Below, one piece after another: positions 1 to 64,000 of a stretch of 64,000 nt of DNA. Where the stretch lies: assembly GCF_022601675.1 (NCBI RefSeq), contig NZ_JAKVIL010000010.1, positions 62,001-126,000 on the forward strand, read 5' to 3'. Below the pieces are notes generated by a model. That model saw nothing but the letters and a program-made list of their open reading frames with translations, made no database searches and was not told the origin of the DNA. This stretch comes from Ancylobacter gelatini. GTDB lineage: Bacteria; Pseudomonadota; Alphaproteobacteria; Rhizobiales; Xanthobacteraceae. Within the stretch, counting starts at the first letter, position 1. Every line of letters starts with the position of its first letter. A program made the translations under genes and the position numbers.

Positions 1-2225
<2,225 letters not shown>

Positions 2226-2260
2226 CTACCCTCGACTCCCGTGCCTGTCGGCGACCCAAC

Positions 2261-4344
<2,084 letters not shown>

Positions 4345-4698
4345 CGTGCCTCTCTCGGGCTTTCCGGGGAGGCCGCCACCACCGGAATGATGCGGCCCGA
4401 ACCCCGGATTTACAAGGATTTGAGACTGACGGCCGGAGACGGACTTGCCCCACCCGCCAATCAAGTCGGCGGTTCCCTAACACGGCTTTCCGCATGCTGC
4501 AACACGAGGACGTGAGGGATTCAGGGGGGCGAATTGACGTAACGCTCCCGCGGCGCGCGCGCAGCCGCGGCGCAACGCCGGAAATGCGCTGCACAGCAAT
4601 GGTTTCAAGGCTTTGCGCTGACCTGCGGCGCTTTGTTGCACCTGGTATGCCAGAGACCACGCCTCGTGCGTCCTTCGCGCGCACCGCCCGCGCGGTTT
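4345..4698. other. intergenic region upstream of atpH
   Basis: This is a 354-base gene-free stretch between the end of ccmB and the start of atpH, both on the minus strand. It must hold the promoter of the F1 operon, but I see no convincing -35/-10 pair and no clear terminator for ccmB. There is only a short palindrome (CTGG/CCAG, near 4644) and GC-rich sequence. No ccmC or other coding remnant is recognisable. Confidence 0.5.
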
Positions 4699-5370
4699 TC
4701 AGCCGCGGGTTGCCCGCAACGCGGCGGCGGCGGCCACAGGGCCCAGCACGATGCAGGCAAGCGAGAGCCCGAGCAGCACACGGAACGGCGTGCCGAACGC
4801 CACCGTGCCGCCGAGCGCGGTACCGGTCGCGGCCACGGCGAAGATCAGCACGGGAATCGTCAGCGGCATCACCAGCACCGCCACCAGCAGCCCGCCGCGC
4901 CGGAACGCGGCCGCGAACGCCGCCCCCACCAGCCCGAGAAACGTGATGGCCGGCGTTCCCACCAGCAGCGTCAGCGTCAGCGCGCCAATCGAGGCTGGCG
5001 ACAGGTTCAGCAGCAGCGACAGCACGGGCGCGGCGACCACCAGCGGCAGGCCGGTGGCGATCCAGTGCGCCAGCCCCTTGGCGCCCGCGATCAGTTCCAG
5101 CGGCAGATCGGCCATCACCATCACGTCGAGCGAGCCGTCTTCGGCATCGGCGGCGAACAGCCGGTCCAGTCCGATCAACGAGGCGAGCAGCGCGCCGATC
5201 CAGAGGATCGCCGGGCCGATTCGCGCCAGCAGCGCGAGATCGGGGCCGATGGCGAAGGGCGTGATCACCACAACCGCGAGAAAGAACACCACGCCGAGCC
5301 CGGCCCCGCCGCCGGCACGCAGGGCCAGCGCGAGATCGCGCCTCAGCAACGCCAGAAACGCCCGTCCCAT
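4699..5370 (-). CDS. ccmB: haem exporter permease CcmB
   Basis: Membrane subunit of the CcmAB(C) ABC transporter used in System I cytochrome c maturation, in the inner membrane. The 223 residues start FLALLRRDLALALR and carry about six hydrophobic segments, including the conserved GLDRLF and a long C-terminal membrane block, matching the family length of about 220. Its ATG overlaps the stop of ccmA (TGATG). The next genes in the same direction are the atp genes rather than ccmC, ccmD and ccmG, which often follow ccmB in related bacteria. Confidence 0.95.
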   Translation of the reverse strand: MGRAFLALLRRDLALALRAGGGAGLGVVFFLAVVVITPFAIGPDLALLARIGPAILWIGALLASLIGLDRLFAADAEDGSLDVMVMADLPLELIAGAKGLAHWIATGLPLVVAAPVLSLLLNLSPASIGALTLTLLVGTPAITFLGLVGAAFAAAFRRGGLLVAVLVMPLTIPVLIFAVAATGTALGGTVAFGTPFRVLLGLSLACIVLGPVAAAAALRATRG

Positions 5371-6017
5371 CAGAACGACGCCTCCGCCGGAGCGAGCGCC
5401 GCCGGACGGCGAGGCCGGAACGCGCCGAGATCGAGTTCGAACGAGGGCGTGAGGTCGAGCGGGGCATGGGTGGCCGCCACCATCAGCCCCCCTGTTTCCA
5501 GATGCGCGCGCGCGAGGGCGGAGAAACTCGCCTGCGCCTGCCGGTCCAACGCCGTGGTCGGCTCGTCCAGCAGCCAGAGCGGGCGATCAGCCACCAAGAG
5601 CCGCGCCAGCGCCAGCCGCCGCTTCTGCCCGGCCGAGAGCACGGCGGCGGGCAGCGCACCGAGCCCGCCAAGCCCCACCTCCTCCATCGCCTCGTCGACC
5701 GAAAGCCCCGGTCGGCCCAGCATGTCGCGCCAGAAGGCGAGGTTCTCCTGGGCGCTCAGCGCGAGCTTGTGCGCGTCGAGATGGCCGAGATAATGGGCAT
5801 GGCCGCCGACGCGCTCCGGCTCCTCCACGCCCTCCAGCCGGACCTGCCCGGCCTCCGGCGCCGCCAGTCCGGCGAGAATGCGCAGGAGCGAGGATTTGCC
5901 CGTGCCGTTGGGCCCGGTGACCACCAGCGCATGGCCGGCCGGCACCGAGACATCCAGCCCCTCGAACAGCAGCCGGGCGCCCCGGCGGCACGATAGTCCT
6001 TCAGCGGCCAGCCGCAT
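5370..6017 (-). CDS. ccmA: haem exporter ATP-binding protein CcmA
   Basis: ATPase of the CcmAB cytochrome c maturation transporter. It has 215 residues from ATG 6017. It carries Walker A GPNGTGKSS (about 35-43), an LSAGQKRRLALARL signature and Walker B LWLLDEPTTALD. The much longer open frame on this strand, which runs back to 7511, is antisense to aconitase and is not used. A purine-rich GGGAGGG lies 5' of the ATG. It is divergent from acnA across about 220 bases. Confidence 0.95.
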   Translation of the reverse strand: MRLAAEGLSCRRGARLLFEGLDVSVPAGHALVVTGPNGTGKSSLLRILAGLAAPEAGQVRLEGVEEPERVGGHAHYLGHLDAHKLALSAQENLAFWRDMLGRPGLSVDEAMEEVGLGGLGALPAAVLSAGQKRRLALARLLVADRPLWLLDEPTTALDRQAQASFSALARAHLETGGLMVAATHAPLDLTPSFELDLGAFRPRRPAALAPAEASF

Positions 6018-6236
6018 GCGCGCCCTCCCGCGAGGCGCCGGCGACGCGGCGGCGCACAATTTTTCGATGCATCGCGCAAGCCCTCTAGGATCGGAGTTTG
6101 AAATGGCTCTATATAGAAAACTGAACGACGCGCCGTTGCCCTGCGGCCGGGCCGCGCGAGCTATAGCCCGCGATGGCGCCTGCTGTCCAAGCCGCGTTGT
6201 GCGTCGCCCTTCCCTCAACGCGAGGACCAGCCCGCC

Positions 6237-8921
<2,685 letters not shown>

Positions 8922-9055
8922 CCGAACCGGCTGGAGCCGGCGCCGGGGACCTTGGGGTTCGTCGCGCCGGTCCTGCCTGTCTCCGGCTTCACCTTTCCGT
9001 GCGGCGGCGACACCCGAATGTGACTGGTGCCGCCGTGCCGGTCGTCCTATTGGCT

Positions 9056-9095
9056 AGAGCGCGCACCGGGCAGCCCGGCGCGCGCTCTGTCTTTT
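9056..9095 (+). terminator. Rho-independent terminator of acnA
   Basis: A perfect 9-bp inverted repeat AGAGCGCGC (9056-9064) and GCGCGCTCT (9080-9088) encloses a second stem CCGGG/CCCGG with a CAG loop. An A:C mismatch separates the two stems. The hairpin is followed by GTCTTTT. It lies 134 bases after the acnA stop. Confidence 0.85.
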
Positions 9096-9199
9096 CATGG
9101 AGGCCTCTCCTGTCCCGCGCGGCGCGGCCTTGCGGGCGGGCAACAAGGCTTCAGTCGCATCCTCCGTTACCGGATGCGCCGAAGGGCGACGTGCACGAC

Positions 9200-10015
9200 A
9201 TGGCTTCTTTCCTGGCTTTCCACTCCGCCGGCTCCCCTACCCAGAACACGCCCCTGTCTGCGCCGCTCGCGGCATCGCCGGGGCTCGCCGTGCTGCTGGC
9301 ATTTGTGGGCTGGATGGTGACGGGCGCCTCCGGCGCGCAGGCCGACGAACTGGCGCCACGCGCCATCCCCGCGCCGGCGGCCGTGATCGAGCTGTTCACC
9401 AGCCAGGGCTGCTCCTCCTGCCCGCCGGCGGACAAGCTGCTCGGCAAGATCGCCAGCCGCCAGAACGTGATCGCCCTCACCCTCGCCGTGGACTACTGGG
9501 ATTATCTCGGCTGGAAGGACACGCTGGCCAAGCACGGCCACTCCGTGCGCCAGAAAGCCTATGCCAAGCTGCGCGGCGACGGGAAGATGTTCACGCCGCA
9601 GGCGGTCGTGAACGGCCATGCCATGGCTATCGGTTCCGACGAGGAGGGGCTGGAGCGCTCCATCGCCGACGTTCCCAACCTTGCCGTGCCGGTGAAACTC
9701 GAAACCGCTGGCGGCAAGCTGGCGGTATCGGTCGGCGCGGGGTCGGGCGCAGGCGAGGTGTGGCTGTGCCCGGTCGCCAGCGCGATGGAGGTCGATATCG
9801 GCCGGGGCGAGAATGAGGGCGCCAAGGTCGACTACCACAATGTGGTGCGCGGCTGGACCAAGCTCGGCGACTGGAAGGGCGAGGAAGCCCGGTTTGAGGT
9901 TCCCCTCTCGGCGCTGCAGATCGAGGGCGTCAACGCCGCCGCCGTGCTGGTGCAGAACGGCTCCTCGGCCGCGCCCGGCGCCATTGTCGGCGCGGCACTG
10001 ACGCCGCTGCCCTGA
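9200..10015 (+). CDS. DUF1223 family thioredoxin-fold secreted protein
   Basis: A 271-residue protein with a hydrophobic N-terminal segment (about residues 25-45, ending ...GASGAQADE) that looks like a signal peptide or anchor. A DUF1223 domain follows: AVIELFTSQGCSSCPPADKLL holds a CxxC motif, and AVDYWDYLGWKD and QAVVNG are also family hallmarks. The fold is thioredoxin-like, but the substrate is not established for the family. The start is uncertain. ATG 9200 has no well-placed ribosome site, while the in-frame GTG at 9191 has GAAGGG four bases upstream and would add three residues. It stands alone after the acnA terminator. Confidence 0.85.
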   Translation: MASFLAFHSAGSPTQNTPLSAPLAASPGLAVLLAFVGWMVTGASGAQADELAPRAIPAPAAVIELFTSQGCSSCPPADKLLGKIASRQNVIALTLAVDYWDYLGWKDTLAKHGHSVRQKAYAKLRGDGKMFTPQAVVNGHAMAIGSDEEGLERSIADVPNLAVPVKLETAGGKLAVSVGAGSGAGEVWLCPVASAMEVDIGRGENEGAKVDYHNVVRGWTKLGDWKGEEARFEVPLSALQIEGVNAAAVLVQNGSSAAPGAIVGAALTPLP

Positions 10016-10067
10016 AGCCTTCGGGGATTCCCCTGCCGGGATCATTCTGCCCGGCGCTGCGGCGGGC

Positions 10068-10098
10068 AAAAAAATAGGGCCGGCAGCTTGCCGACCCT
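10068..10098 (-). terminator. minus-strand Rho-independent terminator with no gene before it
   Basis: Read on the minus strand, the stem AGGG/CCCT plus CGGCA/TGCCG around an AGC loop, with one A:C mismatch, is followed by CCCTATTTTTTTG, a run of seven T. On the plus strand no T run follows, so it works in the minus direction. No minus-strand protein gene lies upstream of it, since DUF2794 and everything to 12842 is on the plus strand. It therefore suggests a small transcript. Confidence 0.65.
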
Positions 10099-10300
10099 GA
10101 GGCCAATTCGGGGATTGAACCTTAACGCGCTACACCGAGCCGGCCCACAAAACGCCGCGGGGGGCTGGGGGGCTGGGAAACCGATGCGCCTCGCGAACCG
10201 ACCCGGTGTATGGTGAAGAAGATGGCCCCCGCCATGGGCGCCGCAAGGGCCGAATTTGGGCGGCCGTGTGTTTTTCGTTAACGAGCCCGTGAGCGGTAAG
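10068..10300 (-). ncRNA. candidate small RNA ending at the 10068-10098 terminator
   Basis: This is inferred from an orphan minus-strand terminator in a 436-base gene-free region. Just before the terminator hairpin, the minus strand carries a second possible hairpin (CAAT/ATTG around CCCCGA, about 10104-10121). An 8-bp segment GGGCCGGC (10139-10146, minus strand) is exactly complementary to the terminator's distal arm (10077-10084). The 5' end is unknown and the coordinate given is only an outer limit. It does not look like a tRNA, a tmRNA (no ANDN-type tag), SRP RNA or RNase P RNA. Confidence 0.25.
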
Positions 10301-10308
10301 GCGGCGCC

Positions 10309-10357
10309 GATCGGCGGGATCGACGCCAGATCGGCGCGGATCGGCGGAGGATCGGCG
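10309..10357. repeat. four helically phased GATCGGCG repeats
   Basis: Identical GATCGGCG octamers start at 10309, 10329, 10339 and 10350. The steps are 20, 10 and 11 bases, about two, one and one helical turns. They sit roughly 95-140 bases before the DUF2794 start. A 10-bp palindrome TCGTTAACGA is at 10275-10284. This is consistent with a protein-binding array, but no binder is known. Confidence 0.6.
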
Positions 10358-10451
10358 CACAAGGCGCTTGAAGCCTGAGGCCAGCGGCGCGATCATGACC
10401 GGGTCATGACAATCGCGCATCATGCCCAACGTCCCAGCCAGGAGGAGCCGT

Positions 10452-10802
10452 GTGGCCGATACCGACCCCATAGGTCTGCCGGCCGGCACCCGGATCGAGC
10501 GTGCCGACCTCGTCACCTTCGACCGGCGTGAACTCGACTGCATCCTCAACCTTTACGGCCGCATGGTCGCGCTCGGTGAATGGCGCGACTATGCCATAGA
10601 CTTCACGCGCGAGCGCGCCGTGTTCTCGATCTTCCGGCGCGCCGCCGAGGTGCCGATTTACCGTGTCGAGAAGGACCCGCGTCTGGCGCGCCGCCAGGGC
10701 GCCTACACGGTGGTGTCGCAGACCGGCCTCATCCTCAAGCGCGGGCACGAGCTTGCGCGCGTGCTCGCCGTGCTGGAAAAGCCGCTGCGCGCGGTAAACT
10801 GA
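10452..10802 (+). CDS. DUF2794 family protein
   Basis: A 116-residue cytoplasmic-looking protein of unknown function, matching the alphaproteobacterial DUF2794 family: the segments FDRRELDCILNLYGRMVA, WRDYAIDF and AVFSIFRRA are readable. I start it at GTG 10452 because AGGAGG (10440-10445) is six bases upstream. The in-frame ATG at 10422 has no such site. It has no signal peptide or membrane segment. The agmatine genes follow 49 bases later and may be co-transcribed. Confidence 0.85.
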   Translation: MADTDPIGLPAGTRIERADLVTFDRRELDCILNLYGRMVALGEWRDYAIDFTRERAVFSIFRRAAEVPIYRVEKDPRLARRQGAYTVVSQTGLILKRGHELARVLAVLEKPLRAVN

Positions 10803-10851
10803 CCCCCTCCGGCCTCCCCGCCCACCGACGCATTCCGAAGGAAGAATTCCG

Positions 10852-11724
10852 ATGCGCAACCTCACCGTTGCCGCCACCCAGATGGCCTGCGACTGGAATA
10901 TCGAGGGCAACATCGCCCGTGCCGAATCGCTGGTGCGCGAGGCCGCCGCAGGGGGGGCCGGGCTGATCCTGCTGCAGGAACTGTTCGAGACCCCGTATTT
11001 CTGCCAGGATCAGGATTACGAGTTGCTGTCGCTGTCGACCCCGTTGGAAGACAACCGGCTGCTCGCCCATTTCGCCGCTCTGGCGCGCGAACTCGGCGTG
11101 GTGCTGCCGATCTCGTTCTTCGAGCGATCGGGCCAGACCGCCTTCAACAGCCTCGCCATGATCGATGCCGACGGGCAGTTGCTCGGCCTTTACCGCAAGA
11201 GCCACATACCCGATGGTCCGGGCTACTCCGAGAAGTTCTACTTCTCTCCCGGCGATACCGGTTTCCGGGTCTGGGACACCGCGGCCGGGCGCATCGGGGT
11301 CGGCATTTGCTGGGACCAGTGGTTCCCCGAGACGGCGCGCGCCATGGCGCTGCTGGGCGCAGAAGTGCTGCTCTTTCCGACCGCCATCGGCTCGGAGCCG
11401 CATGATCCGCGCCTCGACTCCTCCGGCCACTGGCAGCGGGTGATGCAGGGCCATGCCGGGGCGAACCTGATGCCGCTGGTCGCCTCCAACCGCATCGGCA
11501 TCGAGCCGGGTCGCAACGGCACCTCGATCACCTTCTACGGCTCGTCCTTCATCGCCGACGCCACCGGCGCCAAGGTTGCCGAGGCCGGCCGCGATGAACA
11601 GACGGTGCTCACCGCGACCTTCGACCTCGACGCCATCGCCCACCAGCGCCGGAGCTGGGGCCTGTTCCGCGATCGCCGGCCGGAGCTTTACGGACCGCTG
11701 CTCACCCTCGACGGCTATCGCTGA
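10852..11724 (+). CDS. aguB: N-carbamoylputrescine amidase
   Basis: Nitrilase-superfamily enzyme that hydrolyses N-carbamoylputrescine to putrescine, CO2 and ammonia. It is the second step of agmatine use. The 290 residues carry the full catalytic triad: Glu43 (LLQELF), Lys116 (YRKSHIP) and Cys153 ([10 protein letters not shown]). The FYGSSFIAD segment is typical of the family. AAGGAAG precedes the ATG. It is followed 29 bases later by aguA, which catalyses the preceding step. Confidence 0.95.
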
Positions 11725-11753
11725 ACGCCGCTGCGCCGAGAGACACATCGATC

Positions 11754-12842
11754 ATGGCCGAGACGCTCAAGACCCTGCCCGCCGCCGACGGCTTCCGCAT
11801 GCCGGCCGAATGGGAGCCGCATGCCGGCTGCTGGATGATCTGGCCCGAGCGCGCCGACAACTGGCGCGCCGGCGGCACTCCCGGACAGGCCGCCTTCGCC
11901 GAGGTCGCGGCCACCATTGCCCGCTTCGAGCCGATGACCATGCTGGTCTCCGCCGGGCAATGGACGACGGCCCGCGCCCTGCTGCCTCCCGCCGTTCGCC
12001 TGGTCGAGGCCAGCACCGACGATGCCTGGTGCCGCGACAGCGGGCCGAGCTTCGTCACCGATTCGCGCGGCCGGGTGCGCGGCGTCGACTGGGGATTCAA
12101 CGCCTGGGGCGGGCTCTACGCGCCGTTCGACCGCGACGAGCTGGTGGCCGCCAAGGTGCTTGAGACCGAGCGCGCGCCGCGCTACCGCGCCCCGCTGGTG
12201 CTGGAGGGCGGCTCGATCCATGTCGACGGCGAGGGAACTGTGCTCACTACCGAGGAATGCCTGCTGAACCCCAACCGCAACCCGGCGCTGAGCCGGGGCG
12301 AGATCGAGCAGCACCTCAAGGATTATCTCGGCATCTCGACCGTGATCTGGCTCGGCGCCGGCCTCGTCAATGACGAGACCTCCGGCCATATCGACAACAT
12401 CGCCTGTTTCGTGCGCCCCGGCGTGGTGGCGCTCACCTGGTGCGACGACCCGGCAGACCCGCAATACGCCATCTCCCGCGACGCCTATGAGCGGCTATCC
12501 CGGGCGAAGGACGCTAGGGGGCGGGCCATCGAGGTGGTGAAGCTGCCGCTGCCCGGCCCGCTGTTCCGCCGCGAGGACGAAGCGATCGAGATCGATTCGG
12601 GCGGCACGATGAGCCGGCATTTCGGCGAGCGGCTCGGCGGCTCCTATGTGAATTTCTACATCGGCAACGGGCTGGTGCTGATGCCGTTCCTCGATCCCGC
12701 CCATGACGAGGAAGCCCGCGCCATCCTCGCCGGGCTGTTCCCGGACCGGACGGTGATCGGGCTGCCGACGCGCGAAATCCTGCTCGGCGGCGGCAATATT
12801 CACTGCATCACCCAGCAGCAGCCGGCCGGCATGCCGGACTGA
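11754..12842 (+). CDS. aguA: agmatine deiminase
   Basis: Converts agmatine to N-carbamoylputrescine and ammonia. It belongs to the guanidino-group modifying (PAD-like) superfamily. The 362 residues contain [31 protein letters not shown] and ETSGHIDN. The nucleophile is Cys351 in [11 protein letters not shown]. Together with aguB it gives a complete arginine-decarboxylase-derived route to putrescine; no decarboxylase is in the window. Confidence 0.96.
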
Positions 12843-12894
12843 GCCCGCACCGATGGGCCGCCCCCGCAGCAGGTCCGCATGGCGTGAGGGTCGG

Positions 12895-14190
12895 CTAGAG
12901 CACCTCGCCGCGCAGCAGCTTCGGGACCTGCCCGCCGAGTATCTGCCCGCCAAGACCCACCCCGCCGAGGCCGGCGGCGTCGCGGATGAAATGGCTCTTC
13001 AGCGCCGGCAGGCGCTCCACCAGCCCGAGCCCGACATCGCGCACCAGCCGCACCACGTCGGAATGCGGGGCGAAGAGACGATTCAGCCCATCGGTCGCCA
13101 TGCCCATGGCCAGCGTGTCGAAGCGGCGCCAGCGCTGGTAGCGCTCCAGCACGTCCGGCCCGCCAATATCGAGGCCGAGCCGCGCGGTGTCGGTCAACAC
13201 CTCCGCCAGCGCCGCCACGTCGCGCAGCCCCATATTGATGCCCTGCCCGGCAATGGGGTGGATGGTGTGGGCGGCATCGCCCACCAGCGCGAAGCGCTCG
13301 TCGATGAAACGCCGCGCCATCTGGAAGCCGAGCGGGAACGCGCGCGGCTCGTCGAGAATCTCGATCGCCCCCAGCTCCAGCCCGAAGCGCTGCTCCAGTT
13401 CGTCCAGCAGCAGCGCGCGGGGAAGGGCGAGCAGCCGCTCCGCCTGCGCCGTGCTCTCGGTCCACACGATGGAGCAGCGATTGCCGGTGAGCGGCAGCAT
13501 GGCGAACGGGCCGGCGGGCAGGAAATGCTCGATCGCGCGGCCCTCATGGTCGCGCTCATGGCCCACCGTCATCACGATGGCCGACTGGCCATAGGGCCAG
13601 CCCACCGTGGCGATGCCGGCCAGCGAACGCAGCCGCGAGCGCGCCCCGTCGCAGGCCGCCAGCACCGCGGCATTCAGCGCGAGCCCGTCGGCGAGGCGCA
13701 GGGCCATGCTGCCCGGCCCGGCCTCGAAGCTGGCGACGCCGGCCGGCAGCAGCGCGATGTCGCGCGCACGCACGGCCGCCAGCATCGCGTCCTGCAGCCG
13801 GGCGTTCGGCACCATATGCGCGAAAGGCTCGCCCGGTTCGACCTCGCCCTCGAAGGACAGGAACACCGGGCGCGCGGCGTCGCCGAGCTTGGAATCGGTG
13901 ATGTCCATGGCAAGGATCGGCTGCGCCTCACCCGCCACCTCATCCCACACGCCGACCGTCTCCAGCAGCCGGCGCGCGCCGGCGGCGAAGGCGGAGGCGC
14001 GCATGTCATCGCTGCGCGGATCGGACGCGGCGAAATGCGGATCGGCGACCGCGATGCGCGCCTCATCGCCCATGCCGTGGCGCAGGGCGAGCGCAAGGGC
14101 GAGCCCGGCCAGCCCGCCGCCCGCGACGACCGCATCGAAGCGCGCCGCACCGACGCCATCATCCCGGGAGCCGGTCGTCTGCTGTTCCAT
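12895..14190 (-). CDS. UbiH/UbiF/COQ6-family FAD monooxygenase
   Basis: A 431-residue FAD-dependent hydroxylase of the ubiquinone-biosynthesis group. It has an N-terminal dinucleotide fold DAVVAGGGLAGLALALAL (about residues 19-36). It also has the C-terminal FAD-binding motif ALVGDAAHTIHPIAGQGINMG and the typical NMGLRDVAALAE helix. The start ATG 14190 has GGAGGG nine bases upstream; the longer open frame to 14547 runs into tesB. Which ring position it hydroxylates cannot be told from sequence alone, so I give no symbol. It is divergent from tesB. Confidence 0.9.
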   Translation of the reverse strand: MEQQTTGSRDDGVGAARFDAVVAGGGLAGLALALALRHGMGDEARIAVADPHFAASDPRSDDMRASAFAAGARRLLETVGVWDEVAGEAQPILAMDITDSKLGDAARPVFLSFEGEVEPGEPFAHMVPNARLQDAMLAAVRARDIALLPAGVASFEAGPGSMALRLADGLALNAAVLAACDGARSRLRSLAGIATVGWPYGQSAIVMTVGHERDHEGRAIEHFLPAGPFAMLPLTGNRCSIVWTESTAQAERLLALPRALLLDELEQRFGLELGAIEILDEPRAFPLGFQMARRFIDERFALVGDAAHTIHPIAGQGINMGLRDVAALAEVLTDTARLGLDIGGPDVLERYQRWRRFDTLAMGMATDGLNRLFAPHSDVVRLVRDVGLGLVERLPALKSHFIRDAAGLGGVGLGGQILGGQVPKLLRGEVL

Positions 14191-14380
14191 CGCCGGACGC
14201 CCTCCGTTTCGCGCCGCGCCGCAACTTGTGCGCACTGCAACATATGCCTTAGCTGGATGCGGGGGACAATGCGCGGGGCTACGGATAGGTCCACACCCCC
14301 GGCGCTGCGCCGGATGCTTCGCCGCCACCTGCTTCGCCGTCTCGTCCTGCCCAGCCTGTCCGCCAGTACCGGGAGCCGCC

Positions 14381-15244
14381 ATGTCGACCATCGCCGAACT
14401 CATCCAGCTTCTCGATCTCGAAGCGCTGGAAGACAATCTGTTCCGCGGCATCAATCCGCCGGAATCCTGGCCGTTCCGCACCCGCGTCTTCGGCGGGCAG
14501 GTGCTGGCGCAGGCGCTGGTGGCGGCGCAGCGCACGGTGGAGGGCACGCTCGCCCATTCGCTGCACGCCTATTTCCTGCTGGCCGGCGATCCCAGCATCC
14601 CGATCATTTATGACGTCGAGCGGGTGCGCGACGGGCGCAGCTTCGCCACGCGCCGCGTGGTGGCGATCCAGCATGGCCGGCCGATCTTCATCATGTCGGT
14701 GTCGTTCCACCGCGAGGAGCCGGGGCTGGAACACCAGCTCGCCCTGCCGGACGGCGTGCCGCCGCCCGAGGAGGTGCCCTCGATCGAGAACCTGCCCGAG
14801 CATATGCTCGCCACGCTGCCGCAGCGGGCACGCGACTACTGGACGAGGCCGCGCCCGATCGAATTGCGCCCGGTCGGCCTCGGCATCCGCCGCGACGAGC
14901 CGCGCCGCGAGGTGTGGTTCCGGGCCAATGGCGCGCTGCCGGAGGGCGAGACGCTGCACCGGGCGGTGCTGGCCTACGCCTCGGACATGACGCTGCTGGA
15001 GGCCACCGCCGTGGTCCACGGCACCAGCGTGCTCGGCGAGGGCATCCAGGCCGCCAGCCTCGACCATGCGCTGTGGCTCCACCGCCCGTTCCGCGCCGAC
15101 GACTGGCTGCTCTACGCGCAGGACAGCCCGAGCGCGAGCGGGGCACGCGGCCTGGCGCGCGGACTGATCTATGACCGGCAGGGTCGGCTGGTGGCGTCGG
15201 TGGCGCAGGAGGGGCTGATCCGCCCCGTTGCCCTACCTAAATAG
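14381..15244 (+). CDS. tesB: acyl-CoA thioesterase II
   Basis: A 287-residue double-hotdog thioesterase that hydrolyses medium- and long-chain acyl-CoA. It opens with LIQLLDLEALEDNLFRG and has RVFGGQVLAQAL in the first hotdog. ASLDHALWLHRPFRADDWLLY, in the second hotdog, contains the family's catalytic Asp. The GGGAG ribosome site lies five bases before ATG 14381. The longer frame back to 13607 is antisense to the UbiH-type gene. Confidence 0.95.
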   Translation: MSTIAELIQLLDLEALEDNLFRGINPPESWPFRTRVFGGQVLAQALVAAQRTVEGTLAHSLHAYFLLAGDPSIPIIYDVERVRDGRSFATRRVVAIQHGRPIFIMSVSFHREEPGLEHQLALPDGVPPPEEVPSIENLPEHMLATLPQRARDYWTRPRPIELRPVGLGIRRDEPRREVWFRANGALPEGETLHRAVLAYASDMTLLEATAVVHGTSVLGEGIQAASLDHALWLHRPFRADDWLLYAQDSPSASGARGLARGLIYDRQGRLVASVAQEGLIRPVALPK

Positions 15245-15428
15245 GGGTAGCCTGTTTATTATGCAGATGATGCCTTTTTATTACGCCCGATCGACACGCG
15301 AGATTCGCGCAGATCAAGAATTGTGCAGCTTCCCGCGCCGGGCGCCGCCGCATTTATGACAAGGATTCGCCCGCGCCACGCCGCTTCTCAACAGGTCGAG
15401 ACCGCCAAAAGCCTTTAACGGTATCGGT

Positions 15429-15444
15429 TGGCACGCGAATTGAT
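15429..15444 (+). promoter_or_regulatory. sigma-54-type promoter of glnK-amtB
   Basis: TGGCACG-CGAA-TTGAT fits the RpoN consensus (TGGCACG, 4 bases, TTGCW) with correct spacing and one deviation, A instead of C in the -12 element. It lies 113 bases before the glnK ATG. The rest of the 313-base gap after tesB shows no other clear element; NtrC sites may be there, but I could not define them. Confidence 0.65.
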
Positions 15445-15557
15445 TCCCAGTGCCCGGCTTGTCCGAAGGAGAGGGTAAATCCCGCCTGGCCGAGTCCGAC
15501 ATGAAACGCCCGGCATCCGCACCAGTCGCGGAGCGGGGCCAAGCGGGGACAGGAACC

Positions 15558-15896
15558 ATGAAGATCGTCATGGCTATCATCAAGCCGTTCAAGCTTGAGG
15601 AAGTCCGGGATGCACTCACCGGCATCGGTGTGCACGGACTGACCGTTACGGAGGTCAAGGGATACGGCCGTCAGAAGGGCCACACCGAGATCTACCGCGG
15701 CGCTGAATACGCGGTGAGCTTCCTGCCGAAGCTCAAGATCGAGGTGGCCGTCTCCTCCGATCAGGTGGCGAAGGTGATCGACGCCATTTCCACCTCGGCC
15801 AAGACCGGCCAGATCGGCGACGGCAAGATCTTCGTCTACGCGATCGACCAGGCCGTGCGCATCCGCACCGGCGAGACCGACGCGGATGCCCTCTGA
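15558..15896 (+). CDS. glnK: PII nitrogen regulatory protein GlnK
   Basis: A 112-residue PII signal protein that reports nitrogen and energy status and gates AmtB. It begins MKIVMAIIKPFKLEEVRDAL. The T-loop uridylylation site is Tyr51 in RGAEYAVSFLPK. The C-loop segment TGQIGDGKIFVYAI and the RIRTGE tail are intact. AGGA lies four bases before ATG 15558; the open frame upstream from 15450 is not PII-like. It is followed 50 bases later by amtB, the standard pair. Confidence 0.97.
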   Translation: MKIVMAIIKPFKLEEVRDALTGIGVHGLTVTEVKGYGRQKGHTEIYRGAEYAVSFLPKLKIEVAVSSDQVAKVIDAISTSAKTGQIGDGKIFVYAIDQAVRIRTGETDADAL

Positions 15897-15946
15897 GCGA
15901 ACGCCACAGACCAGCCATTTTCCGAATGCGACGGAGCATTAAACCC

Positions 15947-17311
15947 ATGACGATCAAGAATTGGATGCGCACGGGACTTCCCGTGCTGGCGACGACGGCG
16001 CTGGTAGCAGCCGCCGCTTTCGCCCAGGACGCGCCGCAGACCGGCGCCGAGGCCACCGCTGAAGCCGCTGCCGTCGTCGCCACGGTCGACAAGGGCGACG
16101 TCACCTGGATGATGGTCTCGACCATCCTCGTGCTGTTCATGACCGTTCCCGGCCTCGCCCTGTTCTACGGCGGCCTGGTCCGCGCCAAGAACATGCTGTC
16201 GGTCCTGATGCAGGTCACCGTCATCGCCGCGGTGATGATGCTGATCTGGGTGTTCTACGGCTACTCGCTCGCCTTCACCGAAGGCAACGCCTTCATCGGC
16301 GGCTTCTCCAAGGCGTTCCTTGCCGGCGTGACCACCGACAGCCTGGCGGACACCTTCTCCGAAGGCGTGAAGATCCCCGAATACGTCTTCATGGCGTTCC
16401 AGATGACCTTCTCGGCCATCACCCCCGCCCTCATCATCGGCGCCTTCGCCGAGCGCATGAAGTTCTCGGCGATCGTGCTGTTCTGCGTTCTCTGGGTGAC
16501 CTTCGTCTACTACCCGATCGCCCACATGGTGTGGTTCTCGGAAGGCTACCTGTTCGCGCTCGGCGCGCTCGACTTCGCCGGCGGCACCGTGGTGCACATC
16601 AATGCCGGTATTGCGGGCCTCGTCGGCTGCATCCTGGTCGGCAAGCGCACCGGCTACGGCAAGGAACTGATGCCTCCCCACTCGCTGCCCTTCGCCATGG
16701 TCGGCGCCAGCGTCCTGTGGGTCGGCTGGTTCGGCTTCAACGCCGGCTCCAACCTCGAAGCCAATGCCGGCACCACGCTCGCCCTGGTGAACACCCTCGT
16801 CGCCACCGCTGGCGCCATCGTCGGCTGGTCGCTCATCGAATGGCTGGCCAAGGGCAAGCCCTCCATGCTCGGCGCGATTTCCGGCATGGTCGCCGGTCTG
16901 GTCGCGATCACCCCGGCCGCCGGCCTCTGCGGCCCGATCGGCGCGATCGTGCTCGGCTTCGTGGCCTCCATCGTCTGCTTCTTCTTCGTCACCACCGTGA
17001 AGAACTCGCTTGGCTATGACGACAGCCTCGATGTGTTCGGCGTCCATGGCGTCGGCGGCATCATCGGCGCCATCGGCACCGGCATCGTGGTCTCCCCGGC
17101 CCTCGGCGGCCCCGGCCTCGACGGCTACGAGATGGGCTCGCAGGTGTGGATCCAGATCCAGGCGGTCGCCATCACCATCGTGTGGTGCGGCGTGGTCTCG
17201 GCGATCCTCTACAAGATCGTCGACATCATCATCGGCCTGCGTCCGTCGGTGGAGAAGGAGCGCGAGGGTCTCGACATCACCGAGCACGGCGAGCGCGCCT
17301 ACCACAGCTGA
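15947..17311 (+). CDS. amtB: ammonium transporter AmtB
   Basis: Inner-membrane ammonium channel of 454 residues. It has an N-terminal signal peptide (about 1-27, ending AAFAQD), a short Ala/Glu-rich lead and eleven membrane segments. The conserved GLALFYGGLVRAKN, FAERMKF, the pore His in PIAHMVWF and the second pore His in VFGVHGVGG are present. I use ATG 15947 because GGAG lies ten bases upstream; the ATG at 15926 has no ribosome site. It is co-transcribed with glnK and followed by a strong terminator. Confidence 0.96.
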   Translation: MTIKNWMRTGLPVLATTALVAAAAFAQDAPQTGAEATAEAAAVVATVDKGDVTWMMVSTILVLFMTVPGLALFYGGLVRAKNMLSVLMQVTVIAAVMMLIWVFYGYSLAFTEGNAFIGGFSKAFLAGVTTDSLADTFSEGVKIPEYVFMAFQMTFSAITPALIIGAFAERMKFSAIVLFCVLWVTFVYYPIAHMVWFSEGYLFALGALDFAGGTVVHINAGIAGLVGCILVGKRTGYGKELMPPHSLPFAMVGASVLWVGWFGFNAGSNLEANAGTTLALVNTLVATAGAIVGWSLIEWLAKGKPSMLGAISGMVAGLVAITPAAGLCGPIGAIVLGFVASIVCFFFVTTVKNSLGYDDSLDVFGVHGVGGIIGAIGTGIVVSPALGGPGLDGYEMGSQVWIQIQAVAITIVWCGVVSAILYKIVDIIIGLRPSVEKEREGLDITEHGERAYHS

Positions 17312-17402
17312 TCCCTGCGCGGCGGCGCGGCACTCCCGCGCCGCCGTCCCGTTCCGGCGTCATGCGTGTTCGATACGTCGAGACGCAACCTCCCGCGCCT
17401 TC

Positions 17403-17434
17403 GAACCCCGGCCTCACCGCCGGGGTTCTTTTTT
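17403..17434 (+). terminator. Rho-independent terminator of glnK-amtB
   Basis: Perfect 10-bp stem GAACCCCGGC (17403-17412) and GCCGGGGTTC (17419-17428) around a CTCACC loop, followed by six T. Confidence 0.92.
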
Positions 17435-17514
17435 GTCCGCGCCCGGCGAAAAGCCGCCCGCACCCGGGCGCGCCGGGGGCACGACGGCGCCATGGTTAAG
17501 GGCGCCTTTACCGC

Positions 17515-18840
17515 ATGCCCGGTATTCTCGCCCATCCGCCGCTCCGCGCGGCCTGCCGCGAGACCTGCTTCGTGCCCGAAACGCCCACTCAGAGCGCCGC
17601 CGCCAACGGTTCCCCCGCCTCGCTCGCCGATGCCGGGCCGGCCGCGCGCTCGCCCTTCATCCGGCTAACCGAACTGCTGGCCGACCTGACGCCCGGCAAG
17701 GCGCCGCTGAGCCTTGCGGTCGGCGAACCGCGCCATGCCATGCCGGGCTTCGTCGGCAAGGTGCTCGCCGCCCATCTCGATGGCTTCGGACGTTATCCGG
17801 CCGGCCGCGGCCTGCCCGAATTCCGCGCCGCCGCCGCCGAATGGCTCGGCCGGCGCTACGCCCTCCCCCGCCCGGTCGACCCCGAGCGCGAGGTGCTGGT
17901 GCTCAACGGCTCGCGCGAGGGGCTGTTCTTTTCCGCGCTGCTGGCGCGACGGCTGCTGTCCCCCGCCAAGCAGGCCGCCCTCGCCGGGCGCCAGCCGGCG
18001 ATCCTGCTGCCGAACCCGTTCTACGCCGCCTATGGCGCGGGGGCGGAAGCCGCTGGCTGCGAGAGCGTACCGCTGCCGCTGCCGGCGAGCGGCGGCTGGC
18101 TGCCGGACCTCGACGCGCTGACCCCGGAACTGATGGACCGCACCGTCGCGATCTATTTCGCCTCGCCGGCCAATCCGCAGGGCACCATCGCACCCCGCGC
18201 CTATCTGGAGCGCCTCGTGGCGCTCGCCCGGGCCCATGAGGTGCTGATCCTGTCGGACGAATGCTATTCCGAGATCTGGCTGGGCGACGAGCCGCCGACC
18301 GGCATCCTCGAAGTGGCCGGCCCGGATTTTGGCGGCGTCGTCGCCTTCAACTCGCTGTCGAAGCGCTCCAGCCTGCCGGGCCTGCGCTGCGGCTTCTGCG
18401 CGGGGGATGCCGCCTTCATCGAGGCCTTCGCCGATTTCCGCAATGTCGCGGCCCCACAGGTGCCCGAGCCGCTGCAGCATGTCGGCATCGCCGCGCTGGA
18501 GGACGAGGCGCATGTGATCGAAAGCCGCGCGCTCTACCGCGCCAAATTCGACGCCGCCGACCGCATCCTCGCGGGCCGGTTCGGCTATGAGCGGCCGGAT
18601 GGCGGCTTTTTCGCCTGGCTGGATGTCGGCGGCCTGGCCACGGCGCAGCTTGGCGGTGGCGAGGTGGCGGCGCGCCGGCTCTGGGAGCGCGAGGGGCTGC
18701 GCACCGTGCCCGGCGGCTATCTCTGCCGAACCGACGAGAACGGCGTCAATCCGGGACGGGACTATCTGCGCATCGCGCTGGTGCAGGACCTCGCCGCGAC
18801 CGAGGCGGCGCTGCCGCGCCTCGTGGCCGGGCTTTCCTGA
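17515..18840 (+). CDS. class I/II PLP-dependent aminotransferase
   Basis: A 441-residue aminotransferase of fold type I. FGRYPAGRGLPEFR, Asn220 in ASPANPQG, Asp248 in ILSDECYSEIW and the PLP lysine Lys283 in SLSKRSSLPGLR are visible. It resembles succinyldiaminopimelate or aspartate-type transaminases (DapC/AspC group). lysA lies further down the same strand, but the substrate cannot be fixed from sequence. The first 45 residues are low-complexity and the start is uncertain; neither ATG 17515 nor the in-frame GTG 17572 has a good ribosome site. It is followed 27 bases later by ftsK. Confidence 0.85.
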   Translation: MPGILAHPPLRAACRETCFVPETPTQSAAANGSPASLADAGPAARSPFIRLTELLADLTPGKAPLSLAVGEPRHAMPGFVGKVLAAHLDGFGRYPAGRGLPEFRAAAAEWLGRRYALPRPVDPEREVLVLNGSREGLFFSALLARRLLSPAKQAALAGRQPAILLPNPFYAAYGAGAEAAGCESVPLPLPASGGWLPDLDALTPELMDRTVAIYFASPANPQGTIAPRAYLERLVALARAHEVLILSDECYSEIWLGDEPPTGILEVAGPDFGGVVAFNSLSKRSSLPGLRCGFCAGDAAFIEAFADFRNVAAPQVPEPLQHVGIAALEDEAHVIESRALYRAKFDAADRILAGRFGYERPDGGFFAWLDVGGLATAQLGGGEVAARRLWEREGLRTVPGGYLCRTDENGVNPGRDYLRIALVQDLAATEAALPRLVAGLS

Positions 18841-18867
18841 ACGGGCGCAAACGGGACGGGCGAGACC

Positions 18868-21660
18868 ATGGGTGGGTGGTACCAGGCGATGGGGCGGACG
18901 GCACAGGCGGATGAGGATACGCTCCGCGACATCGCGCGGGATCAATTCCCGCGTGACGATCTCGCGCGCCAGCCGCCGCGTCAGGCGGCCCGCGCGGCCT
19001 CGATGGGAACCGGCTCGATGGTGAAAAGCTCCTCCGCCAAGGCGGCGACCGGCCGGGCCGGCCGGCCGGGCGCCAAGGGCAAGACGGGCGTTCGCGGCCA
19101 AGCCGACACCGGCCCGGTCCGGCGCAAGCGCGCCGGGCGTGGCGGCTTCCTGCCGGAAGAACTGAAGGGCGCGCTCGGCCGCCGGGCGCAGGAAATGATC
19201 GGCCTTGCGCTTCTCGGCGCCACCGCCCTGCTGCTGGTGGCGCTGGCGAGCTGGTCGGCGGAAGACCCCAGCCTGTCGCGCTCCAGCGCCGCCCAGCCGG
19301 CGAACCTGCTCGGCCTGCCCGGCGCGGCCATCGCCGATCTGCTGATGCAGCTTCTCGGTGTCGCCTCGCTGGTGGTGGTGCTCGCACTCGGCACCTGGGG
19401 CTGGCTGATCCTCACCCATCGCCGCCCGAACCGTAAGCGCGCGCGCTATCTGGCGCTGGCGGGCGGCACCGTGTTCGCAGCGGGTCTTGCCGCCTGCCTG
19501 CCGCGCATCGGCACCTGGCCGCTGCCGAGCGGGCTTGGCGGCGTGCTCGGCGAAGGCGTGCTGGCCGTGCCCGATGCGCTGCGCTCCAGCTGGCTCGGCA
19601 GCTTCGATTTCGCGGTGATCGGCGCGCTGTGCCTGCTGGGCACCGTCTTCACCCTGCCGATCGCTTTCGGCATGGGGCTGAAGGACCCCGCCGCGGCGGA
19701 CGACGAATCCGACGAGAGCTTCTATGAGGATGACGAGCCCGGCGCCTTCAGCCTGCTCTCGCTCGGCGCGCTGACCCATGGCGTGCTGTCGCTGAAGGCG
19801 CGGCTGATGCCGGGGCGCGGCCTCGCGCGCAGCCGGCTGCGCTATCGTGACGAGCCCTCTCCGGGCCTGCTGGCGCGGCTGCGCGGCCTGTTCGCGGGCG
19901 AGGACGATACGCTGTCGGTGCGTCCCGGCGCGCGGATGGAGCCGAACTTCAATCCCGACGGGCTGCGCGACGAAGCGCCGATGGATTTCGTCGAGGCCGA
20001 CGAGCCGGAGGATTTCGACGAGCCGCTCCCCGAGCCGGAGCCGGAGCGCGCACCGGCCCGCGCCGGCCGCCGCACCGCGCTGCGCTCGATCCGGGGCGGG
20101 CGCGCCCGGGCGGAGGAAATGCGCCTGCGGTACATGCTGCCCGGGCTCGACCTGCTTTCGCCGCCGCCGCCGCGCGGCGGACCCTCGATCCCCAAGGACG
20201 AACTGGCGCAGAACTCCCGCGACCTCGAAGGCGTGCTCGACGATTTCGGCGTGCGCGGCGCCATCGTGAACGCGCGGCCCGGCCCGGTGGTGACGCTCTA
20301 TGAGCTTGAGCCGGCGCCCGGCATCAAGTCGAGCCGCGTCATCGGCCTCGCCGACGACATCGCCCGCTCGATGAGCGCCATCTCGGCCCGCGTCGCGGTG
20401 ATTCCCGGCAAGAACGCCATTGGCATCGAGTTGCCCAACCCCAAGCGCGACAAGGTGCTGCTGCGCGAGATTCTCGCCGCCAAGGATTTCGGCGAGGCCG
20501 CGCACAAGCTCGCCATCGCGCTCGGCAAGACCATCGGCGGCGAGCCGGTGATCGTCGATCTCGCCCGCATGCCGCATCTGCTGGTCGCGGGCACCACCGG
20601 CTCGGGCAAGTCGGTCGCCATCAACACCATGATCCTGAGCCTCCTGTACCGGCACAGGCCGGAACAGTGCCGGCTGATCATGATCGACCCCAAGATGCTG
20701 GAACTCTCGGTCTATGACGGCATCCCCCACCTGCTGACGCCCGTCGTCACCGACCCCAAGAAGGCGGTGGTCGCGCTGAAATGGGCGGTGCGCGAGATGG
20801 AGGAGCGCTACAAGAAGATGTCGAAGGTCGGCGTGCGCAACATTGACGGCTTCAACGCCCGCATCGCCGAAGCCAGCGCCAAGGGCGAGACCATCGTGCG
20901 CACCGTGCAGACCGGCTTCGACCGCGAGACCGGCGAGGCGATCTATGAGCGCGAGGAAATGGACCTCTCGCCGATCCCCTATATCGTGGTGGTGGTCGAC
21001 GAGATGGCCGACCTGATGATGGTCGCCGGCAAGGATATCGAGGGCGCGATCCAGCGCCTCGCCCAGATGGCCCGCGCTGCCGGCATCCACCTGATCATGG
21101 CGACACAGCGTCCCTCCGTGGACGTCATCACCGGCACGATCAAGGCGAATTTCCCGACACGCATCTCGTTCCAGGTGACCTCGAAGATCGACTCGCGGAC
21201 CATTCTCGGCGAGATGGGCGCGGAGCAGCTGCTCGGCCAGGGCGACATGCTGTACATGGCCGGCGGCGGGCGGATCTCCCGCGTCCACGGCCCGTTCGTC
21301 TCCGATCAGGAGGTCGAGCGCGTGGTCGAGCACCTCAAGGCGCAGGGCGCGCCGGACTATCTCGACGAAGTGACCATCGATCTCGATGCCGAGAGCGGCG
21401 AGGATGGCGCGGTTTTCGACAAGGGCTCGTTCGGCGGCTCGTCGGGCGAGGAGGGCGGCGACGTCTACAGCCAGGCGGTGGCCGTGGTGATGCGCGACCG
21501 CAAGTGCTCCACCTCCTATATCCAGCGCCGGCTGCAGATCGGCTATAACCGCGCCGCCTCGCTGGTCGAGCGCATGGAGCGGGAGGGCCTGGTCGGCCCG
21601 GCCAACCATGCCGGCAAACGCGAAATCCTGATGGAACCGCAGGAGACAGACAGCTATTGA
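18868..21660 (+). CDS. ftsK: DNA translocase FtsK
   Basis: Septum-located motor that pumps the chromosome terminus and supports dimer resolution. The 930 residues comprise a basic N-terminal lead, about four membrane segments (roughly 105-270) and an acidic/Pro-rich linker. The motor has Walker A GTTGSGKS at 575-582 and Walker [14 protein letters not shown] at about 705-717. The C-terminal gamma winged-helix ([30 protein letters not shown], in part) recognises KOPS-like sites. The start is not certain: internal ATGs at residues 46 and 51 are possible, and the first 50 residues have weak support. Confidence 0.95.
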
Positions 21661-21805
21661 ACGGGATGTGAGCGCGCCTGATCCCCACGCCTGACCCGGG
21701 GGCCACAGGATCGCCACAGCCGCGCGTTATTGGCAGAATCATTGATGCCGACGCCCGTTCAGGCAGCGCCAACCTCGCGCGACAACCGCGCCTTCGGGAG
21801 TGCAT

Positions 21806-22543
21806 ATGCGCCATTTCCTGCCGCTCTGCGCCGTTCTCCTTCTCGCTCCCGCTGCGGCGCTGGCCCAGCAGGGACCGGCGAGCATCGCGCCGCTTGCCGC
21901 CGCCCCGCTGCCGCCCAAGCCGCCGCTGCAGAAGCAAACCGGACCGGCGACGCGGGCCGCCGCCGCTACCGCCCCGGCCGACGGCGCCGTGGTGCAGATC
22001 GCCGCCGCCGCGGGAGCGCAGGGCACCGCGGAAACGGTTCAGCGCATCAACGACTATTTCAACAGCTTCAAGACCATGGTCGGCGATTTCGTGCAGGTCG
22101 ACCCCGACGGCACCCGACGCCAGGGCGAGTTCGCGATCCTGAAGCCCGGCCGCGTGATCTTCCGCTATGCAGCGCCAAGCCGCATCGAGCTGGTCGCCGA
22201 CGGGCGCTCGGTCGCGGTGCGCGACAAGAAGCTGAAGACGCAGGACATCACCCCGCTCTCGGCGACGCCGCTGCGCTTCCTGCTCTCGGAGAACTTCAAC
22301 CTCGCCCGCAACGCCAACGTCACCGGCGTTTACAAGGACGACGTGTTCGCCACCGTGGTGCTGGAGGAGAAGCAGCCCATGGTCGGCACCTTCAAGCTGA
22401 TGATCATGTTCGACGCCCAGACCATGCAGCTCAAGCAATGGACGGTGACCGACCCGCAGGGCTACGACACCACGGTCGCGGTCTCGAAGCTCGACACCAG
22501 TTACCGGCCGGATCCGGCACTGTTCGTGATCAACCGCGATTGA
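21806..22543 (+). CDS. LolA-like outer-membrane lipoprotein carrier
   Basis: A 245-residue periplasmic protein with a signal peptide (about 1-21, ending AAALAQ) and a Pro/Ala-rich segment to about residue 70. A LolA-type domain follows: INDYFNSFKTMVGDFVQ, GEFAILKPGRVIFRY, LRFLLSENFNL and LKQWTVTDPQG. LolA proteins carry lipoproteins across the periplasm to LolB. ATG 21806 has GGGAG five bases upstream; the GTG at 21800 is less likely. ftsK ends 145 bases earlier and xthA follows 88 bases later. Confidence 0.88.
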   Translation: MRHFLPLCAVLLLAPAAALAQQGPASIAPLAAAPLPPKPPLQKQTGPATRAAAATAPADGAVVQIAAAAGAQGTAETVQRINDYFNSFKTMVGDFVQVDPDGTRRQGEFAILKPGRVIFRYAAPSRIELVADGRSVAVRDKKLKTQDITPLSATPLRFLLSENFNLARNANVTGVYKDDVFATVVLEEKQPMVGTFKLMIMFDAQTMQLKQWTVTDPQGYDTTVAVSKLDTSYRPDPALFVINRD

Positions 22544-22631
22544 GCGGGACGGCCGGGTGGCCTCAAGGGGCGGTGCGATGTAGGGTGCGCGCGATTCCCG
22601 CCCTTGCCCTGCGCCTCAAGGTTCCGCCCCG

Positions 22632-23450
22632 TTGCAGCTCTCCATCGCTACCTGGAACATCAATTCGGTGCGCCTGCGCATCGAGCTCGTCGGCAAGCTC
22701 GCGGCCGAGCACCAGCCGGACGTCATCTGCCTCCAGGAGACCAAGACGCCCGATGATCGCTTTCCGCTGAAGGACGCGGCGAGGTTCGGCTATCCCCACG
22801 CCGCGATCCATGGCCAGAAGGGCTATCACGGCGTCGCGATCCTCTCGAAGCTGCCCTTCGACAATGTGAGCCGTCAGGGCTTCTGCGACATGGGCGATGC
22901 GCGGCATATTTCGGTGGTTCTCGGCCGCGAGGCCGGGCTCGCGCAGCCGGTGACGGTGCACAATTTCTACATCCCCGCCGGCGGCGACATTCCCGACCCG
23001 GCGGTGAACGAGAAATTCCGCCACAAGCTCGACTTCCTCGACGAGGCCACCGCCTGGGAGCTGCTGCATCCGCAGGACCCGGCCGCGCGCTCGGTGCTGG
23101 TCGGCGACCTCAACATCGCGCCGCTGGAGGCCGATGTGTGGAGCCACAAGCAGTTGCTCGACGTGGTCAGCCATACGCCGGTCGAGGTGGAGCGGCTGGC
23201 GAATCTTCAGGCGGCCGGCCGATGGGTCGACGTGATGCGCGGCTTCATTCCGCCGGATGAGAAGCTCTATACGTGGTGGAGCTACCGCGCCGCCGACTGG
23301 GCCGCCTCCAATCGCGGCCGCCGGCTCGATCATGTCTGGGCCACCCCGGCCTTCGCGGCACAGGCCCGCGCCATGACCGTGCTGCGCGAGGCGCGCTCAT
23401 GGGAGCGCCCCTCCGATCACGTACCGGTGGTGGTCCGCTTCGAGGCGTGA
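22632..23450 (+). CDS. xthA: exodeoxyribonuclease III
   Basis: AP endonuclease and 3'-5' exonuclease of base-excision repair, 272 residues, EEP superfamily. Motifs visible are IATWNINSVRLR, ICLQETK (metal-binding Glu), GDLNIAP (catalytic Asp and Asn), RRLDHVWAT and the C-terminal SDHVPVVVRF. It uses a TTG start at 22632, since no ATG or GTG fits the conserved N-terminus. Confidence 0.96.
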   Translation: MQLSIATWNINSVRLRIELVGKLAAEHQPDVICLQETKTPDDRFPLKDAARFGYPHAAIHGQKGYHGVAILSKLPFDNVSRQGFCDMGDARHISVVLGREAGLAQPVTVHNFYIPAGGDIPDPAVNEKFRHKLDFLDEATAWELLHPQDPAARSVLVGDLNIAPLEADVWSHKQLLDVVSHTPVEVERLANLQAAGRWVDVMRGFIPPDEKLYTWWSYRAADWAASNRGRRLDHVWATPAFAAQARAMTVLREARSWERPSDHVPVVVRFEA

Positions 23451-23555
23451 AAAGGCCAGCCTCGCCTAAAAGTACGCGCCTCGCCTTCCGCCCGTCCTGT
23501 TTTATGCTACGGGTAGTTTCCGTATCATCGGCCGTCCCAGTTGAGGAAGCCCGCC

Positions 23556-23768
23556 TTGTCACGCCGTCCCGCTCGAAGCCTCCCCCGCCTGCTCGCTGTC
23601 ACGCTGCTCGTCGGCAGCGCGCTCACGCTTGGCGGCTGCGGCGTGAAAGGCCCGCTGGAGCCTCCGCCGGATACGGCGATGGGCCAGCCGGGACCGGATG
23701 GCAAGATGCCGAAGGACACCGGCCCGGTGAAACCGGACCGTCCGTTCATCCTCGACGGCCTGCTCTGA
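23556..23768 (+). CDS. lptM: small LptM-type lipoprotein
   Basis: A 70-residue predicted lipoprotein: a basic start, a hydrophobic segment and lipobox LGGC, followed by CGVKGPLEPPP, the hallmark of the LptM/YifL family. LptM helps assemble the LptD/E lipopolysaccharide translocon in E. coli. I chose TTG 23556 because GAGGA lies eight bases upstream; a TTG at 23541 would add five residues. Position just before lysA resembles the E. coli arrangement, where the homologue neighbours dapF. Confidence 0.8.
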   Translation: MSRRPARSLPRLLAVTLLVGSALTLGGCGVKGPLEPPPDTAMGQPGPDGKMPKDTGPVKPDRPFILDGLL

Positions 23769-23813
23769 TCCCCGCGTGAACCGCGCCCGCGACGGGCGCA
23801 ACGGCGAATTGCC

Positions 23814-25082
23814 ATGCACCATTTCGACTATGCGAACGGCGTCCTCCATGCCGAGGATGTCAGCCTCGCCGATATCGCCCGCGAGGTCGGCACCCCGTTC
23901 TATGCCTACTCCACCGCGACGCTGGAACGGCACTATCGCGTGTTCACCGAGGCCTTCGCGGATGTGAACGCCACGCTGTGCTACGCGCTCAAGGCCAATT
24001 CCAACCAGGCGGTGATCCGCACCTTCGCCAAGATGGGCGCGGGCGCCGACATCGTGTCGGGCGGCGAGCTGAAGCGGGCGCTGGCGGCGGGCGTGGAGCC
24101 CCACAAGATCGTGTTCTCCGGTGTCGGCAAGACCCGCGAGGAAATGGCGGCCGCGCTCGATGCCGGCATCATGTGCTTCAATGTCGAGAGCGAGCCGGAG
24201 CTGCTGACCCTCTCCGAGGTCGCGGTCAGCCATGGCGTCGCCGCCCCGGTCTCGATCCGCATCAACCCGGACGTCGACGCCAAGACACACGCCAAGATCT
24301 CGACCGGCAAGTCGGAGAACAAGTTCGGCATCCCGATCTCGCGCGCCCGCGAGGTGTACCGCCACGCCGCTGGGCTGCCGGGCATCCGCGTCACCGGCGC
24401 CGACATGCATATCGGCAGCCAGATCACCGATCTCTCGCCCTTCGACAATGCCACCGCGCTTTTGGCGGAGCTGGCGCGCGACCTGATGGCCGATGGCCAC
24501 AGGCTGACCCATCTCGATCTCGGCGGCGGGCTCGGCGTGCCGTATGTCGCGGGCGATCCCGAGCCGCCGCTACCCACCGCCTATGCCGCGCTGATCAAGC
24601 GTCACACCCATAATCTCGGCCTCGGGCTCGTCTTCGAGGTCGGGCGCCTGCTGGTGGCCAATGCCGGCGTGCTGGTCACCCGCGTGATCTATGTGAAGGA
24701 AGGCGAGGGCCGGAACTTTGTCATCGTCGACGCCGCGATGAACGACCTGATCCGCCCGACTCTGTATGACGCCCATCACGAGGTGCAGCCGGTGCGGCAG
24801 GCGCCGGCCGGGACCGCCCGCATCACCGCCGATATCGTCGGCCCGGTCTGCGAGACCGGCGACTATCTGGCGCTCGGCCGCCACTTGCCGCAGCCCAGGC
24901 CCGGCGACCTGATCGCGGTGATGACCGCCGGCGCCTATGGCGCGGTGCAGGCCTCGACCTACAACACCCGGGCGCTGATCCCGGAAGTGCTGGTGCGCGG
25001 CGACGCCTTCGCCGTGGTGCGCCCGCGATTCGATACCGACGCCATCATCGCGCTGGACCGCGTGCCGGGCTGGCTGGACTGA
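23814..25082 (+). CDS. lysA: diaminopimelate decarboxylase
   Basis: PLP enzyme (alanine-racemase fold III) that converts meso-diaminopimelate to lysine, 422 residues. The PLP lysine is Lys60 in CYALKANSNQ. GADIVSGGEL, the HIGSQI segment, LDLGGGLGVPY and Cys346 in GPVCETGDYLA are all in place. It begins 45 bases after the small lipoprotein gene and converges on ydcF with a 9-base gap. Confidence 0.97.
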   Translation: MHHFDYANGVLHAEDVSLADIAREVGTPFYAYSTATLERHYRVFTEAFADVNATLCYALKANSNQAVIRTFAKMGAGADIVSGGELKRALAAGVEPHKIVFSGVGKTREEMAAALDAGIMCFNVESEPELLTLSEVAVSHGVAAPVSIRINPDVDAKTHAKISTGKSENKFGIPISRAREVYRHAAGLPGIRVTGADMHIGSQITDLSPFDNATALLAELARDLMADGHRLTHLDLGGGLGVPYVAGDPEPPLPTAYAALIKRHTHNLGLGLVFEVGRLLVANAGVLVTRVIYVKEGEGRNFVIVDAAMNDLIRPTLYDAHHEVQPVRQAPAGTARITADIVGPVCETGDYLALGRHLPQPRPGDLIAVMTAGAYGAVQASTYNTRALIPEVLVRGDAFAVVRPRFDTDAIIALDRVPGWLD

Positions 25083-25091
25083 AGCGCGGCG

Positions 25092-25754
25092 CTATTTCGC
25101 GCCGGCCTGCATGTCCGAACTCACGGCCGGCCACAGACCGACGCCGAAATAGGCGGCGATGTACTTCACATATTCGATGAACAGCACGCGCCCGGTGCCG
25201 AAGCCGCTCCACCAGGGCGCGCGGCGCATGCGCTCGGTCACCACCGGATAGGGCACCAGCTTGACCTCCGGCATGGCGCGCTGCAACTCCACCAGCGCGC
25301 GCGGCATGTGCCAGGCCGACGTGACCACGATGACGGAGCGGAAGCCGCGACGGCGCGCCCATTCGGCGGTCTCGATGCCGTTGCCGCGGGTGTTGAGCGC
25401 GGAATGGCCCAGCTCCACGCAGCAATCCAGCGCCTCCCGTGCCGCCGGCACGGTGCGCGCGATCTCGGCCAGCGTGGTGTCGGGATGCACGCCGGTGATC
25501 AGCAGGTGCCGGCCGCGCTGGCCCATCAAGAGGTTGGTGGCGTCCACCACCCGGTCGGCGCCTCCGGTCAGCGCGACGATGCCGTCGGCCTTGGGTGGCA
25601 GCTCCGGCCGGTAGCTGCGGATCTGCAGGATGAACAGCCCGAAGCCGATCCCCACCAGCAACACCACGGCCAGCACCAGGCCGATGCCCATCGCCAGCAG
25701 GCGCGCGGGGCGCCGCCGCCGAGCGGTCGGGTTGGGGGAGACGGGGTCGGGCAC
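25092..25754 (-). CDS. YdcF/DUF218 family membrane protein
   Basis: A 220-residue protein with one N-terminal membrane segment (about 22-45) and a DUF218 domain: DGIVALTGGADR, LLITGVHP, NTRGNGIETAEW and VVTSAWHMPRA. Family members (YdcF, SanA, ElyC) act in envelope biology, with no firmly known reaction. I chose GTG 25754 because its AGGA ribosome site overlaps the ftsX stop. The open frame continues 16 codons into ftsX. It is the last gene of ftsE-ftsX-ydcF. Confidence 0.85.
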   Translation of the reverse strand: MPDPVSPNPTARRRRPARLLAMGIGLVLAVVLLVGIGFGLFILQIRSYRPELPPKADGIVALTGGADRVVDATNLLMGQRGRHLLITGVHPDTTLAEIARTVPAAREALDCCVELGHSALNTRGNGIETAEWARRRGFRSVIVVTSAWHMPRALVELQRAMPEVKLVPYPVVTERMRRAPWWSGFGTGRVLFIEYVKYIAAYFGVGLWPAVSSDMQAGAK

Positions 25755-25764
25755 GGCAGGCGTC

Positions 25765-26829
25765 CTAGCTGATGCGACGCAATGTACGATAGACCGTGAC
25801 ACGGGAGGTAACCGCCGTCACCAGCGAGACCAGCACCGCGACACCGAGAATGCCGCCATAGCCGCGCAGGTCCAGCGACATCGCCCCGATCAGCGTATCG
25901 GCCGGCGTGCCACGCCCGAGCCAGCGCGGCGCGGTGGAGGCGAGGAAAAACATGGCCATCGCCCCCACCCCGCCGATCGCCCCGCCGAGCAGCCCGACAT
26001 TGAGGAAATGGCGCTGGAATTCGGCGGCGATGAAGCTGTCGCGCGCGCCCACGAAATGCAGCACCTCGACAATGGCGCGGCCGGCATCCACCGCCGCGCG
26101 GGTGGCGAAGACCACGCACAGCACCGTCGCCGCCGTCACCAGCGCCAAAATCGCGAGGCCGCCCGCCACCACGAGACGCGCGGTGGAGGACAGGCGCTGC
26201 GTCCACTGGCGATGGTCGTCGAAGCTGGCGGACGGCACCTGCGAGGCGAGGCCCGCGCGCAAGTCGTCAATGGTCTGCGGCCCGGCATCGGGCGACAGTT
26301 CGACGATGATGAGGCGCGGCACCGGCAGGTTGGACAGGTCGAGCCCGGTGCCCAGCCAGGGCTCCAGCAGCGCGGCGGTCTCGCGCTCGCCCATGACGCG
26401 GGCGGACGCGACGCCGGAAGTGGCCTGCGCGACGCCGCGCGCCTTTTCCAGCGCCGCCGCGACGTCGAGCCCGTCGCCGGGCTTGATCTGGATCGTGGTC
26501 TCGCGCGCGATGTCCGAGGTCCATTCCGAGGCGACGGTGCGCACCGCCGCGACGCCGCCAATGGTGAGGCCGGCCAGGAAGGTCATGATCGCAACCACCG
26601 CCACCAGCGCGGCACCGGCGACCGTGCCGCCCGGCACGATCGAGGCCTCGCGCGGCCCGCGGCGGCGTTCCATCACCTCGTCGCGCCCGGCCATGTCAGC
26701 GGCGTCGTGCGTCTCGCCATCGGGCGGGTGCGCCTCGTGCGCGGCGCCCTCCGGATGATGCGCCGCCCGGCCGCGCAGACGCGAGAGGGCGGAGCTGGAG
26801 CCGTTTCGGCTCGCGCGCTTCTCAGTCAT
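25765..26829 (-). CDS. ftsX: cell division permease-like protein FtsX
   Basis: Membrane partner of FtsE that activates peptidoglycan hydrolases at the septum. The 354 residues have a long polar, His/Glu-rich cytoplasmic N-terminus (about 60 residues), a membrane segment near 68-95 and a periplasmic loop. Three C-terminal membrane segments hold EVLHFVGARDSFIAAEFQRHFL, the typical FtsX core. Its ATG overlaps the end of ftsE by eight bases. Confidence 0.94.
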   Translation of the reverse strand: MTEKRASRNGSSSALSRLRGRAAHHPEGAAHEAHPPDGETHDAADMAGRDEVMERRRGPREASIVPGGTVAGAALVAVVAIMTFLAGLTIGGVAAVRTVASEWTSDIARETTIQIKPGDGLDVAAALEKARGVAQATSGVASARVMGERETAALLEPWLGTGLDLSNLPVPRLIIVELSPDAGPQTIDDLRAGLASQVPSASFDDHRQWTQRLSSTARLVVAGGLAILALVTAATVLCVVFATRAAVDAGRAIVEVLHFVGARDSFIAAEFQRHFLNVGLLGGAIGGVGAMAMFFLASTAPRWLGRGTPADTLIGAMSLDLRGYGGILGVAVLVSLVTAVTSRVTVYRTLRRIS

Positions 26830-27481
26830 AGACGGTCAGCCTGCCCTGGTTGATCACGAGGCGGCGGGCATCGAACTGGTCCATCAGCGCGATGTCGTGG
26901 GTGGCGATCAGCACCGAGGTCCCGCTCTTGTGCAGTTCCATGAACAGGCGCAGCAATCGCCGCGCGAGGCCGGGATCGACATTGCCGGTCGGCTCGTCGG
27001 CCAGGAGGATTTCCGGCCGGCTTATCAGCGCGCGGGCGATGGCGGCGCGCTGCTTCTCGCCGCCCGAGAGCACGGGCGGCAGCACATGCATGCGCTCGCC
27101 CAGCCCGACCCAGCCGAGCAGCTCGCGGACCTCGCCGCGATAGCTCGTCTCCTCCCGCCCCTGCACACGAAGCGGCAGAGCCACGTTCTCGTAGGTGGTC
27201 AGATGGTCGAGCAGACGGAAATCCTGGAACACGATGCCGATGCGCTGGCGCAGCGCCGCCACTTCATCCGCGCCCAGTGCGGCAGCATCGCGGCCGAAAA
27301 TATTGATGAGCCCGCGCGTCGGGCGCAGCGCGAGCAGCATCAGCCGCAGCAGCGTGGTCTTGCCGGCGCCGGACGGCCCGGTGAGGAACTGGAACGAGCG
27401 CGGGGGAATGCCGAAGGTGACATCCCGCAGCACTTCCGGCCCCATGCCATAGCGCAGGCCGACATTCTCGAAGCGAACCAA
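26822..27481 (-). CDS. ftsE: cell division ATP-binding protein FtsE
   Basis: ABC ATPase of 219 residues that works with FtsX. Walker A TGPSGAGKTT is at about 34-43, the Q-loop is IVFQDFRLLD, the signature is LSGGEKQRAAIARAL and Walker B is EILLADEPTGNVD. The start is TTG at 27481 (LVRFENVGLRYG), since no ATG or GTG preserves the conserved N-terminus. AGGGGAA lies upstream. First gene of ftsE-ftsX-ydcF. Confidence 0.95.
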   Translation of the reverse strand: MVRFENVGLRYGMGPEVLRDVTFGIPPRSFQFLTGPSGAGKTTLLRLMLLALRPTRGLINIFGRDAAALGADEVAALRQRIGIVFQDFRLLDHLTTYENVALPLRVQGREETSYRGEVRELLGWVGLGERMHVLPPVLSGGEKQRAAIARALISRPEILLADEPTGNVDPGLARRLLRLFMELHKSGTSVLIATHDIALMDQFDARRLVINQGRLTVYD

Positions 27482-27707
27482 ACCTTGTTCCCCTGACGGA
27501 TCGCGCCTCTGCCCGAGCCCCCTGCCGGCATGCCGGTTCGGGCCCGATTGATTCTTTTCTCGTCGCCCGGTCTAGCATAGCGCGCGGGGCGCGCGGCAAA
27601 AGCTCGGGTGATCGCCACCGTCAATCTGGACGCCGGACCGCCACCCGGTCCATCCTGCCCCATCAATGATTGACGGGCAGCGCCAAGGCGACGCCATAGG
27701 GGAAACG

Positions 27708-28298
27708 ATGAATACCAGGACCGAACCCGAACGCACCACCGGGGAATTGCCGGAGAACAGCTCGATGTCCCGCCATGTCGAAGTGCTGTACGACCCCGAG
27801 ACCATCGCCGAACGCAACCGCGTGCTGGCTGAGGAGATCGTCGCCTCGAAGCCGGAAAAGCTGGTGGTGATCGCGGTGCTGAAGGGCAGCTTCGTGTTCG
27901 CCGCGGACCTGATACGCCAGCTCCACCATGCCGGGCTCGCGCCGGAGGTCGAGTTCATCACCCTGTCGAGCTATCGCAACGCCACCATCTCCTCGGGCCA
28001 CGTCACCGTGCTGCGCGATGTCGAGACCGAAGTGCGCGGGCGCGATGTGCTGCTGGTCGACGACATTCTCGAATCCGGCCGCACGCTCGCCTTCGCCAAG
28101 GACCTGCTGGCCGCGCGCGGCGCGCGCCGGGTCATGGTCTGCGTGCTGCTGGAGAAGCCGAACAAGCGGGCGGTGCAGATCGAGGCCGATTTCGTCGGCT
28201 TCCAGTGCCCGGATTATTTCGTGGTGGGCTACGGCATGGATGTCTCCCATGCCTACCGGCAGCTTCCGTTCATCGGCTACATCCCCGACGCGGACTGA
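27708..28298 (+). CDS. hpt: hypoxanthine phosphoribosyltransferase
   Basis: Purine-salvage enzyme that makes IMP or GMP from hypoxanthine or guanine and PRPP. With ATG 27708 it has 196 residues; AGGGGA lies four bases upstream. The PRPP-binding motif VLLVDDILESGRTL and the LKGSFVFAADL loop are clear, as is DYFVVGYGMD near the C-terminus. ATG 27666 has no ribosome site. Its last 22 bases overlap the 3' end of the convergent diguanylate cyclase gene. Confidence 0.92.
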   Translation: MNTRTEPERTTGELPENSSMSRHVEVLYDPETIAERNRVLAEEIVASKPEKLVVIAVLKGSFVFAADLIRQLHHAGLAPEVEFITLSSYRNATISSGHVTVLRDVETEVRGRDVLLVDDILESGRTLAFAKDLLAARGARRVMVCVLLEKPNKRAVQIEADFVGFQCPDYFVVGYGMDVSHAYRQLPFIGYIPDAD

Positions 28299-29695
28299 TC
28301 CGGCACCGGGGGAACCGGCGCGCCGGCGGTGGAAAAACGGTAGGTCCGCCGGCCCTCGCTCTTCGCCCGGTAAAGCGCCTCGTCGGCGGCGGCCATCAGG
28401 CGGTCGGGGTTGAGCACGGGCACGCGCGCGCATGTGATCCCGATGCTGATCCCCGCCGAAATCGACTGCCCCTCATGGCGAAGCGGCTGGGCGAGGGCGG
28501 CGATCAACCGCTCCGCCAGCGTGATTGCCGAGGTGCGGTCGCCCCCGATCTGGATCAGCGCGAACTCGTCACCGCCCAGGCGCGCGACCACGTCGCCCCC
28601 GCGCACCGAGGCGCGGAAACGCTGCGCCGCGGCGCGCAGCAGCGCATCGCCCGCGCCATGGCCATAGGTGTCGTTCACCTGCTTGAAACGGTCGATATCG
28701 ATGCAGAACAGGGCGAAGCCCTGCCCCGTGCGCCACGCCCGCGCGATCTCACCCTCCAGCCGCTCGCCGAACAGCTTCCGGTTGGGCAGCCCCGTCAGCT
28801 CGTCGTGATGGGCGATATGCAGCAGCTGCGCTTCCGCCGCCTTGCGCCGGCTGATGTCGCGCACGGAGGCGACATAGCCGTCGGGCTCGCCGGTGACGGC
28901 GTCGCGCGTCAGACGGATGGACGCTTCCAGCCAGACCCACGAGCCGTTCTTGTGGCGCTGGCGCTGCTCGCTGACGGCGAGTTCCAGCGCGCCGTCGCGC
29001 ACCTGCGCCATCAGCGCGCGAAAGGCCTCCAGATCGTCGGGGTGGGTGATCTCCTGCGCGCGGCGCCCGACCAGTTCCTCGGGCTCATAGCCCAGCAGCG
29101 TGCGCACCGCCGGCGAGATGTAGAGCCGCACGCCGTCGAGATTGCCGCGCACGATCGTGTCCGTCGAGCTCTCGGCCAGCAGCCGATAATGCGCCTCGCG
29201 GCCCGCCGTGGACCGCTCCTCTCGGTAAAGCCGCAGGCAGGTGGCGGCTATTTCGGCGAGGTCTTCGAGCCGGCGCATCTGCCCGGCATCGAGCCGGCGC
29301 GGAAGGGTATCGAACAGGGTCAGCCGACCGTCCGGCCCGCTGCCACCGGCACGGATCGGCGCGCTCGCGACGACATGCAGAGGCGGCGCCCCTTCGACAG
29401 ATAGATAGCCGGCACATGATTTATGGTGCGGCACGCTCGCGACCATGGCGGAGGGATCATCACCGCAGGGCCGCGGCTCGGCCGCAGCGGCGAAGGTCCA
29501 GTCCTGCGCGTCGACCCCCTCGCGCAGGTCGATCCAGCCCTCGGCCTCGCCGTCGAGGGCGAGGGTGGCGACCGGCACCTCGAGCAGCGCACGCGCGGTG
29601 CGGCAGAGGGCCTGAAACGGCAGGTCGCCCCCGCGCGCCGGCCTGTCGCGGGAGCTATTTTCGGACGTCTGGCCGCCCTCGTTCGTGGTCGTCAT
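28277..29695 (-). CDS. GAF-PAS-GGDEF diguanylate cyclase
   Basis: A 472-residue soluble signalling protein. An N-terminal GAF-like domain (about 28-165) is followed by a PAS/PAC domain (about 175-295: LLAESSTDTIVR, YISPAVRTLLGYEPEEL). A GGDEF domain completes it, with DELTGLPNRKLF and the active-site GGDEF at 374-378. An RxxD inhibition site starts at Arg365, the canonical five residues before GGDEF, so c-di-GMP synthesis with product feedback is expected. No EAL domain is present. The start is the first in-frame ATG after the end of the regulator's gene; its ribosome site is weak. Confidence 0.88.
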   Translation of the reverse strand: MTTTNEGGQTSENSSRDRPARGGDLPFQALCRTARALLEVPVATLALDGEAEGWIDLREGVDAQDWTFAAAAEPRPCGDDPSAMVASVPHHKSCAGYLSVEGAPPLHVVASAPIRAGGSGPDGRLTLFDTLPRRLDAGQMRRLEDLAEIAATCLRLYREERSTAGREAHYRLLAESSTDTIVRGNLDGVRLYISPAVRTLLGYEPEELVGRRAQEITHPDDLEAFRALMAQVRDGALELAVSEQRQRHKNGSWVWLEASIRLTRDAVTGEPDGYVASVRDISRRKAAEAQLLHIAHHDELTGLPNRKLFGERLEGEIARAWRTGQGFALFCIDIDRFKQVNDTYGHGAGDALLRAAAQRFRASVRGGDVVARLGGDEFALIQIGGDRTSAITLAERLIAALAQPLRHEGQSISAGISIGITCARVPVLNPDRLMAAADEALYRAKSEGRRTYRFSTAGAPVPPVPDQSASGM

Positions 29696-29799
29696 GTCGC
29701 GCGCACATCCAGCCGATCCATCATCGCCCGGTAAAATGCTAGCGGGTTTTCCCGGGGCTGGCACCCCGCGCAGGACACCATTCGGGGCCCAAAGGAGGC

Positions 29800-31227
29800 T
29801 CAGACCGGGCGCGCCTGTGCATAGATGCTTTCCGCCATGTCGGTGACATCCAGCGTGAAGCGGTAATCGCTCGGCGGATGGGCGCGCTGCTCGCAATCCA
29901 TGCGCGGGCAGATGCGGCAGCCGACGCCGATCGGCACCGCCTGCGCGATGTCGGAAAGGTTCATGCCGTCGGAATAGACCATGGCCGGCGCGTGGGCGAT
30001 GTGGCAACCCAGCCCGATGGAGAGGTGCCGGCGCGGCGCATGGTGGCGATGCCCGCCCTTGGTAATGGAGCGCGCGATGCAGAAATAGCGCTGGCCCTCG
30101 GGCATCTGGCTGATCTGCACATTGATGCGCTCGGGGCTGAGGAACGCCGAATAGACGTTCCAGCGCGGGCAGGCGCCGGAATGGCGGGAGATGCGGATGC
30201 CCGACAGCGAGAAGCGCTTGGATATGTTGCCGGCTATGTCGGTGCGCACCAGATGCAGCGGAATGCCGGACGCGCCGGGCTTCTGCAGTGTGGTCATGCG
30301 GTGGCACACCTGCTCGAAGCTGACGCGGAAGCGTCGTTCGATCCGCTCGATATCGTAGCGCGTCTCGCGGCAGGCCTTGAGGAAGGGCTCATAGGGCATG
30401 AGCAGCGCGGCGGCGAAATAGCTCGCCAGCGCGTTGCGCATCAGCACCGGGGCGTCCGCCGAGAAGCTACCGGAGGCGATCAGCGCGTCGATCTGGGACG
30501 CCGCCGCCATCAGCCCGAGCTGGTGGGCCACCGCGAAAGTGGCGGTTTCGGGGGCCTGCGTGTCGGCGGTGATCAACTCGCGCCGCTCGGCATCGTAGCG
30601 GCGGGCGACGCCGGCCGGGAGCGCGGCGGTCCGCCATTGCAGGCCGAACACGTTGAACAGATAGGTGCGCAGCCCGTACTCGAAGGAATCATAGGAATCG
30701 GCGGCGGCGTCGATGTCGCGACGCACCCGCTCCGCCGCCTCCTCCAGTGTCGGGAAGTAATTGGCGTTTTCCTGGATGAAGTCCGACACCGCGTCGGTCG
30801 CGGGGTGGAATTCGCCGCCCTCGCCCCCGCCGAGATCGACCTCGCCGCGCTGGCGGGCGTCGCGCAGGGCGCGGTACTGGTCGAACAGGCGCACGACGGC
30901 GCGCCCGGCGGACGGGTTGGACGCGGCGAGGTCCCGCACATCCTGGCTGGTAAGCCCGCTTTCGGCGAACAGCTCGTCGCCGAACAGCTCCATCAGATCG
31001 CCGACGAGGCGGCTCTCGTCATTCTCCACCAGCTCGCCCGGCTCGATGCCGAAATAGCCCGCCAGCTTCATCAGCAGCGGCACGGTGATGCGCCGGCGAT
31101 TATGCTCGATCAGGTTGAGATAGCTCGCGGAAATGCCGAGCGCGACCGCCAGGTCCGCCTGCGAGATGCGCTTGCCCCGCCTGAGCCTCTGCACCCGGCT
31201 GCCGACGCGCGGTTCGCTGGCGAGCAT
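29800..31227 (-). CDS. ScfR/RamB-family XRE transcriptional regulator
   Basis: A 475-residue regulator with an N-terminal XRE helix-turn-helix (about 9-63: RVQRLRRGKRISQADLAVAL, SASYLNLIEHNRR). A degenerate ImmA/IrrE-like domain follows, then the ScfR C-terminal domain with VGCRICPRMDCEQRA. RamB of this family controls isocitrate lyase and acetate genes in Corynebacterium and related systems. Its position divergent from the aceA unit supports a glyoxylate-shunt role here, which is inference. AAAGGAGG lies five bases before the ATG. Two CTTTACA motifs lie just upstream of its start codon, suggesting autoregulation. Confidence 0.88.
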   Translation of the reverse strand: MLASEPRVGSRVQRLRRGKRISQADLAVALGISASYLNLIEHNRRRITVPLLMKLAGYFGIEPGELVENDESRLVGDLMELFGDELFAESGLTSQDVRDLAASNPSAGRAVVRLFDQYRALRDARQRGEVDLGGGEGGEFHPATDAVSDFIQENANYFPTLEEAAERVRRDIDAAADSYDSFEYGLRTYLFNVFGLQWRTAALPAGVARRYDAERRELITADTQAPETATFAVAHQLGLMAAASQIDALIASGSFSADAPVLMRNALASYFAAALLMPYEPFLKACRETRYDIERIERRFRVSFEQVCHRMTTLQKPGASGIPLHLVRTDIAGNISKRFSLSGIRISRHSGACPRWNVYSAFLSPERINVQISQMPEGQRYFCIARSITKGGHRHHAPRRHLSIGLGCHIAHAPAMVYSDGMNLSDIAQAVPIGVGCRICPRMDCEQRAHPPSDYRFTLDVTDMAESIYAQARPV

Positions 31228-31244
31228 GCTCTCCTCCTTTGCTG

Positions 31245-31345
31245 ACTTTACAAAACCAACGGCGAAACTTTACAGGCATTATCAGCTTAACACATTCATT
31301 TATCTATAGTTCTTGCGTTTTCATGTCGAGTGGCAAATCTTTACA
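31245..31345. promoter_or_regulatory. CTTTACA repeats, candidate ScfR operator
   Basis: Direct copies of ACTTTACA are at 31245-31252 and 31267-31274, exactly 22 bases apart (two helical turns). A third copy, CTTTACA, is at 31339-31345. All lie in the 141-base gap between the scfR start and the small gene before aceA. The motif resembles the ACTTTGCAAA-type RamB operator I recall from Corynebacterium. The stretch also holds an AT-rich run (31278-31320) likely to carry the promoters. Confidence 0.5.
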
Positions 31346-31368
31346 TCACACCTCACGGAGGAATTGAC

Positions 31369-31614
31369 ATGGAACGGACCCACCAGACCACGCGGACCCC
31401 GCACAATGGCGACGAGGAATTCGTGACCATTGTCGGCGGCACCGCCGAGGAGATCAGCCGCACCTTCCGCGAGCAGGGCCTCGCCGCGCAGGACTACACC
31501 ATCGTCCACCGCATCGGCCGCCACCGCCTCGCCATGCCGGAAGGCAGCGATCTCGCCTCCCTCCTCGCCGGCGGCCAGCTCGTCGCCGCCACCTATACGC
31601 GCCGTGGCCGCTAG
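31369..31614 (+). CDS. uncharacterised 81-residue protein upstream of aceA
   Basis: I do not recognise a family. The product is small, soluble and without a signal peptide. It has a polar Thr/His/Glu start, a middle section [21 protein letters not shown], then [17 protein letters not shown] and a basic end. The start is well supported: GGAGGA sits seven bases before ATG 31369, while the open frame from 31330 lacks a site. It lies between the ScfR regulator and isocitrate lyase and is probably the first gene of the aceA transcript, which suggests a link to glyoxylate-shunt control. That link is only inference. Confidence 0.75.
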
Positions 31615-31631
31615 GCCGCGATTTCGCCCGA

Positions 31632-31664
31632 CCCGCCTCGACCCGTTCGAGACGGGCCGGCGGG
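31632..31664 (+). other. nested stem-loop between the 81-residue gene and aceA
   Basis: CCCGCC (31632-31637) pairs with GGCGGG (31659-31664), and inside it CCCGT (31642-31646) pairs with ACGGG (31652-31656). No T run follows, so it is not an intrinsic terminator. It may act in mRNA processing or stability in the 128-base gap before aceA. Confidence 0.4.
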
Positions 31665-31742
31665 CGCGGGACCCGCACCCCCACACGGTTCCCGCGCCGC
31701 CCCCTTCCGCCCCTTCCGATCCTTCAGCAGCAGGGAAGAACC

Positions 31743-33044
<1,302 letters not shown>

Positions 33045-33065
33045 ATAATGAATTCAAATTTTTGT

Positions 33066-33097
33066 CATCGGCCCGTTTCCGGGCCGGTGGCTTTTTT
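33066..33097 (+). terminator. Rho-independent terminator of aceA
   Basis: Ten-bp stem with core CGGCCCG (33069-33075) and CGGGCCG (33080-33086) around a TTTC loop, followed after GGC by six T (33092-33097). Confidence 0.88.
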
Positions 33098-33261
33098 CTC
33101 GTAAATCTCTGTGATTGTTGACAATTGGGAAATGTGCGGCCCCTCGGCCCCGGTGCAGCATCGACTATGTGCGATGTTGCGTCGCACCTCGTTTTTGCCG
33201 CATAGCAGCATGACTGACGCGGCTCAAGAGGGGCCGCGCCTTGACCGCAAGGAACCATTAG

Positions 33262-35433
33262 ATGAGCACGATCGACGTCGCCGGTCTCAAGGTCGATTCC
33301 ACCCTGTACAGCTTTGTCAACGATGAGGCGCTCGCCGGTACCGGGCTGAGCGCTGAAGCGTTCTGGAACGGCTTTGCCGGACTGGTAAGGGATTTCGCTC
33401 CGCGCAATCAGGCCCTGCTCGACAAGCGCGACGCGCTGCAGCTCTCCATCGACGAATGGCACCGCAGCCACCGCCACAAGGCGCAGGACCAGGCGAGCTA
33501 TGAGCGGTTCCTCGCCGATATCGGCTATCTCCAGCCCGAACCCGCCCCGTTCGAGGTGGTCACCGAGCGGGTGGACGACGAGCTGGCCCGCATCCCCGGC
33601 CCGCAGCTCGTGGTGCCGATCACCAATGCACGCTACGCCCTCAACGCCGCCAATGCGCGCTGGGGCAGCCTCTATGACGCGCTGTACGGCACCGACGCCA
33701 TTCCCGAGGACGACGGCGCCGGCCGCTCCAACGGCTTCAACCCCGTGCGCGCCGCGCGCGTGATCGCCAAGGCCCGCGCCTTCCTCGACGAGGCGGTGCC
33801 GCTGGCGGGCGCCAGCCACCGCGACGCCGGCGCCTATCTGGTGGAAGACGGCTCGCTCAAGGTGGCGCTGACCAACGGCTCGGCCACGACGCTCGCCGAT
33901 CCCGAGCAGTTCGCCGGTTTCATAGGCGCGCCCGAGGCGCCGTCCGCGATCCTGCTGGCGCATAACGGCCTGCATATCGAGCTGGTCATCGATCGCGGCC
34001 ACCGCATCGGCGCGACCGACGCCGCCGGCATTGCCGACGTCATCGTCGAGGCGGCGCTGACCACCATCGTCGATTTCGAGGACAGCGTCGCCGTGGTCGA
34101 TGCGCAGGACAAGGTGCTGGTCTACCGCAACTGGCTCGGCCTGATGCGCGGCAATCTCTCCGCCGATTTCGAGAAGGGCGGGCGCACCGTGGAGCGCCGT
34201 CTCAATGAGGACCGGATCTACACCGCGCCGGACGGCTCGACGGTGACCCTGCACGGGCGCAGCCTGCTGCTGGTGCGCAATGTCGGCCAGCACATGATGA
34301 CCGACGCGGTGCTGGACGAGGCCGGCAAGCCGATCCCCGAGACGCTGATCGACGCCGCCGTCACCTCGCTGATCGCGCTGCACGACCTCAAGGGCGAGGG
34401 CCCGATCCGCAACAGCCGCGCCGGCTCGGTCTATATCGTCAAGCCGAAGATGCACGGCCCGGAAGAGGTGGCGCTCGCCATCGAGCTGTTCGGCCGGGTC
34501 GAGGAACTGCTCGGCATGGCGCCGAAGACGCTCAAGATCGGCATCATGGACGAGGAGCGCCGCACCAGCGCCAACCTCTCGGCCGCGATCCATGCGGCGC
34601 GCGAGCGCGTGGTGTTCATCAATACCGGCTTCCTCGACCGCACCGGCGACGAGATCCACACCTCGATGGAAGCCGGCCCGATGGTCCGCAAGGCCGAGAT
34701 GAAGGCGCAGGCCTGGATCAAGTCCTATGAGGACAACAATGTCGACGCCGGCCTCGCCGCCCGTCTCGACGGCCATGGCCAGATCGGCAAGGGCATGTGG
34801 GCGATGCCCGACCGCATGGCCGACATGATGGAGCAGAAGATCGCCCATCCCCGCGCCGGCGCCAACACCGCCTGGGTGCCCTCGCCGACCGCCGCCACGC
34901 TGCACGCCCTGCACTATCACCAGATCAACGTGTTCGAGCGCCAGGCGGAGCTGCGCCACCGCGCCCGCGCCGACCAGCACGATCTGCTGACGATCCCCGT
35001 CGATTCCAAGGGCAATTGGGAGCCGACCTCGGTGCAGGAGGAGCTGGACAACAACATCCAGGGCATCCTCGGCTACGTCGTGCGCTGGATCGATCAGGGC
35101 GTCGGCTGTTCCAAGGTGCCCGACATTCACGATGTCGGGCTGATGGAAGACCGCGCCACGCTTCGCATCTCCTCGCAGCACGTCGCCAACTGGCTGCTGC
35201 ACGGCGTCGTCACCGAGGAGCAGGTCGAGGAAACGCTGCGCCGCATGGCCAGGGTGGTGGACGGCCAGAACGCCGGCGACCCGGACTACACGCCGATGGC
35301 CCCGGCCTATGACGGCTTCGCCTTCCGCGCCGCCCGCGATCTCGTCTTCGAGGGCCGCCGCCAGCCCAACGGCTACACCGAGTTCATCCTCACCGCACGC
35401 CGCCGTGAGGCCAAGGCCGCCGCGGCGGCGTGA
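33262..35433 (+). CDS. glcB: malate synthase G
   Basis: Condenses glyoxylate with acetyl-CoA to malate, the second step of the glyoxylate shunt. At 723 residues it is the monomeric G type. Readable segments include [67 protein letters not shown] (in part) and the C-terminal catalytic region [19 protein letters not shown] lies eight bases before the ATG. The 164-base space after the aceA terminator holds a GTGCGA-N7-TCGCAC inverted repeat (33169-33187) but no CTTTACA motif. Confidence 0.98.
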
Positions 35434-35483
35434 ACCGGAAGACGCGACGGCCTGACGGGCACGGCGGGCGAGGGCTGAAATCG

Positions 35484-35519
35484 ACCGGGATGGACGCCCA
35501 GCGTTCGTCCCGGTTTTTT
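35484..35519 (+). terminator. Rho-independent terminator of glcB
   Basis: Fourteen-bp stem (35484-35497 with 35501-35514, two G-T pairs) around a CCA loop. Its base is ACCGGGA/TCCCGGT, and it runs into six T at 35514-35519. Confidence 0.9.
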
Positions 35520-35708
35520 CATGCCCGCCGACCTGAGCCGGCACCGGATTTCGCGATGGACAGCCCCCGCGCCACGCGGGATAGTTGCCGGGCCGTACCA
35601 CTCATGGTCGCCTGATCACGCCCGCATGATCGGGCGGGCTGGACGGCCGGGTCGCGATGCCCCGGCCCGCAGGCTGGCTGACGGACGTCGCGGGTCTCGG
35701 CTGGTGTC

Positions 35709-38018
35709 ATGGCGTCTCTTCGTCCGCTGCTTCTCGCCCTCCTTCTTGCCCTGCTGCCGGCGGGAGCGCTGCTGGCGCAGACACCGCCGCCCGCCGCGCC
35801 GGGCGCTCCGACCACCGCTTCGCCGTTGACGCCTCAGCAATTCGACCAGCTCGTCGATTCGCTCAGCCGCGCGGTCGCCGAACGGTTGAGGCAGGAAGGC
35901 GCGGGCACCGCTGTTCCCGCTGCCCCTGCGCCGACCGCACCTGCAACAGCGGGCACATTGGAGCCGGCGGCCCACGCCGCGCCCACCGCCCCGACGCCCG
36001 CCGCGCCAATGATGGAGATGACGGAGGAAGCGCCTTTCACCGAAATGGTGATCGATGTGCTTGGGCGCAGCGACGACGTGCTCGCCGAGCTTCCCGGCGT
36101 CCTCGACGAAACCGCCCGCATTCCCGCCCTGCTGCGCGCCGAGATCAATAATGGCCGCGAACCCAGCACCTTCGCGTTGATCGTGCTGGGCTGCCTCGTC
36201 GGCGTTCTGGTGCTGGAGGGATTGCTGCGCCTCGCGCTACGTGGCCCGCGCCGGCATCTGGCCGGGCGCGTGGTCGGCACCTCCTCGCTCTGGGCGCTTA
36301 CCGGGCTGGTGAGCCTCGACATCGCGATCCTCGCCGTGGTGTGGCTGGCGGTGCATGCCGTGATCGTCGGCCTGTTCGGCGGGCCGGAGCCGCAGGCGCG
36401 GCTGGGCTTCCTGCTGCTGACCAGCCTGTTCAACTGGCGGCTCTACATGCTGGCGTTCCGCGTGACGCTGCGCCCCGGCCTGCCACAGGCCCGGCTCGCC
36501 GATGTCGACGACGCTGGCGCCACGCGCCTCTATTACTGGGCCTCGGCCGTGCTGTTCGTGGCGATCGCGCTCAATGATGGGCGGCGGGTGCTGGAGGGCA
36601 TCCAGTCGCCGCCGCTGGTGGTCGCGGGCGTCATCCTGCTCAACACGCTGATCCTGACAGCGCTGCTGCTCGCCGCCGCCACGGCCTTGCGCCAACCCAT
36701 GGCGCAATGGCTGCACGGGCTGGTGCAGGGCGGGCGCCCAACCCCGCTGGTCGCGACGCTGGCGCGGTTCTGGCTGTGCCTCGCCATCCCCGCCTTCCTC
36801 ATCCTCGGCGTCGCGCGGGTCTATGGCGCGCTCACCACCTCCGTCGGCATCCAGAACGCGATCCTGATGACGATGAACGTGCTGCTGGCGCTGCTGATCC
36901 TCGAAAGCTTCATGGACAAGGTCTGCCGGCTGATGCGCGCCGACCTGCGGCCCGAGACCACCGCCCGCGAGCGCGCCATCGAGGCGGTGATGCGCTGCGT
37001 GCGGGTGGCGATCCTGCTCGGCGCAGTGTCGCTGCTGTTCCGCACCTGGGCGGTGTCCGGCATGGGCATGATGGACATGAGCGGCTACAACGCCATCGCC
37101 CATGCGGCGCTGCCGGCCGGGGCGATCCTGTTCGCCGCCTATTGCGCGTGGCAGGGCGTCGAATATCTCACCGGGCTGCACAGCCCCGCGCCCGCCGCCC
37201 CCGCCGTTCCCGGCCTGCACGACACCGAGGAAATGGCCACCAGCGCCTCGCGCATGAGCACGCTGATGCCGCTGCTGCGCGTCACCGCAATGCTGACCAT
37301 CATCGTCATCGCCGTGCTGACGGTGCTGTCCCAGCTCGGCATCAACATCACCCCGCTGATCGCCGGCGCCTCCATCGTCGGCCTCGCCATCTCCTTCGGC
37401 AGCCAGACGCTGGTGAAGGACATCGTGTCCGGCGTGTTCTATCTGGTGGACGACGCCTTCCGCGTCGGCGAGTACATCGATTGCGGCCGGGCCAAGGGCA
37501 CGGTGGAAGGCTTCACCCTGCGCTCGATAAGGCTGCGCCATCAGAACGGCATGGTGCACACCATCCCCTTCGGCCAGCTCGGGCAGATCACCAATTTCAG
37601 CCGCGACTGGGCGACGCTGAAATTCAACCTGCGCTTCACCCGCGACACCGACCTCGAAAAGCTGCGCAAGGCGGTGAAGAAGATCGGCATCGAGCTTCAG
37701 GAGGACCCCGAATACAAGGAGGACTTCCTGATGCCGCTGAAGATGCAGGGCGTGACCGACATCGCCGAGAATGCGCTCATCGTGCGCTTCAAGCTGACGG
37801 TGAAGCCGGTCCGCCCGACCGTGCTGCAGCGCGAGGCGATCAAGCGCATGGTGCGCATCCTGCCCGAGCAGGGCATCGAGTTCGCCAACAACACGGTGGC
37901 GGTGCGCGCGCTGGAGGGCGGGGGCGAGCCGGGGGCGGCCGCCGCCATTTATAATCGCCGCGTCGCCAACGACCTCGCCGAGAAGGCCGCCGCCGAAGCG
38001 GAAGCCGCCGCGAGTTGA
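35709..38018 (+). CDS. large MscS-family mechanosensitive channel
   Basis: A 769-residue inner-membrane protein with a signal peptide (1-23, ending ALLAQ) and a Pro/Ala-rich periplasmic part to about residue 140. About ten membrane segments follow. The MscS core has the pore helix with ITPLIAGASIVGLAISFGSQTL (in part), then FYLVDDAFRVGEYID and the beta domain QNGMVHTIPFGQLGQITNFSRDW (in part). It is much larger than MscS (about 286) and resembles the YbiO/YjeP-sized group. These channels open on osmotic downshift. The C-terminus ends in an Ala/Glu-rich helix. Confidence 0.88.
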   Translation: MASLRPLLLALLLALLPAGALLAQTPPPAAPGAPTTASPLTPQQFDQLVDSLSRAVAERLRQEGAGTAVPAAPAPTAPATAGTLEPAAHAAPTAPTPAAPMMEMTEEAPFTEMVIDVLGRSDDVLAELPGVLDETARIPALLRAEINNGREPSTFALIVLGCLVGVLVLEGLLRLALRGPRRHLAGRVVGTSSLWALTGLVSLDIAILAVVWLAVHAVIVGLFGGPEPQARLGFLLLTSLFNWRLYMLAFRVTLRPGLPQARLADVDDAGATRLYYWASAVLFVAIALNDGRRVLEGIQSPPLVVAGVILLNTLILTALLLAAATALRQPMAQWLHGLVQGGRPTPLVATLARFWLCLAIPAFLILGVARVYGALTTSVGIQNAILMTMNVLLALLILESFMDKVCRLMRADLRPETTARERAIEAVMRCVRVAILLGAVSLLFRTWAVSGMGMMDMSGYNAIAHAALPAGAILFAAYCAWQGVEYLTGLHSPAPAAPAVPGLHDTEEMATSASRMSTLMPLLRVTAMLTIIVIAVLTVLSQLGINITPLIAGASIVGLAISFGSQTLVKDIVSGVFYLVDDAFRVGEYIDCGRAKGTVEGFTLRSIRLRHQNGMVHTIPFGQLGQITNFSRDWATLKFNLRFTRDTDLEKLRKAVKKIGIELQEDPEYKEDFLMPLKMQGVTDIAENALIVRFKLTVKPVRPTVLQREAIKRMVRILPEQGIEFANNTVAVRALEGGGEPGAAAAIYNRRVANDLAEKAAAEAEAAAS

Positions 38019-38198
38019 ACCGCGTGTCAGCCGCGCCATAGCATCATTGCATTGATGCCATGGATTTTGCCGATGAATTCCTCCATGTTTGCGTCAACGC
38101 CGATCCGCCGGAGCAACCCGCCGCGACCGGCACCGCACTCGAACAGCGGAGCGCACCATCCCGGCCCTGCCGGCCGCGCGCTCCCGGAGGACGACACC

Positions 38199-39143
38199 AT
38201 GCAGCTCACCGGCATTCACCACCTCACCGCGATCACGGCGCAGGCCGGGGCCAACCACGCCTTCTATACCGGCACGCTCGGCATGCGGCTGGTGAAGAAG
38301 ACCGTGAACCAGGACGATGTGTCCGCCTATCACCTGTTCTATGCCGACGCCGTGGCTTCGCCGGGCTCGGACCTGACCTTCTTCGACTGGAGCGTGCCGG
38401 CTGAGCGGCGCGGCACCCATTCGGTGATCCGCACCGCGCTGCGCGTCGCGGGCCGCGACACGCTGGACTGGTGGGCGGAGCGGCTCACGGCCGCCGGCGT
38501 CGCCCATGACGGCATCGTCGAGCGCGATGGCCGCCTCACCCTCGATTTCGAGGATCCGGAAGGCCAGCGCCTTGCCCTCATTGACGATGGCGGCGCGGGC
38601 GAGGCCAACCCCTGGGACCGCTCGCCGGTGCCGGTCGAGCGCCAGATCCGCGGCCTCGGCCCGATCGTCATGAGCGTGCCGGCGCTGGAGCAAACCGACA
38701 TTGTGCTCACTCGCGTGATGGAGATGCGCCGGGTGCGCGAGTACGAACTCGCCGGCTCGAAGGTTCATGTCTACGAGATGGGCGAAGGCGGCCCCGCCGC
38801 CGAGCTTCATGTCGCGGTCGAGCCGCATCTCAAGCCGGCGCGGCAGGGCGCGGGCGCGGTGCATCATGTCGCGTTCCGCACGCCCGACATGGAGCAGTAC
38901 CGCGCCTGGGCCACGCGGCTGAACGAATTGCGCGTGCCCTCCTCCGGCCCGGTGGACCGCTTCTACTTCAAGAGCCTGTATTTCCGCGAGCCGAACGGCA
39001 TCCTGTTCGAGATCGCGACCGACGGGCCGGGCTTCGCGCAGGACGAGCCGCTGGAAACACTGGGCGAGAGCCTGTCGCTGCCGCCTTTCCTCGAAGCGCG
39101 CCGCGCGCAGATCGAGGCCGGGCTGACGCCGCTCACGGCGTGA
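38199..39143 (+). CDS. VOC-family ring-cleaving dioxygenase
   Basis: A 314-residue protein with two vicinal-oxygen-chelate modules. Metal-ligand candidates fit the PcpA/LinE/MhqO type of Fe(II) hydroquinone dioxygenase: a His in GIHHLTAIT near the N-terminus, a His in [10 protein letters not shown], and a Glu in [11 protein letters not shown]. The true substrate is unknown. GGAGG lies eight bases before ATG 38199; the open frame back to 38052 lacks such a site. It is followed by a probable terminator and then a decarboxylase-like gene. Confidence 0.88.
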
Positions 39144-39162
39144 ACCCCCTTTATAAGAACGG

Positions 39163-39194
39163 GGGCGGCCCGCGCGAGGCGCGCGCCGCCCTTT
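39163..39194 (+). terminator. probable terminator after the VOC dioxygenase gene
   Basis: GGGCGGC (39163-39169) pairs with GCCGCCC (39185-39191), with an inner CGCGC/GCGCG stem and GAG loop separated by one C:C mismatch. Only three T follow, so strength is uncertain. Confidence 0.55.
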
Positions 39195-39272
39195 ACCTTC
39201 CCTGACCGGCCCTTAAGTTCTCTCCGGGGGACGGCAGCGCTTCCTGCGCCGAACGACAGGAGAGGATACCCG

Positions 39273-40877
39273 ATGCCTACTGTGAAGGACGTCACCTTCA
39301 ATCTGCTTCGCCAGCTCGGCATCACCACGGTGGTGGGCAATCCCGGCTCGACGGAAGAGACTTTCCTGCGCGATTTCCCTGCCGATTTCGACTATGTGCT
39401 GGCGCTGCAGGAGGCGAGCGTGGTGGCCATCGCGGATGGGCTGTCGCAGAGCCTGCGCAAGCCGGTGATCGTCAACATCCACACCGGCGCCGGGCTCGGC
39501 AATGCGATGGGCACCCTGCTCACCGCCTACCAGAACAAGACGCCGCTCATCATCACCGCCGGGCAGCAGAGCCGCGAGATGCTGCTCACCGAGCCGCTGC
39601 TCACCAATATCGACGCCACCCAGATGCCCCGCCCGTGGGTGAAATGGGCCTATGAGCCGGCCCGTGCCGAGGATGTGCCCGCCGCCTTCATGCGCGCCAT
39701 CGCGACCGCGACCCAGCAGCCGGCCGGCCCGGTGTTCCTCTCCCTGCCGCTCGACGACTGGGAGAAGGAGATGCCCGACGCCGCCCCGCCGCGCACGGTC
39801 GGCACCCGGCAGGCCGCCGACCCGGCGCGCGTCGCGCAATTCGCGCTGGCGATCAACGCCGCCCGCAATCCGGTGATCGTCTATGGCGCCGACCTCGCGC
39901 GCAGCGAGGCGTGGGAGGAAGGCATTGCCTTCGCCGAAGCGCTCGGCGCGCCGGTCTGGGCCGCGCCTTTCTGCGAGCGCACGCCGTTTCCCGAGACCCA
40001 CCCGCACTTTGCCGGCGTGCTGCCGGCCGCCATCGGCCCGCTCTCCGACACGCTCAAGGGGCATGATCTGGTCATCGTCATCGGCGCGCCGGTGTTCCGC
40101 TATTACCCTTATGTGCCGGGCGCGTACCTGCCGGACGGCGCGACGCTGCTGCATGTGACCGACGACCCGAACATGGCCGCCAAGGCCGCGGTCGGCGACA
40201 GCCTGGTGAGCGACGCCAAGCTGTTCCTCGCAAGCGTGCGGCCGCAGATCACGACGCGCGCGCCGGGCTCATCCGCCCCGCTGCGCGCGCCGGCTGCGCC
40301 GGCCGACCTGGCGCAGATGCCGCTGACCCCGGACGCGGTGTTCGCGATCGTCGCCGAAATGGCGCCGGAAGAGTTCGTGGTCGTGGAGGAATCCCCCTCC
40401 AACGTGCCGCAGATGCAGGACCGGCTGCGTATCGACCGCCCGGACAGCTTCTACACCTTCGCCTCCGGCGGGCTGGGCTGGGGCCTGCCGGCGGCGGTGG
40501 GCCTTGGGCTGGGCGAGGCGGCCAGCGGGCGCAACCGGCCGGTGGTCTGCCTGATGGGCGACGGCTCGTTCCAATACTCGGTGCAGGGCGTCTACACCGG
40601 CGTGCAGCACAAGGCGCATGTGGTCTATGTCGTGCTGCAGAACGAGCAGTACGGCATACTGAAGGAGTTCGCCGAGCTGGAGAACACGCCGAACGTGCCC
40701 GGCCTCGACCTGCCGGGCCTCGACATCGTGGCGCTGGGCACCGGCTATGGCGCCCGCTCGATGCGGGCCGACACCGCGGACGCGGTGCGCGAGGCGCTCG
40801 CCGCGGCGCTGTCCTTCCACGGCACCAGCGTGATCGTGGTGCCTATCACCCGCCGCCTCGGCAGCCTGCTCGGCTGA
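39273..40877 (+). CDS. ThDP-dependent benzoylformate-decarboxylase-like enzyme
   Basis: A 534-residue thiamine-diphosphate enzyme closest by motif to benzoylformate decarboxylase (MdlC). The PYR domain has Ser26 (GNPGSTE), Glu47 (LALQEAS) and His70 (NIHTGAG) at the same positions as the Pseudomonas enzyme. The PP domain has GDGSFQYSVQG...N. In the middle domain, APVFRYYPYVPG carries Tyr278 where I recall the Pseudomonas enzyme having catalytic His281 (RYHQYDP). The true substrate may therefore be another 2-oxoacid. AGGAGAGG precedes the ATG. The neighbouring VOC dioxygenase hints at aromatic catabolism, but there is no pathway cluster. Confidence 0.75.
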   Translation: MPTVKDVTFNLLRQLGITTVVGNPGSTEETFLRDFPADFDYVLALQEASVVAIADGLSQSLRKPVIVNIHTGAGLGNAMGTLLTAYQNKTPLIITAGQQSREMLLTEPLLTNIDATQMPRPWVKWAYEPARAEDVPAAFMRAIATATQQPAGPVFLSLPLDDWEKEMPDAAPPRTVGTRQAADPARVAQFALAINAARNPVIVYGADLARSEAWEEGIAFAEALGAPVWAAPFCERTPFPETHPHFAGVLPAAIGPLSDTLKGHDLVIVIGAPVFRYYPYVPGAYLPDGATLLHVTDDPNMAAKAAVGDSLVSDAKLFLASVRPQITTRAPGSSAPLRAPAAPADLAQMPLTPDAVFAIVAEMAPEEFVVVEESPSNVPQMQDRLRIDRPDSFYTFASGGLGWGLPAAVGLGLGEAASGRNRPVVCLMGDGSFQYSVQGVYTGVQHKAHVVYVVLQNEQYGILKEFAELENTPNVPGLDLPGLDIVALGTGYGARSMRADTADAVREALAAALSFHGTSVIVVPITRRLGSLLG

Positions 40878-40880
40878 GCG

Positions 40881-40920
40881 CGCAAAAGAAAACCCCGGAG
40901 CGGCGACCCGCTCCGGGGTT
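40881..40920. terminator. shared terminator between the decarboxylase-like gene and trxA
   Basis: Perfect 13-bp stem AACCCCGGAGCGG (40891-40903) and its complement (40908-40920) around a CGAC loop. On the minus strand it runs into TTTTCTTTT, a good terminator for trxA. On the plus strand only TTGTT follows, so it is weaker for the convergent gene. Confidence 0.85.
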
Positions 40921-40942
40921 GTTCATGTCATCAGGCGACGCG

Positions 40943-41263
40943 TCAGATCGACGAATTGATCCACTGCACCAGCTTGGCCTTCGGCGCGGCGCCGACCTGG
41001 CGGGCCGCGAGCTGGCCGTCCTTGAACAGCAGCAGGGTCGGGATCGACATGATGCCGTATTTGGACGCCGTGCCGGGATTCTCGTCGACGTTCAGCTTCA
41101 CGATCTTCAGCTTGCCTTCGAGCTCGCCGGAAACCTCGTCGAGCACCGGGGCGACCATGCGGCACGGGCCGCACCATTCCGCCCAGAAATCGACGAGCAC
41201 GGGCTCGGAGGACTTGATGACATCAGCCTCGAAAGACTGGTCCGACACTTTTTCGACGCCCAT
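40943..41263 (-). CDS. trxA: thioredoxin
   Basis: General cytoplasmic disulfide reductant, 106 residues. The active site WCGPC is at 30-34, inside [15 protein letters not shown]. The cis-Pro segment [12 protein letters not shown] is intact. ATG 41263 has AAAGG seven bases upstream; the open frame from 41323 has no support. It follows addA by 67 bases on the same strand. Confidence 0.97.
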
Positions 41264-41330
41264 GGCGACACCTTTCAAACTTGAGTTGCCTGCAAGGTAG
41301 GTAGCCCCTACCCCGCCCGTCAAGGAGCCG

Positions 41331-44300
41331 TCACGGCGACGTGAGCCCGCGCGCCGCCGCCGCCAGCGCCTTGGGGTCCAGCCGGTGGACGAGCGGGCCG
41401 GCGCTGTAGACCAGCAGCGCCTCTATCTCCTTGCCGGGAAACACTTTCCGCAAAAGCTGGGCATAAACCGCCACCTGTCGGCGATGCGCGGAGGGCACAT
41501 CCGCCATGCGCATCGGCACATGCCGGTCGGTCTTGAAGTCGGCGAAGGTCACGCGCCCTGCCGTGACCGCCAGCCGGTCGATTCGGCCGGAGACCGCCAG
41601 CCCGCCCGGTTCCAGATCACCGGCGAGCGCGACTTCAGCCAGACTGCCCGGCGCGAAGAGCGGGGCGAGTTCCGGCAGCGCCAGCGTCGCCAGCGCCTCG
41701 CCGAGCAGTTCCTCGCGCGCCGCCTCCCCCCAGTCGCTGGCGGACGCCAGCAGCCGGCGGCCGGCCGTGCCGCGTTCGGACGGCGCCAGCGGGGCGAGGC
41801 CGGCGAGCAGGCGGTGCAGCAGTTCGCCCCGCTCCAGCGAGGCTTTCAGCTCCGCCGCTTCGGCGGGCTGCGCGGAGGGCCGCATGCCGCGCCGCGCCGG
41901 CGCCGCCGCCACCGGCTGCGCCAGCTGGAGCGCCAGCGCGCGCTCCTCCTCGCCGGTTCCCGGTCCCGCGAGGGAGGGCGCCGAGGCGCCGGCCGGGTCG
42001 AAATGTCCGCGGCTGTCGGCCCGCCAGCGCAGCACCTCGCCCGCAAAGCCGACGGCCGGGCGAAGCTGCGCTTCCGGCTCCAGCGCGCGCCGCACCACAT
42101 CGTACCAGCAATCGGGCGGACGCTTGTTCGCCCCCACCGCGCCGCACAGCACCAGCGCGCTCTCGGCCCGCGTCAGCGCGACATAGAGCAGGCGACGATA
42201 TTCATCCATCGCCGCCGCGTCGCCGGCCTCGCGCGCCATGGTGAGCGCCGCCGTGTCCCTGGCCTTCGCCCCGGCGAGCAGGGTGAGCGGGCGCCCGTCC
42301 GCGGTGCGGGTGCGCAGCAGGCCGGCGGTGCGGCGGGTGTTCGGCCCGCTGGTGGTATCGGCGAGGATGACATAGGGCGCCTCCAGCCCCTTGGCGCCGT
42401 GCACGGTCATCACCCGCACCTCGTCGCGCCCGTCATCCATGTCACGCTTGGCCTCGGCTTCACCGCGCCGCAGAAAGGCGAGGAAGCCGGGCAGCGAGGG
42501 CGCTTCCACGCTCTCATAGGCACGGGCCAGCGCCAGCATCTCGTCCAGCGCGTCCGCCGCCTCCAGCCCGAGCCGCGCCAGCATCAAAGCGCGGCCGCGC
42601 TCGCGCCCGAGCACGCGGGCATAGAAATCGAACGGGCGCAGGTGAAACGCATCGGCCCGCAGCCGTTCCAGCCGCCGCGCCGCGTCGCTCCAGGCCGGCC
42701 TTTCGCCGGCGCGGGCGGACAGCGCTTCGCCGAGCCGGCCGGAGCGTTCGGGCGCGAGGAGCATCAAGTCCTCGTCGGTCAGGCCGAACAGCGGGCTCTT
42801 GAGCGCGCAGGCCAGCGCGAGGTCGTCATCGCGCGAGATCAGCGCATCGCCCAGCGCCATCAGGTCCATCACCGCGATGTGCTCGGAAACCACCAGCCGG
42901 TCGGCGCCGGCCACCGGCACCTTCGCGCTTTTCAGCGCGCGGATCACCGACTCGAATACCGCCCCGCGCCGGCGCACCAGGATGAGGAAATCGCCGGCCC
43001 GCGCGGCGTGGCGCCCGTGGCGGCCCTCCAGCACGAAGCCGGTCTCGATGCGCTGGCGGATATGGCCGGCAATGTTCGCCGCCAGCCGCGCCACCGGATC
43101 GTCAGCGCCGGGCGCGTCGAGCGGACGGCGCCACTGGTCGATATCGACCTTCGCGCTCGGCGCCTCCGGCTCCCACATCTCCACCAGCGCCGGCAGGGCG
43201 GCGTGGATCGCGGCGTGGACCGGGGGTTTGAGCTCCGCGGAGAGCCCGCGATGCGCGTCGGCAGCGGTGAACACGGTATCCACCGCCTCCAATATGCCCG
43301 GCGCCGAGCGGAAGGAGTGCTGCAGTTCGATATGACGGAACGTGTCCTGCGGCGCGAGATTCAGCCATTCGCGGCGCACCGCGTCGAAGCGGCCGGGATC
43401 GGCGCCCTGAAACGAGAAGATCGACTGCTTCTCGTCGCCCACCACGAACAGGGTACGCCGGCCCGGCCGGGCCCCTTCGCCGGCAAAAAACTCCGCGACC
43501 AGCGGGCGGATCACCTCCCATTGCTCCGGGCTGGTGTCCTGCGCCTCGTCGAGCAGCACATGGTCGATGCCCTGGTCGAGCTTGTAATGCACCCAGGACG
43601 CCGCCCCGGAACCCAGCAGGCGCCGCGCCGCGTTCACGAGGTCGGCGAAGTCGAGCGCGCCGCGCGCGGCCTTCATCGCCTCGTAGCGCGCCAGTGCCCG
43701 ACGGCCCAGCGTCTGCGCCGCGAGGCTGCGCTCCAGCACCCGCGCCCCGGCAAGGCGCTGCGCCAGCGCGGCAAGGCGGTCACGCTCGGCCGTCAGCAGC
43801 GGGAAGGCCGCGCGGACGTTCTCCTTGCCGATGAAGGCATCTGAATAAGGCTTGCCGTCATCCTTGATGAACACCGCGAGATAAAGCGCGGCGGCCTCGT
43901 CCGGAGGCGCGGCCGCCGCCCTGAGCAGCGCCGCGCCACGGTCGGCGGCGCGGCCGCCCTCCGCCACCAATGCCTCGCCCATGCCGCGCCAGGCGCCGGG
44001 GGCGATCAGCGCCCCGTCCAGCACCGCGCGCTCGATTTCGGCCGCCGTCTCCAGCGTCTCCAGACCGAGCTTGGCCGCCATGTCCTGCGCACTCGCCGCC
44101 AGCGCCGGCGGATCGGCCACCAGCGCGGCCAACAGATCGGCCAGCACGCCGTCCGACAGTTCGTCGACCAGCCGCGCCAGCGCGCGCGCCAGTTCGCCCT
44201 CCGGCTCGCGCGCGGCTTCGAGCACGATCTCGGCGCGGGCGCGGGCGATCAGCTCCAGGCGCGCCGCCTCCTCCAGCGGGCGAAAGCCGGCCGGGACGCC

Positions 44301-44741
44301 GGCCTCGAACGGAAAGGCGTGCAGCAGCGCGCCACAGAAGGCGTGGATGGTCTGGATCTTCAGCCCGCCCGGCGTCTCCAGGGCCTGCGCGAACAGGCGG
44401 CGGGCATGGTCGCGCCGCGCCTCCCGCGATCCCGGCAGGCACGGCCCGTCCGCCGCGTCGATGGCGCGGTCGAGCGCGGCATCGTCAAGGCGCGCCCATG
44501 TGCGCAACTCGCCGAGCACGCGATTCGCCATGTTGGCGGCGGCGGCCTTGGTATAGGTGAGGCACAGAATGCGACCGGGCTGCACGCCGCGCATCAGCAG
44601 CCGAATCACCCGGCGCGCCAGCACATGGGTCTTGCCTGAGCCGGCATTGGCGGAGACCCAGACCGACAGATCGGGATCGGACGCGGTGGTCTGCAGCGCG
44701 GTCGCCGCGCCCAGCGCGGCCGAGGAAGGCGCCTCGCTCAT
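41331..44741 (-). CDS. addA: double-strand break repair helicase-nuclease AddA
   Basis: UvrD-like helicase and nuclease subunit of the AddAB complex that resects DNA ends for RecA. The 1136 residues include Walker A ANAGSGKT at 31-38, [13 protein letters not shown], the [11 protein letters not shown] helicase motif and [15 protein letters not shown]. The C-terminal RecB-type nuclease motif is [11 protein letters not shown] start it at ATG 44741, whose sequence overlaps the addB stop (ATGA) and has GGAGGG six bases upstream. Confidence 0.96.
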
Positions 44742-47700
44742 TCCTCGCCCTCCCCGCCGGTCGACCATTCCTTGATACGTGCCAGATGATCATAATCGCC
44801 GAAGCGGCCGCGAAACATCGGGCGGCGCAGCGAGACATAGGGCTGCGCCTCGTTCTCGAACGCGGCGATCAGTTCGCGCAGCCGCTCATAGGTGCTCTCC
44901 GCCAGGGCGGGCGCGGTGTCGTCCTTCTCCAGCGCCGCGGTCTCCTTGATGGACGAGGCGCCGAGCCGGACATAAGCGAGATGCCCGGCCGGGCGCGCCG
45001 GCACGGTGCGGAACGCGCCGCGCGCGGCCATCGCCGCTTCCAGCGGGAGCTGCGGCGAGTAATTGGCGCTGGTCTGCTTCGCCGTCGGCACCGCGCCGGT
45101 CTTGAAATCGACGATGACCAGCGTTCCCTCGCGCCGCTCCTCGATGCGATCGGCGCGGCAGGTCAGGGTGAAGCCGCGCAGCGTGGGGATATCCAGCCGC
45201 CCGCCGATTTCGGCATGGATGTGGGCAATGAACGGCCGGCGCTCGGCTTCCCAACCCAGCACCCGCGCCGCCAGCCGCTCGAAGCGCGCCCACCACAGCG
45301 CATGCTCGGCGGGAAAGGCTTCGAGGTCGGCGAAGGCCCGGCGGCCAAAATTCAGCAGTTGCGCCAGCGCGTCCGCCGGCAGGTCGCGGGGATAAGCCTT
45401 GGCGAACTCGCCCAGAGCCTCGTGGATCGCGCTGCCGCGCTCCGCCGCGCCGGGGGCCTCGTCCAGCCCGTCCAGAGGGCGCAGCTTCAGCACATGGCGG
45501 GCATAGATCGAATAGGGATCGCGCAGCCAGGTCTCGATCTCGGTAACGCTGAGCTTCCTCGGCCGCAGATCAAGCGGCGGGCGCGGGGTCGGCGCCTCAA
45601 GGCGCTCCATCCTCGGCGCCGCGTCGATCAGCCCGGCGATGCGGCGCAACCGGTCGCCGCGCGCCACCATCTCGGCCCAGCGCGCTTCCCCGCTGACGGC
45701 GGCGAGGCGCTGGAGAAAGCGCGAGGGCACGGTCGGCGCGCCGCCGAGCTTCTGCGGACGGCTGAGGATCAGCTCGGCCGCGCCGCAATATTGCACGAAG
45801 TCATGGGCGGACAGGCCGATACGCCGCTCCGGCGCCTCCAGCCCCAGCGCCTGCCGCATCGGCCGGCTGAGCCAGGGATCGCCGGTGATCGCCGCCGGCC
45901 AGGTCTGTTCCACCAGTCCCGCCAGCACGGCACGGTCCACCGCCACCAGACGCGCTTCCAGCGGACCGAGAATGCGCAGACGCGCCCCCGGCTCAAGCGC
46001 CGGACGCACCGGGCTGGAGGCGAGCAGCAGCGGGAAGGCGCTGGCGTAGTCGGCGAGCGAGAGTTCCATGGCCGCGCCGGCCGCCTCGCCCTGCCCGGCC
46101 GCCTCCGCCAGCCGGTCCAGCGTGTCGGCGAGTTCCGCGGCGGCGATCTCATTGCCGCCGGCCGCCGCTTCTTCGCCCTCGCCGGGCGCGGCGAGCGCTT
46201 CAAGCGTCGCGCGATGCGCGGCGAGCAGCGTGGAGAACAGATGCGTGCCGCGCGCCAGCAGCTGAAGCGGGGCGAAGGCGGCGGCCAGACGGCGCGCGAG
46301 GCCGGCCGCGAGGCGCCGGCTGTCCTCGCTTACCGCGCTGCGCGGATTGTCCCCGTGCAACCCGGCCTGCGCAAAGCCGTCGACCGCCTCGATCAGCCCG
46401 CCCGGTCCCGGCGCGGGACGGGGGCCGCGTAGCGCCATCAGTTCCAGCGCATCGACCGCGAGCGCGCGCTCCTCCTCGCCAAGGCCGAAGCCCGCCAATT
46501 CGTGACGCAGCAGGGCGCTGAGGGGCACCGGCGCGAATTCATCGACCGCGGCATCCGCCACCAGCCGGGCGAAGCGGCCGGGGGAGGTCTCGGAGAGCGG
46601 CTCGCCCGCCGAATCATCGATGGTCACGCCGAAGCGCAGCATCTCGGCGGCGACCCGGCGCGCGAGGTCGCGGTCGGGCGTGATCAGGGCCGCGGTCCGG
46701 CCGTCCTGTTCCAGCGTCTCGCGCAGGGCGAGCGCCACGGTCAAGGCCTCCTCGCGCGGGTCGTCGGCCTCGATGACACAAACGCCGGCCAGCGCGGCAT
46801 CGATGGCGGGCGCCGGCAGACGCTGGTCAAGGCTGGCCCAGGCCTGCGTGGTCGCGACCGGGCGCAGCGCCTCCGACAGCAGCGCCTCGCGGCCGAAACC
46901 GGCTGGCGGCGCGAGTTCCACCACCTCCGCCCGCGCGACCTGCATGTAGCGCTGAAGCAGGAGGGCGAGGCCATATTGCGGGTGGCTCGGCGACGGCTCG
47001 GCCTCCGCGGTGAGCGCCGACCATGACGCCTCGTCCATGCCGGTATCGAGACCCGGCAGCACCACGCAGCCGTGCGGCAGGCGCGCGACCGCATCAAGCA
47101 GGCGCGCGGTCGCCGGCATCGAACCGGTGGAGCCCGCCGCGATCACCGGCCCGGCCGCCGCGCCGGCCTCGGTGAGGCGCCGCGCCTCCGCGTCGACCAG
47201 CGCGTCGCGGCGCACCGCGCCATCCACCGCGCCCAGTTCGCCCAGCACCTGCGGCCAGAACCGGCTGGCGATCTTGAGGAAATCCAGCGCCATGTCCCAG
47301 TAGAGATCGTGCTCGCCGGGGACGAGACCGTCGAGCCGCGACCACGGCACCTCCTGCACCGCCATCTCGTCGATCAGCCGGGCCAGCGCGTCGGCGAGCG
47401 CCAGCTCCGCCCCCGGCCCGGCGGCAACGGTGGCGCGGCCATCGGACGTGGCGAGCAGCGAGCGCCAGCGTCCGACCAGACTCGCCAGTGCCAGCCGGCG
47501 GGTGGCCGGCGCCACGGCATGGGGCGGGTCGGTGTAGTTTTCCGCGAAGGCGAGCGCGTCCTCGTCGACATCGCCCAGCGCCACGATGCGCGGCAGCAGG
47601 GTCGCGCCCTGCGGCATGCGTTCGCGCAGCGCCTCGGCGAACAGCCGGCCGGCGCGGCGGGTCGGCAGGAACACGGTGGCGCCGGCCAGCGCCAGCGCAT

Positions 47701-47848
47701 CCTCGCGCGGCGCGAAATCCGGGATCAGCCGCCCGTCCAGCAGCGCGTCCGCGAGCACGGCGAGAAACGGGCGCGAGGGCGGAATGGTGAAGAGGCGCGG
47801 CGCGATCCGGCCGTCGCGCGCGGCATCGCGGCGTGTGTCGCGATTCAT
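44738..47848 (-). CDS. addB: double-strand break repair protein AddB
   Basis: Partner subunit of AddA, 1036 residues, of the alphaproteobacterial AddB type. It has an inactive-helicase-like N-terminal half (ATVFLPTRRAGRLFAEALRER). The C-terminal PD-(D/E)xK nuclease domain has LSVTEIETWLRDPYSIYARHVL (in part) and LVIVDFKTGAVP. It starts six bases after murU and overlaps addA by four bases. Confidence 0.95.
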   Translation of the reverse strand: MNRDTRRDAARDGRIAPRLFTIPPSRPFLAVLADALLDGRLIPDFAPREDALALAGATVFLPTRRAGRLFAEALRERMPQGATLLPRIVALGDVDEDALAFAENYTDPPHAVAPATRRLALASLVGRWRSLLATSDGRATVAAGPGAELALADALARLIDEMAVQEVPWSRLDGLVPGEHDLYWDMALDFLKIASRFWPQVLGELGAVDGAVRRDALVDAEARRLTEAGAAAGPVIAAGSTGSMPATARLLDAVARLPHGCVVLPGLDTGMDEASWSALTAEAEPSPSHPQYGLALLLQRYMQVARAEVVELAPPAGFGREALLSEALRPVATTQAWASLDQRLPAPAIDAALAGVCVIEADDPREEALTVALALRETLEQDGRTAALITPDRDLARRVAAEMLRFGVTIDDSAGEPLSETSPGRFARLVADAAVDEFAPVPLSALLRHELAGFGLGEEERALAVDALELMALRGPRPAPGPGGLIEAVDGFAQAGLHGDNPRSAVSEDSRRLAAGLARRLAAAFAPLQLLARGTHLFSTLLAAHRATLEALAAPGEGEEAAAGGNEIAAAELADTLDRLAEAAGQGEAAGAAMELSLADYASAFPLLLASSPVRPALEPGARLRILGPLEARLVAVDRAVLAGLVEQTWPAAITGDPWLSRPMRQALGLEAPERRIGLSAHDFVQYCGAAELILSRPQKLGGAPTVPSRFLQRLAAVSGEARWAEMVARGDRLRRIAGLIDAAPRMERLEAPTPRPPLDLRPRKLSVTEIETWLRDPYSIYARHVLKLRPLDGLDEAPGAAERGSAIHEALGEFAKAYPRDLPADALAQLLNFGRRAFADLEAFPAEHALWWARFERLAARVLGWEAERRPFIAHIHAEIGGRLDIPTLRGFTLTCRADRIEERREGTLVIVDFKTGAVPTAKQTSANYSPQLPLEAAMAARGAFRTVPARPAGHLAYVRLGASSIKETAALEKDDTAPALAESTYERLRELIAAFENEAQPYVSLRRPMFRGRFGDYDHLARIKEWSTGGEGEE

Positions 47849-47854
47849 CGGCGC

Positions 47855-48586
47855 TCAGTCCTTCGAACGGCGGATGGCTTCCTCGGCCTCAAGGATCGCC
47901 TCGGGCGTGCCGACATGCATCCACACCCCCTCCATACGCTGGCCGAACAGCCGCCCGGCGTCCGCGGCGCGGGCGAACAGCTTCACCAGCGAGAACGCCC
48001 CCTTGGGCGCGCCCTCGAACAGGCGCGGCGACAGTACCGCAGCGCCGGCGAAGACGAAGGGTACCACGTAGCGCTCGGGGCGAAAGGTGAGGCGGCCGTC
48101 ACGGTCCAGCAGGAAATCGCCGGCGCCGTCATAGCCGATCGAGGTGGCGCCGGCGGCGAGCAGCAGCCGGGCGTCCATGGTGTCGGGATCGAATCCCGCC
48201 GCCAGCGCCGGCAGATTGGGGCGGATGCCCTCGATCCAGATCGTATCGGAATTGATCGAGAAGAACGGCGCCTCGCCCAGTTCCGGCAACGCCTTGACGG
48301 CGCCGCCCCCGGTATCGAGCAACAGGTCGCGCTCGTCGGAGAAGACGAGGCGCGGGCCGGCGCCGGCACGCTGGCGCCGCAGCAGATGCTGCTCCAGCAG
48401 GTCGGCATGATAGTGCAGGTTCACCACCGCCTTTTCGACGCCGGCGCTCGCGAGGCGGTCGAGCACATGGTCGATCAGCGTGCGGCCGTTCACCTCCACC
48501 ATCGGCTTGGGGCGATGATCGGTGAGCGGGCGCATCCGCGTGCCGAGACCGGCGGCGAACACCATGGCGTTGCGGATGACGGTCAT
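47855..48586 (-). CDS. murU: N-acetylmuramate-1-phosphate uridylyltransferase-type nucleotidyltransferase
   Basis: A 243-residue sugar-phosphate nucleotidyltransferase with the N-terminal signature AMVFAAGLGTRMRPLTDHRPKP (in part), the metal-binding INSDTIW and VWMHVGTPE. Next to an AmgK-type kinase it fits MurU, which makes UDP-MurNAc from MurNAc-1-phosphate and bypasses de novo, fosfomycin-sensitive synthesis in cell-wall recycling. By sequence alone a mannose-1-phosphate guanylyltransferase is an alternative; the neighbour decides for MurU. Its ATG overlaps the stop of the fusion gene (ATGA). Confidence 0.88.
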   Translation of the reverse strand: MTVIRNAMVFAAGLGTRMRPLTDHRPKPMVEVNGRTLIDHVLDRLASAGVEKAVVNLHYHADLLEQHLLRRQRAGAGPRLVFSDERDLLLDTGGGAVKALPELGEAPFFSINSDTIWIEGIRPNLPALAAGFDPDTMDARLLLAAGATSIGYDGAGDFLLDRDGRLTFRPERYVVPFVFAGAAVLSPRLFEGAPKGAFSLVKLFARAADAGRLFGQRMEGVWMHVGTPEAILEAEEAIRRSKD

Positions 48587-50448
48587 GGTGCGGCCGGCGG
48601 GCTGGCGGGGTCGGGCACGGCTTCCTCAGCCGGCGCGGCGGCGAGGACGGGATCGGCGCCGACCACCGGCGCCGGTTCGGCGGCGGGCTCCGGTCCGGAC
48701 GCGGTGTCGATCACGGGCTCGGTGAGCGGCGCGGGAGATAGCGGGGCGGCAGCCGCGGGGGCCACGGGCGCTGACGTGGGCCCTGCCTCAGCCGGCGGAT
48801 AGCTGCGAGCGGGAGCCGGGGCGTGGGCGTGGGTATGGGTCCGGGTCTGCGCGTGGGCTTGAGCCTGGGCGCGGAGCGCCTCGACGATGTATTCCGCGCC
48901 GGGCACGCCTTCCGGCGGAGGCACATGGGCGGCGAACCACGCCTTGAGCGGGTCGAGCTCGGTAAAGGCGAGGCAGCGCTCCAGATAGGTCCAGATACGC
49001 GGAATGTGGCGCAGGTAATGCGGCTTGCCGTCCCGGCGGTTCAGGCGGGCGAAGATGCCGAGAATCTTGGTGGCACGCTGCGCGCCCATCACCGCATAGG
49101 AGGCGGCGAAATCGCGCATGTCGAAGGCCGGGTCCACCTGCCGGCGCGCCTTGATGTAGCGGCCGAGCAGGGCAAGCTCCAGCTCCTCGGGCACGTCGAC
49201 GCGGGCATCCTGCGTCAACGACACCAGATCATAGGCCGCCGGCCCCATCACCGCGTCCTGGAAATCGAGCAGGCCGACGCGGGCGGTGCCCTCGCGCTCC
49301 GGCATCCAGATCAAATTGGGCGAATGATAGTCGCGCAGCACCCAGACCGGCTTCTGCGCCAGCGGGCCGGCCAGCGCCTCGCTCCACAGCGCACGGAACT
49401 GCTCGCGCAGTTCCGGCGCCGGCGCCGGCACGCCACGATGCGGCAGATACCAGTCGAGCAGCAGTTCCGCCTCGATCAGCAGCGCCTCGATATCGTAATG
49501 CGGCAGATGGTGGTCGATTTCCGGGGACACCTGGAGCGTGGCCGGCAGTTCGAGCTGGTGCAGCACCGCGAGCACGTCGGCGGCCGCCTCGTAGCGTTCC
49601 GGCACCGGGGCCGACGGCAGCCCCGCCAGCATGCCCTCGTCGCCGAGGTCCTCGATCACCAGCAGGCCCTCATTGAGGTCGGCGGCATAGATGGTGGGCG
49701 CGGAAAATCCCCGTATCTTCAACCCGCGCGCCAGCGCGACGAAGGGCTTCACGTCCTCAGCCAGATGCGCGATCTGGCTGTAGGGCTTGCCGCCGCGCAC
49801 CGGCGGGCCGTCCGGCCGGCGCGGGGCGTTCATCAGCACCGCGTCGCGCTTGGCACCGATCAGACGCTCATAGGTCCGGCTGGAAGCGTCACCCTGAAGA
49901 TGGCGTCGCCGGGCCGGCCCGAAGCCGGCAAGGTCGATCAGCGCGCGGATCGCCCGCATGCGCCGCAGCGCCTCCGCCAGCCGGCCGTGACCCAGCAGGC
50001 GCACGCGGCGGGCATGTTCGGGATTCTGCTCCGGGATCGAGATGGTGATGTCGAGCCGGTTGGCGCCGAGTATCGCCTCGCCGCCGCGCTCGGGCCATTC
50101 CACCAGCACCACCGCGCCGTCGGTCTGGTCGGACCAGCCGATTTCCTCCAACTCCTCCGGCTCGCCGAGCCGGTAGAGATCGGCATGAACCACCCGGTGG
50201 CGCGGCAGGTCGTAAAGCTGCATCAGCGTGAAGGTCGGGCTCGGCACCTCCAGCTCGTCGTCCTCGGCGAGCGCGCGCACCAGTGCCCGCGCCAGCGTGG
50301 TCTTTCCCGCGCCGAGATCGCCGTTGAGCGCCACGATGTCGCCCGGCGCCAGCGTGGCGGCGAGGTCCATGGCGAGGCGGCCGGTCGCCTCCTCGTTGGG
50401 GAGCACCACTTCCCAGTGCACCGGCCGGACATTGCGGGTGTCGACCAT
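48583..50448 (-). CDS. TsaE-AmgK fusion (tRNA t6A ATPase plus MurNAc/GlcNAc anomeric kinase)
   Basis: A 621-residue two-domain protein. Residues about 10-160 are TsaE, with P-loop GDLGAGKT at 43-50 and the YRLGEPEELEEIGW segment; TsaE supports t6A modification of tRNA. Residues about 165-535 are an aminoglycoside-phosphotransferase-fold kinase of the AmgK type, with LRDYHSPNLIW as catalytic loop and LLDFQDAVMG as metal loop. AmgK phosphorylates MurNAc or GlcNAc at C1, feeding MurU. Residues about 535-621 are a Gln/His/Thr then Pro/Ala low-complexity tail. The fusion seems common in Hyphomicrobiales. The gene starts four bases after divL. Confidence 0.9.
   Translation of the reverse strand: MVDTRNVRPVHWEVVLPNEEATGRLAMDLAATLAPGDIVALNGDLGAGKTTLARALVRALAEDDELEVPSPTFTLMQLYDLPRHRVVHADLYRLGEPEELEEIGWSDQTDGAVVLVEWPERGGEAILGANRLDITISIPEQNPEHARRVRLLGHGRLAEALRRMRAIRALIDLAGFGPARRRHLQGDASSRTYERLIGAKRDAVLMNAPRRPDGPPVRGGKPYSQIAHLAEDVKPFVALARGLKIRGFSAPTIYAADLNEGLLVIEDLGDEGMLAGLPSAPVPERYEAAADVLAVLHQLELPATLQVSPEIDHHLPHYDIEALLIEAELLLDWYLPHRGVPAPAPELREQFRALWSEALAGPLAQKPVWVLRDYHSPNLIWMPEREGTARVGLLDFQDAVMGPAAYDLVSLTQDARVDVPEELELALLGRYIKARRQVDPAFDMRDFAASYAVMGAQRATKILGIFARLNRRDGKPHYLRHIPRIWTYLERCLAFTELDPLKAWFAAHVPPPEGVPGAEYIVEALRAQAQAHAQTRTHTHAHAPAPARSYPPAEAGPTSAPVAPAAAAPLSPAPLTEPVIDTASGPEPAAEPAPVVGADPVLAAAPAEEAVPDPASPPAAP
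48818..48845 (+). other. G-quadruplex motif inside the tsaE-amgK tail
   Basis: On the plus strand, five G-runs (GGGG, then four GGG, at 48818, 48825, 48831, 48837 and 48843) are separated by exactly three bases each. This is the template strand of the minus-strand gene, so the mRNA carries the C-rich complement. The coding strand reads as a His/Thr/Ala repeat. Confidence 0.6.
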
Positions 50449-50452
50449 GGCC

Positions 50453-52993
50453 CTACTCCGCCGCTACCCGGCTCGCGCCGGCATCGAGGGGAAACGCGCA
50501 GGTGACCAGCGTGCCCCCGCCCGGAGCGGGAGAGAGCGTGACCGTGCCGCCATGCAGCGCCATCAGCGAACGCACGATAGACAGGCCGAGCCCGACGCCG
50601 CGATGACGCGAGCCGGAGCTGTGGGTCTCGAACCGGTCGAACACCCGCGCGCCGATTTCCGGGGCGATGCCCGGCCCGAGGTCGCGCACATGGAACACCA
50701 GCTCGCCCTCGCCGCGTTCGGCCGCCAGCGTGACGGTGGAGCCGGCCGGCGCGAAGCCGACAGCGTTGGAGAGCAGGTTGTAGAGGATCTGCCGCACGCG
50801 CTTGGCATCGGCGCGGAAGGTACCGATGCCGGGCGGCACCTCGATGGCGAGCGCGATCCCGCCTTCGGCCAACCGGTCGCGCACGCCCTCCGCCGCCGCC
50901 TCCATCGCCGCCCGCACGTCGACCGGGGCAAGGTCGAGCGTCATGGCGCCGGCGTCGATGGTCGCGAGGTCGAGAATGTCATTGATGATGGCGAGCAGCG
51001 CGTCGCTGGATTCGGTGATGTGGTTCACATAGGCGCGCTGGCGCTCGTTGAGCGGGCCGATGCCCGTATCGTCGAGAAGCTGCGCGAAGCCGATGATGGT
51101 GGTGAGCGGCGAGCGCAGCTCGTAGGAGACGTGGCTGACGAAGGTGCTCTTGAGATGGTCGGCCGCGACCAGCGCCTGGTTGCGGTCGACCAGCGCGCGC
51201 TCGACATGCACGCTGTCGCTCACGTCACGCCAGGTCAGCAGCGTGCCGCCATCGGGCAGCGGCTGGCTGGAACCGTCGAGGATCATGCCGTCCGGCCGCT
51301 CCATGCGGAAGGCGCGCGGGATGCGCGCCTCGATGCCGGTAACGGCGGCGCGCAGGCGCGTCCATTCCCCCGTGCCGGCGCTGAGCGCGGCGCAGGCCTC
51401 CGCCACCGCGTCGATATGGGGATGGCCCTTGAGCAGGCCGGCATCGAGGCCCCACAGGCTGCGGAAGGCGGAGTTGAACAGGCCGAGCCGTCCGTCGGAC
51501 CGGAACACCGCCACCGCCTCGGCCAGCGCATCCAGCGTCTCGCTCTGAATGCGGGAAAAGGCGTTGAAGCGACTCTCCAGCGCCAGGCGCTCGGTCACCT
51601 CGTCGCACAGATAGGTGACGCCGCCCTCCGGGTTCGGCGCGGTGACGACGCGCAGCGTGCGCCCGCCGGGCAGGTGCCACCAGTGCTCGCGCGGCTCGAT
51701 GGTGCGGTAGGCCTCGTGCAACTCGGCGCGCCAGACCCGGAAATCGGCCTGCTCCGGCAGCCGGCGCGCGGCGCGCAGCCGGTCCAGCACGGCGGTGTCG
51801 GTCGGGCGCTCGTCGAGGAAGGCCTCGTCCAGCTCGAACAGGCTGGCATAGGCGGCGTTATGGAACACCAGCTTCTGGTCGGCGCCGAAGATCGCGACCG
51901 CCGTGGAGAGCTGGTCCAGCGTGCGGCGATGAGCGCCGATGACCTGGGCGAGATCGGCACGGGCGGTCTCCACCTCGGTGGCGTCGAGCGCGATGCCGGC
52001 GGTCCCGCTCTCGGTCCCGCTGCCGGTCGGCACCTCCAGAACGTCGAGCAGGCGGCGCGTACCGGCCACCACCACGGGAAGGCGCGCGGCGAAGCGCCGG
52101 CCCTCGGCATGGGCGCGGGCGGCCTGCAGGCGGCTGGACTGGTCGAGCAGCGCCAGCGAGCGGGAGGCGGCGTCGCCGGCATCGCGCGCCTCGACGGCGT
52201 GGACATAGGCGAGGTTGCTCCAGCTCAGCCGGCCCTGGGCATCCGCGACCCAGGCCGGGGCGGGCAGCGCGTCGAGCAGGGTTCGCAGCGCGACGAGTTC
52301 CACGCTCTGCGCGCGACAGGCCTCGATCAGCCGTGCATGCTCCAGCCGCACGCCGGTGATGTCGCGCAGCCGCAGGATGACGGCGGAGCCGACGGGGCGG
52401 CCATCGGCCTCGACATGGCGCCCGTCCTGCGTCACCAGCGAGGCGGCAAGCGGGACGCCGCGGGCGCGCAACTGGTCCACCGCCGCCTCGATCTCGCGTG
52501 CCGAAGCGGGCGACAGCCAGCTCCCGAAGGCGAGGATGCGCGTGGGCGCGGCGACGCCGGTGAAGGCACTGGCATTGCCGATGATCTCGGGCTCGACCGC
52601 CGGATCGCGCCAGACCACGACGATCTGCGGCTCGGCCATTAGCAGCGCGCGGCCTTCCTCGATCCGCGCTTCCAGCTTGGAGATTTCGCCGAAGGCGAAG
52701 GCCTCGCGCTCCAGCGTGCTGCGGCGGAAGCGGACATGGACGATGGCGGTGGTGGCGGCAAAGGCGATGAGGCCGACGATCATGGCGATGCCGGTCAGGG
52801 CGCCGGGATCGCTCAGCACCGAAACCACGGGAACCAGCAATTCGCCCTGCGCCTGCGCGCTCGTGGCGGCTACCGGCAGCATGATCGGAATCGCTGTCCA
52901 CCGGCAGCCGGGAAGACGGCAATAGCGGGCGGCGCGCAGCACGCGGCTCCGCAAACCTTCCTCAGCTCCGCGCCTGCCGGCCGGCTGCGCCAT
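50453..52993 (-). CDS. divL: DivL-like PAS kinase with tyrosine at the phospho-acceptor position
   Basis: An 846-residue membrane-anchored kinase-like protein. It has an N-terminal membrane segment (about 65-88), several PAS-like domains (about 110-600) and a HisKA/HATPase core. The H-box reads FVSHVSYELRSPLTTIIGFAQLL (in part), with Tyr624 where histidine kinases have the phospho-acceptor His. This is the defining trait of DivL, the Caulobacter regulator of CckA and so CtrA. The N-box RQILYNLLSNAVGF, G1 DLGPGIAPE and G2 GVGLGLSIV are intact. A His lies three residues before the Tyr. It heads the divL, tsaE-amgK, murU, addBA run. Confidence 0.9.
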   Translation of the reverse strand: MAQPAGRRGAEEGLRSRVLRAARYCRLPGCRWTAIPIMLPVAATSAQAQGELLVPVVSVLSDPGALTGIAMIVGLIAFAATTAIVHVRFRRSTLEREAFAFGEISKLEARIEEGRALLMAEPQIVVVWRDPAVEPEIIGNASAFTGVAAPTRILAFGSWLSPASAREIEAAVDQLRARGVPLAASLVTQDGRHVEADGRPVGSAVILRLRDITGVRLEHARLIEACRAQSVELVALRTLLDALPAPAWVADAQGRLSWSNLAYVHAVEARDAGDAASRSLALLDQSSRLQAARAHAEGRRFAARLPVVVAGTRRLLDVLEVPTGSGTESGTAGIALDATEVETARADLAQVIGAHRRTLDQLSTAVAIFGADQKLVFHNAAYASLFELDEAFLDERPTDTAVLDRLRAARRLPEQADFRVWRAELHEAYRTIEPREHWWHLPGGRTLRVVTAPNPEGGVTYLCDEVTERLALESRFNAFSRIQSETLDALAEAVAVFRSDGRLGLFNSAFRSLWGLDAGLLKGHPHIDAVAEACAALSAGTGEWTRLRAAVTGIEARIPRAFRMERPDGMILDGSSQPLPDGGTLLTWRDVSDSVHVERALVDRNQALVAADHLKSTFVSHVSYELRSPLTTIIGFAQLLDDTGIGPLNERQRAYVNHITESSDALLAIINDILDLATIDAGAMTLDLAPVDVRAAMEAAAEGVRDRLAEGGIALAIEVPPGIGTFRADAKRVRQILYNLLSNAVGFAPAGSTVTLAAERGEGELVFHVRDLGPGIAPEIGARVFDRFETHSSGSRHRGVGLGLSIVRSLMALHGGTVTLSPAPGGGTLVTCAFPLDAGASRVAAE

Positions 52994-53098
52994 ACGCGGC
53001 TTTCCCCCTCGCCGAGTGATGTCCTTCGGTCACGCCCCCAGCGCCCGAATCAGTCAGACTTTAGCGAAGCGGGACTCCCACTAGAAGGGTGCTGCGGG

Positions 53099-53129
53099 AA
53101 AACGAAAATGGCCGGGACGAGCCCGGCCA
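53099..53129 (-). terminator. Rho-independent terminator of cysK
   Basis: On the minus strand, TGGCCGGG/CCCGGCCA (53122-53129 and 53109-53116) forms an 8-bp stem with a CTCGT loop, followed by TTTTCGTTTTC. It lies about 40 bases after the cysK stop. Confidence 0.85.
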
Positions 53130-53171
53130 CGATCGTGCGGTATTGCATGCCGGCTGACGCCGGCGCGGCGC

Positions 53172-54170
53172 TCAGAGACCCTCGAACAACGGGGTCGAGA
53201 GATAGCGCTCGGCGAAGGAGGGGATGATGACCACGATGGTCTTGCCCTCGTTCTCCGGCCGGGCGCCGACCTCCAGCGCGGCCGCGATCGCCGCGCCCGA
53301 GGAGATGCCGACCGGAATGCCCTCCATCCGCGCAATGGCGCGGGCCGTTTCGAAGGAGGTCTGGTTGCCGACCGTCACGACCTCGTCGATCACCGAACGA
53401 TCCAGAACCTCCGGCACGAAGCCGGGGCCGATGCCCTGGATCTTGTGCGGGCCGGGCTGGCCGCCGGAGAGAACCGGGCTGTCCTCGGGCTCCACCGCGA
53501 TCATCCGCAGGCCGGGCTTGCGGGGCTTCAACACCTGGCCGAGGCCGGTGATGGTGCCGCCGGTGCCAACGCCGGACACGACGATATCCACCGCGCCGTC
53601 CGTGTCGTTCCAGATTTCCTCCGCCGTGGTGCGGCGGTGCACCGCCGGATTGGCGGGGTTGCGGAACTGCTGGGGAATGATGGCGTCGGGCAGTTCCTTC
53701 ACCAGTTCCTCGGCGCGGTTGACCGCGCCGCGCATGCCCTGCGCCGCCGGGGTCAGCACCAGCTCGGCGCCGAGCAGCGCCAGCATCTTGCGGCGCTCCA
53801 CCGACATCGATTCCGGCATCACCAGCACCAGCCGATAGCCGCGCGCCGCCGCCACGAAGGCGAGCGCGATGCCGGTATTGCCGGAGGTCGGCTCGACCAG
53901 CACGGTCGTCGGCTTGAGCACGCCGGCCTCTTCCATCGCCTCGATCATCGAGACGCCGATGCGGTCCTTGACGCTGGAGAGCGGGTTGAAGAATTCGAGC
54001 TTGGCCAGGATCGTCGCCTTCACCCCACGCTCGGCGGGCAGGCGGTTGAGCCGGACCAGGGGCGTGTTGCCCATGGTCTCGGTGATCGAGCCGTAGACGC
54101 GGCCACGGCCGGGCTTCTCGGCAGCAGCGGGCGTCGCGCGGGCGGTGTCTGACAGGGCGGTGTCTGACAT
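53172..54170 (-). CDS. cysK: cysteine synthase A
   Basis: PLP enzyme that makes cysteine from O-acetylserine and sulfide, 332 residues. The PLP lysine is Lys68 in [34 protein letters not shown] and [11 protein letters not shown] are intact. The first 24 residues are an extra polar lead compared with typical CysK. GGAGG lies five bases before the ATG. The Rrf2-type regulator gene ends 116 bases upstream on the same strand, with a repeated motif between. Confidence 0.96.
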
Positions 54171-54244
54171 GGGAACCTCCGGGGAACGGGCGCCACGGCG
54201 GGCGCCGTCATCACTTGCAATCAGGCTTTCCCGGCACGCCTAAC

Positions 54245-54282
54245 ATATTCACGTACCAATGTCGAGAAAACCTGATATTCAC
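54245..54282. promoter_or_regulatory. two ATATTCAC repeats upstream of cysK
   Basis: Direct copies of ATATTCAC (GTGAATAT on the coding strand) are at 54245-54252 and 54275-54282. They are 30 bases apart, close to three helical turns, in an AT-rich island in otherwise GC-rich DNA. They lie about 75-112 bases before the cysK start and next to the Rrf2 gene, so they are an operator candidate. Confidence 0.45.
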
Positions 54283-54286
54283 AACA

Positions 54287-54730
54287 TCAAATGGTAAAAT
54301 CGATACCCTCGGGCATGCCGCGGCGGGCGCTGCCCTGCGCGGCTGCGCGACACAGATCTTCCACCGTCACCCCGTCCAGCGCCGCCTCGAAGGCCCGCTC
54401 GGCCTCGGCCACGGCCGGCTGCACCACGTCGCGGACGATCTCGGGAAGGTTGTCGAGCGCCTCGTCGGCCTCCGCCTCCACCACCCGCACGACCTCGGCG
54501 ACAGTGATGCGCCGGCGCTCGCGGGCGAGCTCATAGCCCCCGCGCGGGCCGCGCACGCCCTTCAGCACGCCGGCATGAACCAGCGCCTGCAGGACGGGTT
54601 CGAGATGGCGCGGCGGCAACTCGTGACGGGCGGCCAATGCCTTGGCGGCTACGGGCGTGCCGCGCGCGTGAAGCGCGACGTCGACGACCGCGGCGATGGC
54701 GAGCAGGCTCTTGTCGGATAAACGTGGCAT
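54287..54730 (-). CDS. Rrf2-family transcriptional regulator
   Basis: A 147-residue winged-helix regulator: KSLLAIAAVVDVALHARGTPVAAKALA, then the recognition region PPRHLEPVLQALVHAGVLKGVRGPRGGYELAR (in part). It has a single Cys (EDLCRAAA), not the three-Cys cluster motif of IscR or RirA. That fits CymR-type members that sense sulfur or cysteine supply through other means. Position directly before cysK supports cysteine control (inference). It lies nine bases after dut. Confidence 0.9.
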   Translation of the reverse strand: MPRLSDKSLLAIAAVVDVALHARGTPVAAKALAARHELPPRHLEPVLQALVHAGVLKGVRGPRGGYELARERRRITVAEVVRVVEAEADEALDNLPEIVRDVVQPAVAEAERAFEAALDGVTVEDLCRAAAQGSARRGMPEGIDFTI

Positions 54731-54739
54731 GGCTCTTGG

Positions 54740-55213
54740 CTAGCGCGATATCGCCGCGCCGTCGAGCCCTGTGGAACCGAAACCACCACTTCCCCGTGTT
54801 GTTTCTTCCAAATTACCAACGTCGATCAGCTTAATCCGCGTCACCGGCGCCACCACCATCTGCGCGATGCGCTGGCCGCGCTCCAGCGTCACCGGCGAAT
54901 CGCCGAGATTGATCAGCAGCACCTTCACCTCGCCGCGATAATCGGCGTCCACCGTTCCCGGCGCGTTCAGCACGGTGATCCCGTTCTTCAACGCCAGCCC
55001 GGAGCGCGGGCGCACCTGCGCCTCGAAGCCTTCCGGCAGCGCCAGCGCCAGCCCGGTCGGCACCAGCGCGCGGGCGAAGGGGGCGAGCGTCAGCGCCTCG
55101 CCTTCCGGCAGCGCCGCGATCAGGTCGAGCCCGGCCGCGCCGGCCGTGGCATAGTCAGGCAGCGGCAGGCCGGCCCCGTGGGGCAGCACCTGCACCGGAA
55201 CGGTCAGCGTCAC
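54740..55213 (-). CDS. dut: dUTP diphosphatase
   Basis: Trimeric dUTPase that removes dUTP and supplies dUMP, 157 residues. The motifs are [32 protein letters not shown] and the C-terminal [10 protein letters not shown]. It uses a GTG start at 55213 that overlaps the coaBC stop by four bases (GTGA), a sign of coupling. Confidence 0.96.
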
Positions 55214-56472
55214 GAGGCGCTCTCCACGGATGAGGGATCGAGGGACGGGGCAACGAGCGGGCCGAGATGGGCGGCGATGCGCGCGACCAGCCGACCGGCG
55301 ACCTCCGCCTTGGACGCGACCGGCCATGGCTCGACCCCGCCCTCGGTGACGAGATGAACCGCATTGCGGTCACCGCCCATCACTCCGCCGGGGATATCGC
55401 CGTCCTGCGACACGTCATTGGCGAGGATCCAGTCGCAGCCCTTGCGGGCGCGCTTGGCCTGGGCATGGGCGACCACGTTCTGCGTCTCCGCCGCGAAGCC
55501 GACCACAAGGTGGGGCCGGCCGCTCGCCAGCCGGGCGACGCGGGCGAGGATGTCGGGGTTCTCGGTCAGGGCGAGCGCCGGCAGCGCGCCGCCGTCCTTC
55601 TTCATCTTCTGCCCGGCCTCCTCAGTGGTGCGCCAGTCGGCGACCGCGGCGGCGAACACGGCGGCGTCCGCCGGCAGCGCCGCCTCGACCGCCGCCAGCA
55701 TCTGCCGCGCGGTCTCGACACGAACCACGGTGACACCCGCCGGATCGGGCAGGCTGACCGGGCCGGCGATGAGCGTCACCCGCGCGCCCGCGCTGGCGGC
55801 GGCGCTCGCGATGGCATGGCCCTGCTTGCCGGACGAACGGTTGGCGATGTAGCGCACCGGGTCGATCGGCTCATGGGTCGGGCCGGACGTCACCAGCACA
55901 TGGCGCCCCGCGAGCGGGCCGGGCACGGGCGACAGCAGCTTCGCGGCGGCATCGGCGATCTCGGTCGGCTCGGCCATGCGGCCCGGCCCGTCCTCGCCGC
56001 GCTCGGCCATCGCCCCGGCATTGGGACCGACAAAGGCGATGCCGTCGGCGGCGAGGCGGGCGACGTTGCGCCGGGTGGCGGGATGGCTCCACATCGCCGG
56101 GTTCATGGCCGGCGCCGCCAGCACCTTGCGGGTGGAGGCCAGAAGAATGGCGGAGGCGAGGTCGTCGGCGAGCCCGTTTGCCATCTTCGCCATCAGGTCG
56201 GCGGTCGCGGGGGCGACGATGATCAGGTCCGCCTCGCGCGCCAGCCTGATATGACCGATATCCTGCTCCGCCGCGCGGTCGAACAGCTCGGTGAACACCG
56301 GGCCATGCGCCAGCGCACCGGCCGCAAGCGGCGTGACGAAATGCTGGGCGCCAGCGGTCATCACCACGCGCACGCTCGCGCCGCGCTCTTTCAGCCGGCG
56401 GATCAGGTCGAGGCTCTTATAGGCCGCGATGCCGCCGCCGATGATGAGAAGGATGGTCTTGTCCGCGAGCAT
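55210..56472 (-). CDS. coaBC: bifunctional phosphopantothenoylcysteine decarboxylase/synthetase
   Basis: Two consecutive steps of coenzyme A synthesis in one protein of 420 residues. The flavin-dependent decarboxylase half has [39 protein letters not shown] and a His-containing active site. The synthetase half has [26 protein letters not shown] (in part) and [10 protein letters not shown] start at ATG 56472 ([10 protein letters not shown]); the ATG at 56490 would add six residues. Neither has a strong ribosome site. It overlaps dut. Confidence 0.94.
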
Positions 56473-56560
56473 GGGGCCGTGCCTGCGCATGAGTTGCTGC
56501 GCAGCCTATAACGCAGGGATGAGCCGGGGCACAGGGGCGATGCGGCGGGGAAGGTGCAAC

Positions 56561-56680
56561 TCACTCCGCCAGGTCGGCATAAGGATGGTGGCCGCGCGAG
56601 GCGACGACATAAACAATCCCGCCAACCACCAGCACCCCGACCGGCATGATCAGCAGCAGCAGGAAATCCTCGGCGTTCAT
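56561..56680 (-). CDS. 39-residue single-pass membrane protein
   Basis: A very small gene that length cut-offs would miss. The product starts MNAEDFLLLLIMPVGVLVVG, runs on as GIVYVVASRG and ends HHPYADLAE. One membrane helix (about 6-28) is followed by a short polar tail. GGGGGG lies eight bases before the ATG, and the frame closes with TGA. It lies 88 bases before coaBC and 155 bases after ubiB, all on the same strand. I do not recognise a family; it may be a small subunit or regulator of a membrane complex. Confidence 0.65.
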   Translation of the reverse strand: MNAEDFLLLLIMPVGVLVVGGIVYVVASRGHHPYADLAE

Positions 56681-56835
56681 GGCTCAAGCCCCCCGAGGAG
56701 ACGTCTCGCCAGGAAATCTAGGGTGATACTGTCCGCAAGACAAATCACGCTGACCGCCGCGACGGAAGCGGCGGAGGCCAAACCGCCATTTTCGTCCGCT
56801 CGTTATGAACGAGGCTCATCGCCGCCGCCCCATTC

Positions 56836-58404
56836 TCAGAAAATGAGATGCGCCGCCAGAAGGCCCGCGATCACCCACAGCGCCGTGCTGACCCAGCGAT
56901 TGCCGCGCCCTTCCGCGCGGCCGATCTGCTCCACGCTCTCGGGCGCCAGCGCCAGACCGTCGCGGGTCGCCACGTCGAGCTGCGCCACCACACGCTGGGC
57001 GTGGCCGACCAGCTCCGGCAGGGTCTGCATGGCGCGGGCCAGCGCGCCGACGCCGTCCGCCACATCCTCGATGCGGCCCACCGGCCCGAGATTGCGCTCG
57101 ATCCAGCTCCGCACCACCGGCTCGGAGGTCTTCCACATGTCGAGCTGCGGGTCGAGCGAGCGGGCGACGCCCTCGACCACCACCATGGTCTTCTGCAGCA
57201 GCAGCAATTCGGGCCGCGTCTTCATGTCGAACAGGCTGGTGACCTCGAACAGCAGGGTCAGCAGCTTGGCCATGGAAATCTGGTCGGCGCGCCGCGAATG
57301 GATCGGCTCGCCAATGGCGCGGATCGCCTGCGCGAAATCGTCGACCGAATGATGGGCGGGCACATAGCCGGCCTCGAAATGCACCTCGGCCGTGCGCTTC
57401 CAGTCGCGCGTGATGAAGCCGTACAGGATTTCGGCGAGGAAGCGCCGTTCCTTCGGGCCGAGCCGGCCCATGATGCCGCAATCCACCGCCACCAGCCGGC
57501 CCTGCGGGTCGACGAAGAGATTGCCCGGATGCATGTCGGCATGGAAGAAGCCGTCGCGCAGCGCGTGGCGCAGGAAGGACTGCATCACCGTGCGCCCCAG
57601 CGCCGGCAGGTCGTGCCCGGCCGCCCTGAGCGCGTCCATGTCGTTGAGCTTGACGCCGTCGATCCACTCGGTGGTCAGCACCTCGCGGCCCGTGCGGTCC
57701 CAATCCACCGCCGGCACGCGGAAATCACTCTCGCCTTCGGTATTCTGCGCGAGTTCGGCCAGCGCGGAGGCTTCCAGACGCAGGTCCATCTCCATCGCCA
57801 CCGAGCGCGCCAGCGTGTCGACGATGGCGACGAGCCGCAGCCGGCGGCCTTCCGGCGAGGCACGCTCGCCGAAATGGGCGGCGCGGTAGAAGGAGGACAG
57901 ATCGATGCGGAAGCGGCGCTGCACGTCGGGACGCAGCACCTTGACCGCGACAGCGCGGCGCTCGCCATCGGTCTCCACCACCTCGCCCTTGTGCACCTGC
58001 GCGATCGAAGCGGCGGCGATGGCCGGGCCGAGCACGGCATAGGCCACGCTGGCGGGACGGCCGAGCGAGCGCTGGATCGCCTCCTCCGCCACCGGCATCG
58101 GGAAGGCGGGCATGCGATCCTGCAGCACTTCGAGGTCGCGGGCGAGCTTGGGGCCGACCACGTCCGGCCGGGTGGCGAGGAACTGGCCGAGCTTTACATA
58201 GGACGGGCCGAGCCGCGACAGGGCGGCCGAAAGCCGCGCGGCGCTGGAGGCCGGGCCGCGTCGCTCGATCAGGCGGGCGAGCGCGAACAGCGGCTCGGAA
58301 CCCGGCGGCAGCGCGCCGGGATCGATGCGCGACAGCACGCCCTCGCGGGCCATGACATAGCCGGCGCGGGCAAGGCGAAGGAAATCTCCGAACGGGGTCG
58401 CCAC
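56836..58404 (-). CDS. ubiB: UbiB family kinase-like ubiquinone biosynthesis protein
   Basis: Atypical protein-kinase-like ATPase (ADCK/COQ8 family) that supports ubiquinone synthesis at the membrane, 522 residues. The KxGQ motif is in YVKLGQFLATRPD, the Ala-rich loop is AAASIAQVHKG, and VAVKVLRP has the nucleotide lysine. FHADMHPGNLFVD and VDCGIMGRL are the catalytic and metal loops. One or two C-terminal membrane helices follow (WVIAGLLAAHLIF). It starts with GTG five bases after ubiE. Confidence 0.95.
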   Translation of the reverse strand: MATPFGDFLRLARAGYVMAREGVLSRIDPGALPPGSEPLFALARLIERRGPASSAARLSAALSRLGPSYVKLGQFLATRPDVVGPKLARDLEVLQDRMPAFPMPVAEEAIQRSLGRPASVAYAVLGPAIAAASIAQVHKGEVVETDGERRAVAVKVLRPDVQRRFRIDLSSFYRAAHFGERASPEGRRLRLVAIVDTLARSVAMEMDLRLEASALAELAQNTEGESDFRVPAVDWDRTGREVLTTEWIDGVKLNDMDALRAAGHDLPALGRTVMQSFLRHALRDGFFHADMHPGNLFVDPQGRLVAVDCGIMGRLGPKERRFLAEILYGFITRDWKRTAEVHFEAGYVPAHHSVDDFAQAIRAIGEPIHSRRADQISMAKLLTLLFEVTSLFDMKTRPELLLLQKTMVVVEGVARSLDPQLDMWKTSEPVVRSWIERNLGPVGRIEDVADGVGALARAMQTLPELVGHAQRVVAQLDVATRDGLALAPESVEQIGRAEGRGNRWVSTALWVIAGLLAAHLIF

Positions 58405-58409
58405 GCCGG

Positions 58410-59243
58410 TCAGATCCGCACGGCGGAATGCAGGGCGACGATGCCCCCGGTCAGCGGCGTCCAGTCCACCCGCTTCAGCCCGGCCTCGCGCATGAGCTGG
58501 GCGAAGACTTCCGGGGCGGGAAAGCGGCGGATCGATTCGACGAGGTACTGGTAGGACTCGGCGTCGCCCGTGACCATCTTGCCCATGCCGGGGATCAGCT
58601 TGAACGAATAGGTGTCGTAGATGGCATCGAGGCCGGGCACGTCGACGCGGGAGAATTCCAGCACCAGACAGCGCCCGCCGGGCTTGAGCACCCGGCGCAT
58701 CTCGGCGAGCGCCTTGTCCATGCGCGGCACGTTGCGGATGCCGAAGGCGATGGTCACGGCATCGAAGGAGCGGTCGGCGAAAGGCAGTTCTTCGGCATTG
58801 GCCTCGACGAACTCCACCCGATCGGCGAGCCCCTTGGCCGCGGCGCGCTCACGACCGACGCCGAGCATGCCGCCATTGATGTCGGCGACCGTGGCGCGGG
58901 TGCCGGCGCCGCCGGCCTCCACGGTGCGGAACGAGACGTCACCCGTGCCGCCGGCCACGTCCAGCAGCGCAAAGGGGCGCTCGCTCTTCGGAGGGCGGAG
59001 CTTCGAGACCAGCAGGTCCTTCCAGACGCGGTGAAGGCCGAGCGACATCAGGTCGTTCATCACGTCGTAGCGCTTGGCAACGGAGTGGAACACCTCGTCC
59101 ACCATGCGCTGCTTCTGCGCGAGCGGCACGGTGCGGAAGCCGAAATGGGTGTCGGTGGGCGTACCCGCGCCGTCCGGCGTCACCTGGTCCGGCGTCATCT
59201 GGTCCGGGGCGGCGTCGTTCTTCGCCATCGTGCTCGCAGCCAT
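58410..59243 (-). CDS. ubiE: demethylmenaquinone/ubiquinone C-methyltransferase UbiE
   Basis: SAM-dependent C-methyltransferase of quinone biosynthesis, 277 residues. It contains [19 protein letters not shown], the SAM-binding [28 protein letters not shown] and the FEFS-like LEFSRVD. I use ATG 59243 with AGAGGG six bases upstream. The first 35 residues, with a repeated PDQ(M/V)TPD, are extra compared with E. coli UbiE. It leads ubiE-ubiB. Confidence 0.95.
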
Positions 59244-59365
59244 GGTCCGCCCTCTCGATCGAAACGGCGCGGACCATAGCGGAGACGCCACCGCACTGCC
59301 AAGCCGGGAGACGGCGGAGCTGGCCCGCTTCGGTGACAGGCCGGCGCGCCGCGTGGGCGGGGATG

Positions 59366-60376
59366 TCAGATCACCTTCACCACGGTGCCGACGCCGACAC
59401 GATTATAGAGGTCGATCACGTCCTGGTTGCGCATGCGGAAGCAGCCGGAGGACACCGCCTGCCCGATCGACTCCGGCTCGTTGGAGCCGTGGATGCGGTA
59501 GAGCGTGTCGCCGAGATAGAGCGCGCGGGCGCCGAGCGGGTTGTCCTCGCCGCCGGGCATATAGTTCGGCAAATCCGGCCGGCGCTGGATCATTTCCGAC
59601 GGCGGGCGCCAGTCCGGCCATTCCGCCTTGCGGCTGATTCGCTGCGTGCCGGTCCAGCCGAAGCCCTCGCGACCGACGCCGATGCCGTAGCGCACCGCCG
59701 TGCCGTCGCCCTGGACGAGGTAGAGGAAACGCGCGCCGGTATCGACGATGATGGTGCCCCGCGCCTCGCTGGACGTGTAGCGCACCACCTTGCGATTATA
59801 TTTCGGATCGACACCCTTGGCGCCCGTCGAGGGGCGATAGACCGGGAGCGGGGCGTCGTCCTCGTCATACTCGAAATCATCGGCCTCGACCGCGGCGACC
59901 TGCTCGACCGGCGGGCTCGTGTAGACGTCCGGCGCGGGAATGCCGCCGCCGCGGGTCTGGATGGTGATGTTGCCGCGCGGCACAGCGCCATAGACATTCG
60001 CCGCGGGTGCGGCGCGATAGGTGCCGCCGCTGCGATAGGTGCCGCCATAACCGCCGCCGACATCCATTGGCGGACGGGGCGCCGTCACGGTCGCGGGCGG
60101 GTAGACGTAATTGCCGCCGGGCTGCCAGCCACGGCCGGTCTCCTGCGCGGCGGCCCGACGCTGGGTGCCGCGCGGCGCGGACGCCACGCCCCGGCTGGAG
60201 AAGACGCCGTAATTGGAATCGGTGACGCCATAGACGCCCTGCGCGAGGGCCGGCGAGCCGGCAACGCCAAGCCCGATCGCAAGCACGAATCCAAGAGTCG
60301 TAATGCCAAGCGGCAACCTGACGAGGCGCCAGGCCCGGGCCACGACGCGGATCGACAGCGAATCAGAATGAGGCAT
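59366..60376 (-). CDS. L,D-transpeptidase (YkuD domain)
   Basis: A 336-residue envelope enzyme. It has an N-terminal signal segment (about 18-45, ending SPALAQ), then a long Gly/Tyr/Pro/Arg-rich linker (about 46-185). A C-terminal YkuD domain follows, with catalytic His296 in [13 protein letters not shown] and Cys312 in SSGCFRMRN. Such enzymes make 3-3 cross-links in peptidoglycan or attach proteins to it. ATG 60376 is chosen over GTG 60388; neither ribosome site is ideal. CtrA-like motifs lie just upstream. Confidence 0.92.
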
Positions 60377-60405
60377 GGCGGACGACACTCCGGCAGTGAC
60401 GTTAC

Positions 60406-60446
60406 ATTAACCACAAGCTGCCCGCCTATGGTTAATTTACCGTTAG
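60406..60446. promoter_or_regulatory. CtrA-like site upstream of the L,D-transpeptidase
   Basis: TTAA-N7-TTAG at 60432-60446 is one base from the CtrA consensus TTAA-N7-TTAA. An exact 8-bp inverted repeat ATTAACCA (60406-60413) and TGGTTAAT (60429-60436) overlaps it. The sites lie 30-70 bases before the start codon, in a promoter-like AT-rich stretch. Confidence 0.4.
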
Positions 60447-60496
60447 TGCCGGTACCGCAATCTGGTGCCGCCGCGAGGTTTCACGCGCCTCGGACG

Positions 60497-60973
60497 TCAG
60501 GAGGTGCAGCGCACGTAGACCATGGTGCCGTAGCGGCCGGAGACTTCCTTGTCGACCCATTTGAGCACCAGCACCTGCCCGTCGAAGCGCAGCACCTCGC
60601 GGTCGGTCTCGGCGCCGGCCGGCTCATCCGGCAGACCGATGAAGATCGGGCCGCCGGCGACCTGCTTCGACACTACTTCGGACGGCTGCGACTGGTCGGC
60701 CAGATACATCATGAAGCCGCCGGAGGTGCCGGGGCTGATCACGTAGGGCTGGCGGCAGCCCTGCCGGGCCTGCGCCTCGGTGCGCGTCGCGTCCTCCGGC
60801 CGGTGATAGGCGGCGAGCCCCCATTTGCCCTCGACCTGCGCCGGCTGGATCGGCGAGGTGAATTGCGGCATGGCAGGCTGCGGCGCCGGGGCCTGCGTGG
60901 AGGCGCAACCTGCCGCAAGGGCAGCCAAGACGCCGAGAGCCGACAGGCGCAGGGAACGGGAGAAGACGGTCAT
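60497..60973 (-). CDS. predicted lipoprotein of unknown function
   Basis: A 158-residue protein with a lipoprotein signal: hydrophobic residues 9-22 and lipobox LAAGC with Cys23. A short Pro-rich lead is followed by a compact domain with VEGKWGLAAYHRPEDATR and GQVLVLKWVDKEVSGRYGTMVYVRC (in part). The two Cys (in QGCRQPY and at YVRCTS) could pair. It weakly resembles the protease-inhibitor Inh/AprI beta-barrel, which I cannot confirm. GGAG lies six bases before the ATG. It is upstream of the L,D-transpeptidase gene on the same strand. Confidence 0.8.
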   Translation of the reverse strand: MTVFSRSLRLSALGVLAALAAGCASTQAPAPQPAMPQFTSPIQPAQVEGKWGLAAYHRPEDATRTEAQARQGCRQPYVISPGTSGGFMMYLADQSQPSEVVSKQVAGGPIFIGLPDEPAGAETDREVLRFDGQVLVLKWVDKEVSGRYGTMVYVRCTS

Positions 60974-61157
60974 TGAGCACTCCGGTACGGGCAGATGCCG
61001 GGCGATGGGCGGATCGGCGCGCGCGAACCCGTGGAAACAGATTCGCATGCTGGCATAATGATTGAGCTTTACGCCAGATGGACGCGCGAACATAGTCCGC
61101 GCGCGCTCGGTAGTCGACGCGGGCCGGCCCGGTGGCCGGGAATTTATCGTGGTGCCC

Positions 61158-61667
61158 ATGCATATCCGTCCAGCGACCGATGAGGACGGCGACGCCATCG
61201 CCGACCTGATCGAAACGGCCTTCGCCGAATATGATGGCTGCCTGTTCGATCGCGCCGCCGAATTTCCCGAGCTCGACGCCATCGCCAGCCATTTCGTCGC
61301 GCGCGGCGGCATCATCTGGGTCGCGGAACTGGACGGCGCGGTGGTGGGCTCGCTGGCGCTGTCCCCCAGCCGGGAAGCGGACGCCGCGCCCGGCACGCAG
61401 GAAATCACCAAGGTCTATGTGGCGCACGCCGCCCGCCGGCAGGGCATTGCGCGGGCGCTGTTCGAGACCGCGCGAACGGAGGCGATGGCGCGCGGCGCGC
61501 CGGAAATCCGGTTGTGGACCGACACCCGCTTTCTCGACGCGCATCGTTTCTATGAAACCTGCGGCTTCCGGCGGGGCGTGGGCGCGCGTGCGCTCCACGA
61601 CATTTCCGCCACCTGGGAATATCCCTACGCCCTGGCGCTGGTCGCCGCGTCCGTATCGGAAAGCTGA
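61158..61667 (+). CDS. GNAT-family N-acetyltransferase
   Basis: A 169-residue acetyltransferase starting IRPATDEDGDAIADLIETAF. The acetyl-CoA-binding motif A is KVYVAHAARRQGIARALFETA (in part), and motif B includes RFLDAHRFYETCGFR. The substrate is unknown. The start is ATG 61158; a GTG two codons earlier is possible and no clear ribosome site marks either. The EamA transporter gene follows after six bases, so they are probably co-transcribed. Confidence 0.87.
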   Translation: MHIRPATDEDGDAIADLIETAFAEYDGCLFDRAAEFPELDAIASHFVARGGIIWVAELDGAVVGSLALSPSREADAAPGTQEITKVYVAHAARRQGIARALFETARTEAMARGAPEIRLWTDTRFLDAHRFYETCGFRRGVGARALHDISATWEYPYALALVAASVSES

Positions 61668-61673
61668 TCCGCC

Positions 61674-62567
61674 ATGCCCGCCTTCGTTTCAAGCCCCGCC
61701 CTGGCGGCGGTGGCCGGCATCGGCCTGCTCTCGGTCATGGACGGGCTGATCAAACATGTCGCGGCCGATTTCGGCACCGGGCAATTGGTGGTGATGCGCT
61801 ATGTGTTCGGCTCGCTGGTCGCGTTCATCGTCTTCCGGGCGATGCGCACCCGCTGGCCGGACTGGCGCACGGTCCGCCCCCATGCCTGGCGCTCGGTGGT
61901 GGTGGCGGCCACCGCCGTCTGCTTCTTCTACGCGCTCTCGGTACTGCCGCTGGCCGTGGTGCTGGCGCTGTCCTTCACCTCGCCGATCTTCATCGCGCTG
62001 TTCGCCGCGCTGCTGCTCGGCGAGCGGCCGGGTGGTGCCGTGCTGGCGGCCCTGACGCTGGGCGTGATCGGCGTCATCGTGGTGTTGTGGGACGAGCTCG
62101 CCCGGGCCAACGCCGGGGCAAACGGGCTCGGCATCGCCGCCGCCATCGGCTCGGCCGTCACCTATGCGCTGTCCATGGTGACGCTCAAGAGCCGGGCCGC
62201 GCGCGATCCCCTGCCAACCATCGTCCTGCTGCAGAACGCGCTGTCGGGGCTGCTGGTCGCCCCGCTCGGGCTCATGGGCTGGAGCACGCCCTCGGCGACG
62301 GAACTCGCCCTGTTCGCACTGATCGGGCTGCTCGGCACCGCCGGCCATCTGTGCATGGCCTGGGCTTATGGGCGCGCCGATGCCAGCCGGCTCGGCGTGC
62401 TGGAATATACCGCCTTCGTCTGGGCGGTCGCGATCGGCCTGTTCGCCTTTGGCGAGGTGCCCTCGGTGAGCACGCTCAGCGGGGCGGCGCTGATCGTCGG
62501 CGGCGCGCTGCTGGCCTCGCGCCACCCCGCCACGATCAAGGAGCCCGAGATCGAGATCGGGCCGTGA
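61674..62567 (+). CDS. EamA/DMT-family membrane transporter
   Basis: A 297-residue inner-membrane protein with ten predicted helices in two EamA repeats: the first contains LLSVMDGLIKHVAADFG and LALSFTSPIFIALFAALLLGE (in part), the second GHLCMAWAYGRADASRLGVLEYTAF (in part). Family members move small metabolites outward or inward; the substrate is not predictable. It is linked to the acetyltransferase gene by a six-base gap. Confidence 0.88.
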   Translation: MPAFVSSPALAAVAGIGLLSVMDGLIKHVAADFGTGQLVVMRYVFGSLVAFIVFRAMRTRWPDWRTVRPHAWRSVVVAATAVCFFYALSVLPLAVVLALSFTSPIFIALFAALLLGERPGGAVLAALTLGVIGVIVVLWDELARANAGANGLGIAAAIGSAVTYALSMVTLKSRAARDPLPTIVLLQNALSGLLVAPLGLMGWSTPSATELALFALIGLLGTAGHLCMAWAYGRADASRLGVLEYTAFVWAVAIGLFAFGEVPSVSTLSGAALIVGGALLASRHPATIKEPEIEIGP

Positions 62568-62764
62568 CGCGGCTCGCAACGCCGGCCCCTTGGCGCCTTC
62601 GTCGCACCAACACGGGCGCGAAGTGGGTGGACGCGGCCTCGTCCCGCTATAGTTTAGCCCACACCGGCGACCCGATGCCGCCCGCCGCCCCGATACTCGC
62701 CCGCACCACGCTTACCTGCATAACGCGCGCCTTTGCGACGCTCGAATCCCAGCGGAGACCTGCC

Positions 62765-64000
62765 ATGCGCCGATCCTTCCTCCCGCGCGGCCCCATCCTG
62801 CGGGCGGCTCTCGGCCCGCTGTGCGCGGTCGCGCTTGCCCTCGGCCTCCCGGTTACCGGCGCGCGGGCGGCCGAGCCGATCCGCATCGGCGAGATGAACA
62901 GCTACAAGGCGCAGCCCGCCTTCCTCGCGCCCTACCGCAAAGGGATGGAGCTGGCGGTGGATCAGATCAATGCCGCAGGCGGCATTGGCGGACGCCCGCT
63001 CGAACTCATCATCCGCGACGATGGCGGCAATCCCGGCGATGCCATCCGCGTCGCCGAGGAACTGATCACCCGCGAGAAGGTCGACGTGCTCGCCGGCACC
63101 TTCCTGTCCCATGTCGGGCTGGCGGTGGCGGGCTTCGCCGACAAGCGCAAGGTGTTCTTCCTCGCCGCCGAGCCGCTGACCGACAAGATCACCTGGTCCG
63201 ACGGCAACCGCTACACCTTCCGCCTGCGACCCTCGACCTACATGCAGGTCGCGATGCTGATGCCGGCGGCGGTGGAGAAGAAGGCGAAGCGCTGGGCCAT
63301 CGTCTATCCGAACTATGAATACGGCCAGTCCGCCGCCGCCACCTTCAAGGAGAAGCTGAAGGCGGCACAACCCGATGTCGAATTCGTCGCCGAGCAGGCC
63401 ACCCCGCTCGGCAAGCTCGATGCCGGCCCGGTGGTGCAGGCGCTGGCGGACGCCAGGCCCGACGCGGTGTTCAACGTGCTGTTCGGGCCGGACCTCGCCA
63501 AATTCGTGCGTGAGATGAATGCCCGCGAGGCGCTGAAGGACACGTTCTTCGTCTCGCTGCTGTCGGGCGAGCCGGAATATCTCGACCCGCTGAAGGGCGA
63601 GGCGCCGGTCGGCTGGGTGGTGACCGGCTATCCCTGGTACGACATCCCGACGCCCGCGCATCAGGCCTTTCTCGATGCCTATCAGAAGGCGTATGGCGAG
63701 CCCCCGCGCCTTGGCTCGATCGTGGGTTACACCGCGATCACCTCTCTGGCCGCCGGGCTGAAGAAGGCCGGGAGCACCGATCCCGAAAAGCTGGTCGCCG
63801 CCTTCGAGGGGCTCGATGTGGTCGGCCCGTTCGGCCCGTTCCAGTACCGCGCCAGCGACCATCAGGCGACCATGGGCGCCTTTGTCGGCCCGATCGGCCT
63901 CAAGGACGGCATGGGCGTGATGCTCGATCCCGTCTATGTCGACGGGCTGAGCGTGCTGCCCTCCGACGACGAGGTGAAGAAACTGCGGCCGGCCGCGCGC
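62765..64000 (+). CDS. branched-chain amino acid-type ABC transporter substrate-binding protein (3' end beyond window)
   Basis: Periplasmic binding protein of the Leu/Ile/Val-BP family (Peripla_BP_6). A signal peptide spans about 1-38 (GARAAEP at its end). The mature domain follows with MELAVDQINAAGGIGGRPLELIIRDDGGNP (in part), LAGTFLSHVGLAVAGFAD, RWAIVYPNYEYGQSAA and GYPWYDIPTPAHQAFLDAY (in part). The 412 codons run to the last base of the window; most of the family length (about 400) is present, so only a short tail is missing. GGAGA lies six bases before the ATG. Permease and ATPase genes would be expected downstream, outside the window. True ligands vary widely in this family. Confidence 0.92.
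   Translation, partial: MRRSFLPRGPILRAALGPLCAVALALGLPVTGARAAEPIRIGEMNSYKAQPAFLAPYRKGMELAVDQINAAGGIGGRPLELIIRDDGGNPGDAIRVAEELITREKVDVLAGTFLSHVGLAVAGFADKRKVFFLAAEPLTDKITWSDGNRYTFRLRPSTYMQVAMLMPAAVEKKAKRWAIVYPNYEYGQSAAATFKEKLKAAQPDVEFVAEQATPLGKLDAGPVVQALADARPDAVFNVLFGPDLAKFVREMNAREALKDTFFVSLLSGEPEYLDPLKGEAPVGWVVTGYPWYDIPTPAHQAFLDAYQKAYGEPPRLGSIVGYTAITSLAAGLKKAGSTDPEKLVAAFEGLDVVGPFGPFQYRASDHQATMGAFVGPIGLKDGMGVMLDPVYVDGLSVLPSDDEVKKLRPAAR

Follow-up and report, generated by a model that had tools for sequence, protein, structure and literature searches.

A conserved block upstream of the malate synthase G gene glcB in Ancylobacter probably carries a PhaR-type operator

Results and discussion

An inverted repeat lying before the malate synthase G gene glcB of Ancylobacter gelatini probably belongs to an operator of PhaR (AniA), a regulator that attaches to granules of polyhydroxybutyrate (PHB). 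On this proposal PhaR most likely represses glcB until PHB granules titrate it away, and glcB is probably a new target of a known regulator. The window referred to throughout is the whole 64,000-nucleotide stretch of contig NZ_JAKVIL010000010.1 that was analysed, and the genome to which it belongs is G000 in our numbering. The features nearest to glcB are as follows.

33163 to 33188, plus strand: conserved 26-bp block GACTATGTGCGATGTTGCGTCGCACC, present in 25 of 29 glcB upstream regions of the genus
33169 to 33187, no strand assigned: inverted repeat GTGCGA-N7-TCGCAC, with all six pairs intact in just 4 of 25 relatives
33178 to 33189, plus strand: PhaR-type box 1 TGCGTCGCACCT, 11 of 12 positions matching TGCRNYGCASMA
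33193 to 33213, plus strand: PhaR-type site 2 TTTTGCCGCATAGCAGCATGA, scoring 15.5 with a Sinorhizobium meliloti PhaR matrix; CATAGC present here in 15 of 25 loci with the block
33262 to 35433, plus strand: glcB, malate synthase G, 723 amino acids

A conserved block surrounds the inverted repeat

The first-pass annotation drew attention to the dyad GTGCGATGTTGCGTCGCAC about 75 bases before glcB, and the sequence bears this out, the repeat ending 74 bases before the ATG at 33262. Its exact sequence occurs once in the window and once in the 4.31-Mb genome. With up to two mismatches there are five matches in the window against 8.5 expected, so that the bare dyad is not enriched, and the same is true of the genome, where dyads with one mismatch are found at six places against 77 for the reversed pattern. 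Of 29 stretches of 259 bases adjoining glcB, 25 contain perfect inverted repeats of at least 6 bp with loops of 3 to 12 bases, some of these stretches lying downstream of the gene since minus-strand loci were not oriented. A bare perfect 6-bp dyad is unremarkable and constitutes weak evidence; what exceeds chance is conservation.

Conservation was assessed in 30 genomes of the genus, 29 of which have glcB. They provide 29 usable glcB upstream regions, including that of a second copy in G021; locus L033, where glcB is partial at a contig end, was left out of all genus counts. The check that the annotation had proposed, conservation of the repeat in relatives, has a divided outcome. The 26-bp block around the repeat is common to 25 of the 29 upstream regions in the form GACTAwnTGCGrTrTTGCrnyGCAc, with a mean pairwise identity of 0.87 against 0.31 and 0.41 in its flanks, and within it GACTA (with a single exception at one base), TGCG, T, TTGC and GCA are invariant. 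The exact 6-bp dyad, on the other hand, has all six pairs intact in just four of these 25 loci (L005, L014, L018 and L020). From the outside in, the pairs are kept in 15, 25, 25, 25, 21 and 10 of the 25, and the conserved unit is something other than the exact dyad.

These counts bear on the idea that the repeat forms a leader stem-loop, be it a terminator, an attenuator or an RNA switch. The segment 33169-33187 together with CTCGTTTTTG does score as terminator-like, but a stem whose outer pair is retained in 15 of 25 loci and whose inner pair is retained in 10 is not what such a structure would lead one to expect. The T run also differs among relatives, as judged by eye, and the only Rfam match at E ≤ 1 is to Xoo8, at 19.5 bits against a gathering score of 90, which argues against a riboswitch or small RNA. 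We give a leader stem-loop hardly any credence.

When 101 genomes are searched for the block with up to two mismatches, 26 of the 30 from the genus contain a single site each. A further 31 from the family contain none, and another 40 from the order contain two sites in all, each with two mismatches. The reversed pattern gives two matches in the 101 genomes, equal to the number outside the genus. Each of the 26 genus sites is on the strand of glcB and no more than 150 bases upstream of the gene. Four genomes of the genus have no site: G003, G007, G021 and G019, and G019 also has no glcB. In four genomes (G004, G011, G017 and G022) the isocitrate lyase gene aceA lies elsewhere and the block nevertheless accompanies glcB; the block therefore belongs to glcB.

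By eye, CACAGCTGTGCCGG is conserved 3′ of the block in the ten loci that lack CATAGC (L007-L009, L011-L013, L015, L016, L019 and L020). Many other Xanthobacteraceae (L198-L222) have a different glcB upstream sequence in common, resembling CTTCTC...GGCTTTGGCGCTAAAAG, again as seen by eye.

PhaR-type boxes before glcB

The invariant TGC-RNY-GCA of the block is the core, TGCRNYGCA, of the PhaR (AniA) consensus TGCRNYGCASMA, which DNase I footprints helped to define in Bradyrhizobium diazoefficiens (PMC6201568). In box 1 the palindromic core occupies 33178-33186 and matches at nine of nine positions. Site 2, 21 bp downstream of box 1, contains CGCATAGCA at 33199-33207 with two mismatches to the nine-base core. 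Site 2 is not uniform in the genus, being without CATAGC in 10 of the 25 block loci; in eight of the ten loci without it a further core stands some 80 bp before box 1, the exceptions being L016 and L020.

In 28 of the 29 genus loci the core TGCRNYGCA lies no more than 200 bp upstream of glcB, against about 1.4 loci expected under an order-1 Markov model, although the genus loci are related and these are therefore not 28 independent events. Outside the genus it precedes glcB in none of 26 family loci, fetched from among 36 non-genus genomes with a strong match, and in none of 71 wider loci. The latter are drawn from the 78 loci L037-L114, seven of which were excluded because their upstream sequences were short or shifted (L039, L070, L078, L079, L090, L091 and L104). 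As far as sampled, the PhaR-type core before glcB is confined to the genus. Within the window, matches to the 12-mer with one mismatch number 34 against 27.7 expected, a figure reached in 18 of 100 shuffles.

Three of the four loci that lack the block keep the core: L010 has a 12-of-12 box, L031 one on the opposite strand and L032 a 9-of-9 core, the chances of finding a core being 0.105, 0.029 and 0.060, respectively. This retention supports the assignment to PhaR while falling short of proof, and L031 and L032 are alike. The two glcB copies of G021 differ in this respect: L010, away from aceA, is the one with the 12-of-12 box, and L034, beside aceA, has no box.

The same retention weakens another account of the block, namely that it is the operator of a different, glcB-specific regulator that reads GACTA-TGCG-TTGC-GCA as a whole, its likeness to PhaR sites being secondary. 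The invariant bases do reach into GACTA and TGCG, outside the PhaR 12-mer, and the full block is single-copy and specific to glcB, unlike phasin promoters. Yet GATATTGC-RNY-GCAC is found at a phasin locus too, GACTAT can be read as a -10 region, and a view by eye of seven neighbourhoods in six genomes (G003, G007, G011, G021 twice, G022 and G023), using the first 200 residues of each ORF, revealed no conspicuous regulator gene next to glcB apart from ramB. We consider such a regulator unlikely. The left part of the block, GACTAwnTGCG, which extends beyond the published PhaR 12-mer, may combine a -10 region with an additional TGC half-site; alternatively, it may be the site of a different protein.

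A redox response regulator of the RegA/ActR/PrrA type, binding a GCG-type inverted repeat that overlaps the promoter, is a further candidate. GCGATGTTGCGTCGC fits GNGRYRTTNNGNCGC, which we take to be a relaxed form of the RegA/ActR/PrrA consensus, and G000 encodes a RegA-family protein that scores above the cut-off. In Brucella suis, aceA and malate synthase are lower in the wild type than in a regA mutant (PMC5435760). Against this, the relaxed pattern matches G000 39 times compared with 35 for its reverse, L024 and L027 (TTGCATTGC) break the pattern, and PrrA is described as having no strong consensus in Rhodobacter sphaeroides (PMC4263372). A RegA-type site seems to us extremely improbable. 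Patterns for FixK/FNR, NtrC, LysR and CtrA were dismissed by eye.

Support from a matrix of S. meliloti sites

The assignment to PhaR can also be examined with sites from a second organism. A 21-position matrix was built from 25 S. meliloti sites, together with their reverse complements, in promoters whose PhaR binding is classed as Efficient or Weak (PMC12542648, Table 3). It excludes three of the four exoH sites as well as acyP and rhaR, which are reverse-strand duplicates. Among 63,980 window positions, 14225 ranks first (18.5), 33193 second (15.5) and 33172 eighth (7.9). The second- and eighth-ranked sites thus both fall in the gap between aceA and glcB, 21 bp apart, and a pair of sites scoring as well within these 216 bp arose in 17 of 2000 dinucleotide shuffles.

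Across the genus, the best score in the 260 bp upstream of glcB is at least 7.3 in 28 of the 29 loci, L034 scoring 2.2. For comparison, 244 pieces of the window, each of 260 bp, have a median best score of -2.4, a 95th percentile of 5.7 and a maximum of 18.5, and the best score in the 500 bp upstream of aceA in 29 loci is 3.2. For the 28 loci with a core, between 0 and 28 of 300 shuffles of the single locus score as high as the real sequence, L014 being the worst, and for L034 239 of 300 do so. At 16 of the 29 loci the observed score is reached in at most two of 300 shuffles.

The probable glcB promoter

Two promoters can be proposed from the alignment, each predicted from sequence.

33165 to 33170, plus strand: candidate -10 CTATGT of promoter model A
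33177 to 33206, plus strand: candidate promoter model B, with TTGCGT at 33177-33182, an 18-nt spacer and CATAGC at 33201-33206

For model A, 16 of 25 relatives have CTTGC at a distance of 16-18 nt ahead of CTATGT, and this genome has CTCGGC at 33143-33148. For model B, CATAGC follows TTGCRN by 17 or 18 nt in 15 of 25 relatives, and another T/A-rich hexamer is present in the other 10. Box 1 overlaps candidate elements of both predicted promoters: under model A it would lie over the transcription start, and under model B it would lie on the -35 element with site 2 on the -10. Either geometry suits repression, since PhaR boxes overlap the -35 element at B. diazoefficiens phaP4 (PMC6201568) and lie between the -10 and the start at S. 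meliloti SMa1961 (PMC12542648). An upstream ORF running from ATG 33167 to TAG 33203-33205 was rejected, its start codon not being kept in relatives as judged by eye.

aceA and its RamB-like boxes

The first-pass annotation suggested that glcB may answer to a different regulator than aceA, and compared the two genes by the CTTTACA motif. The relevant features of the window upstream of glcB are these.

29800 to 31227, minus strand: RamB/ScfR-type regulator gene, divergent to aceA, with PF09856 and HTH_3 domains
31246 to 31345, plus strand: three CTTTACA boxes, RamB-like, at 31246, 31268 and 31339; absent at glcB
31743 to 33044, plus strand: aceA, isocitrate lyase
33064 to 33101, plus strand: hairpin resembling an intrinsic terminator (33064-33091) and T run after aceA, separating aceA from glcB

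CTTTACA is found upstream of aceA in 29 of 29 genus loci (within 900 bp) and, as the annotation had it for the window, is missing at glcB, with 0 of 29 loci having it within 220 bp upstream on either strand. The longer TGACAANNCTTACA-like box of class-2 RamB was compared at glcB by eye only. Together with the PhaR-type core at 28 of 29 glcB loci, this supports separate regulators for the two genes.

The simplest opposing view is that RamB controls glcB as it probably controls aceA. RamB activates a malate synthase-isocitrate lyase operon in Paracoccus (PMC10370305), and aceA stands directly before glcB, 161-478 bases away, in 23 of the 29 genus genomes. However, the lack of CTTTACA at every glcB upstream region and the terminator-like hairpin between the two genes in the window both tell against it, and we regard RamB control of glcB as very unlikely. 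At aceA itself RamB would presumably bind the CTTTACA boxes, the first two of which are 22 bp apart. The TTTACA spacing is alike in many genus genomes and these are probable RamB boxes. The match of the divergent regulator to the RamB model NF038139 is below the cut-off, at 392.7 of 700 bits.

The PhaR core occurs in the 500 bp upstream of aceA in 8 of 29 loci, by eye inside a small ORF there. In the window this ORF, at 31369-31614 between ramB and aceA, encodes 81 amino acids and has no Pfam match; by eye, a similar sequence precedes aceA in the genus. The aceA of this genome is 90-92% identical to those of the four genomes in which aceA and glcB lie apart and 82-85% identical to the others, and full-length first-copy glcB is 74-79% identical to all genus genomes. 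From these sequences, aceA and glcB may have different histories.

PhaR and its likely targets in the genome

PhaR is encoded in G000, with both Pfam domains PF07879 and PF05233, and in all 30 genus genomes. In G000 phaR adjoins a gene that by eye encodes a thiolase, and no exact core was found in L259, which comprises phaR and its upstream gap. Three phasin-family matches are present in G000, and two phasin loci have paired boxes. At L290 these are TGCGATGCACAA and TGCGCTGCA, 30 bp apart around TTGACG; at L291 they are TGCATTGCA and TGCAGTGCA, 18 bp apart. One L291 box reads GATATTGCAGTGCAC, its arm being identical to that of GATATTGCGCCGCAC, which stands at glcB in relatives. Other boxes in G000 lie 40 bp before a PHB-depolymerase-type esterase gene and 75 bp before a polysaccharide export protein gene, both classes being reported for PhaR in rhizobia (PMC12542648, PMC6201568).

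Genome-wide, the 12-mer consensus has 92 strand matches against 29 for the reversed pattern. Thirty of the 92 were examined with a rough ORF caller; seven of them, at six distinct places, lie between ORFs and 23 lie inside ORFs, so that many of the consensus matches in the genome are probably due to chance.

A proposed link between PHB stores and malate synthase

Phasin and depolymerase genes are repressed by PhaR, which leaves its sites in response to PHB (PMC6201568, PMC12542648). Box 1, and in this genome site 2 as well, would cover the probable core promoter of glcB. When PHB is low, free PhaR would bind and most likely block transcription of glcB; as PHB accumulates, the granules would titrate PhaR away and malate synthase G would be made. 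The aceA gene would be under separate control through its own RamB-like boxes. It is from sequence that we infer each of these steps: the binding of PhaR, repression rather than activation, PHB as the signal, and RamB at aceA. Repression is the direction that we favour for glcB by inference only, because PhaR is also able to activate.

A broader and distinctly more tentative suggestion is that the two glyoxylate-cycle enzymes of the genus follow different carbon signals, with CoA esters acting on isocitrate lyase through RamB and the PHB store acting on malate synthase through PhaR. The full cycle would then run only when both signals agree, and under full storage malate synthase could be induced on its own, to clear glyoxylate arising from other sources. 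PhaR serves as a gauge of the PHB store; were it tied directly to malate synthase, storage would control the glyoxylate cycle, and a pathway that is often regarded as a single regulated unit would be divided. This bears on PHB-producing bacteria in biotechnology.

Comparison with known systems

A close parallel is in B. diazoefficiens, where TGCRNYGCASMA boxes are present, as they are here, twice at phaP1 and once at phaP4, overlapping the -35 element (PMC6201568, PMC10888616). The phaP1 boxes are TGCGACGCACAA and TGCGTCGCACAA, and box 1 of the window differs from the latter only in its last two bases (PMC6201568). The systems differ in that the target here is malate synthase G, in that box 1 has the extra invariant left part GACTAwnTGCG, and in spacing, the sites being 21 bp apart here and 29 at phaP1 (positions -101 and -72, PMC10888616).

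The S. meliloti PhaR/AniA site (PMC12542648) is also similar, reading WNWD2NYGCRNYGCRNH2WNW with AT-rich arms and occurring as close pairs at phaP1. Its targets are similar, too, in including central carbon metabolism (gltA, ppdK and zwf). In contrast, a putative isocitrate lyase belongs there to a module that also holds PhaR-repressed phasins, and malate synthase does not appear in the part of the site table covered and is not named in the main text of that paper (PMC12542648). The term malate synthase is likewise absent from the main text of PMC10888616 and PMC6201568. Among the titles and abstract openings listed in a search of openly available papers, none gives malate synthase as a PhaR target.

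For aceA, a close comparison is the class-2 RamB of Paracoccus denitrificans (PMC10370305). There as here, ramB is divergent to glyoxylate-cycle genes, and its boxes TGACAAACCTTACA and TGACAATACTGACT, read off by comparing the wild-type and mutated oligonucleotides 46 and 48, resemble CTTTACA at aceA. The difference is that both enzymes belong to one RamB-controlled operon in P. denitrificans (PMC10370305), whereas here glcB has PhaR-type boxes and no CTTTACA.

Other strong matrix sites

The best matrix site of the window, 14225-14245 (18.5), lies between two genes named by eye: a minus-strand FAD-monooxygenase-like gene with a likely start at 14190, and a plus-strand acyl-CoA thioesterase-like gene starting at 14381. 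The third best, 40954-40974 (13.8), lies between the gene of a thiamine-pyrophosphate enzyme and one that by eye is helicase/nuclease-like. Finally, at L014, L018, L023 and L025 a further strong PhaR-matrix site, scoring 15.7 to 20.1, is present about 255 bp before glcB.
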